Source of the DNA: Candidatus Pelagibacter sp. TMED196 | GTDB lineage: Bacteria; Pseudomonadota; Alphaproteobacteria; Pelagibacterales; Pelagibacteraceae | Reading direction: 5' to 3' | Length of the DNA stretch: 40,593 bases | NCBI GenBank assembly: GCA_002171925.1 | Contig: NHIT01000011.1 | Coordinates: 2,055 to 42,647 of the forward strand | Shown: piece by piece, positions 1 to 40,593 of the stretch | How positions within the stretch are numbered: the stretch's first letter is position 1 | Layout of the letters: each line of letters opens with the position of its first letter | The notes under the pieces: generated by a model | What the model saw: only the letters and a program-made list of their open reading frames with translations | What the model was told of the DNA's origin: nothing | Database searches by the model: none | Translations under genes and position numbers: made by a program

Positions 1-597
1 TATGAAAATTTAGTTAATGGAAAAGAAATTAAAATTACTTCACCTGTTAGTAACCCTGTTACAGACAAAATAGCTAATGATATTATTAAAAGACATTTAA
101 AAAAAATTAATATAACCAATAACAATATAAAAATTGTAGCTAATGATTTTTATCATATTAAACATCTTAAGGCTGGATTTGATGCTGCATGGCTATGTTT
201 CGAAAACTTTGAGGGTGTTGAGTCAAAATTAGAGGGTTTGGAGGTAAAAAAATTATATTTAGAAGATGTTGAAATACCTAATTTTTGTGCACTGGACGTA
301 TTTGCCTCAAAATCTTTTGCTAGTATTAATAAGGATTTGCTACATGACTTTAAATCTATAGCTCAGGAAAGCATCAAAGTTTTAAGTTCGGACTTAGATT
401 ATTCTAAATCTTCTTATTATTCTTATACTAAAACAAAGCCTAGTCCATTAATGGATAATATTATTAAAGATACAATTCATAGATTTAAAAATCCTTTTGA
501 TAATTCAAAAAATAAGTGGAAAAAATTACATAATTACGTAGTTACACAAAAAATTTCAAATATATCTGATGATCAATACTCAGATATGTTTATTTAA
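1..597 (+). CDS. Probable NMT1/THI5-like ABC transporter substrate-binding protein (C-terminal part)
   Basis: The frame is open from the first base of the window to TAA at 595-597, giving 198 residues of a gene whose start lies outside; the internal Met at 238 is not the start. The segment GFDAAWLCFENFEGVE followed by a KLYLEDVEIPNFCALD stretch resembles the C-terminal lobe of periplasmic NMT1/THI5-type binding proteins (thiamine-precursor or related uptake), where a G-D/A-W-E pattern precedes a 'V-P-N' strand. The remainder is helical and charged, as in that family. The signal peptide and ligand pocket are not visible. The gene converges on lpxB and their 3' ends overlap by 8 nt. The family call comes from pattern only, and the ligand cannot be assigned. 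Confidence 0.5.
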   Translation, partial: YENLVNGKEIKITSPVSNPVTDKIANDIIKRHLKKINITNNNIKIVANDFYHIKHLKAGFDAAWLCFENFEGVESKLEGLEVKKLYLEDVEIPNFCALDVFASKSFASINKDLLHDFKSIAQESIKVLSSDLDYSKSSYYSYTKTKPSPLMDNIIKDTIHRFKNPFDNSKNKWKKLHNYVVTQKISNISDDQYSDMFI

Positions 598-1738
598 GTG
601 GAGACTTACCAATTAAATGAAGATTTACAACTGATGCCGCTATATCAGTGGATTTATCAGTCCTAAATTTACTAATGACACTCTGAGTTTTTGTAATTTG
701 GTTTTCTAGATAATGTTTATTACTTAAAAGATCATTAACTTTATTAAAAATATTGTTTGAAGTACAATTTGATTGTAATAATTCAGGAATAATTTCTTCA
801 TTAGCTGCAATATTAATTATATTTGCAAATTTTACTTTAACTAGCATTTTAATAATAAAGAAATTAATAAAACCCATCTTATATATTATTATTGAAGGAA
901 TTTTTGCTTTACAAATCTCTAAAGAAATTGTGCCAGATTTAGCCACAGCAAACATGGAAGAATCTAGGATATGAGATTTAATTTTTTCATCACCAATTGC
1001 CCCACAATTTTTTAAACCTTCTTTTAATAATAAATTTTGGATGAAGTTAATATGTTCTTTAGTTGAATGAAAAACAAAAAATAAATCTTTATATTTATTA
1101 TTCATCTTATTGACAAAATCAATTAATATAGGTGTCAAAACATTAATCTCTGTCAATCTACTTCCCGGAAAAATAGAAAAAATTTTTTTATTTTCTTTTA
1201 TAATTTGGCTTATATCGATTTTATTTTTATCTCCTTTTTCAAGCAAAGGATGACCGGTAAAAGTTGATGGTATTTCTTCTTTATCAAAATATTGCTTTTC
1301 AAAGGGAAATAATAATAAAACGTGATCTAAAAAAGATTTTAGCTGCTTTACTCTCTTTTCTCTCCAAACCCAAACTTGTGGTGCTACAAAATGAATTGTT
1401 TTTATACTTGGATCTCTTTTTTTTACTTCTTTTGCTACTCGTAATGTAAAATCAGGACTATCAACCGAAAAAAGAATATCTGGTTTAAATTTAATAATTT
1501 CTTTTACAGTTTCATTTATTTTGCTCTTTATTTTAAAAATATTTAACAAAACTCTCGTAAATCCAAGATATGTAATATCTTTTAAATCATAAATTGACTT
1601 AATACCTAAAGCATTTAAATGTTCCCCACCGACAGATAAATATTCTATATCTGATCTTGAATTTTTAAGTTTAATAATAACCTTTGAGGCTAATTTATCT
1701 CCAGAAGGTTCACCGGTTAGTATAAATATTTTTTTCAT
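590..1738 (-). CDS. lpxB: Lipid-A-disaccharide synthase
   Basis: Glycosyltransferase family 19 enzyme that condenses UDP-2,3-diacylglucosamine with lipid X to form the lipid A disaccharide at the inner membrane. The N-terminus has the LpxB signature ILTGEPSGDK (residues about 5-14). It is followed by SVDSPDF, the PQVWVWREKR stretch, FPGSR near residue 190 and KSGTISLEICKAKIP near residue 270, which forms the nucleotide-sugar binding region. The 382-residue length is normal. I chose ATG 1738 because it gives the family start and overlaps the msrA TGA as ATGA; an upstream ATG at 1774 would add 12 unlikely residues. It is the last gene of the lipid A run but is separated from lpxI by two unrelated redox genes. 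Confidence 0.95.
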   Translation of the reverse strand: MKKIFILTGEPSGDKLASKVIIKLKNSRSDIEYLSVGGEHLNALGIKSIYDLKDITYLGFTRVLLNIFKIKSKINETVKEIIKFKPDILFSVDSPDFTLRVAKEVKKRDPSIKTIHFVAPQVWVWREKRVKQLKSFLDHVLLLFPFEKQYFDKEEIPSTFTGHPLLEKGDKNKIDISQIIKENKKIFSIFPGSRLTEINVLTPILIDFVNKMNNKYKDLFFVFHSTKEHINFIQNLLLKEGLKNCGAIGDEKIKSHILDSSMFAVAKSGTISLEICKAKIPSIIIYKMGFINFFIIKMLVKVKFANIINIAANEEIIPELLQSNCTSNNIFNKVNDLLSNKHYLENQITKTQSVISKFRTDKSTDIAASVVNLHLIGKSPLK

Positions 1739-2307
1739 CCCCAGATTTTGTTTAATGTTTCCTCTCTTTGGCAACCTTTTTTGTACATTAAATATCTTAT
1801 AAAATTTTTCTCATAATAATCTTGATGGTAAGTCTCAGCTATATAAAATTCCTTGAATTTTTTTACATAAGTAACAACTTTTTTATTAAACTTATTTTCA
1901 ATATTTTTAATTGAAGCTTTTATAATTTTTTTTTGATCAATGTTCTCAAAAAAAACTACCGACTTATAGCTTTCACCTTTATCACAAAATTGGCCATCTT
2001 CATCGAAGGGGTCAATATTGATCCAATAAATTTCTAAAAGTTTTTTAAAGTTTGTAATTGATGAATCGTAAGTAATTTCTAAAGTTTCATAGTGGCCAGT
2101 AATATTTTTAACAACATCTTTGTATTTAGGATTTTTTACGTGTCCCCCAGAATATCCAGAAATAGTTTCGATCACACCATTAACCTTATCAAATGATTCT
2201 TCCATACACCAAAAACAACCTCCGGCAAAATAAACTTTGGATATATTTTCAGCATTTAAATTTACTGGTAATAATAAAAAAAAAATTATTAATAAAGCTT
2301 TTTTCAT
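1735..2307 (-). CDS. msrA: Peptide-methionine (S)-S-oxide reductase, exported form
   Basis: Reduces methionine-S-sulfoxide in proteins. The catalytic motif GGCFWCMEESF begins about residue 29, with the nucleophilic Cys in GCFWC, followed by GVIETISGYSGG and the TGHYETLEITYD strand, all typical of MsrA. ATG 2307 gives an N-terminus with two Lys, a hydrophobic core and NLNA before AEN, which reads as a signal peptide, so the enzyme probably acts in the periplasm. That ATG overlaps the preceding TGA as ATGA; the longer ATG at 2322 would spoil the signal peptide. It is coupled to the upstream sugar dehydrogenase and the downstream lpxB. There is no fused MsrB domain. Confidence 0.93.
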   Translation of the reverse strand: MKKALLIIFFLLLPVNLNAENISKVYFAGGCFWCMEESFDKVNGVIETISGYSGGHVKNPKYKDVVKNITGHYETLEITYDSSITNFKKLLEIYWINIDPFDEDGQFCDKGESYKSVVFFENIDQKKIIKASIKNIENKFNKKVVTYVKKFKEFYIAETYHQDYYEKNFIRYLMYKKGCQREETLNKIWG

Positions 2308-3365
2308 TTGTACATTTTCCAAAGTTCTCCATAATCTGACAGCATATATAATTCACCTGTCTCTTTATGTATTTTGATATCTCTTATTCTTCCAATATTG
2401 CCTTTAAAAATTATTTGTTCACTTATAAATTTATTATTTTTAAATTTTATTTTTCTTAATGACTGGTCTTTAAGTGAGGTAATTAAAGCATCCCCGTTCC
2501 ATTCTTTAAACTCATCACCTTGATATATAGCCATCGCACTCACAGCTATCGATGGAACCCAATACTTAATTGCTTTTGTAAAACCTGGTTTCCATTTTGG
2601 CCCAATTTTAGTTCCAGTATAATTTGTTCCGCCCCAACCTAAAATTTTCCAACCATAATTTTCAGCATAATTAACTGTACCAAACCAATCACCACCTTTA
2701 GCACCATGATTAGTAATATAAATTTTATTATCAAAAGGAGATAATGACATCCCTTGAGGATTTCTTACTCCAATTTGAAAAATTTCAGGTAGCCATTTCT
2801 TTTTATTTTTGAATTTAGGATTGTCTTTAGGAATAGATCCATCTAAGTTTATTCTGATTATGCTACCTGGATGTTTTGTAAAATCTTGAGCAATCATTCC
2901 CTGTCCTCTTTCACCAGCAGAAATATATAAATGTTTATTTTTTTTAACTAATCTTGAACCAAAATGATATCCAGAGTCAATTGCTGGCTCAGCCCTAAAA
3001 ATATTATTGAATTTAATAGAACTCTTATCAAATTTACCTTTTGCAACAGAGGTGCTTGTTTTCCGACCCTCTCTTTGTTCAGAATAAGATACATAAACAT
3101 TTTTATTATCATACAGAACATCGAGAAGGCCTCCCTGACCATCCTCAAGAAGAGATAAATTGTGTTTAATTTCAGATATTATTTGATTTTTTAAATCTAA
3201 ATGAAAAAGCTTACCTTTTTTTTCAGTATAAATAATACTGGTATTATTAATAAATGATAAACTCCAAGGCTTGTCCATACCATCTACGATCTTTTCCAAT
3301 TTAACTTCCAACCCAAATAAATTTGAAAACCAAAAAAAATGTATAATTATGATTATTTTTTTCAT
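2304..3365 (-). CDS. PQQ-dependent aldose sugar dehydrogenase family protein (YliI/Asd-like, GSDH fold)
   Basis: A 353-residue soluble six-bladed beta-propeller protein of the glucose/sorbosone dehydrogenase family, which oxidises sugars in the periplasm with PQQ. Visible marks are a short N-terminal signal peptide (hydrophobic to about residue 19), a KPWSLSF opening strand, DGQGGLLDV near residue 75, RNPQGMSLSP near residue 200 followed by NHGAKGGDW, and a RIRDIKI strand near the C-terminus. In this family the last motif usually reads HG-GGDE; here the acidic residue is Trp, so cofactor or substrate handling may differ. Substrate cannot be read from the sequence. It starts by ATGA overlap with lpxI and ends by ATGA overlap with msrA. 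Confidence 0.85.
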   Translation of the reverse strand: MKKIIIIIHFFWFSNLFGLEVKLEKIVDGMDKPWSLSFINNTSIIYTEKKGKLFHLDLKNQIISEIKHNLSLLEDGQGGLLDVLYDNKNVYVSYSEQREGRKTSTSVAKGKFDKSSIKFNNIFRAEPAIDSGYHFGSRLVKKNKHLYISAGERGQGMIAQDFTKHPGSIIRINLDGSIPKDNPKFKNKKKWLPEIFQIGVRNPQGMSLSPFDNKIYITNHGAKGGDWFGTVNYAENYGWKILGWGGTNYTGTKIGPKWKPGFTKAIKYWVPSIAVSAMAIYQGDEFKEWNGDALITSLKDQSLRKIKFKNNKFISEQIIFKGNIGRIRDIKIHKETGELYMLSDYGELWKMYK

Positions 3366-4156
3366 TTTGCTATAAGAAACATTTTATTTTTGTTTGCAAA
3401 ATTAATACATTTTTTTTTCTCAAGTAAAATGTTGCTTTTGCTTTTTAGAACTATTCCTTTTAAACCGGCTGCTTTACATTGAACAAAGGTTTTAAATCCT
3501 ACAGTTGGTAGATCGATTCTTAAATCTTGTTTCTTTTTTGGAAGTTTGACTAGTACACCTTTATTTTTAAATATTTTACTTTTGCATTTGTTAAGCATTT
3601 TTTTGGTTCCGCCTTTTCCCTCTATAGCTAACACTTTGTCATTTCTAACTACAGTACCTTGACTATAATTATATTGGTTTAATCTATTGAGTGTTTTGAT
3701 AGCTTTATTAATATCTTTATTATCGTCTTTAGTTGGTTTGATTTTAGTGTGGTTGCCTTTATTTAAAGAGAGTTCAGGATTAAAAATTAGTGAATTAATA
3801 GTTTTAATTTTTTCTTTATTCAATATTTTTATTATTTCTTTTAATATTGACACATCTCCATATTTAGAACTTTTTATTATTCTGGGCATATAATAAATAC
3901 CTTTTAGATCTAATCTTAACATTGAAAAATTTGGTTTTTTGACGCTACCAGCAAAAAGAACTTTCTTACAATAATTTTCTCTTAAGATATTAATAATTTT
4001 GCCAAACTGTCCTATTGATACCGAAAATGAATTTTTCTCTTTTTTAAAAGATTTATTTTTAGTTAAATCAATAATCAAATATTTTTTTTTCTTTTTTTTA
4101 ACTTTTTTTAAGATTTCTTTTGGAAATGATGTTTCACCAAATATTAAACCAATCAT
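3362..4156 (-). CDS. lpxI: UDP-2,3-diacylglucosamine diphosphatase, LpxI type
   Basis: Hydrolyses UDP-2,3-diacylglucosamine to lipid X plus UMP. LpxI (formerly DUF1009) replaces LpxH in alphaproteobacteria and is usually encoded next to lpxA, as here. The 264-residue protein shows the family layout: an N-terminal domain starting IGLIFGE and containing GQFGKIINIL and VLFAGSVKKP. A GDVSILKEII helix comes next, then the C-terminal domain with VLAIEGKGGTKKML, KKKQDLRIDLPTVGF and AGLKGIVLKS. It is very Lys-rich, including a run of six Lys near residue 20 coded by an A-tract. Its ATG overlaps the lpxA TAA as TAATG, and its own TGA overlaps the next ATG. Confidence 0.92.
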   Translation of the reverse strand: MIGLIFGETSFPKEILKKVKKKKKKYLIIDLTKNKSFKKEKNSFSVSIGQFGKIINILRENYCKKVLFAGSVKKPNFSMLRLDLKGIYYMPRIIKSSKYGDVSILKEIIKILNKEKIKTINSLIFNPELSLNKGNHTKIKPTKDDNKDINKAIKTLNRLNQYNYSQGTVVRNDKVLAIEGKGGTKKMLNKCKSKIFKNKGVLVKLPKKKQDLRIDLPTVGFKTFVQCKAAGLKGIVLKSKSNILLEKKKCINFANKNKMFLIAK

Positions 4157-4938
4157 TATTCAGATAACGGCGAGCAAATAGGTCTTTTTTTATCCTTTTC
4201 AATAAATTTAGTGACCTCTTGTACTAATTCATTTTGTTTAAATTCACCATTAATTTTACTGAGATTGTCATGAAGATTATTTGAAGAAAATATTTTTTTA
4301 TATGCTTTATCTAATTCAATTATTTTTTTATTATCGTATTTTTTCCTTCTTAATCCTACTAAATTTATACCTTTTAAATAATTTCTATTACCAAATGAAA
4401 GACCAAAAGGGATAACGTCTTTTAAGACTCCAGTCATACCTCCGATCATAGCTAATCTTCCAATTCTAGTAAATTGTTGTACAGCTGAGTTGCCTCCTAT
4501 AACAACAGAGTCTTCGATTGTTACATGTCCTCCTAAAGGAACATTGTTAGCAATTACGACATTATTTCCTATGTTACAATCATGAGCTATATGAGATGAA
4601 ATCATAAATAAACAATTATTTCCTATGACTGTTTTACCTCCACCGCCTGCAGTGCCAGGATTAATTGTTACGTATTCTCTTATTGTATTATATTCGCCTA
4701 TATCTAAACTATTTTTTTCACCTTTAAATTTTAGATCCTGTGGAGATGTCCCAATACTTGAAAAAGGATAAAGTTTTGTAAACTTGCCAATTTTTGTATT
4801 ACCTTCAATATGAACATTTGAAATTAGTTCAACCCCCTCTTCTAAATGAACATTCTCTCCAACAAAACAAAATGGACCAATTTTAACATTTTTTTCAACT
4901 ATTGCTTTGGGGTCTATTACGCTTGATTTGTGTATCAT
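4156..4938 (-). CDS. lpxA: Acyl-ACP--UDP-N-acetylglucosamine O-acyltransferase
   Basis: First step of lipid A synthesis: transfers a 3-hydroxyacyl chain from ACP to UDP-GlcNAc. The protein (260 residues, normal) opens with a left-handed parallel beta-helix of hexapeptide repeats (IGPFCFVGENV, IEGNTKIGKF, and so on). It contains the catalytic segment SSHIAHDCNIGNN, whose second His corresponds to the family base, and the typical GNRNYLKGINLVGLRRK stretch before a helical C-terminal domain. It follows fabZ with an ATGA overlap and precedes lpxI with a TAATG overlap, so the three are probably translationally coupled. Confidence 0.97.
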   Translation of the reverse strand: MIHKSSVIDPKAIVEKNVKIGPFCFVGENVHLEEGVELISNVHIEGNTKIGKFTKLYPFSSIGTSPQDLKFKGEKNSLDIGEYNTIREYVTINPGTAGGGGKTVIGNNCLFMISSHIAHDCNIGNNVVIANNVPLGGHVTIEDSVVIGGNSAVQQFTRIGRLAMIGGMTGVLKDVIPFGLSFGNRNYLKGINLVGLRRKKYDNKKIIELDKAYKKIFSSNNLHDNLSKINGEFKQNELVQEVTKFIEKDKKRPICSPLSE

Positions 4939-5387
4939 TTGTTTCTATCAACTATTGTTGCTGACCATTCTGCATCAGCCATTTTTTTATCATTAACCGT
5001 TGCAATACCTTTGTACTTCCAAACTCTTCCATGAGATCTGACTGCTTCTATATCCAAATGTAATTCGCAATCAGGCATTACAGGGTTTCTAAAACGTGCT
5101 TTTTCAACACTCATTAGATAAACTAATTTATCCTTATATTCTTTTGGATCAATACCGTGTGCTGTAAGCGCAGCAGCTGCTTGGCCGAAAGCTTCTACAA
5201 TTAATACTCCAGGCATAACGGGTTGGCCTGGAAAATGTCCATCAAAAAAAAATTTTCCTTTTTTAACTATAACTATTGCAGTCGCTGATTTTAATGGAAC
5301 TATATTAATTAATCTATCAATTAAAAGCATTGGCTCTCTGTGAGGTAAAAGCTTTTCGATTTGTTCTTTATTAATACTATTTGTCAT
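4935..5387 (-). CDS. fabZ: 3-hydroxyacyl-ACP dehydratase FabZ
   Basis: Dehydrates 3-hydroxyacyl-ACP in fatty acid elongation and so competes with LpxA and LpxD for the same acyl donors. The 150-residue hot-dog fold protein has the FabZ signature LPHREPMLLIDR (residues about 14-25) and the active-site segment FDGHFPGQPVMPGVLIVEA, which carries the catalytic His and Glu. The end, DAEWSATIVDR, is family-typical. It sits between lpxD and lpxA, the conserved proteobacterial position, and its start overlaps the lpxD 3' end by 11 nt. Confidence 0.97.
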   Translation of the reverse strand: MTNSINKEQIEKLLPHREPMLLIDRLINIVPLKSATAIVIVKKGKFFFDGHFPGQPVMPGVLIVEAFGQAAAALTAHGIDPKEYKDKLVYLMSVEKARFRNPVMPDCELHLDIEAVRSHGRVWKYKGIATVNDKKMADAEWSATIVDRNK

Positions 5388-6357
5388 TTTTACTTTTTAA
5401 AAAATCCTTTAAAGGCATAGCTGGATAACCCATAACCGTTATCCCATTTGGTATATTTTTTATAACTCCGCTTCCACCGCCAATTTTTACATTGTTTCCT
5501 ATTTTTAAATGCCCAGAAATCCCAGCTTGTCCTCCTATTGAAACATTATTACCAATAGATGTACTTCCAGCAAAACCTACTTGGCCTGCAATCATACAAT
5601 TTTCACCTATCTTAACGTTGTGAGCCATGTGTACCTGATTGTCTAAAAACGAATTTGTACCAATTACAGTATCACCAATAGATCCTCTATCTATCGTGCA
5701 GTTTGCACCTATCTCAACATTGTCATTAATAATAACTCTTCCAATATGAGGGAATCTAAAGTTTTTACCTTTGAGCGGTATAAAACCAAAGCCTTTAATA
5801 CCTATTTTTGAACCATCTTGAATCACTACATCACTTCCAATTAAAGAATTTCTTAAAGTTACATTTGAACCAATTATACAATTTTTGCCTATTTGAACAT
5901 CATGTTCAACCGTTGTGTTATTACCTATAATGGTGTTAGTACCTATTTTAACATTTTTTCCAATAAAATTATTCTTACCAAATGTGACAGAGTCATATTC
6001 CGTTGATAGTTTACTAGACTCTACCAGGGTTTTGTCGGGATAATCGATATCTGCATTTGGATAAAACATTTTAGATACTTGAGCAATAGCAAATAAAACA
6101 TTTTTAACTATTATCGTAACACATTCTTTTGGTAAAAAATTTTTCAAATTATTTGTAGTTAAGCAGACAGAGGCTTTTGTTTTTTTTGCTAAATCAATAT
6201 AATCAGGTGAATTCAAGAAAGTTATATTGTTTTTTTCAGCTTTATCTAAAGTTTTAACGTCTGTAATTGAAATATCCTTTTTTTGTACACCAAGTTCCTT
6301 TGGTAATTTACTTAAATTGTAAGGACCTTTTGGAACAAAAAAAGATATATCTTGCAT
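5377..6357 (-). CDS. lpxD: UDP-3-O-(3-hydroxyacyl)glucosamine N-acyltransferase
   Basis: Third step of lipid A synthesis: N-acylates UDP-3-O-acylglucosamine from acyl-ACP. The N-terminal uridine-binding domain (to about residue 105, containing NITFLNSP) is followed by many hexapeptide repeats forming a beta-helix. The catalytic segment NQVHMAHNVKIGENCMIAGQ is intact, as is GGQAGISGH. The start is ATG 6357; a TTG one codon upstream would add one Met and has no better ribosome site. Length 326 residues is normal. It follows skp by 6 nt and overlaps fabZ. Confidence 0.97.
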   Translation of the reverse strand: MQDISFFVPKGPYNLSKLPKELGVQKKDISITDVKTLDKAEKNNITFLNSPDYIDLAKKTKASVCLTTNNLKNFLPKECVTIIVKNVLFAIAQVSKMFYPNADIDYPDKTLVESSKLSTEYDSVTFGKNNFIGKNVKIGTNTIIGNNTTVEHDVQIGKNCIIGSNVTLRNSLIGSDVVIQDGSKIGIKGFGFIPLKGKNFRFPHIGRVIINDNVEIGANCTIDRGSIGDTVIGTNSFLDNQVHMAHNVKIGENCMIAGQVGFAGSTSIGNNVSIGGQAGISGHLKIGNNVKIGGGSGVIKNIPNGITVMGYPAMPLKDFLKSKNDK

Positions 6358-6363
6358 CAAGAC

Positions 6364-6885
6364 TTAGTTTAATTCAATTGATTTTAGTTCTTTATCTAAT
6401 AATTTTAAAATTTTTTCAGTTAGATCAAATTTAGAATTTGCTAAAAGAATATTTTTTTTGTCAACTATCATCTCTATACTATTTTCATTCATATATTTTT
6501 GCAAAATAGGATTTAGTGTTTTAATAAGTTTGGCTCTAGCTTCATTCTTTTTTTTAAGCCATTCATTAGATGCGTTACGTCTTTTCTTTTGATAATTAAT
6601 ATTTTTTTCTCTTAGAAGGTTAAGTTTTTTTTTATAATCTTCATTGGAGATGAGTTTCTTTTTTGAGATTAAATCAGACTCTTCTTTTTTAAGAGACACA
6701 GACTCTTTTTTCAATTTTTCATTTTCGTCATCGAATTTTTTCTTTAAAAAAGTTTGTGCTTTTTTTCCTGCTTTGCTGTTATTTAATATGTGTTTTATAT
6801 CAACAAAATAAACATCTGATGCTATAGCTTGGTTGAAAACACCAATGGAAAATAAAAGTATAAATAATATTTTTATAATTTTCAT
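6364..6885 (-). CDS. skp: OmpH/Skp family periplasmic chaperone
   Basis: Periplasmic holdase that keeps unfolded outer-membrane proteins soluble on the way to BamA. A signal peptide is clear (MKIIKILFILLFSIGVF, cleavage after AIA at about residue 22). It is followed by VYFVDIKHILNNSKAGKKAQ, matching the Skp N-terminal strand and helix. A long Lys/Glu-rich helical segment (about residues 45-115) forms the expected coiled-coil tentacle, and the C-terminal strand contains IEMIVDKKNILLAN. The 173-residue length is normal. It starts one base after the bamA stop, in the conserved bamA-skp-lpxD order. Confidence 0.93.
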   Translation of the reverse strand: MKIIKILFILLFSIGVFNQAIASDVYFVDIKHILNNSKAGKKAQTFLKKKFDDENEKLKKESVSLKKEESDLISKKKLISNEDYKKKLNLLREKNINYQKKRRNASNEWLKKKNEARAKLIKTLNPILQKYMNENSIEMIVDKKNILLANSKFDLTEKILKLLDKELKSIELN

Positions 6886-6886
6886 A

Positions 6887-9136
6887 TTAAAATGATGTTC
6901 CTATTTGAAATTTAAATTGTTGAGTTGTATCACTTTCTGCTGAAGATAAATCTTGAGCAAATACAAAGTTTAACGGCCCTATTGGTGTATATACATTAGT
7001 AGCAATACCGACAGCTGACCTAATAGTGCTTGATTGTCCAATTTTTGAGTCGTAATCAACATGCCATAGATTTCCTATGTCCAAAAAGGCTGCTACATCT
7101 GTTTGTGTAGCATCTGGTAATAAATTTGGTAGTGCTGCCTCAAAATTCATCGCTAATGCATAGTTACCGCCTACATAATCTCCAGAGTCAACTGGACCAA
7201 CTTTTCTATTTTCAAAACCTCTGAGTCTCTTTGATGGAATATGAATACGTTTACTTAATCTGACATCATCTTCGACAGCAACAACACCGGCAGCATAAAA
7301 TTTAAAAGCTCCCAATACATTTTCACTAAAACTATGATACTTGCTCAGGGTAAATCTATTAAATACAGAAGAGTTTTCCTCAACATATAAAGGAAGTGTT
7401 TGTGCAAATCCAAGGATTGATCCACTTGTGGGCATAAATCTTCTGTCTCTAGTGTCTTTTTCTACGCCATATCCAAATGATAGGTCAGTAAATGAACCAG
7501 CTTGTTTTTTTAGACGCTCAGAAGCTGTTCCGTCAACCGTCATGTCATCAAATGATAATTCAAGACTCGGTGATAAAAAAATATCATCGTACTGCTCGAA
7601 TCTAGTTCCAATATTTAATTGTGTTAGGGTATTTTCATAACCTGAATTAGGTCTGTCAGTTTTTTTACTAGAGAGACCATATTCAAGAGTATTACCGGAA
7701 AAATTATAGTTTGGATTTATAATTGATATACCACCTCTAAGTGCACTTTCTGAAGCTTCTAGAGAAGTATCAACAATAAGGCCTTTTCCTAAATAGTTAT
7801 TTTCTGTTAGTGAAAATGATACTGTTGTTCCATCTGTACCAGTACCTGCGCCAGCCGCAATTTCTCCTGTTGGCATTTCTTCCACTATTATATCCATGAC
7901 TTTCACATCTTTTGAGGAACCATCAGATACTCTGTAATTTACTTTTTTAAATATATTTCTTGATCTTAATTTTGATATTGATTTATCAAGTTTAATTTTA
8001 CTGTAAGGATCACCTTCATCTAAGATTAATTCTGATCTTATTACAGAGTCATTTGTAACAGTATTTCCCTGTATATTAATTCTTTCAACAACTATTTTGG
8101 GACCTTCAAAGATTTTAAATTCCAAGTCAACAAATTTTCCATCTATCGTTTCGGATACTGAATGAGTTACAAATTGAAGTTCATTATCGTCTATTAGTTC
8201 ATCTATACTTTCAAGAATTTTTGTAATTTTAAAAGGGGAATAATAGGTTCCGGCAAATTTTTTAAAGTCATTTTCTAATGTTTTAAAAATTTTTTTATCA
8301 AAAACAGGATCTATACTAGTTGAAATTTTTTTAATTCTGTATCTTTGGCCAGCGTTTATATTAAATGTAAGCTCAATTCCTTCTTTATCTTTAATAAAAA
8401 CATTACTAGATAAAATTTCAGCATCATAGTAACCTTTGTTTAAATAATAATTTTTAAGTAGTCTTTTATCTAACTCAATTCTTTGATTATTTAAATAAAT
8501 ATTTCGGGAAATAAATTTCCAAAATTTAGCTTCTTCTGTTGCAATAACATCTCTAAGTCTTTTTGTTTTAATTTTTTTTTCTCCTATAAAGAAGATTTTG
8601 GTAATTTTTTCTCTTTTGCCTTTATCTATTATAAATATTAAATCTAATAAATTATTACCACCTTTTACTTCAACTGTTCTAGCTTCTACATTAGTTGAAT
8701 AATAACCCAGCTGATTATAAAACTCTTTAATTATCTCAACATCTTTTTTTACGTCATTTTTGATAAAAGAAGATTTTTCTTTTAATGTCATAAAGTTTAA
8801 AAGAGCTTTTGTGAATTTTTTGGTTGCTTCACCCTGTAAAGCAATAGAATTAATAATTGGGTTTTCTTCAACATTTATTTTTAAAATTCCATTTGAAAAG
8901 TTAATTGATATTTTTGAAAAGAATTTTGTATCGTATAAATTCTTAATAATGATGTTAATTTCTTCCTGTGAATAATCTTTATTTTTTTCAATTTCACCAT
9001 AAACAATAAGAGTTTCATCTGAAATTCTTTCATTACCCAAAATCACAATCTTATTTAATTTTTCAGCTTTTGATGGCAACATAAAAAATATAAAAATGAA
9101 TAAGACTATATGTAGGATATTAAATATTTTTTGCAT
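6887..9136 (-). CDS. bamA: Outer membrane protein assembly factor BamA
   Basis: Core Omp85 subunit of the BAM complex that inserts beta-barrels into the outer membrane. The 749-residue protein has an N-terminal signal peptide (to about residue 24), five POTRA-like repeats (to about residue 410; the segments VEENPIINSIALQG, KITKIFFIGEKKI and VVERINIQGNTVTNDSVIRSEL mark repeats) and a C-terminal barrel. The barrel contains the variant RLRGFENRKVGP of the conserved VRGF loop, and ends in a terminal Phe as expected of a BAM substrate. Its start overlaps the dxr 3' end by 17 nt; rseP, usually between them, is absent. Confidence 0.97.
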   Translation of the reverse strand: MQKIFNILHIVLFIFIFFMLPSKAEKLNKIVILGNERISDETLIVYGEIEKNKDYSQEEINIIIKNLYDTKFFSKISINFSNGILKINVEENPIINSIALQGEATKKFTKALLNFMTLKEKSSFIKNDVKKDVEIIKEFYNQLGYYSTNVEARTVEVKGGNNLLDLIFIIDKGKREKITKIFFIGEKKIKTKRLRDVIATEEAKFWKFISRNIYLNNQRIELDKRLLKNYYLNKGYYDAEILSSNVFIKDKEGIELTFNINAGQRYRIKKISTSIDPVFDKKIFKTLENDFKKFAGTYYSPFKITKILESIDELIDDNELQFVTHSVSETIDGKFVDLEFKIFEGPKIVVERINIQGNTVTNDSVIRSELILDEGDPYSKIKLDKSISKLRSRNIFKKVNYRVSDGSSKDVKVMDIIVEEMPTGEIAAGAGTGTDGTTVSFSLTENNYLGKGLIVDTSLEASESALRGGISIINPNYNFSGNTLEYGLSSKKTDRPNSGYENTLTQLNIGTRFEQYDDIFLSPSLELSFDDMTVDGTASERLKKQAGSFTDLSFGYGVEKDTRDRRFMPTSGSILGFAQTLPLYVEENSSVFNRFTLSKYHSFSENVLGAFKFYAAGVVAVEDDVRLSKRIHIPSKRLRGFENRKVGPVDSGDYVGGNYALAMNFEAALPNLLPDATQTDVAAFLDIGNLWHVDYDSKIGQSSTIRSAVGIATNVYTPIGPLNFVFAQDLSSAESDTTQQFKFQIGTSF

Positions 9137-10304
9137 AATTTTTTGATATAATTTCTAAAGTTTTTTTTCGAGCCCAATTATCAATTTTATAAATTTCATT
9201 AATGTTAGGTACCTTTTTTACAGCATATTTATTGAAATCTCTATCCTTAAAAACCCTTTTTAAAGTCTCATAGATTCCATTATAGGGTATTTTTTTTTTT
9301 AAAAAACTATCTACTAAAATTTCGTTACTAGCATTGAGAATAATTGGACCTGATTTTGATAAAAATTTATCCTTATTTAAAGTAACAATTGGAAATCTTT
9401 TTTTATCAACTTTTTCAAATTTAATATTTTTTAATTGATTTATAAAATTATTATTTTTTTTTATAATTTTATCTATATTTACTTTATTATTATATATGGC
9501 GTTAGATATTGGGATTTTCATATCTGTGTCATGGTATAAAAATTTGATCTGTCCATTTTTAAAAACTACTATGGCATGTACTAAAGACTGTGGATGAACA
9601 ATGATTTCGTATTTTTTTGGATTAAATGAGAATAGCCTGTGTGCTTCAACTAATTCTAATATTTTATTCATTAGATTAGATGAATCTACAGAAATTTTTT
9701 TTCCCATATTCCAATTTGGATGCTTGTAAGCATCTGCAGGTTTAATTTTTTTAAAAGAGCTAATAGGTCTTCTTAAAAAAGGACCTCCTGAAGCAGTTAT
9801 ATAAATTTTTTTAATATCAATATCACTATAACTGTTTGTTAATTGTTTAATTGAAAAGTGTTCAGAGTCTATAGGAATTAATTTAGTTTTACTAATTTTA
9901 ATTATTTTTGATAAAATATGCCAACCACAGATAATAGATTCTTTATTTGCCAACAGTATTTTTTTAGATTGCTTCGCAAATTGTATTGTGGGTTCTAAAC
10001 CTGCTATTCCAACTATTGCGGCAATAGTTATATCAAACTTCAATTTAGTAGGAACATTGTTAAATTTATTTAAAATTTTTGTCTTTTTATTCGTAACATT
10101 TTTTTTAATTTTATTATAAACAAAAAAATCTGTAACTACAAAATATAAGGGTCTATATAAATTTATTTGACGTATAATTTCTTTGTAATTTGAGTTAGCC
10201 GAAAGTAATAGGATACTAAATTTTTTTTTATTTAAATTTAATATTTGAAGAGAACTTTTGCCAATACTTCCCGTAGAACCTAAGATAGAAATTTTCTTTT
10301 TCAT
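9120..10304 (-). CDS. dxr: 1-deoxy-D-xylulose 5-phosphate reductoisomerase
   Basis: Second enzyme of the MEP isoprenoid pathway; it makes MEP from DXP using NADPH. All family motifs are visible: the Rossmann GSTGSIGKSSLQIL at residues 8-21, LANKESI, the metal/substrate segment PIDSEHFSI, ITASGGPFL, HPNWNMGKKISVDSSNLMNK and HPQSLVHAIV. Length 394 is normal. An uninterrupted run of 11 T at 9290-9300 (poly-A in the mRNA) codes for consecutive Lys and is a slippage-prone site. It overlaps cdsA upstream by ATGA and bamA downstream. Confidence 0.97.
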   Translation of the reverse strand: MKKKISILGSTGSIGKSSLQILNLNKKKFSILLLSANSNYKEIIRQINLYRPLYFVVTDFFVYNKIKKNVTNKKTKILNKFNNVPTKLKFDITIAAIVGIAGLEPTIQFAKQSKKILLANKESIICGWHILSKIIKISKTKLIPIDSEHFSIKQLTNSYSDIDIKKIYITASGGPFLRRPISSFKKIKPADAYKHPNWNMGKKISVDSSNLMNKILELVEAHRLFSFNPKKYEIIVHPQSLVHAIVVFKNGQIKFLYHDTDMKIPISNAIYNNKVNIDKIIKKNNNFINQLKNIKFEKVDKKRFPIVTLNKDKFLSKSGPIILNASNEILVDSFLKKKIPYNGIYETLKRVFKDRDFNKYAVKKVPNINEIYKIDNWARKKTLEIISKNYAKNI

Positions 10305-10957
10305 GGAAATATTTTAAGAGTATACAAAATATAACCTAAAATAACTACAAACATTAAACCATCAATTCTATCAAAAATACCTCCGTGACCAGGAAGTAAT
10401 TTCCCAGTATCTTTAATTTTTTCTAATCTTTTAAAGTAAGAAATAGTTAAATCTCCTAATTGAGCTGCAACAGAAAAAATAATTGCTAAAATAAAGAATT
10501 TAGTTTTTAAAAAGAAATTATTATCAAAGCCTGTAATCAACTCAACGATTAAATCAATTGCAAACACAGAGATTAAAGAAAATATAAAAGACCCAACAAC
10601 TCCTGCGATTGTTTTATTGGGGCTTATTTTTGATATTTTTTTACTTTTAAAAAATTTACCAAAAATATAACCTCCGATATCTGAAAATATTGTTAAAATT
10701 ATAATCCAAATCAATAAGAAAAAAGACGAGGCTGTATCGTTTCTTAAAAATAAAAATGCCAACAAAGAAATGACTAGAATAATATCAATTAGTATAATTG
10801 TGAGTTTTTTTTTGAATACTGAAAAAACTTCATAATTTCCCAGTATCAAAATAGTATATAAAAAAGAAACGATATAATTACCTCCCTTTAATATAAAAAA
10901 AATTGATATGGGAAAGATAATTACAGAGGTTATTATTCTTTTTTTTAAATTACTCAT
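10301..10957 (-). CDS. cdsA: Phosphatidate cytidylyltransferase
   Basis: Integral inner-membrane enzyme that makes CDP-diacylglycerol from phosphatidate and CTP, feeding phospholipid synthesis. The 218-residue protein has about six hydrophobic segments, with SDIGGYIFGKFFKSKKISKISPNKTIAGVVGS in the middle. At the C-terminus GDLTISYFKR is followed by KDTGKLLPGHGGIFDRIDG, the CdsA signature with the DRxD metal-binding pair; the usual Ser after it is Gly. It is shorter than E. coli CdsA because the N-terminal membrane part is reduced. It overlaps uppS and dxr by ATGA on both sides. Confidence 0.93.
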   Translation of the reverse strand: MSNLKKRIITSVIIFPISIFFILKGGNYIVSFLYTILILGNYEVFSVFKKKLTIILIDIILVISLLAFLFLRNDTASSFFLLIWIIILTIFSDIGGYIFGKFFKSKKISKISPNKTIAGVVGSFIFSLISVFAIDLIVELITGFDNNFFLKTKFFILAIIFSVAAQLGDLTISYFKRLEKIKDTGKLLPGHGGIFDRIDGLMFVVILGYILYTLKIFP

Positions 10958-11631
10958 ATATTACCAAAATTTCTTTTTACTTTTTTAAAATTATTTATAA
11001 TTTTAATATAATCTGTAACTTTAAAGTCTGGCCACAACTTATCAACAAAATAAATCTCAGTATACGCCATTTGCCAAAGTAAAAAATTACTTAATCTTTT
11101 TTTTCCACCCGATCTAATTAAGATATCTGGATCAACAATACCGTCAGTATACAAATTATTTTGCAGATTTTTCATACTTATAGACAATTTTTTTTTTTGG
11201 ATTTGTCTCATTGCATCAATAATTTCATTTTGTGAACCATAGTTAATTGCCAAATTTACTAAAATTTTATTACATTTTTTTGTTTTTTTCATGGATTCAA
11301 GTAACTTTGATCTTACATTTTTAGGAAGATTTTTTATATTTCCAATTATATTAATTTTAATATTATTTTTTATTAAATTATGAATTTCTTTGCTAAAATA
11401 ATAATTAATTAATTTGAAGAGAAAGGTAATTTCTTTTTTGGGTCTTTTCCAGTTTTCGCTTGAAAACGTATAAAATGTTAATATAGGAATTTTTATTTTA
11501 ATAGAAGCTTTAACAATTTTTTCAATTATTTTAACTCCATTCTGGTGACCAAAATTTCTATTTTTTCCTTTTTTTTTGCCCCATCTACCATTACCGTCCA
11601 TGATAATAGCTATATGGTTAACTTTATTCAT
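10954..11631 (-). CDS. uppS: Isoprenyl transferase (undecaprenyl diphosphate synthase)
   Basis: Cis-prenyltransferase that builds the C55 lipid carrier for cell-wall and glycan synthesis from isoprenoid units supplied by the MEP pathway (dxr lies two genes downstream). Signature residues are IIMDGNGRWGKKKG near the start, with the catalytic Asp, then GHQNGVKIIEKIV, LTFYTFSSENWKRPKKEI, DPDILIRSGGKKRLSNFLLWQMAYTEIYF and LWPDF. The 225-residue length is slightly short. It is joined to frr and cdsA by ATGA overlaps. Confidence 0.96.
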   Translation of the reverse strand: MNKVNHIAIIMDGNGRWGKKKGKNRNFGHQNGVKIIEKIVKASIKIKIPILTFYTFSSENWKRPKKEITFLFKLINYYFSKEIHNLIKNNIKINIIGNIKNLPKNVRSKLLESMKKTKKCNKILVNLAINYGSQNEIIDAMRQIQKKKLSISMKNLQNNLYTDGIVDPDILIRSGGKKRLSNFLLWQMAYTEIYFVDKLWPDFKVTDYIKIINNFKKVKRNFGNI

Positions 11632-12185
11632 AAAGTTAAAATTTCTTTTTCTTTTTCTGCTAAAATTTTTTCTATAAGGGAGATATTTTCATCTGTACTC
11701 TTTTGAACATCGTTTTCAAAGTTTTTGCTTTCATCTTCACCTATTTTTTTATCTTTTAATAAACTTTTAATATTATCATTAGACTCTCTTCTTACATTTC
11801 TTATCGAAACTTTTGCTTTTTCTCCTAAATTTTTTAATATTTTTGTTAATTCTTTTCTTCTTTCCTCGGTAAGTTGTGGAATTCGAATTCTTAAAATTTG
11901 TCCGTCAACTTGAGGGTTAATACCTAAATTGGACTTTTTAATTTCAGTATCGACTAAATTGACATTGCTTTTATCCCAAACCTGTATTGATATTGTTCTG
12001 GGTTCTGGAACGGTTATTGATGCTAACTGGTTAATAGGCATCTTTTGTCCATAAACATCTATCCTTATCAAGTCCAACATGGCTGGGTTTGCTCTACCAG
12101 TTCTTAAAGTCGAAATATCTTTTTTGTACGAAGAAATAGTTTTGCCCATTTTTATTGAAACCTCATTTTTATTAAATATCTCCAT
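11628..12185 (-). CDS. frr: Ribosome-recycling factor
   Basis: Splits post-termination ribosomes together with EF-G. The 185-residue protein matches RRF throughout: DISTLRTGRANPAMLDLIRIDVYG, PINQLASITVPEPRTISIQVWDKS, IRIPQLTEERRKELTKILKNLGEKAKVSIRNVRRE. Length is as expected. It starts 4 nt after the tsf stop; in most proteobacteria pyrH (UMP kinase) sits between these two genes and is missing here. Its stop overlaps the uppS start. Confidence 0.97.
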   Translation of the reverse strand: MEIFNKNEVSIKMGKTISSYKKDISTLRTGRANPAMLDLIRIDVYGQKMPINQLASITVPEPRTISIQVWDKSNVNLVDTEIKKSNLGINPQVDGQILRIRIPQLTEERRKELTKILKNLGEKAKVSIRNVRRESNDNIKSLLKDKKIGEDESKNFENDVQKSTDENISLIEKILAEKEKEILTL

Positions 12186-12189
12186 TTAG

Positions 12190-13053
12190 CTAAATTCCTT
12201 CCCCTACTTTAAATCTTACAAAATCAATAACTTTAATTTCACCATTCTTTGAATATTGTTTTAAAAAACTACTTACTGTCATTTTAGTATCCATGATCCA
12301 AGTTTGATTAAGCAACGTGTTTTCAGAAATAAATTTTTTAATTTTACCATTAGCGATTTTTTCAATCATTTCAGATTCTTTACCACTATTTTTTAACTCT
12401 TCTTTAATAATTTCAAGTTCTTTATCTAAAATATCTTTATTAAGTCCGTCATCATTTATAGCAAGAGGAGATTGCGCTGCTACATGCATAGCAAGTTTAT
12501 TTCCTACTTCATTGAGATTTTTTTTATTATCATTTGAGAGTTTTACAATAGATATTACTTTGCCAATATTTTTTTCTGATGAATTGTGAACATAAAAAAA
12601 ATTTTTACCATCATTACTAAAATATTTACTTCGTCTAATTGTTATTTTTTCGCCAATTTTAGATATTAAAGTTATAAGATTTTCCTCGACTGTTTTGTCA
12701 TTATTCATTTTACTTTTATTTAATTTAGCTAAATCAGCTTTATTGATAAAATTTATATTTGATATTTCTTTACAAAAAGAAATAAAGTCCTTATTTTTAG
12801 CAACAAAGTCGGTTTCACTATTTATCTCTATTATAGAAATATTGCCATCTTTTTCATTTACTAAAATAAGACCATCTGCAGCAATACGGCTCATTTTTTT
12901 TGATGCTTTTGCAATTCCTTTTTTTCTTAAATATTCAATTGATTTTTCAATATCTCCGTTTGTTTCTGTAATTGCTAATTTACAATCTGAAAATCCAACG
13001 CCTGTAATCTCTCTTAGTTTTTTAATATTATCTAAAATTTTTTTGTCTGACAT
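12190..13053 (-). CDS. tsf: Elongation factor Ts
   Basis: Nucleotide-exchange factor for EF-Tu. The N-terminal UBA-like domain contains KLREITGVGFSDCKLAITETNGDIEKSIEYLRKKGIAKASKK (the usual TGAGMMDCK is TGVGFSDCK). It is followed by GLILVNEKDGNISIIEINSETDFVAKN, the core that contacts EF-Tu, and AMHVAAQSP near residue 190. Length 287 is normal. It lies 18 nt downstream of rpsB, the conserved pairing, and is probably co-regulated through the rpsB leader. Confidence 0.97.
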   Translation of the reverse strand: MSDKKILDNIKKLREITGVGFSDCKLAITETNGDIEKSIEYLRKKGIAKASKKMSRIAADGLILVNEKDGNISIIEINSETDFVAKNKDFISFCKEISNINFINKADLAKLNKSKMNNDKTVEENLITLISKIGEKITIRRSKYFSNDGKNFFYVHNSSEKNIGKVISIVKLSNDNKKNLNEVGNKLAMHVAAQSPLAINDDGLNKDILDKELEIIKEELKNSGKESEMIEKIANGKIKKFISENTLLNQTWIMDTKMTVSSFLKQYSKNGEIKVIDFVRFKVGEGI

Positions 13054-13071
13054 TACTTTAGTTTACTTGCC

Positions 13072-13860
13072 TCAAGTTTTTTTTGGTGTATTGCTATCTT
13101 TTTTGGATGGTTGTTCTTTTTTTTCTGACGGATTACTTTTGTTTTGTGTTTCAATATTTATTTTATTAGTAACAATATTTTTCTTTGCATCAATAATTGT
13201 GGATTTTAATAACTCGCAATAGAGATCAATAGATCTTCTTGCATCATCGTTACCTGGAATTGGATGGTTTATTCCTGTTGGGTCAGAATTGGAGTCTAAA
13301 ACTGCGACTATTGGTATTTTTAATTTAATTGCCTCTTTGATTGCTAATGACTCGACATTTGTGTCGATAACAAAAATCATTTCAGGAATTTTGTTCATAT
13401 TTGAAATCCCCCCCAATGATCTATTTAGTTTATCCTTTTCTTTTCCAAGTTTTAGTATTTCTTTTTTAGTAAATCCAATATCTTCTTTGGATAAATCTTT
13501 TTCTAACTTTTTTAATCTTTTGATTGAATTTTGAATAGTTTTCCAATTAGTAAGCATGCCACCTAACCATCTATAATTAACATAAAACTGCTCAGTATCT
13601 TTTGCTAATTTGAGAACTGTTTCGGAGGCCTGTTTTTTTGTGGATACAATTAAAAGCTTACCGCCCGAAGATATGCATTTATGAACTTCTTTCATTGCAT
13701 TTTTTATTAAAACAACAGTTTGGGTCAAATCTATTATATGGATTGAATTTTTTTCACCATAAATAAACTGTTTCATTCTTGGATTCCATCTAAGAGTTTT
13801 GTGGCCAAGATGAACACCGGCTTCTAATAATTGTTTTATTGATACGTTAGGTATGTTCAT
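13072..13860 (-). CDS. rpsB: 30S ribosomal protein S2
   Basis: Small-subunit ribosomal protein that binds late in 30S assembly. S2 motifs are complete: VSIKQLLEAGVHLGHKTLRWNPRMKQFIYGEKNSIHIIDLTQT, YVNYRWLGGMLTNWKTI and VDTNVESLAIKEAIKLKIPIVAVLDSNSDP, then NDDARRSIDLYCELL. After about residue 230 there is a Lys/Ser/Asn-rich tail (QNKSNPSEKKEQPSKKD) beyond the usual core; total 262 residues. No strong Shine-Dalgarno precedes the ATG, and the expected site is occupied by an arm of the structured leader upstream. Confidence 0.98.
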   Translation of the reverse strand: MNIPNVSIKQLLEAGVHLGHKTLRWNPRMKQFIYGEKNSIHIIDLTQTVVLIKNAMKEVHKCISSGGKLLIVSTKKQASETVLKLAKDTEQFYVNYRWLGGMLTNWKTIQNSIKRLKKLEKDLSKEDIGFTKKEILKLGKEKDKLNRSLGGISNMNKIPEMIFVIDTNVESLAIKEAIKLKIPIVAVLDSNSDPTGINHPIPGNDDARRSIDLYCELLKSTIIDAKKNIVTNKINIETQNKSNPSEKKEQPSKKDSNTPKKT

Positions 13861-13868
13861 AATTTTTT

Positions 13869-13925
13869 CCGGTTAAACCACCACAGCTTTCCTTTCGGAC
13901 CGGTGGGCAATTGCCCTGTGCTGTG
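13869..13925 (-). promoter_or_regulatory. Structured rpsB leader RNA, predicted H-type pseudoknot
   Basis: Read on the - strand, this 57-nt element ends 8 nt before the rpsB ATG and is markedly GC-rich against its surroundings. In order it holds CACAGC (13925-13920), a self-complementary GGGCAATTGCCC that can form a 4-bp stem with an AATT loop (13916-13905), CCGGT (13903-13899), a TCC-GAAA-GGA hairpin with a GNRA tetraloop (13899-13890, sharing one base), GCTGTG (13887-13882) pairing with the first arm, and ACCGG (13873-13869) pairing with CCGGT. The interleaved pairing makes a pseudoknot whose last arm occupies -13 to -9 from the start codon. S2-responsive leaders of rpsB-tsf are established in gammaproteobacteria; that this one binds S2 is inference. 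Confidence 0.7.
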
Positions 13926-13942
13926 TGCGAAATTAAATATTT

Positions 13943-13969
13943 TTTATATTCTTTCTAACTGAAAATCAA
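13943..13969 (-). promoter_or_regulatory. Candidate promoter for rpsB-tsf
   Basis: On the - strand TTGATT (13969-13964) and TATAAA (13948-13943) are separated by 15 nt, just after the dnaE stop and upstream of the structured rpsB leader. The spacing is short and the region is AT-rich, so chance matches are likely. The presence of a leader element argues for a transcript starting in this gap. Confidence 0.3.
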
Positions 13970-13973
13970 GATG

Positions 13974-16900
13974 TTAAAAACTTATTTTTTTAATATATTC
14001 TTTGTTTTTAAGAGCACTAAGCTTGTTTAAATTAAATTTTCTACGATTTTTAAGTGAAAAAATATATATTTTTGAATTTCTATTAACTTTTAATTGAATT
14101 TTTGTTTCACCAGTATCATTTAGCAAAATCTTTAAATCTTGCATGTTGGTTTTTCCATTTATTTCTATTGTAACATTATCGTATGATTTATTAATGAAGT
14201 CATTAATTGGTACAATATTTTTGATATTTATTCTTCTTGAATTTGTAAGATCTTTTAAGTTATCCTTTTGTAAAGTAATCAAAAATGAGTTGGCAGTCTT
14301 TAATTTTTCTCTATTTGAAATTAATAAATCAGAAAATATAAATAATTCATATTCACTTTTTAAATCAGAAAATTTAATTATAGCAAAAGGTGTTCCTTTG
14401 GCGCTCTTTTTTTCTTGAATTGACATAATGGTGCCGGCCACGTATCCATTACTATCAGAGTTTTGAACATAGCTTGAGAAAGATTTTATTTTTAATTCAT
14501 CAAAGTAATCTTTGTAAGCATTAAGGGGATGATCAGACATATAAAATCCAATTGATTGGAATTCGTTTAATAAAATATCTTTTTTTGAATCTGTTTCTTT
14601 ATTTTTTTCTAATTTAAATATAGTTTCGTCGTTTTCGGATTTATTGGAAAATAAACTCGTCTGATTACTGATTTTTTCTTCCCAAAAAGTTTTATTAACT
14701 TGAATAATTTTAGGTATAGCTTTTAACAACGACCCTCTATCATTAAATAACTCGTCGAAAGCACCTGCTTTAACTAAACCTTCAAGCTGTAACTTATTTA
14801 TATCTTTTGGATTAACCCTATTAATAAAATCATTTAGTGTTTCAAATTTACCATTTTTTTCTCTTTCTTTTATAATATTTGAAACGGCTTCTTTGCCAAC
14901 ACTTTTTATAGCTGACAATGCATAATAAATTTTGCCTTTTTTGGATATAAAGTCAGCGTAAGATTTATTTATTGATGGTCGAATTATTTCAATTTTAAGT
15001 CTCTTAAGTTCTTCTACAAATTCTCTTAATTTATCGGTATTTGATAATTCTGTGGACATAGTTGCGGCAATAAAATCCTCGGGAAAGTATTTTTTTAAAT
15101 ATGCAGTTTGATAAGCTATTAAAGCATACGCAGCAGCATGACTTTTGTTAAAACCATATTCTGCAAATGGCTTAATTTTTTGAAATATGAATACTGCTAT
15201 ATCTTTGCCAATACCATTTTTTGTAGCTCCTTTAATAAATTTTTCTTCTTGTTTTTCAAGTTCTTTTCTTTTTTTCTTTCCCATTGCTTTACGTAAAATA
15301 TCGGCTTCTCCGGGAGAAAAATTTGCTAATGTTTGAGCTATTTGCATTACCTGTTCTTGATAAATAATAATACCATAAGTAGGTTTTAGAATTTTTTCTA
15401 GGCTTTCATGAATGTAATCAGGTTTTTTTAAACCATTTTTACAATCATTATAAATTGGAATGTTGTTCATCGGTCCTGGTCTGTACAGAGCTACCAATGC
15501 TATTATATCTTCGAATTTATTAGGCTTCATTTGTTTTAAAGCCGATCTAACACCCGTACTTTCAAGTTGAAAAAGTCCTGTGGTTTCACCTGTTGAAAGC
15601 ATTTCATAAACCTTGCTATCATTTAAGGAAATTTTGCTTATGTCTAAATCTATATTTTTACTTTTTAGAATCTTTATAGTTTTACTAATTAGTGTTAACG
15701 TATTAAGACCAAGTATATCAAATTTTACTAAGCCAGCATTTTCTGAGGAGTGCATATCAAATTGTGTTGATGGCAAAAGTAGATTTGAACTATTGTCTCT
15801 GTAGAGAGGAACTTCCTCAGATAATTTTTCTCCAGCTATCACCACCCCTGCTGCATGAGTTGCGAGGTTTCTATTAAGACCCTCAAGCTTTAATGAAAGT
15901 GCAATTAACTTTTTAACTTTAGGATTGTTTTTTTCTTCTTGTTTAAATCTGGGCTCTCTATCAATAGACTCCTGCAAACTTAACGGTCTTGATGGATCAA
16001 AAGGTATCATTTTACAAATTTTATCTACATGTCCATAAGGTAAACCTATTACTCTACCAATATCCCTTAATGCCATTCTGGCTTTTAACTTACCAAATGT
16101 AATAATGTGAGCTACACCATTTTTGTACTTTGATTTTAGATAATTAAAAACTAAATCTCTTTTTTCTTCACAAAAATCAATATCAAAGTCGGGCATTGAT
16201 ATCCTGTCTGGATTAAGGAATCTTTCAAAAATTAGGCCAAACTCTATAGGGTCTAGGTCTGTGATATCTAAAGAATAAGCTACAAGTGAACCAGCACCAG
16301 AACCTCTTCCTGGGCCTACAGGGATATCGTTTAGTTTTGCCCACTTAATATAATCAGAAACAATTAAAAAATAACCTGAGTAATTCATTTTATGAATTAT
16401 GCTTAATTCATGAGATAATCTATCAAAATATTTTTTTTTAATTTTTTCTAAATTTATTTTATCTTTTTTTTTTAATATAAAGTTTTTTAATCTATTTTTT
16501 AAGCCTTCATTAGATTGAAATGTGAGTTCATCATTTTCGTTACGCGAATTAGAAATTTTTATGGACGGTAGGACTGGTTTTGACTTTTTTACTTTGTAAC
16601 TAAATCTGAAAGGAAAATTATAATTATTTTCAAGAGCTTCTGGAATATCAGAATATAATTTAGTTAATTCTTCGTTAGTTCTGATGTAGTGATTACCTGA
16701 ATATTTTTTTCTGTTAATTTCATCAACATAGGTCTTTTCACCAATACATAATAGCGCATCATGTGCTTCGTACATATCTCTGTTTATGTAAAAAACTTCT
16801 TGGGAAGCGATAAGAGGTATGTTTTCTTTTTCGGATAAATTTAAAAAAATATCTTCCAGTTTAGGCTCGCCTGTATCATTATGCCTTTGAATTTCTAAAT

Positions 16901-17396
16901 AAAATGAGTTTGAAAAATTATTTTTTAAAATAGACGCAAGTTTATAAACTTCATTCATTTTGTTTTTTTTGACTAAATTATTGAACAGTGAGTCTATACC
17001 GCCACTTAAAACTAATAAGTCGTTACAATTATCAAAGAGATCGTTTAAATAACATGTAGGTACAAAGCTTTCTTTGGTTTCTAAATAACTTTTAGACGAT
17101 AATTTAACCAAATTATTATAGCCTCTTTCTGTTTTAGCAAAAATTGGCAATTTACCAATTGTTTCGTTATATTTAAAATTAATTTGGGTTCCTATAATCG
17201 GTTGCGTACCTACTTTGCTAATAGCCTCAGAAAATTCCAAAGCCCCACAAAGATTAAAGCTATCACTTAAACCTACTGATCTTATTTTATTTTTTTTACA
17301 ATACTCTGCTAGTTCTTCGATTTTGATAGCACCTTCACAAATTGAATATTGAGTATGTATTTTAAAATTATTAAATTTTTGTTTTGCATCAAACAT
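13974..17396 (-). CDS. dnaE: DNA polymerase III alpha subunit
   Basis: Replicative polymerase, class DnaE1-like, 1140 residues. The order is an N-terminal PHP domain (about 1-270), then the polymerase core with GPGRGSGAGSLVAY and PDFDIDFCEEKRD near residue 400 (two catalytic aspartates). It continues with the third-acid region VKFDILGLNTLTLI, YQEQVM and GYNKSHAAAYALIAYQTAYLK-like fingers. A clamp-binding motif QTSLF lies near residue 912 and an OB domain (VAGTIMSIQEKKS) follows. The first PHP motif reads FKIHTQYS, lacking the paired metal His (HxH), so the PHP domain is probably not a nuclease. It follows lolD with an 8-nt overlap. Confidence 0.97.
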   Translation of the reverse strand: MFDAKQKFNNFKIHTQYSICEGAIKIEELAEYCKKNKIRSVGLSDSFNLCGALEFSEAISKVGTQPIIGTQINFKYNETIGKLPIFAKTERGYNNLVKLSSKSYLETKESFVPTCYLNDLFDNCNDLLVLSGGIDSLFNNLVKKNKMNEVYKLASILKNNFSNSFYLEIQRHNDTGEPKLEDIFLNLSEKENIPLIASQEVFYINRDMYEAHDALLCIGEKTYVDEINRKKYSGNHYIRTNEELTKLYSDIPEALENNYNFPFRFSYKVKKSKPVLPSIKISNSRNENDELTFQSNEGLKNRLKNFILKKKDKINLEKIKKKYFDRLSHELSIIHKMNYSGYFLIVSDYIKWAKLNDIPVGPGRGSGAGSLVAYSLDITDLDPIEFGLIFERFLNPDRISMPDFDIDFCEEKRDLVFNYLKSKYKNGVAHIITFGKLKARMALRDIGRVIGLPYGHVDKICKMIPFDPSRPLSLQESIDREPRFKQEEKNNPKVKKLIALSLKLEGLNRNLATHAAGVVIAGEKLSEEVPLYRDNSSNLLLPSTQFDMHSSENAGLVKFDILGLNTLTLISKTIKILKSKNIDLDISKISLNDSKVYEMLSTGETTGLFQLESTGVRSALKQMKPNKFEDIIALVALYRPGPMNNIPIYNDCKNGLKKPDYIHESLEKILKPTYGIIIYQEQVMQIAQTLANFSPGEADILRKAMGKKKRKELEKQEEKFIKGATKNGIGKDIAVFIFQKIKPFAEYGFNKSHAAAYALIAYQTAYLKKYFPEDFIAATMSTELSNTDKLREFVEELKRLKIEIIRPSINKSYADFISKKGKIYYALSAIKSVGKEAVSNIIKEREKNGKFETLNDFINRVNPKDINKLQLEGLVKAGAFDELFNDRGSLLKAIPKIIQVNKTFWEEKISNQTSLFSNKSENDETIFKLEKNKETDSKKDILLNEFQSIGFYMSDHPLNAYKDYFDELKIKSFSSYVQNSDSNGYVAGTIMSIQEKKSAKGTPFAIIKFSDLKSEYELFIFSDLLISNREKLKTANSFLITLQKDNLKDLTNSRRINIKNIVPINDFINKSYDNVTIEINGKTNMQDLKILLNDTGETKIQLKVNRNSKIYIFSLKNRRKFNLNKLSALKNKEYIKKISF

Positions 17397-18072
17397 TAGA
17401 TCTTTTTATATCACCATCACTAATGCTTAAAGCATAATCAGCTTTTTTTGCTAATTCTCTATTATGAGTTGCAATTAATATTATTTTATTTTTTTCTTTT
17501 AGGTTTAGAAAATAAGAGAATATATCTTTAGCATTTTTATTGTCTAAGTTTCCCGTTGGTTCATCGGCAAGGATTATTTTAGTCTCTGCAATAAGAGCTC
17601 TTGCAATTGCAACTCTTTGTTGTTCACCTCCAGACAAATCTGATGGAAAATGATTTAATCTATGGCCTAAATTTACTTTTTTTAAAAATTTTTCAGCAAT
17701 TTTTATGGCTTTTTTATAGTTTTCATTTCGTATAATTAATGGCATAGCCACATTCTCTAAAGCAGTAAAATCAGATAACAGATTATTATTTTGAAAAATT
17801 ATTGAAATATCCTCTCTTATGATTTTATTTTTTTCTGCATCGTTAATATCAGTGATTGATTTGCCAGAAATAAAAATTTTACCTTTTGTTGGGGTATCTA
17901 ATAATGATATTAAATGTAAGAATGTTGATTTACCCGAACCAGACGGACCCAGTATAGCAACTACCTTTCCAGTTTCGATCTTAAGATTTATATTTTTTAA
18001 AACTTCTATTTTTAACCCACTACTTATAAAGTTTTTTGATAAATTATTTATTTCAATAATTTTTTTAGTCAT
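17389..18072 (-). CDS. lolD: Lipoprotein-releasing system ATP-binding protein LolD
   Basis: ATPase of the Lol transporter that extracts outer-membrane lipoproteins from the inner membrane. Walker A GPSGSGKST lies near residue 42, the Q-loop region SIIFQNNNLLSDFTALENVAMP follows, the ABC signature is LSGGEQQRVAIARAL, and Walker B is ILADEPTGNLD, with the switch His in ATHNREL. The 227-residue length and position next to a LolC/E permease support LolD over MacB or FtsE. Its start overlaps the permease by 8 nt and its end overlaps dnaE by 8 nt. Confidence 0.93.
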   Translation of the reverse strand: MTKKIIEINNLSKNFISSGLKIEVLKNINLKIETGKVVAILGPSGSGKSTFLHLISLLDTPTKGKIFISGKSITDINDAEKNKIIREDISIIFQNNNLLSDFTALENVAMPLIIRNENYKKAIKIAEKFLKKVNLGHRLNHFPSDLSGGEQQRVAIARALIAETKIILADEPTGNLDNKNAKDIFSYFLNLKEKNKIILIATHNRELAKKADYALSISDGDIKRSNV

Positions 18073-19297
18073 ATTTTAATGCTTTTATAGGTTCTATTTT
18101 CGTCACCGCCAATGAAGGGAATAATGATGCAAATATAGATGTAACTAATGAAAAACCTGAAATTATAATAATAGAACTAAGGCTGATTTCACTCGGCATT
18201 TCTGTTAAAAAATAAACATCCTCAGGAAATATTTGTAAGTTAAATGTATTTGACAGAAATAATCTAATACTTTCAATATTCAAAGAAAATAGTACACCTA
18301 GTATAAGTCCTGTTATTGTAGCTGTAAGGCCAATTATAAATCCAGTTAGAAAAAAAGATTTTATAATAGATTTTTTTGATAATCCTAATGATTTCAGGAT
18401 TGCAATTTCTTTAGTTTTATTTTTAATTAAAATTGTTAGTCCTGAAACAATATTGAATGCCGCAACTACAATTATTAAAGTTAGTATTAAAAACATTACA
18501 TTTCTCTCAACTTTCAAGGCTGAAAAAAAAGACTTATTTTGATCTGCCCAAGTACTTACATAATAATTTGGGTTTATATTCTGTATTTCATTTTTATATT
18601 TATAGGCATTTAGCGGCTCGTTAAGGAATATTTCTAAACTTATGTTGTCCGTATCTTTTCCAAAAAAAGATAAGGAGTCATTTAGATGTAGGAATGAAAC
18701 ACTTCGATCAAACTCATAAAGTCCACTGCTGAAAACTGCAGTAATCTTAAAAGATGATTGTCTTGGTATGTTGCCTAAAGGTGTGGTCATTGAACTGGAT
18801 GACATTATATTTATTACATCGCCAACAACCACTCCTAATTCAATAGCAAGATATTTTCCAATTACAATAGTTCCAGTTTTAAAATTTGTGATTTGACCAT
18901 CTATTATATTTTTATTAAACAAATCAATATTACTTATTTTTTTGGGATCAACGCCTCTTAATAATACTCCTTTAGCGCTATTATTATTTAAAATTACCGC
19001 CTCCCCATTAAATGTTTTAATAATATTAAAGTTATTATAGTTATTTGATATTACATTATAATAACTTTCAGTAATATTTGTTGAATACGGTTTAATAGTT
19101 ATATGCGAATTAAAACCTAATATTTTATTTGTCAACTCTGTTCTAAAACCATTCATTACAGACATAACTATAATAAGTACTGCAACACCAAGCATAATAC
19201 CTAAAAATGAAAAAATAGATATAATCTTTAAAAAACCCTCCTTTTTTTTTGGTTTTAAATTTCTTGATGTGATTAGTTTTTCAACGTCTGTAAACAA
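18065..19297 (-). CDS. lolC: Lipoprotein-releasing system permease, LolC/LolE family
   Basis: Membrane subunit of the Lol transporter. The layout is family-typical: one N-terminal membrane helix after KKKEGFLKIISIFSFLGIMLGVAVLIIVMSVMNGFR. A large periplasmic domain spans about residues 50-265 and three C-terminal helices carry the FtsX fold (with TKEIAILKSLGLSKKSIIKSFFLTG). Only one permease gene is present, as in many alphaproteobacteria where one LolC/E-type (LolF-like) protein probably forms a homodimer. The start is TTG 19297, one base after the proS stop; no upstream ATG fits and the next Met lies inside the first helix. Confidence 0.9.
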   Translation of the reverse strand: MFTDVEKLITSRNLKPKKKEGFLKIISIFSFLGIMLGVAVLIIVMSVMNGFRTELTNKILGFNSHITIKPYSTNITESYYNVISNNYNNFNIIKTFNGEAVILNNNSAKGVLLRGVDPKKISNIDLFNKNIIDGQITNFKTGTIVIGKYLAIELGVVVGDVINIMSSSSMTTPLGNIPRQSSFKITAVFSSGLYEFDRSVSFLHLNDSLSFFGKDTDNISLEIFLNEPLNAYKYKNEIQNINPNYYVSTWADQNKSFFSALKVERNVMFLILTLIIVVAAFNIVSGLTILIKNKTKEIAILKSLGLSKKSIIKSFFLTGFIIGLTATITGLILGVLFSLNIESIRLFLSNTFNLQIFPEDVYFLTEMPSEISLSSIIIISGFSLVTSIFASLFPSLAVTKIEPIKALKYD

Positions 19298-19298
19298 T

Positions 19299-20612
19299 TT
19301 AGTTTTTTATTTTTTTTATAATTTGTTTTATATCTAACATTTTTGTGTCTGAATTAATTTCCTTAAATTCAAATAGTTCTTTAGACGATTTAGAACCGAT
19401 AATAATTTGAAAAGGAATTCCTAATAAATCGTGTTTTTTAAATTTGTTAGAAATATTTTCATCAACATCATCTAAAAGAACATCTAAATTATTTTTTTTT
19501 AATTCATTATAAAGTTTTTTAGCTTTTTCTAAATTAGATGTATCGTTTTTATTAATTGAGGGAATTATAACTACATCAAATGGTGAAACAGATTTAGGCC
19601 ATTTCATTTTATTATCTATATATTTTGCTTCAATTATTGCAGCAACTAATCTTGAAACACCAATTCCATATGATCCCATTTTAACAAATATTTTTTTTCC
19701 CTCTTTAGTGTCTACAGAACAGTTCATGGGTTTTGAATATTTGTCTCCAAAATAAAATATATGTCCAACCTCAATACCTTTAGTTTGGATCTGATTTTCT
19801 TTTTTGACATTTTTATCAAATTCTGTTGATTTGTATTTTTCATCAGTAACAGCATAATACTTGGAAAAATCATTTCTCATTTTTTCTAGTGATAACTTTT
19901 CATTTTTGTACTTATCAATTGAAATATCAAAAACCATTTTATCAGCATATATTTTGCTCTCTCCAGTTTCTGCTAAAATTATAAATTCATGGGATAGATC
20001 ACCACCAATTGGACCAGTTTCTGCTTTCATAGGAATTGATTTTAATCCTAGCCGCTGAAATGTTTTTAAGTATGCATAAAACATTTTATTATAAGTAAGT
20101 GTGGCATCACTTTCGTTTAAATCAAATGAATATGCATCTTTCATATAAAACTCTCTACATCTCATAACGCCAAAACGTGGTCTAAGTTCATCTCTGAACT
20201 TCCACTGTATGTGATAAAAGATTTGCGGCAATAATTTGTATGATTTGACACTTGATCTAAATATTTCTGTAATTTGCTCTTCATTTGTTGGCCCATAGAG
20301 CATTTCTCTTTTTTGACGATCAGATATTCTTAACATTTCTTCACCATAATCATCATATCTTCCACTTTCTTTCCAAATGTCAGCTGATTGTATAGTTGGC
20401 ATTAACATTTCTTGAGCACCAATATCATTCTGTTCTTCCCTTACAATTTTTTCAATTTTTTTCATTACCTTATATCCAAGAGGTAACCAAGAATAAATAC
20501 CAGCAGAAGATTGTCTTATCATACCTGTTTGAAGCATCAATTGATGAGACTTTATTTTTGCCTCTGCAGGCAAATTCTTTGTTATAGGCACAAAAAGTTT
20601 TGATAATAACAT
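19299..20612 (-). CDS. proS: Proline--tRNA ligase, short alphaproteobacterial type
   Basis: Class II aminoacyl-tRNA synthetase. The N-terminal HQLMLQTGMIRQSSAGIYSWLPLGYKVMKKIE, GPTNEEQITEIF, RDELRPRFGVMRCREFYMKDAYSFD (motif 2) and GSYGIGVSRLVAAIIE (motif 3) are all present, followed by the anticodon-binding domain (VVIIPSINKND, LLDDVDENISNKFKKHDLLGIPFQIIIG). At 437 residues it lacks the large editing insertion found in E. coli-type ProRS, which is the normal state for alphaproteobacteria. It overlaps the rnj stop by one base (TAATG). Confidence 0.96.
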   Translation of the reverse strand: MLLSKLFVPITKNLPAEAKIKSHQLMLQTGMIRQSSAGIYSWLPLGYKVMKKIEKIVREEQNDIGAQEMLMPTIQSADIWKESGRYDDYGEEMLRISDRQKREMLYGPTNEEQITEIFRSSVKSYKLLPQIFYHIQWKFRDELRPRFGVMRCREFYMKDAYSFDLNESDATLTYNKMFYAYLKTFQRLGLKSIPMKAETGPIGGDLSHEFIILAETGESKIYADKMVFDISIDKYKNEKLSLEKMRNDFSKYYAVTDEKYKSTEFDKNVKKENQIQTKGIEVGHIFYFGDKYSKPMNCSVDTKEGKKIFVKMGSYGIGVSRLVAAIIEAKYIDNKMKWPKSVSPFDVVIIPSINKNDTSNLEKAKKLYNELKKNNLDVLLDDVDENISNKFKKHDLLGIPFQIIIGSKSSKELFEFKEINSDTKMLDIKQIIKKIKN

Positions 20613-22273
20613 TATAATCGAGCAATATTAATATTTGTAAAAGGTTTTTTTCCTGTTTTTTCTTTAATTAATTTTCTACAATTTTGTTTAATTGTTTCAA
20701 TGAGATTTTTCTCTTGATTTTTGTTTTTCATTGAAAATGATCTGCAAGTGCTAAAAATATTATCTTCCATTTCAAATATAATTTTTTCATCAAAATTATT
20801 TTCTGGTATTCCCCTATAAGAAATTACAGGTTTGTTTAATTTGCCGCTATTATTTAATATTAACGTTATTTCCAAATAACCATTTAAAGATAGGCTTCTT
20901 CTTTCTTTAATAGATTGTGAGTTCTCTCCTACTGCAATATTGCCATCTAAATACATTTTTCCAGAAGGTGCTTTATCAATAACTTCAGGGTTTTGTCCTG
21001 GAAAAATTCTTACAACATCACCATCTTCAATTCTAAGGGCATGAGGGATCTGCATTTCTTTGGCAAATTTTATATGTTCATTCATGTGCCTATGTTCTCC
21101 ATGAACAGGAATTATTGAATCAGGTTTAACCCAGTTATACATATCTTTTAAATCTTCTCTATTAGGATGTCCTGAAACGTGAACAAAATCTGTCTCTTCA
21201 GTAATTAGTTCGATTTCTTGTCTTACAAGGTCGTTATGAAGAGAATATAATTTTTTTTCATTTCCAGGAATAATTTTTGATGAGAATATAACCGTATCAC
21301 CTTTTTCTACAAAAACATCTGGGTGAATACCTTTGACAATCCTTTTCATTGCACCCATGGGTTCACCTTGGCTTCCAGTACATAAATAAACTAATTTTTC
21401 TCTCGGAAAATTTTTGCTTTCTCTAGGATCAATGGGATTTTTGATATTTTGCAAATATCCACACTGTTTAGCTGCTTTAAATATTCGATTCATTGATCTC
21501 CCGACTAAACAGACTTGTCTATTAATTTTTTCAGCACAATAAAAAACAGTTTCCATTCTTGCGACATTAGAAGCAAAAGATGTTACAATAATTCTTTTAG
21601 ATTTAAGGGACATTATTTTTAAAAGACTTTCTCTAACGTCAAGTTCTGAACCAGCTCTTCCGGGACTAAATATATTTGTTGAGTCACAAATCATTGCTAA
21701 AACCTTATTATTTCCAATCTCTTTCAATTTTTTTTCATTTATTTTTTCACCAATTAATGGATTGGGGTCAATTTTCCAGTCACCTGTATGTAAAATCATA
21801 CCAGCCGGGGTTTTTATACTTAATCCGTTAGGTTCCAAAATTGAATGTGTTAAACTAACAAATTCAATATTAAATGGACCCAATTCTATTTCACCATTTA
21901 ATTTTACATTTTTCAAAAAATTTGAGATATCTATTTTTTTTTCTTTAAATTTTTCTTGAATAAGTACCGAGGTAAATGGAGTAGCATATATGTTACATTT
22001 TAAATCTGGCCATATATGTGATATTGCACCGATGTGGTCCTCGTGTGCATGTGTCAAAACAATTCCCAACAAATCATTTTTTTTATCGATTATATATGCG
22101 GGATCAGGATAAATTAAATCTATACCCGGAACAGAATCGTCTGCAAAACTTACACCTGTATCGACAATAATCCATTTTTGATTTTCTTCATTGCCATATG
22201 CATATAGATTCATATTTCCTCCAATTTGTCCTGAGCCACCAAGAGGGCAGAAGATTAATTCATTTTTATTCAT
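20612..22273 (-). CDS. rnj: Ribonuclease J
   Basis: Metallo-beta-lactamase/beta-CASP ribonuclease with 5'-exo and endo activity in RNA turnover and rRNA maturation. Motif HAHEDHIGAI near residue 75 binds zinc. Also visible are the metal ligand region LHTGDWKID, MICDSTN, the beta-CASP segments TSFASNVARM and CTGSQGEPMGAM, and VHGEHRHMNEH. A C-terminal domain of about 110 residues follows. The 553-residue length matches RNase J. It lies between coaX and proS, a conserved alphaproteobacterial order, and starts by ATGA overlap with coaX. Confidence 0.95.
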   Translation of the reverse strand: MNKNELIFCPLGGSGQIGGNMNLYAYGNEENQKWIIVDTGVSFADDSVPGIDLIYPDPAYIIDKKNDLLGIVLTHAHEDHIGAISHIWPDLKCNIYATPFTSVLIQEKFKEKKIDISNFLKNVKLNGEIELGPFNIEFVSLTHSILEPNGLSIKTPAGMILHTGDWKIDPNPLIGEKINEKKLKEIGNNKVLAMICDSTNIFSPGRAGSELDVRESLLKIMSLKSKRIIVTSFASNVARMETVFYCAEKINRQVCLVGRSMNRIFKAAKQCGYLQNIKNPIDPRESKNFPREKLVYLCTGSQGEPMGAMKRIVKGIHPDVFVEKGDTVIFSSKIIPGNEKKLYSLHNDLVRQEIELITEETDFVHVSGHPNREDLKDMYNWVKPDSIIPVHGEHRHMNEHIKFAKEMQIPHALRIEDGDVVRIFPGQNPEVIDKAPSGKMYLDGNIAVGENSQSIKERRSLSLNGYLEITLILNNSGKLNKPVISYRGIPENNFDEKIIFEMEDNIFSTCRSFSMKNKNQEKNLIETIKQNCRKLIKEKTGKKPFTNINIARL

Positions 22274-23028
22274 ATTAAAAACTTTTTATATATTTCTATA
22301 ATTCCCAAAATTGTAATATTTTTTTCAATTTTAACTTTTTGAATTAACCGATTTTTAAAATAATTAGCATAACCACCAGTTAATATTAAATTTGAATTTA
22401 TACCATTTTTATTATTTATTTTTTTTAAAATGTTGTTTATTAAACCTTCATAACCCCAGTAAAAACCAGATGATAACGCTTCCATGGTATTTTTACCGTA
22501 TTTTTTTGGATATTTTTTAAATTTAAAGGTGGGCAGTAGTGCTGTTGAAGAATGTAAATTTTCAATAGACAATTTTATACCTGGAGCAATTACACCACCA
22601 TCGTAAACGCCTTTGGAATTAATAATATCAAAAGTTGTTGCCGTTCCAAAGTCAACTATAACACAATTTGATTTAAATTTTGAATGTGCACCAATAGAAT
22701 TAGCTATTCGATCAGAACCAAGTTGAGAATATTTTTTAATATTAAATCTCATCATTTTTTTTAAATTAAAGTTTTTAATTTCATAAACTGTCATTTTTTT
22801 CTTTTTAAAAAAATGTTTTATTTTATTTAGAACTTTAGGTACAACGCTTGAAAATAGAACCTTTTTATTAAAATTATTTTTATTAATATTGCCAATTTTA
22901 CTTGCTATTTCCCTTGTATAATTTGATCCTTTTGAATTAAATAAATAAGTTTTTGTAATCCTAAATTTTTTATCAATTTTACAAATCTTTATATTTGTGT
23001 TTCCTATATCACCAATTAAATAATTCAT
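22270..23028 (-). CDS. coaX: Type III pantothenate kinase
   Basis: First step of coenzyme A synthesis from pantothenate; type III enzymes need a monovalent cation and are not feedback-inhibited by CoA. The ASKHA fold is marked by [10 protein letters not shown] at residues 6-15, [47 protein letters not shown] and LTGGYANYF. At 252 residues the length is normal. panC, which makes pantothenate, is in the same window at 34860. The birA homologue that often precedes coaX is not here; instead coaX is joined to gatB by ATGA overlap. Confidence 0.94.
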
Positions 23029-24494
23029 TTTTTTAATTTTGTTTTAAGGATTTCGTTAACTAACTTTGGGTTGGCCTTACCAGACGATAGTTTCATTATT
23101 TCTCCGATAAAAAATCCAAATAGTTTTATTTTTCCTGACTTGTATTCTGAAACCTTTTCAGAGTTATTATCTAATACTTTATTTATAATTTTTTCTAATT
23201 CTTTGAGATTACTTTGTTGTTTAAGGCCTTGTTCCTCAATAATTTTATCAGCTGAATGACCAGTTTTGACCATTATATCAAAAACTTTTTTTGCTATTTT
23301 GCCTGAAATATTTCCGGAAGTAATTTGATTAATTAACACAGCTAAATTTTTTGGTGAAACAGGTGACGCTTTTATATCAATATTTTTTTCATTTAAAACA
23401 GCAAAAAGTTCAACAATAATCCAGTTTTTTGCTAGTTTAATATCTGCAATTTTAATTACCTCTTCAAAAAATTTTGAAACATCAATCTCTGAAACAAGTA
23501 CGTTAGCTTCGTATGCTGAAAGATTAAATTTTTTTATGTATCTGTCTTTTTTTTGATCAGGAAGCTCAGGTAATTTCTTTTTTAAATTTTCTACAAAAGA
23601 GCTATTAATTTTTAAAGGCAGCAAGTCAGGATCCGGAAAATATCTATAATCATGAGCTTCTTCTTTTGATCTCATTGATCTAGTTTCTTTTTTTTTAGTA
23701 TCAAAGAGTCTTGTTTCTTGGTCAATTGATTTGCCTAACTCAAGTAATTCAACTTGTCTTTTTGCTTCAGAGTCAATTGCCATTTCCATAAACTTTATAG
23801 AATTTACGTTTTTAATTTCACATCTAGTTCCCAATTTTGTATCTCCTTTTATTCGAACAGAAACATTAACATCGGCTCTTAAGGATCCTTCCTGCATATT
23901 TCCATCGCAAGTACCTAGATATCTCATTATTGATCTAAGTTTTTTTACATATGAGTTTACTTCTGCAGGCGATCTAAGGTCTGGCTTACTTACGATTTCC
24001 ATTAATGCTACACCTGATCTATTTAAATCAACATAGGTACTATCAGGACTCATATCATGAATACTTTTTCCCGCATCTTGTTCTAAGTGCAATCTCTCTA
24101 TTCCAATTCTTTTACTTCCATATGGCATGTCAAGACTTATCTCTCCTTCCCCAACAATGGGATTTTTATATTGAGAAATTTGATAACCAGCTGGTAAATC
24201 AGCATAAAAATAATTTTTTCTATCAAATATAGAATTTAAATTGATTTTTGCATTTAGTCCTAAACCAGTCTTGACTGCTTGCTCTATACAATATTCATTT
24301 ATTACAGGAAGCATTCCTGGAAAAGCTGAATCCACTAAACTTACTTGCGTGTTTGGTTTGCCGCCAAATCTTGTTGATGAACCAGAGAATAATTTTGATT
24401 CTGAAACTACCTGTGCATGAACCTCTAGGCCAATGATAACTTCCCAGTTATTTCTTTTGGTTTTTATAAAATAGTCAAATTTATCTTTTCCCAT
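23025..24494 (-). CDS. gatB: Asp-tRNA(Asn)/Glu-tRNA(Gln) amidotransferase subunit B
   Basis: tRNA-binding and kinase subunit of GatCAB, which amidates mischarged Glu-tRNA(Gln) or Asp-tRNA(Asn). Visible motifs are [91 protein letters not shown] and [13 protein letters not shown], then the YqeY-like C-terminal tail. I chose ATG 24494 because it overlaps the gatA TAA (TAATG) and has a GGTGGG ribosome site 8 nt upstream; an ATG at 24509 has none. 489 residues. Confidence 0.96.
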
Positions 24495-25954
24495 TAATTT
24501 TCCCACCATCTTTGTATTGAATTTTTAAAATTAATAGACTTTTCCATAGTAAATGCGATATTTAAAATTTTTTGCTCTTCCAATGCATTTGCGATTAACT
24601 GCAAACCCATTGGATAACCTTTGCTGTCTTTTCCGCCAGGGATTGAAATTGCAGGTATACCTGCCAAATTAACAGGAACAGTAAATATGTCATTTAGGTA
24701 CATTGAAATTGGATCATTAGTTTTCTCTCCAAATTTAAATGCCGAGGTTGGTGTAGATGGCGTTAAGATAGCATCTACTTTTTTAAAACTTTCATCAAAA
24801 TCATTTTTAATTAATTTTCTTACCTTTTGTGCTTTTAAGTAGTAAGCATCATAATAACCTGAAGATAAAACATATGTTCCAATAAGAACTCTTCTTTTTA
24901 CTTCTGTGCCAAATCCCTCGCCACGAGTGTTTTCGTACATTTCTATAAGATTTTTACCTTTTTTAGATCTATAACCATACTTTACTCCATCGTACCTAGC
25001 TAAATTTGATGATGCTTCTGCGGGTGCAACTATATAATAAGTTGGTAGTGCATATTTTGTATGTGGAAGAGATATATCAACAATCGTTGCACCTGATTTT
25101 TTTAAAATATCTATCCCTTTCTTCCAAATATTATCTATTTCATTGGGCATATTATCGATCCTGTATTCTTTTGGGATACCAATTTTTAATCCTTTTATAT
25201 TTTCACTTAAATTTTTTGAATACTGTTTTTTTTTTTGGTTAATTGATGTAGAATCTTTTGGATCATAGCCTGACATAGCCTCCAACAATAAAGCACAGTC
25301 TTCAACATTTTTTGTCATGGGTCCCGCTTGATCTAAAGATGAGGCAAAAGCAACTATTCCCCATCGTGAACATAATCCGTATGTTGGCTTTAAACCTACG
25401 GTTCCGGTGAAAGAAGCTGGTTGTCTTATTGAGCCACCTGTATCTGTACCTATCGTTGCTGGAGTTAAGTTGGCTGCCAAAGCGCTTGCGGATCCCCCAG
25501 AAGATCCGCCGGGGACTAAATTATTTCCGATTGGATTAATTGTGTTTCCAAAATAACTTGTTTCATTTGATGACCCCATAGCAAATTCATCACAATTTAA
25601 TTTTCCTAAAATTATAGCACCTTCAGACCACAAGTTATTTGTTACCGTTGATTCATAACTGGGAATGAAATTTTCAAGAATTTTACTTCCTGCTGTGGTT
25701 TTAATATTTTTTGTACAGAATAAATCTTTAACCGCAAGAGGAATACCTGACAATAATCCGCTATAATTTTTTTTGTTATCAAAGTTTTTTGCCTCTTTTA
25801 GACTTTTTTCAAAACATGTTGTAATAAAAGAATTTAATTTATTTGCTTTTTCAATATTTTGAATAAAGAATTCTGTAACTTCCAATGAAGATAATTTTTT
25901 TGATTTAATCGAATTTACAATTTGGGTAAGAGTATTATGATTTAAATCTAACAT
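24494..25954 (-). CDS. gatA: Asp-tRNA(Asn)/Glu-tRNA(Gln) amidotransferase subunit A
   Basis: Amidase subunit of GatCAB that releases ammonia from glutamine. The Ser-cisSer-Lys triad is visible: Lys in [11 protein letters not shown], and the serines in [32 protein letters not shown]. The stretches [11 protein letters not shown] and [13 protein letters not shown], which lines the tRNA side, support GatA over other amidase-signature enzymes. Length 486 is normal. It sits 2 nt after gatC and overlaps gatB. Confidence 0.96.
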
Positions 25955-25956
25955 AT

Positions 25957-26244
25957 TTATTCAATAACTTTTGGGACAATAAAAAAATCTTCGTTTTTAT
26001 CAGGTGAATTTTTTAGTACTTCTTCTTTTATCTTGCCGTCAATAACTTTGTCTTTGCGTGGTTCGAGCGTTTTATTGATTATAGAGCTTAAAGGTTCTAT
26101 TTTATTTGTATTTAGTTTGTTGAGTTGCTCAACAAATTTTAATATTGATGCTAGATCATTTGACAATGAATCTAAATTTTTATCATCCAGTGAAATTCTT
26201 GATAGTTTGGCAACTTTTTTAACTTGGTTTTTATCAATAGACAT
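25957..26244 (-). CDS. gatC: Asp-tRNA(Asn)/Glu-tRNA(Gln) amidotransferase subunit C
   Basis: Small stabilising subunit that wraps around GatA. The 95-residue protein shows VKKVAKLSRISLDDKNLDSLSNDLASILKFVEQLNKLNT and PLSSIINKTLEPRKDKV, followed by the C-terminal NSPDKNEDFFIVPKVIE, all characteristic of GatC. It is the first gene of the long leftward unit and diverges from ruvX across a 53-nt gap that must hold promoters for both directions. Confidence 0.94.
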   Translation of the reverse strand: MSIDKNQVKKVAKLSRISLDDKNLDSLSNDLASILKFVEQLNKLNTNKIEPLSSIINKTLEPRKDKVIDGKIKEEVLKNSPDKNEDFFIVPKVIE

Positions 26245-26263
26245 CTATAAACTATGTTTTAGT

Positions 26264-26291
26264 TTGTTTAGAAAATGATGTAAAATATAAC
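26264..26291 (+). promoter_or_regulatory. Candidate promoter for ruvX-pyrB-pyrC-plsY
   Basis: TTGTTT (26264-26269) and TATAAC (26286-26291) are spaced by 16 nt in the divergent gatC/ruvX gap. A start six to seven bases after the -10 falls at about 26298, the A of the ruvX ATG, so the transcript could be leaderless. No Shine-Dalgarno is seen before that ATG. AT-rich background lowers confidence. Confidence 0.35.
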
Positions 26292-26297
26292 ATATTC

Positions 26298-26753
26298 ATG
26301 CAAGATATAGAAGATTTTAAGAAATCTATAGGAAAGAAATCTAGATTATTAGGTATCGACCCTGGTAAAAAAAGGGTTGGAATAGCTATATCAGATGAAA
26401 ACAAACTGGTATCGACACCTTTAAAAACAATCCTTAAAAAAAATAATACCAATGTGATTAATGATATTTTGGAAATAATAAAAGAAAATAACATCAAAGG
26501 AATCATTGTTGGTAACCCAATAAATATGGATGGCTCAGAAGGTCCTTCTTCTCAATCAGCAAAAGATTTTGCCACATATCTATCAAAAAATATTTCAATT
26601 CCCATCGTTATGTGGGATGAGAGATTATCTAGCCAAGGAGCATTCAATTTATCAAGTATTTTAGACATTAATACATCCAAAAAAGTTGAAAAATTAGACC
26701 AAAATGCTGCTTCATTTATATTACAAGGGGCAATCGATTATATTAAAAGATAA
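26298..26753 (+). CDS. ruvX: Putative pre-16S rRNA nuclease RuvX/YqgF
   Basis: RNase H-fold protein that finishes the 5' end of 16S rRNA (E. coli YqgF). The motif LLGIDPGKKRVGIAISD at residues 17-33 carries the first catalytic Asp. GIIVGNPINMDGSEGPSS and VMWDERLSS supply the second acidic region, and LDQNAASFILQGAIDYI ends the protein. The 151-residue length is normal. It heads the rightward unit, 44 nt before pyrB. Confidence 0.93.
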   Translation: MQDIEDFKKSIGKKSRLLGIDPGKKRVGIAISDENKLVSTPLKTILKKNNTNVINDILEIIKENNIKGIIVGNPINMDGSEGPSSQSAKDFATYLSKNISIPIVMWDERLSSQGAFNLSSILDINTSKKVEKLDQNAASFILQGAIDYIKR

Positions 26754-26797
26754 ATAACTTGCTAAGATAGTGCAAAAGGCCTATAGAGTTAATTTTA

Positions 26798-27745
26798 ATG
26801 GCTATTATAAAAAAGTTTTCAGCTGTTAAAAAAGTCCAGGAACATCTCTTAGGAATCCAAAATCTATCTATTAAAGAAGCCACACTCATACTAGATGAAG
26901 CAAAAAACTTTATAAAACTAAATAGAAGTGCATCTAAAAAAATGGATTTGCTAAGAGGAAAAACGCAAATAAATTTATTTTTTGAACCGTCCACTAGAAC
27001 ACAAAGTTCGTTTGAATTGGCTGGCAAAAGACTAGGTGCTGATGTGATGACAATGAACGTGGGAAATTCATCCTTAAAAAAGGGAGAGACTATATTGGAT
27101 ACCGCAATGACATTAAATGCAATGCATCCAGATATTATAGTAGTGAGGCATCAAGAATCGGGTGCACCAAATCTTTTGTCTCAAAAAGTTAATTGTGCCG
27201 TAATAAATGCGGGTGATGGATTAAGGGAGCACCCTACTCAGGCACTTTTAGATGCTTTAACAATAATAAATAGAAAAGGAAAAATTGAGGGACTTAAAAT
27301 TGCAATTTGTGGCGACATACTTCATTCACGAGTTGCGAGATCAAATATATATTTACTAAATATGTTGGGTGCAGAAGTGAATGTAATAGCACCAAAAACT
27401 TTAATACCCGACTCCATTATCAAACTTGGAGTTAATAGTTTTACAAATATGAAAAAAGGATTGAAATCATGTGACATTGTTATGATGTTAAGGTTACAAA
27501 ATGAAAGAATGAAAGGATCATTTTTGCCATCAAAAAGAGAGTATTATGAATACTTTGGATTAACACCAGATAAATTAAAGCTTGCAAAAAAAGATGCCTT
27601 GATAATGCATCCAGGACCAATGAATAGAGGTGTAGAAATAGATACGAAGCTAGCTGATGATATTAATGTAAGTTTAGTAAAAGAGCAGGTGGAATTAGGT
27701 GTTGCTGTAAGAATGGCGTGCTTAAAATTATATTGTAAATATTAA
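26798..27745 (+). CDS. pyrB: Aspartate carbamoyltransferase catalytic subunit
   Basis: Joins carbamoyl phosphate and aspartate in pyrimidine synthesis. The carbamoyl-phosphate site [21 protein letters not shown] is near residue 62, with [43 protein letters not shown], the aspartate-site [10 protein letters not shown] and [12 protein letters not shown]. Length 315 is that of the catalytic chain. No regulatory pyrI is nearby. It overlaps the pyrC-like gene by TAATG, consistent with the two products forming a complex, as in bacteria where PyrB needs a dihydroorotase-like partner. Confidence 0.96.
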
Positions 27746-29031
27746 TGAAAGAAAAATATTTTATCAATGCAAGAATAATAGATCCCTCTCAAGATCTTGA
27801 TGAGGTTGGTGGGTTAATAGTGAGTGACGATGGCAAAATTAAATCAGTAGGTAAAAACGTTAAAAAAGAGAATGTTCCTTCGAAAGCCGAGAAAATTGAT
27901 TTAAAAGGAAAAGTTTTAATACCTGGAATTGTAGATATGAAAGTTTTTATTGGTGAACCTGGTTTTGAATATAAAGAAAACTTTAGAAGTCTAAGCAGCG
28001 CAGCTTTGTCGGGTGGTGTTACCTCAGTAGTATCAATGCCAAATACAAGTCCAGTAATAGACAATGTTTCTATGGTTGATTTTATTCTTAGAAGAGGCCG
28101 GGATAAAGCTGGTATAAATATTTATCCGTCAGCAACACTTACAAGAAACATGGATGGAAAATTAATGACTGAATTTGGTTTATTGTCAAAAAAAGGAATA
28201 GTTGGATTTACAGATGCAACTAGGACTATTCAAAATCCAGAAATAATGTCTAGAATAATGAACTACGCTTCTGATCTTGATGTTTTAATAATGCAGCATC
28301 CAGAAGATCAAGAACTTTCAAAAGGTAGATGTATCAGCGAAGGTGAAGTATCTACTAGATTGGGTTTACAAGGAATACATCATATTGCGGAAAAAATTAT
28401 TATTGAAAGAGATTTATCTCTTTTAGAAGAGTATCCGTGCAGATATCATATATCCCAGTTATCATCAGCAAAATCAGTTGAGGTTTTAAAAAAATATAAA
28501 AAAACCGGACTTAAGTTTACAGCTGGAGTTTCAATAAATAATCTCTCTTTAAATGAGAACGATATTGGGGATTTTAAAACTTTTTTAAAAATTTCTCCTC
28601 CTTTAAGAAAAGAAAATGACAGAATAGCATTAATTCAAGGGGTTAAGGATGGTATAATAGATGTAATAGTTTCTGATCACAAACCGGAAGATGAAGAAAG
28701 CAAAAGGCTTCCATTTGCCCAAGCGGCTGAAGGATCCATTGGAATTGAAACACTTCTTTCTCTAGCCCTTGAGCTTTATCATAATGGATCCCTTCCTCTA
28801 AAAAAAATTATAGAAACAATCACATATAACCCTGCAAAAATATTAAAAATTAACAAAGGTACTTTAAAAAAAGGTTCTGATGCTGATTTATGTATATTTG
28901 ATCTTGAACAACCATGGAAAGTAGATGTTTCAAAATTAAAATCAAAATCTAAAAATGCCGCAATAGAAAATAGAAAACTTCAAGGTAAAGTTTTAATGAC
29001 TTTTCTTAAAGGAGAGAGCGTTTTTAATTAG
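27745..29031 (+). CDS. pyrC: Dihydroorotase-family protein with degenerate metal site (PyrC/PyrX-like)
   Basis: Amidohydrolase of the class I dihydroorotase family, 428 residues, translationally coupled to pyrB. The fold markers are present (KVLIPGIVDMKVFIGEPGFEYKE, GGVTSVVSMPNTSPVID, AEGSIGIETLLSLAL, TYNPAKILKINKG). The paired zinc histidines (HVH in active enzymes) are Lys66 and Phe68 here, the second His of the H-I-x-H strand is Gln238, and the His after DHxP is Glu315. His185, His235 and the D311-H312 pair remain. This pattern fits non-catalytic dihydroorotase homologues that hold PyrB together, and a similar degenerate form seems usual beside pyrB in alphaproteobacteria. A separate active dihydroorotase would then be needed elsewhere. 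Confidence 0.88.
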   Translation: MKEKYFINARIIDPSQDLDEVGGLIVSDDGKIKSVGKNVKKENVPSKAEKIDLKGKVLIPGIVDMKVFIGEPGFEYKENFRSLSSAALSGGVTSVVSMPNTSPVIDNVSMVDFILRRGRDKAGINIYPSATLTRNMDGKLMTEFGLLSKKGIVGFTDATRTIQNPEIMSRIMNYASDLDVLIMQHPEDQELSKGRCISEGEVSTRLGLQGIHHIAEKIIIERDLSLLEEYPCRYHISQLSSAKSVEVLKKYKKTGLKFTAGVSINNLSLNENDIGDFKTFLKISPPLRKENDRIALIQGVKDGIIDVIVSDHKPEDEESKRLPFAQAAEGSIGIETLLSLALELYHNGSLPLKKIIETITYNPAKILKINKGTLKKGSDADLCIFDLEQPWKVDVSKLKSKSKNAAIENRKLQGKVLMTFLKGESVFN

Positions 29032-29033
29032 CT

Positions 29034-29615
29034 GTGACAATAGAAGTTTTAATTATATTCTTATTTTCGTATTTATTAGGCTCAGTTCCTTTTGGACTTA
29101 TTTTAACTAAAATTTTTCTAAAAAAAGATATTAGAAAGATTGGATCTAAAAATATTGGAGCAACAAACGTTTTAAGAACTGGGAACAAACTTATTGCTAT
29201 CTTGACTTTACTGCTAGATATATCAAAGGGTGGCGTAACAGTTTTAGTTACTAAAATTTATTTTCCAGATTTAATTTATTTATCAGGTCTTGGGGCATTT
29301 CTCGGACATATATTTCCAGTATGGCTTAAATTTAATGGTGGAAAAGGTGTTGCAACTTATCTGGGTATATTATTTATTTTGTCATCTAAACTTGCATTAT
29401 TTTTTTGTTTATGTTGGTTGATAATTGCTTTTATATCTAAATATTCTTCATTATCATCTATCATCTCAACAATAATTATATTTTCAATATCTTTATTGGA
29501 AAACAACTTTGAACTAAATTCATATTTATTTATTACTTTTGTACTTGTTATATACACTCACAAACTGAATATAATTAGACTGAAAAATAAGACTGAAGAT
29601 AAAATTAAACTTTAA
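29034..29615 (+). CDS. plsY: Acyl-phosphate glycerol-3-phosphate acyltransferase
   Basis: Inner-membrane enzyme that makes lysophosphatidate from acyl phosphate. The three conserved loops are visible: LLGSVPFGLILTK at residue 15, GSKNIGATNVLRTGNK near residue 37, and LGHIFPVWLKFNGGKGVATYLG near residue 85. About five hydrophobic helices make up the rest. The start is GTG 29034, 2 nt after the pyrC stop; no ATG fits the conserved N-terminus. Length 193 is normal. dprA, which often follows, is absent. Confidence 0.94.
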   Translation: MTIEVLIIFLFSYLLGSVPFGLILTKIFLKKDIRKIGSKNIGATNVLRTGNKLIAILTLLLDISKGGVTVLVTKIYFPDLIYLSGLGAFLGHIFPVWLKFNGGKGVATYLGILFILSSKLALFFCLCWLIIAFISKYSSLSSIISTIIIFSISLLENNFELNSYLFITFVLVIYTHKLNIIRLKNKTEDKIKL

Positions 29616-29639
29616 AATCAACACTTATTGTACTTTGAT

Positions 29640-29668
29640 TTGACAAATTGGTTTATTTTTGACACTAA
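29640..29668 (+). promoter_or_regulatory. Candidate promoter for topA
   Basis: A consensus TTGACA (29640-29645) lies in the 64-nt plsY/topA gap, 17 nt before a weak -10-like CACTAA (29663-29668). A second TTGACA sits at 29659-29664, but the only good -10 after it, TATAAT at 29676-29681, overlaps the ATG at wrong spacing. The position relative to topA would give a leader of about 5 nt. Confidence 0.3.
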
Positions 29669-29679
29669 GATTAATTATA

Positions 29680-32241
29680 ATGAATCTTGTCATAGTAGAA
29701 AGTCCAGCAAAAGCTAAAACTATAAACAAATATTTAGGTAAAAATTATAAAGTTTTAGCTAGCTATGGTCATGTCAGAGATCTTCCCTCTAAAAACGGCT
29801 CGGTGGATCCTGCTAATAATTTTAAAATGGAATGGGAACTCGATACATTTTCAAAAAAATACGTAAAAGAAATTACTGATGCAGCAGCTGAATCTGAAAA
29901 AATAATATTAGCAACTGATCCTGATAGGGAAGGAGAAGCAATTGCCTGGCATGTTCGTGAAATCCTTGAAAGTAAAAAACTCCTGAAAGGTAAAAAAGTT
30001 GAAAGAGTTGTCTTTAATGAAATTACAAAAAAAGCTGTAACAAATGGGATTAACAATCCAAGAGAAATAGAATCTCTATTAGTTGATGCATATATGGCTA
30101 GAAGAGCATTAGACTATCTTGTTGGATTCAATATTTCGCCAATTTTGTGGACAAAACTTCCGGGATCAAAATCTGCTGGACGGGTACAATCGGTTGCACT
30201 TAGATTGATTACTGAAAGGGAGCACGAAATTGAGCTTTTTAAACCTGAAGAATTTTGGACTATCACTAGCAACTTTCAGTATGATGATAAATTAATAAAG
30301 TCAAAATTATCTATATTTGATGAAACAAAAGTTGAAAAATTTTCTTTTAAAAAGAAAACAGATTCTGAAAAAGCTTTAAATGAAATTAAAAGTAAATCTT
30401 ATAAAATAATAGATGTTTCATCGAAAGTTTTTCGAAGAAACCCACTAGCACCATTTACAACATCAACTTTACAACAAACAGCGTCAGGAAAATATGGTTT
30501 TGGCGCTTCTAGAACAATGCAGATTGCACAACGACTCTACCAAGGAATAGATGTTGAGGGTGATACTGTTGGTTTGATTACTTATATGAGAACAGATGGA
30601 ATCCAAATATCAAAAGATGCTATTTCTGATTTTAGAAATTTTATAAATAAACAACACGGCAAAGAATATCTCCCAGAAAGTCCAAATAATTACTCTGGTA
30701 AAAAAGCAAAGAATGCTCAAGAAGCGCATGAAGCGATTAGACCAACAGATGTAAATAGAAAACCCTCAGAAATGAAAAAATATTTAAGTACAGATCAATC
30801 AAAACTTTACGAATTAATCTGGAATAGAGCTGTATCCTCTCAAATGAACCCCGCAGAATTTGACAGAAAAAGTATAACTATTGAATCTGAAGATAAAAAA
30901 ATTAATTTTAAAGCAAATGGTTCTACAATAAAATTTGAAGGATATTTGAAAGTATATAAATTTGAAGAAAAAGATGAGGACCTTAAAAATATTCTACCTG
31001 AAGTAAAAGTTGATGATAAAGTCTCTATTAAAGAATTAATAGATGATCAACATTTTACAGATCCACCACCAAGATATTCTGAAGCTAGTCTTGTTAAAAA
31101 AATGGAAGAGTTGGGAATTGGACGTCCATCTACCTATGCAAGCATAATAACAGTTTTATCAACTAGAAATTATGTTGAATTATTAAATAAGAGATTCCAC
31201 CCAACTGATCGTGGAAAGTTATTATCAGCATTTCTTGAGAAGTTATTTACTAAATATGTTGACTATAATTTTACTGCAGATTTAGAAAATCAACTAGATG
31301 AAATTACCAGTGGAAAAGTTGATTGGGTTAAAGTTTTAGATGGTTTTTGGAAGGACTTCTATTCAAATGTTGGACAAGTTAAAGAAAAAAGAACTAGAGA
31401 AGTTTTAGACTTGCTAAATGAAAGTTTAGGTGATCTTGTTTTTGAAAGAGACGATAATGATGTCATTGATAGAAAATGTAAGCTTTGTAATACTGGTGAG
31501 CTAAGTCTTAAAAATAGTTTCAGGGGAGGAGCTTTTATAGGCTGCTCTAATTACCCAGAATGTAAATTTACTAGACCTTTATCTAAATCAAAAGCATCTC
31601 AACAGATCAATTTGGCTGAACCTAAATTAATTGGAAAAAATGATTTGGGAAAAGATATCTTTCTTAAAAATGGTAGATTTGGACCTTATTTACAATTTGA
31701 GATAGAACCCAATGAAACAAATCAAATTAAAACAAGAAAATCTAAAAAGAAAAAAGAGAATAATAATTTAAAAAATGTCTCTATACCCAAGGGTCTACCA
31801 ATTGAAAATGTGAATTTAGAAAAAGCTAAGTATCTTTGTTCTTTACCAAAGATAATTGGAAAACATCCTGAGTTAAATGAAGAAATAACTATTAATATTG
31901 GAAGGTTCGGTCCCTATTTAAAATGTTCCAACAAATCCGCTAGAATTGAAAGTGTAGATGAATTATTTGCTATTGGTCTTAACAGGGCTATAACTCTAAT
32001 TTCGGAAGCTAAACCCGGAAGAATGTCTTCCTCAGAAATAAAAAATCTTGGTGAACACCCAGAAGATAAAAAGCCTGTTAGAATAATGAAAGGACAATAT
32101 GGTCCGTATATAAAGTATAAATCCTTAAATGCTACAATTCCAGAAGACAAAGATCCAACTGAAATAAGTATGGAAGAAGCTTTAATTTTAATTGAAAAGA
32201 GGAAAGAGTACGATAAAAATAAAAAAAGGAAAAAAAGATGA
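29680..32241 (+). CDS. topA: DNA topoisomerase I
   Basis: Type IA topoisomerase relaxing negative supercoils, 853 residues. The TOPRIM domain starts MNLVIVESPAKAKTINKYL and holds ATDPDREGEAIAWHV near residue 85. The active-site Tyr is in GLITYMRTDG near residue 307, with ARRALDYLVGFNISPILW before it and RPSTYASI after. One four-Cys zinc ribbon (CKLC...CSNYPEC, about 598-628) is followed by three topoisomerase C-terminal repeats (GKDIFLKNGRFGPYL, NIGRFGPYLKC, MKGQYGPYIKY) and a basic tail. ATG 29680 matches the family start; a TTG at 29659 would add seven residues. Confidence 0.96.
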   Translation: MNLVIVESPAKAKTINKYLGKNYKVLASYGHVRDLPSKNGSVDPANNFKMEWELDTFSKKYVKEITDAAAESEKIILATDPDREGEAIAWHVREILESKKLLKGKKVERVVFNEITKKAVTNGINNPREIESLLVDAYMARRALDYLVGFNISPILWTKLPGSKSAGRVQSVALRLITEREHEIELFKPEEFWTITSNFQYDDKLIKSKLSIFDETKVEKFSFKKKTDSEKALNEIKSKSYKIIDVSSKVFRRNPLAPFTTSTLQQTASGKYGFGASRTMQIAQRLYQGIDVEGDTVGLITYMRTDGIQISKDAISDFRNFINKQHGKEYLPESPNNYSGKKAKNAQEAHEAIRPTDVNRKPSEMKKYLSTDQSKLYELIWNRAVSSQMNPAEFDRKSITIESEDKKINFKANGSTIKFEGYLKVYKFEEKDEDLKNILPEVKVDDKVSIKELIDDQHFTDPPPRYSEASLVKKMEELGIGRPSTYASIITVLSTRNYVELLNKRFHPTDRGKLLSAFLEKLFTKYVDYNFTADLENQLDEITSGKVDWVKVLDGFWKDFYSNVGQVKEKRTREVLDLLNESLGDLVFERDDNDVIDRKCKLCNTGELSLKNSFRGGAFIGCSNYPECKFTRPLSKSKASQQINLAEPKLIGKNDLGKDIFLKNGRFGPYLQFEIEPNETNQIKTRKSKKKKENNNLKNVSIPKGLPIENVNLEKAKYLCSLPKIIGKHPELNEEITINIGRFGPYLKCSNKSARIESVDELFAIGLNRAITLISEAKPGRMSSSEIKNLGEHPEDKKPVRIMKGQYGPYIKYKSLNATIPEDKDPTEISMEEALILIEKRKEYDKNKKRKKR

Positions 32242-32693
32242 GTGCTGAAAAAAATTTAGTTAAACTAAATATCAATTTACCCAAGGCTCCAGATCCTGTA
32301 GGTGCTTACGTGGCTTCAAAAATTGTTGGTAATTTAATTTATATATCTGGACAAGTATCTTTTAATTCAGAAGGTGTATTAACTAAAGGAAAAATTGGAA
32401 AAGAACTTAGTTTAACAGAGGGTCAAGAAGCTGCAAAACTATGTGCACTAAATATTTTAGCACAACTAAAAAAAAAATGTGGCAGTTTAGATAATGTAAA
32501 AGGATGCGTTAAACTTACAGGATATGTCAATTCCACCGATTCTTTTATAGACCAGCCAAAAGTTATTAATGGTGCATCAGATTTAATTTCAAGCATATTT
32601 GGAGATAAAGGCAAACACACGCGTGCTGCTATTAGTGTAAACTCTTTACCGTTAGGTGCTGCAGTTGAGGTTGATGGAATATTTGAATTATAG
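32238..32693 (+). CDS. RidA/YjgF family protein
   Basis: Small trimeric-fold protein of the reactive imine/enamine deaminase family, 151 residues. Seen are VGNLIYISGQVSF, the helix EGQEAAKLCALNILAQLKKKCGSLDNVKGCVKLTGYVNS and the end HTRAAISVNSLPLGAAVEVDGIFEL, with an Arg at the position used by active RidA proteins. An N-terminal segment (about 15 residues longer than RidA itself) suggests a related subgroup, so the exact substrate is open. It overlaps the topA TGA by ATGA and ends 4 nt from the convergent ugd. Confidence 0.85.
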   Translation: MSAEKNLVKLNINLPKAPDPVGAYVASKIVGNLIYISGQVSFNSEGVLTKGKIGKELSLTEGQEAAKLCALNILAQLKKKCGSLDNVKGCVKLTGYVNSTDSFIDQPKVINGASDLISSIFGDKGKHTRAAISVNSLPLGAAVEVDGIFEL

Positions 32694-32697
32694 TTTT

Positions 32698-33996
32698 TTA
32701 TCTTCCAACTGAATAATATTTTATATTTCTTTTTTTTAATTCATTTGGATTGTATAAATTTCTCATGTCATAAATTTTAAAGTTACTTTTTTTAACTATT
32801 TTTTTAAAATCAATAGATTTAAATTCGTCCCACTCAGTATTAATAATAATTAAGTCTGCCCCAACACAGGCTTTATTTATAGAGCTTGAAAAATTGAGAT
32901 TTTTCCTTTTTTCAAATTCTTTTTTTGGTCCGGATGGATCGTGATATTTTACCTTTGCACCATTCTTTAATAGATAAGGTATTAAAACAAGACTTGATGA
33001 CTCCCTCATATCATCTGTATTAGCTTTGAAAGTGACGCCTAGAACAGTGATTTTTTTATTTTTAATTTTATTATTCATAATTTTTAGAACTCTTTTTGTT
33101 AACAAAATTTTTCTATTATTATTAGATTTTATTACTGATTTAACAATTGAAAGATTGGACTTAAATTTATCAGCAATTGAGACTAAACCTTTCGTATCTT
33201 TTGGAAAGCAGGAACCTCCATAAGCTGGGCCTGCTCTTAAAAATCTTCCACCAATTCTTGCATCAGAACCCATTCCAACTGAAATATCTTCAACATTTAA
33301 ACCTGCTGTCTCACATAAATTAGCGATTTCATTTATAAATGTAATTTTTGTTGCTAAAAAAGCATTTGAAGCATATTTAATTAATTCCGCACCTTTCCTT
33401 GATGAGCAAAAAAACTTTGCTCCTTTTTTAATCAGTGGTTCATATAAAAGTTCCATTTTTTTAAATATTTTTTTATTGTTTGATCCAACAACAATTCTAT
33501 CAGGATATTTAAAGTCTCTTATGGCTTCGCCTTCTCTTAAAAATTCAGGATTAGATACAACGTCAAACAAAGATTTTCTTACCTTTTGACTTATTATTTT
33601 TTCTATTTGATCTCCTGTTGTAACAGGTACTGTTGATTTAGTTACAATAATTTTATAACTTTTAATATATTTAGATATTGATTTTGCAACGCTATATACT
33701 TGTGAAAGATCTACTAAATTTGATTTTTTTTTTGTTGGTGTACCTACACAAATAAAAATTATTTGTGAATCTTTGACTGCTTTTTCAAGATCATCTGTAA
33801 AATTTAATCTTTTAGCTTTAAAATTATTTCTTATCAAATCATCTAATCCAGGTTCATAAATTGTAGAAATCCCATTTTTTAATTTGTTTATTTTATTTAA
33901 ATTTTTATCAACGCAATAAACTTTGTTTCCAAGGTCTGCAAAACAGGTACCGCTAACTAAACCCACATAACCAGTACCTATCATACATATTTTCAT
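32698..33996 (-). CDS. ugd: UDP-glucose 6-dehydrogenase
   Basis: Oxidises UDP-glucose to UDP-glucuronate with two NAD+. The N-terminal Rossmann motif is MIGTGYVGLVSGTCFADLG, with ISTIYEPGLDDLI after it. STVPVTTGDQI and NPEFLREGEAIRDF follow, and the catalytic Cys lies in GGSCFPKDTKGL near residue 260. The C-terminal domain contains VLGVTFKANTDDMRESSSL. Length 432 is normal. It directly follows galU, which makes its substrate, so the pair supplies UDP-glucuronate for a surface polysaccharide or glycolipid whose transferases are not in this window. Confidence 0.95.
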   Translation of the reverse strand: MKICMIGTGYVGLVSGTCFADLGNKVYCVDKNLNKINKLKNGISTIYEPGLDDLIRNNFKAKRLNFTDDLEKAVKDSQIIFICVGTPTKKKSNLVDLSQVYSVAKSISKYIKSYKIIVTKSTVPVTTGDQIEKIISQKVRKSLFDVVSNPEFLREGEAIRDFKYPDRIVVGSNNKKIFKKMELLYEPLIKKGAKFFCSSRKGAELIKYASNAFLATKITFINEIANLCETAGLNVEDISVGMGSDARIGGRFLRAGPAYGGSCFPKDTKGLVSIADKFKSNLSIVKSVIKSNNNRKILLTKRVLKIMNNKIKNKKITVLGVTFKANTDDMRESSSLVLIPYLLKNGAKVKYHDPSGPKKEFEKRKNLNFSSSINKACVGADLIIINTEWDEFKSIDFKKIVKKSNFKIYDMRNLYNPNELKKRNIKYYSVGR

Positions 33997-34005
33997 ATAA
34001 ATTTT

Positions 34006-34824
34006 TTATAAGTATTTAGAAATTGTAAGTCCAGACTTAATAAATCCGTCTAGTGTTCCACAATCTATATATTTTCCTTTAAATATATTACCGTAAAATT
34101 TTTCATCTCTTTTAACCAAAGTTTTTATTGCATCTGTAATGTGGATCTCTCCACCTTTTCCCCTGCCCTGATTACTTAAAACAGAAAGTATTTTCTTGGG
34201 TAAGATATATCTCCCAATTATGGCAAAATTTGATGGAGCCTCACTTAATTTTGGCTTCTCAATAACTTTATTGATTAAAAAAGAATTTTTGGTTTTCTTT
34301 TTAAATCCAAGAATGCCCCATCTTGATACTGTTTTTCTTTCAACTTTTCTAGTTGCAATAACAGATCCATTAGTTTTTTTATGTAAAGAAATCATTTCTT
34401 TGGAACAATTTTTTTTAACAATTAAATCATCTGCTAAAAGCATTAAAAAATGAGTTCCTTTTAAATATTTTCTACATTGCAAAACTGCGTGTCCTGTACC
34501 TTCTGGTTTGTTTTGATATACAAATTTAATCATTTTTTGAAAATGTTTTAATCGTTTAAATATATTTTTAATACGTTTATCATTTTTTTTCTTTTTTAAT
34601 ATTTTTCTGTAAAAATTATCATTAAAAAAATATTTTTTGATGCTTGGTCTATTTTTTGGAACCACAAAAATAAATTGTTTGATACCAGCTTCAATACATT
34701 CATCCATAATATATTCTAAATTTGGTTTACCATTTATTGGTAACAATTCTTTTGGAATTACACTTGACAGCGGCAGTAATCTTGTACCTAATCCCGCTAA
34801 TGGAATGATTGCTTGAGTAACCAT
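34006..34824 (-). CDS. galU: UTP--glucose-1-phosphate uridylyltransferase
   Basis: Makes UDP-glucose from UTP and glucose-1-phosphate. The nucleotidyltransferase motif AIIPLAGLGTRLLPLSSVIPKELLPING is at residues 5-32, then YIMDECIEAGIKQFIFVVPKNR, KPEGTGHAVLQCR, LLADDLIV, RWGILG, VIEKPKLSEAPSN and GKYIDCGTLDGF. The 272-residue length is slightly short of E. coli GalU. It diverges from panC across 35 nt and is followed 9 nt later by ugd. Confidence 0.95.
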   Translation of the reverse strand: MVTQAIIPLAGLGTRLLPLSSVIPKELLPINGKPNLEYIMDECIEAGIKQFIFVVPKNRPSIKKYFFNDNFYRKILKKKKNDKRIKNIFKRLKHFQKMIKFVYQNKPEGTGHAVLQCRKYLKGTHFLMLLADDLIVKKNCSKEMISLHKKTNGSVIATRKVERKTVSRWGILGFKKKTKNSFLINKVIEKPKLSEAPSNFAIIGRYILPKKILSVLSNQGRGKGGEIHITDAIKTLVKRDEKFYGNIFKGKYIDCGTLDGFIKSGLTISKYL

Positions 34825-34840
34825 AAAAACCTTTTACAAT
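34813..34840 (+). promoter_or_regulatory. Candidate promoter for panC
   Basis: TTGAGT (34813-34818) and TACAAT (34835-34840) are 16 nt apart, with the -35 inside the 5' end of galU on the other strand. A start near 34847 would leave about 13 nt before the panC ATG, where no Shine-Dalgarno is visible. Confidence 0.35.
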
Positions 34841-34859
34841 TTAAACGAATATTTTACAA

Positions 34860-35669
34860 ATGAAATTATTTACAAATAAAAAAAAACTTCAAGCAGATAT
34901 CAGAAACATCAATAATATAAGTTTTGTACCTACAATGGGTGCTCTACATAAAGGTCATGAAAGTATTATTAGTAAATCTATTAAGGGGTCAGGAAAAACA
35001 CTTGTCAGTATTTTTGTAAATCCCAAACAATTTAATAATAAAAGAGATTTAAACAGCTATCCTCGAAATAACAAAAATGACATAAAAATATTAAAGAAAC
35101 TTAAAGTAAATTATTTATACAAACCATCGTATGGTGATATATACAAATTTAGAACAAAAAATAAAATACACTTAGATAAGTTTTCAAAAGAGTTGTGTGG
35201 AAAATTTAGAAAAGGTCATTTTAAAGGTGTTATCGACGTAGTTAATAGACTTCTTGAAATAATTAAACCGAAAAAAATCCTACTTGGTAATAAGGATTTT
35301 CAACAACTTTGTTTAATAAAAAAACATATTAAGAAAAATAAAATTAAAACGAAAGTTATTTCATGTGTAACTATTAGAGATAATAATTTCATTGCATATT
35401 CATCAAGATTAAAAAAATTAAATAATTATCAAAAAACTAAGCTTATTAAAATTTTAAAAGTTTTAAAAAAGTATAAAAAAGATTTAATTTCAAAAAAACA
35501 AATATATAATTTTAATAAAATAAAAAAAGAGATTATATCTTTGGGTGCAAAGAAAGTTGATTATATTAAACTTATAGATTTAAAAACCTTGAAGAGACCA
35601 AGAAAAAATAAATTTAATTTGTTTTATGCAATCAATATTGGAAATGTGAGATTAATTGATAATTTTTAA
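34860..35669 (+). CDS. panC: Pantothenate synthetase
   Basis: ATP-dependent condensation of pantoate and beta-alanine to pantothenate, the substrate of CoaX in this window. The nucleotidyl-transferase motif FVPTMGALHKGHESII is at residues 22-37, then SIFVNPKQFNNKRDLNSYPR, LCGKFRKGHFKGVIDVVNRL, LLGNKDFQQLCLIKK and FIAYSSRLKKL. The usual RN after YSSR is RL here. Length 269 is a little short and the C-terminal lid is Lys-rich. panB is not adjacent. Its TAA shares the palindromic TTAA with the convergent mgtE stop. Confidence 0.93.
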   Translation: MKLFTNKKKLQADIRNINNISFVPTMGALHKGHESIISKSIKGSGKTLVSIFVNPKQFNNKRDLNSYPRNNKNDIKILKKLKVNYLYKPSYGDIYKFRTKNKIHLDKFSKELCGKFRKGHFKGVIDVVNRLLEIIKPKKILLGNKDFQQLCLIKKHIKKNKIKTKVISCVTIRDNNFIAYSSRLKKLNNYQKTKLIKILKVLKKYKKDLISKKQIYNFNKIKKEIISLGAKKVDYIKLIDLKTLKRPRKNKFNLFYAINIGNVRLIDNF

Positions 35670-37045
35670 TTAAGAAAAAAGAAAGATCCAATTCCAAGAA
35701 AAGATAAAAAACCTATTACATCTGTAATTGTCGTAACAAAAACACTTGAAGCTAATGCTGGATCAACATTAAATTTTTTTAAGGATACTGGAACTAATAT
35801 GCCAAATAAACCAGCAACAATCATATTTAAAATCATTGCAACCGCAATTAAAATCGAAAGATCTAATTCTTTAAACCAAAATTGCACAATGGCAGCAGAG
35901 ATAATAGCAAATATTATTCCATTTAGTATTCCAATAACAAATTCTTTTGTTACTATTTTATAAAAATTTCCAGATGAAATTTCTTGTTTAGCGATTGCTC
36001 TTATTGTTACAGCCAATGTTTGCATTCCTGCATTTCCGCCCATTGATGCTACGATTGGCATCAGTACCGCTAAAGCAACAACTTTTTCAATATCCTCTTG
36101 AAAAAAACCAATTACTATTGATGCCATAATTGCTGTAAGTAAATTAAGAAGCAACCAACTGAATCTTCTTTTGGTTTTTTTAAATACGCCATCAGTGATT
36201 TCTTCATCTCCAACACCGGCTAGCCTCAAAACGTCCTCTTCTGCTTCTTCCTGAACAACAGTAACAACATCATCAGCTGTTATCATACCAATTAATTTAT
36301 TATCTTTATTAACAACACCTGCGGAAACTAAATTATAGTTTTCAAAAGTAAGACCTACCTCTTCTTTGTCCATATTAACAGATATTAAAACTGGTATCTC
36401 TCTCATTATTGAATTCATTTTTGAATTTCTTGGTGTTCTTAAAACTCTTGATGAGGGAACTGTCCCAATTGGTTTAAAATCTTTATCAACTATAAATATT
36501 TCTAAAAATTCTTCTGGTAACTCTTTATTTTCTCTTAAATAATCAATTGTTTGTCCAACAGTCCAATCACTGGGTACTGCGGTAAACTCTCGTTGCATTA
36601 TTCTCGCAGCAGAATCTTCGGGGTAACTCAAACCTTCTTCTAGAAGAAATCTATCTTGAGGTGATAAATTTTCTAATACTTTTTTCTTTTTGGTTTCTTC
36701 AATTTTTTCTAAAATTTGAAGTGCGTTATCAGACTCTAACTTGTGCAAAATTTTTGCTATTGATTCTGGCGTTAAAAGTAGAAGAACTTCGGATTGTAGC
36801 GATTCATTAAGCTCAATAAAAATTTCTGGTTCAAATGTAAAAGCTTCAATTTTAATTAGTTTATTCCTTGTACCAGTGTCAAGATTCTCAATTAAATCCG
36901 CAACATCAGCAGCGTGAAAATCTTCTAAAGTTTGATTTATAAAAGTAACATCATTATTTTTAATCTTTTGAGTAAAAAGATTGATAAAATCTTTATTGAA
37001 ATCAACATTAACTTTTTGTTTTCCTACTGATTTTACTAAACTCAT
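35666..37045 (-). CDS. mgtE: Magnesium transporter MgtE
   Basis: Mg2+ channel of the inner membrane, 459 residues. The cytoplasmic N domain (about 1-130, with DAADVADLIENLD and ESIAKILHKLESDNALQILEKIE) is followed by two CBS domains (about 135-260), a linker helix containing EEAEEDVLRLAG, and five membrane helices. The signature PIVASMGGNAGMQTLAVTIRAIA lines the pore. The acidic Mg-sensing surface between N and CBS domains appears intact, so gating by internal Mg2+ is expected. It stands alone between convergent panC and divergent lipB. Confidence 0.95.
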   Translation of the reverse strand: MSLVKSVGKQKVNVDFNKDFINLFTQKIKNNDVTFINQTLEDFHAADVADLIENLDTGTRNKLIKIEAFTFEPEIFIELNESLQSEVLLLLTPESIAKILHKLESDNALQILEKIEETKKKKVLENLSPQDRFLLEEGLSYPEDSAARIMQREFTAVPSDWTVGQTIDYLRENKELPEEFLEIFIVDKDFKPIGTVPSSRVLRTPRNSKMNSIMREIPVLISVNMDKEEVGLTFENYNLVSAGVVNKDNKLIGMITADDVVTVVQEEAEEDVLRLAGVGDEEITDGVFKKTKRRFSWLLLNLLTAIMASIVIGFFQEDIEKVVALAVLMPIVASMGGNAGMQTLAVTIRAIAKQEISSGNFYKIVTKEFVIGILNGIIFAIISAAIVQFWFKELDLSILIAVAMILNMIVAGLFGILVPVSLKKFNVDPALASSVFVTTITDVIGFLSFLGIGSFFFLN

Positions 37046-37090
37046 AAAACACCTGAATATTTTAATTTTTGAGACTTTTAGTTTATCTGG

Positions 37091-37099
37091 TGGTAAAAT
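37091..37099 (+). promoter_or_regulatory. Candidate extended -10 element for lipB
   Basis: TGG followed by TAAAAT (TG at 37091-37092, hexamer 37094-37099) forms an extended -10, with a weak TTGAGA at 37069-37074 spaced by 19 nt. The predicted start near 37106 is 4 nt before the chosen lipB ATG, again almost leaderless. Confidence 0.3.
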
Positions 37100-37109
37100 T
37101 CAATTTAAA

Positions 37110-37715
37110 ATGAATATAGAATTTAAAATAAGTAAAACCCCTATAAAATACAAAAAAGCTTTAATGTTTTTAGAGAAAAGAGTTAATTTGGTAAAGTTAG
37201 GTGGTAAAGAGTTGGTGTGGCTTTTAGAACATCCTACAACTTATAGTGCTGGTATTAGATCTAAAGAGGAAGAGATCCTGGATAAATCTATTAAAGTAAC
37301 AAAAACTAATAGAGGTGGTAAAATCACTCTTCATAATCCTGGACAACAAATTGTTTATTTTGTTTTAAATTTAAATAAAAGAAGAAGAGATATAAGAAAC
37401 TTGATCAGACAAATAGAAAATATGATAATCAAGTTTTTAAAGATTTATAAAGTTAAATCTAATTCTGATAAAAATAATATTGGAATTTGGGTTAAAAATA
37501 AAAAAATAGCTGCTATAGGTGTAAGAGTTTCTCGTTGGGTAGCTTACCATGGTTTCTCTATAAATATCAAAAATAACCTTAATGACTATAAAAAAATTAT
37601 CCCATGTGGATTAGAAAATCATGAAGTTACTTCATTAAAAAATGAAAACAAAATAGCAAATAATGTGAGAAAAAATTTAGAAATGATTATAAAAGAAAAT
37701 TTGTCAAAAATTTAA
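37110..37715 (+). CDS. lipB: Octanoyl-(ACP) transferase LipB
   Basis: Transfers octanoyl from ACP to lipoyl domains in lipoate synthesis. Family motifs are LVWLLEHPTTYSAGI, the RGGKITLHNPGQQIVYFVLNL stretch (the usual GGxxTxHxPGQ), KKIAAIGVRVSRWVAYHGFSINI with the catalytic Lys, and IIPCGLENHEVTSL with the catalytic Cys. I placed the start at ATG 37110 (201 residues) because the first recognisable residues follow it; the open frame runs back to 36981 over the mgtE 5' end but that part is antisense to mgtE. Its stop shares TTAA with rluC. Confidence 0.93.
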   Translation: MNIEFKISKTPIKYKKALMFLEKRVNLVKLGGKELVWLLEHPTTYSAGIRSKEEEILDKSIKVTKTNRGGKITLHNPGQQIVYFVLNLNKRRRDIRNLIRQIENMIIKFLKIYKVKSNSDKNNIGIWVKNKKIAAIGVRVSRWVAYHGFSINIKNNLNDYKKIIPCGLENHEVTSLKNENKIANNVRKNLEMIIKENLSKI

Positions 37716-38614
37716 AATTTAGCTTTAAGTAATTTGTTAAAATCATCACTATATTGAGCTTCAAAATTATATTTTACATTATTTATCATAAATTTTATTT
37801 TGTAAGCATGTAACATAATATTTTTAAATTTATGATTTTTTTCATAACTTCTAAATGAATATTTGTTATCTCCAATTATAGGATTGCCAATATTAAAAAG
37901 CTGTTTTCTTAATTGATGTTTTCTACCAGTTATTGGTTTTAATTCTAAAAAAGAATTTTTATCATTGCTTCTAAGTATTTTAAGATATGAAATAGCTTTT
38001 TGAACAACTTTTTTATTATTTTCATAAAATGTTAGTTTATCACGAAGAATATTGATATCTTTATTTACCCTTCCATGTGTAATTGCCAAATAAGTTTTAT
38101 GAATTTTTCTAATTCTAAATAATGATGTAAACAATTGAGCGTATTCTCTATTCTTTGCAATAATCATAACACCAGAAGTTTCTTTATCGAGTCTGTGTAC
38201 TATAAAAGGTTTTGCATCTAAAAAATATTTAGTCTCCCTTAAAATATCAATTATATTCTTAAAAGATTTTGTACCTGCTTGCACCGGTATACCACTGGGT
38301 TTATTTATAACTAAAAAATTATCGTTATCTTCAATTATAAAATTGTCATATATCTTTTTTTCACTTTTTGAAGGTTTGTATTTTTCAATTTTTTTATACT
38401 TTGTTGGTCGCAGATTTTCTATATCGTATATCTCTATTTTGTCATTAAGGCTAACTCTATACGATGTTTTTATTTTCTTCCGGTTTATTCTAATCTTTTT
38501 TTTTCGAATTAACCTTTCAATTAATGCTTGCGGATAATTTCCAATATTTTGCTTAAACCATCTATCAAAACGACAGTTGTCATAGTCTTTACTGACTGTA
38601 TATATTTTTGGCAT
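37712..38614 (-). CDS. rluC: RluA-family ribosomal large subunit pseudouridine synthase (RluC-like)
   Basis: Isomerises uridines in 23S rRNA. An N-terminal S4 domain (CRFDRWFKQNIGNYPQALIERLIRKKKIRINRKKIK, about residues 13-48) precedes the synthase domain. That domain has FLVINKPSGIPVQ and the catalytic motif PFIVHRLDKETSGVMIIAKN, whose Asp attacks the base. KTYLAITHGRV and LKPITGRKHQLRKQL follow. The 300-residue length and S4 domain fit RluC or RluD; position after the rpoA-rplQ genes favours RluC as in other alphaproteobacteria, but the target site is inferred. Confidence 0.88.
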   Translation of the reverse strand: MPKIYTVSKDYDNCRFDRWFKQNIGNYPQALIERLIRKKKIRINRKKIKTSYRVSLNDKIEIYDIENLRPTKYKKIEKYKPSKSEKKIYDNFIIEDNDNFLVINKPSGIPVQAGTKSFKNIIDILRETKYFLDAKPFIVHRLDKETSGVMIIAKNREYAQLFTSLFRIRKIHKTYLAITHGRVNKDINILRDKLTFYENNKKVVQKAISYLKILRSNDKNSFLELKPITGRKHQLRKQLFNIGNPIIGDNKYSFRSYEKNHKFKNIMLHAYKIKFMINNVKYNFEAQYSDDFNKLLKAKF

Positions 38615-38631
38615 TAAAATTTGATTTAATA

Positions 38632-39075
38632 TTATTTTGTAGCTACTTTGGAAGTAGTATCTTTGTCTTTAGTAGTTGTTGCAACTTTTTTTGGTTTATC
38701 AACTTTTTTAGCATTTACATCTCTATCAACTAATTCTATTACAGCCATAGGGGCATCGTCACCTGTTCTAAATCCCGCCTTAAGAACTCTGGAATAACCA
38801 CCTTTTCTGTTAACATATCTTTTAGATAAAATATCAAAAACTTTTCTTACTGATTTTTGATCTTGTAATTTAGAAAAAAGATATTTTTTTTTGCTTAATT
38901 TAATGTCTTTTCCTATTGATATGACTTTATCTATTTTTGGTTTTAATTCTTTTGCTTTTGGTAGTGTAGTAATTATTTGCTCATACTTTATCAATGAATT
39001 CAGCATATTTTTAAAAAGTGCCTTTCTATGCTCTGAGTTCTTATTAAGTTTTCTATATCCGAATTTGTGTCTCAT
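38632..39075 (-). CDS. rplQ: 50S ribosomal protein L17
   Basis: Large-subunit protein near the exit tunnel. The conserved start [29 protein letters not shown] fixes ATG 39075, 4 nt after the rpoA stop; an upstream ATG at 39120 would add 15 residues and overlap rpoA. Also seen are [25 protein letters not shown] and [27 protein letters not shown]. After about residue 122 a Lys/Thr-rich tail ([19 protein letters not shown]) extends past the core, total 147 residues. Confidence 0.97.
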
Positions 39076-39079
39076 TTGA

Positions 39080-40111
39080 TTAATAAGTGTTTTCTTCAAG
39101 TTTTTTTGAAAGCTCTGCAATATTATCAGGTGGCCAATTAGGAATTTCCATTCCTAAGTAAAGCGACATAGAACTTAAAACCTCTTTGATTTCATTTAAC
39201 GATTTTCTACCAAAGTTTGGGGTTCTTAACATTTCAGGTTCTGTTTTTTGAACAAGATCACCGATATAAATTATATTATCATTTTTTAAACAATTCATAG
39301 ATCTTACTGAAAGTTCTAACTCTTCAACTCTTTTTAATAAGTTTTTATTAAATTCAGGTTCTGTTGAAGCTACTGGTTTAGGTGCCTCCTGAGGATCCTC
39401 AAAATTTACAAACATTGATAACTGGTCTTGAAATATTCTTGCTGCAAAAGCTATAGCATCTTCTGCGGCTACTGTTCCATTTGTTTCAACTTGCATTATA
39501 AGTTTATCATAATCAAGTGCTGAACCAGCTCTTGTACTGTCTATTTTGAAAGATACCTTTTTTACAGGACTAAATAATGAGTCAATTGCAATCATACCTA
39601 ATGGAGTATCTTCTGATTTATTTTGTTGAGCAAGTACGTAACCTCTTCCATTGCTTACTATCAATTCCATATGAAATTTAGTTTTTTCATCTAAATTACA
39701 AATTATTTGTTCTGGATTTAATATCTCTACGCCTGCGATTTGAGTTATATCTTTAGCCTTTACTTCTTTAGGGCCAACAGCGTCTAAGATTAATTTTTTT
39801 GAACCATCTGAATTTAATTTTAATGCCAAGTTTTTAACATTTAAAACTATATCCGTTACGTCTTCTCTAACTCCTTTTATTGATGAAAATTCATGTAATA
39901 CTCCATCTATTTGGATTGCAGTAACTGCAGCGCCTTGAATTGAGGATAACAATATTCTTCTAAGTGAATTACCTATAGTTTGTCCAAACCCTTTTTCTAA
40001 AGGTTCGGCAGTGACTGTTGCTAAAGTTTTGTCTTCACTACTTTCAATCTCTAATTTTTTTGGTTTAGTTAAAGATTTCCAGTTTTTATCAATTATATTA
40101 ATATTTTCCAT
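39080..40111 (-). CDS. rpoA: DNA-directed RNA polymerase alpha subunit
   Basis: Scaffold of RNA polymerase assembly and target of upstream DNA and activators. The N-terminal domain has [40 protein letters not shown] and [14 protein letters not shown], with [14 protein letters not shown] and a [14 protein letters not shown] stretch. A linker with Pro-rich sequence (about 235-255) leads to the C-terminal domain, [48 protein letters not shown], where the DNA-binding helix is intact. 343 residues, normal. It overlaps rpsK by TAATG. Confidence 0.98.
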
Positions 40112-40560
40112 TAAACTCTCCTTTTTTTTGGTGGTCTTGTACCATTATGTGGCATTGGTGTTGTATCTTTGATTGAAAGAATTTTAAATCCTCTTGATTG
40201 TAATGCTCTTAGTGCGGTTTCCCTTCCCGATCCTGGACCTTTTACTTTAACTGACAAAGTTCTTAAACCCATATCGTATGCTTTGGCTCCAGCGTCATCT
40301 GCTGCTACTTGTGCTGCATACGGTGTCGATTTTCGCGACCCTTTAAATCCTTTTGAACCTGCTGATGACCATGAAATAACATTGCCATTTTCATCTGCTA
40401 TAGAAATTATAGTATTATTAAAAGTCGAATTTACAAAAGCTATTCCTGAAGATATGTTCTTTTTTTCTTTCTTTTTTTTCTTAAACTTTGCTTTTGGAAC
40501 TTTTGTTTCAATATTGGTTTCAACCTTTTTTTCAGTATTTTTTTCTATTTTTTTATTCAT
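40111..40560 (-). CDS. rpsK: 30S ribosomal protein S11
   Basis: Platform protein of the 30S subunit. The core from about residue 37 is classic: [89 protein letters not shown] and [16 protein letters not shown]. Ahead of it lies a Lys/Glu-rich, probably disordered stretch ([20 protein letters not shown]...), about 20 residues longer than usual; total 149. The ATG abuts the rpsM stop with no gap, so an earlier start is excluded. Confidence 0.97.
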
Positions 40561-40593
40561 TTATTTTTTCATAGGAGTAAGTTTTTTACCTGC
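40561..40593 (-). CDS. rpsM: 30S ribosomal protein S13, C-terminal end (partial)
   Basis: The last ten codons before a TAA at 40563-40561 read AGKKLTPMKK, in frame from the window edge. A basic AGKK tail directly upstream of rpsK fits the C-terminus of S13, and rpsM-rpsK-rpoA-rplQ is the standard order. Identity rests mainly on position because so little is visible. Confidence 0.6.
   Translation of the reverse strand, partial: AGKKLTPMKK

Follow-up and report, generated by a model that had tools for sequence, protein, structure and literature searches.

Just upstream of rpsB the window, by which we mean the whole stretch of 40,593 nucleotides that was analysed, encodes a folded RNA with three helices (P1, P2 and P3) and a pseudoknot, at 13929-13869 on the minus strand. 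We have little doubt that it represents the rpsB motif of Meyer et al. (2009), RF01815 in Rfam, in its SAR11 form, that is, a cis-acting mRNA leader. The leader is already known, and it was described first from the same gap in a SAR11 relative.

The gap between dnaE and rpsB is 113 nt long, as originally predicted, and it covers 13861-13973, between the dnaE stop at 13974 and the rpsB ATG at 13860. The 3' part of this gap is an island of 61 nt with a GC content of 59%, against 28% for the window. Read along the minus strand, the order is CGC-A-CACAGC, P2 (GGGC/GCCC), CCGGT, P3 (CC-GAAA-GG), GCTGTG-GTG, ACCGG, eight A/T and ATG, with short linkers between them (Table 1). In the RF01815 alignment the outer C-G pairs of P1 are 13929/13879 and 13927/13881, and the bulge is A13926.

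The original prediction had placed four stems here, and all of them are found on the minus strand at those positions, with ACCGG at -13 to -9 from the ATG. It was also right about the site of the element, but the 5' end is 13929 rather than 13925, owing to the outer P1 pairs and the bulged A. Further, the predicted TCC-GAAA-GGA hairpin exists, but its stem has 2 bp instead of 3. The third pair uses the U that closes the pseudoknot, so it competes with the last pseudoknot pair, and it is lost in two relatives that carry GGT (loci L003 and L011).

Table 1. Features of the rpsB leader, its surroundings and the genes that follow it, in window positions.
Feature	Positions	Strand	Basis or remark
Putative -35 TTGATT, just after the dnaE stop	13964..13969	-	Position relative to P1
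Putative -10 TATAAA	13943..13948	-	Position relative to P1
P1 outer 5' strand CGC and bulged A	13926..13929	-	RF01815 alignment; outer C-G pairs in 54/54
P1 core, 5' strand CACAGC	13920..13925	-	Pairs with GCTGTG; covariation
P2 hairpin GGGC-AATT-GCCC	13905..13916	-	GGGC 13916-13913 / GCCC 13908-13905
Pseudoknot 5' arm CCGGT (J2-3)	13899..13903	-	Pairs with ACCGG across P1
P3 mini-hairpin CC-GAAA-GG	13891..13898	-	Sequence; comparison with L003, L011
P1 core, 3' strand GCTGTG	13882..13887	-	Pairs with CACAGC; covariation
GTGG, with GTG as outer 3' strand of P1	13878..13881	-	Sequence and alignment
Pseudoknot 3' arm ACCGG	13869..13873	-	At -13 to -9 from the rpsB ATG
8-nt spacer AAAAAATT up to the start codon	13861..13868	-	Without 4-nt Shine-Dalgarno core
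rpsB, ribosomal protein S2	13072..13860	-	TIGR01011, 310.3 bits, cut-off 76.3
tsf, elongation factor Ts	12190..13053	-	TIGR00116, over cut-off
frr, ribosome recycling factor	11628..12185	-	TIGR00496, over cut-off

Whether the leader belongs to a described family was left open by the original prediction, and a search of Rfam answers this. The RF01815 (rpsB) model aligns from 1 to 132 of its 132 positions on the rpsB strand, including the AACCGG segment, with 30.4 bits and an E-value of 3e-4. This is below the RF01815 cut-off of 40 bits, and a search at the gathering threshold reports no family for the window; the cut-off is a curation threshold and no structural feature. The traits of the family are all found: the element lies directly upstream of rpsB, P1 is topped by a junction with a very short P2 and P3, and a five-pair pseudoknot joins J2-3 with the 3' extension.

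In the part of their paper that concerns this motif, Meyer et al. (PMC2704228) describe an element between dnaE and rpsB in 'Cand. Pelagibacter ubique' HTCC1062 as the 'rpsB motif'. It has P1, a junction with P2 (three pairs) and P3 (two pairs), and a pseudoknot in which J2-3 pairs with the 3' extension of P1, by five pairs outside Firmicutes. It is found in most Alphaproteobacteria, and most Gammaproteobacteria are placed in the same motif (PMC2704228). As far as that description goes, the window and P. ubique share the gap, the gene order, P1, P2, a 2-bp P3 and the J2-3 pseudoknot, while P2 has 4 bp instead of three and the gap has 113 nt instead of 129 nt (PMC2704228). Compared with RF01815, P2 and P3 are much shorter in the window, and after the arm the consensus AAAAAGgAg is replaced by AAAAAATT. 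A new RNA class is ruled out by the RF01815 match together with this description (PMC2704228). As originally predicted, a pseudoknot leader precedes rpsB, and it is conserved; Meyer et al. connect its family with the control that S2 exerts on rpsB-lacZ in E. coli (PMC2704228).

Judged on one sequence, the stem pattern is weak. Dinucleotide shuffles contain interleaved Watson-Crick stems of 6 and 5 bp in 2651 of 5000 cases for the gap and in 211 of 5000 for the 61-nt island, and 2513 of 4048 tiles of the window contain them too. The fold of the gap plus ATG has a z of -2.38, with 4 of 200 shuffles equally low. As interleaved stems are common in shuffles, we dropped the attempt to judge the element from a single sequence, and the case for its reality rests on the comparison with relatives.

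The nearest rpsB loci belong to Pelagibacteraceae (SAR11), with a best S2 identity of 96%. The motif is present in 39 of the 39 Pelagibacteraceae loci that were found by the S2 protein alone and hold the gene start (L001-L039). It should be noted that only L001-L060 test presence, since L081-L110 and L111-L140 were found via RF01815 itself. From the 141 records (the window and L001-L140) an rpsB start was obtained for 136, the others being L041, L042, L059, L061 and L062; L042 shows the motif but sits outside the leader counts. The motif was parsed in 118 of the 136: 70 from Pelagibacteraceae, 62 of them distinct (the window, the 39 loci and a further 30 obtained through RF01815), and 48 from other class members. 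The 18 unparsed records (L063-L080, other phyla) are no evidence of absence, since the pattern was tuned to Alphaproteobacteria.

Of 190 genomes drawn class-wide, 121 have an RF01815 match at E 0.01 and 48 have one over the cut-off. The ranks after the top 30 of these 121, with G013 (already counted) and the last 10 omitted, supplied 80 more loci (L145-L224), of which all but L192, L201 and L205 were parsed (77). Pairs were studied in 76 of these, L180 being a false parse, and spacers in 75, since no start was found for L186. Some of the 124 other members could be near SAR11; they are all distinct, and none has a motif string in common with the SAR11 set. The parsing pattern was C.CA before P1 and G.GG after P1, loosened to [CT].CA and [AG].GG for the 80 added loci.

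Within SAR11 the double changes in P1 are found at the last two core pairs, 6 and 17 respectively (23 cells in all). When the other class members are included there are 85 cells at 6 of 9 pairs, with 1, 23, 8, 15, 6 and 32 double changes along the core. In both alignments 0 of 500 shuffles were as high in double-change cells or in covariation score, with the caveat that kinship among the sequences can be enough to exceed such shuffles, with no structure involved, and that alignment A2 was fitted to P1. Slid controls gave 0 double changes in SAR11 and at most 23 with the other class members. Two of the five measures do not rise above the shuffles: the number of pairs with a double change (239 and 165 of 500 as high in the two alignments) and the number of further pair types (402 and 413 of 500 as high). 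In the outer part of P1, two C-G pairs are kept in 54 of 54 aligned rows, as is the bulged A next to them, and the middle position forms no standard pair in 41 of 54.

The pseudoknot is paired and invariant in all 62 distinct Pelagibacteraceae leaders, so there is no covariation within SAR11. Among the 124 other class members there are five compensated double changes at three different pairs, three G-U pairs and one broken pair. The first 48 contribute compensated double changes in three leaders (L056, and L129 and L133, which look like near kin and perhaps represent one event) and the broken pair (L048). The further 76 contribute double changes in L194 and L208 and the three G-U pairs, with none broken. 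These counts are biased toward pairs, as the 5' arm was chosen by its pairing, and pairs 4 and 5 are fixed on their 3' side by the pattern, which required A-C to open the 3' arm; alignments A1 (SAR11) and A2 (for the 3' arm) are free of this requirement. In the P2 segment a putative helix of 3-5 bp with changing letters, and in the P3 segment one of 2-5 bp, are found in all 62 distinct Pelagibacteraceae leaders, each taken as the best helix of its segment. The original prediction had named compensatory changes in the two interleaved stems as its test, and such changes are found: going by the aligned sequences, P1 covaries clearly and the pseudoknot thinly.

These comparisons bear on two quite different explanations of the GC-rich island. 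One takes it for inverted repeats that arose by chance, or for a DNA site under conservation, with no RNA structure; this would fit with the frequency of the interleaved stems in the gap shuffles (2651/5000) and with pseudoknot arms that hardly vary. However, it is contradicted by the compensatory changes in P1, and the Rfam match lies on the rpsB strand, so that we give this idea next to no credence. The Rfam type label 'Gene; sRNA' would instead suggest a stand-alone small RNA and no leader. Against that, the distance from the element to the rpsB start is 4-10 nt in every one of the 62 leaders and there are 0 terminator-like sites in 13700-14150, which makes a separate small RNA very improbable.

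The published rpsB motif is widespread in SAR11, and the Rfam cut-off hides it there. Among 99 Pelagibacteraceae genomes RF01815 matches 57 at E 1 or better and 0 over the cut-off. A model made from 38 SAR11 leaders (R1) matches 80 of the 99 at E 0.01 and 79 at 2.6e-7 or better, in counts from a model trained on the group it searched, which take every match, whatever gene follows it, in genomes of any completeness. When run over 61 chosen sources R1 matched 54. A second R1 match is present in G040, G064, G078 and G082, and it is strong only in G064. There it lies at contig C18:34136-34222 with 48.9 bits, against 97.7 for the main match, and represents either a true duplicate or a mixed assembly. 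The type given to RF01815 in Rfam is 'Gene; sRNA', although it is placed as a leader before rpsB.

The last arm was originally predicted to mask the Shine-Dalgarno (SD) of rpsB. In the window the arm shares its last two Gs with a GGA at -10 to -8, but there is no 4-nt SD core, and the arm with spacer forms only three pairs with the 16S tail (-3.5 kcal/mol). Any masked SD would be weak, at best minimal (GGA), and the arm as a strong SD was rejected on the same grounds. It was also claimed that no other SD is present. The spacer indeed holds no 4-nt core, but this is ordinary here: a core in the region -20..-1 is found in 6 of 31 ATG-start genes of the window (38 genes were picked from 48 ORFs, and the 31 with ATG include rpsB) and in 9 of 68 SAR11 tsf genes (tsf starts being motif-found in 68 of 70). 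A missing SD is common in SAR11. The anti-SD is kept in L142 and L143.

In all 62 distinct Pelagibacteraceae leaders the spacer from pseudoknot to ATG is 4-10 nt long, and in 59 it is without a 4-nt SD core, the exceptions being L081, L083 and L094. Among the other class members the spacer has an SD core in 46 of 48 (9-23 nt) and 63 of 75 (5-37 nt), and its length is 13-22 nt in 109 of 123. The short core-less spacer is not unique to SAR11, as it is seen in GC-rich leaders too (L191 and L211 with 5 nt, L199 with 10 nt). Pairing of arm and spacer with the 16S tail has a median of -3.5 kcal/mol in SAR11 and -5.6 in the 48 other class members. In the region -20..-1, 34 of 62 SAR11 leaders reach -4 kcal/mol, which may be partly due to the GNGG after P1 coming into range. 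In 11 of 62 SAR11 leaders, and in 41 of 48 and 44 of 76 other leaders, this GNGG reads GAGG and forms an SD core; only G.GG or A.GG could be parsed at this place. In SAR11 its end lies 13-19 nt ahead of the ATG, and it could be a decoy or standby site. No description of the short-spacer variant was found among the titles and abstract openings covered in the literature on rpsB leaders and on the SAR11 Shine-Dalgarno, a literature in which subscription papers mostly fall outside coverage.

In E. coli, excess S2, aided by S1, represses rpsB-tsf via the 5' UTR, according to the pages on S2 in a 2024 review that calls the details of this self-repression unclear (PMC10931766). The E. coli leader (Aseev et al. 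2008, cited in PMC10931766 and PMC2704228) likewise stands before rpsB-tsf. The review places both the SD and the start codon of that leader outside the operator (PMC10931766), so SD masking is not the known E. coli mechanism. In the window the arm stops 8 nt short of the ATG, and the spacer lacks a 4-nt SD core.

S2 control of the SAR11 leader is something we infer from E. coli. By this analogy free S2, in excess over ribosomes, would bind the fold and rpsB translation would be repressed, while tsf, 18 nt downstream of rpsB, would be repressed by lost coupling. In SAR11 the folded state might directly exclude the 30S subunit, with S2 acting by stabilising that state. Such exclusion is suggested by the position of the arm, 4-10 nt from the start codon and mostly without a 4-nt SD core between them, and blocking of the start region is plausible. 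The footprint of a bound 30S subunit covers the site of the SAR11 arm. Control might extend to frr and later genes, as their tight spacing would allow.

Our tentative proposal, which we hold to be possible rather than probable, is that the operator, which in its earlier form lay upstream of the ribosome-binding site, came to overlap that site in SAR11. When the spacer with its SD was lost, the invariant arm would have ended up inside the 30S footprint, and S2 would control a start nearly devoid of SD by direct occlusion. Judging from the spacers, the same shortening may have arisen separately in a few other members (L191 and L211, 5 nt and no SD core). If the short spacer matters, SAR11 leaders would be a simple system for S2 self-repression, with no strong separate SD to confuse the picture.

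Two other readings keep the family assignment and differ in what the fold does. The arm might mask a minimal SD, the GGA that overlaps it, so that control would be by SD masking. An A or GA follows the arm in all distinct SAR11 spacers listed and in 21 of 62 SAR11 leaders the pairing of arm and spacer to the 16S tail reaches at least -4 kcal/mol in strength, in agreement with this. However, the window and the SAR11 median stay at -3.5 kcal/mol while all 48 of the other class members compared reach -4 or better, and in 46 of those 48 it is the spacer, beyond the arm, that carries the SD core; we therefore regard SD masking as rather unlikely. Alternatively, the fold might have a mainly positive role and recruit 30S subunits bearing S1 and S2 to a start that is nearly without SD, with S2 repression secondary or lost. 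The review mentions bS1 as a reported pseudoknot binder (PMC10931766), and the core-less spacer in 59 of 62 leaders and a 3' arm that never varies in SAR11 would suit such a role. Still, the family is tied to E. coli S2 autorepression in the accounts of both papers (PMC2704228, PMC10931766), and a fold that is stable at -13 to -9 would be expected to impede initiation. We consider recruitment decidedly unlikely, and occlusion by the S2-stabilised fold is the reading we prefer.

Upstream of the leader, TTGATT and TATAAA lie 15 nt apart in the window, and their placement makes a transcript start near 13935 possible. A TTG exactly 40 nt before P1 is found in 33 of 65 distinct Pelagibacteraceae upstream regions, against a mean of 1.1 at other offsets. 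TATA is found at -18, -20 and -19 from P1 in 21, 18 and 12 of 65, with some sequences possibly counted twice. Part of this positional signal may be due to shared descent. A promoter call from hexamer scores was rejected, as the hexamer-pair score is at chance (mean 8.46 for real and 8.46 for shuffled sequences; 2 sites against 2.4 expected), and only the fixed position of TTG and TATA favours the putative promoter.

As the original prediction said, tsf, frr and further genes lie close behind rpsB. The labels of the cdsA-like and dxr genes come from NCBIfam matches below cut-off. A viral carrier was considered and discarded, with five pattern matches and 0 confirmed. In gene order rseP is expected between dxr and bamA; here, with no rseP between, dxr overlaps bamA at 6887-10304. 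Similarly, pyrH usually lies between tsf and frr, and in the window, with no pyrH between, tsf is followed by frr after a gap of 4 nt (11628-13053).
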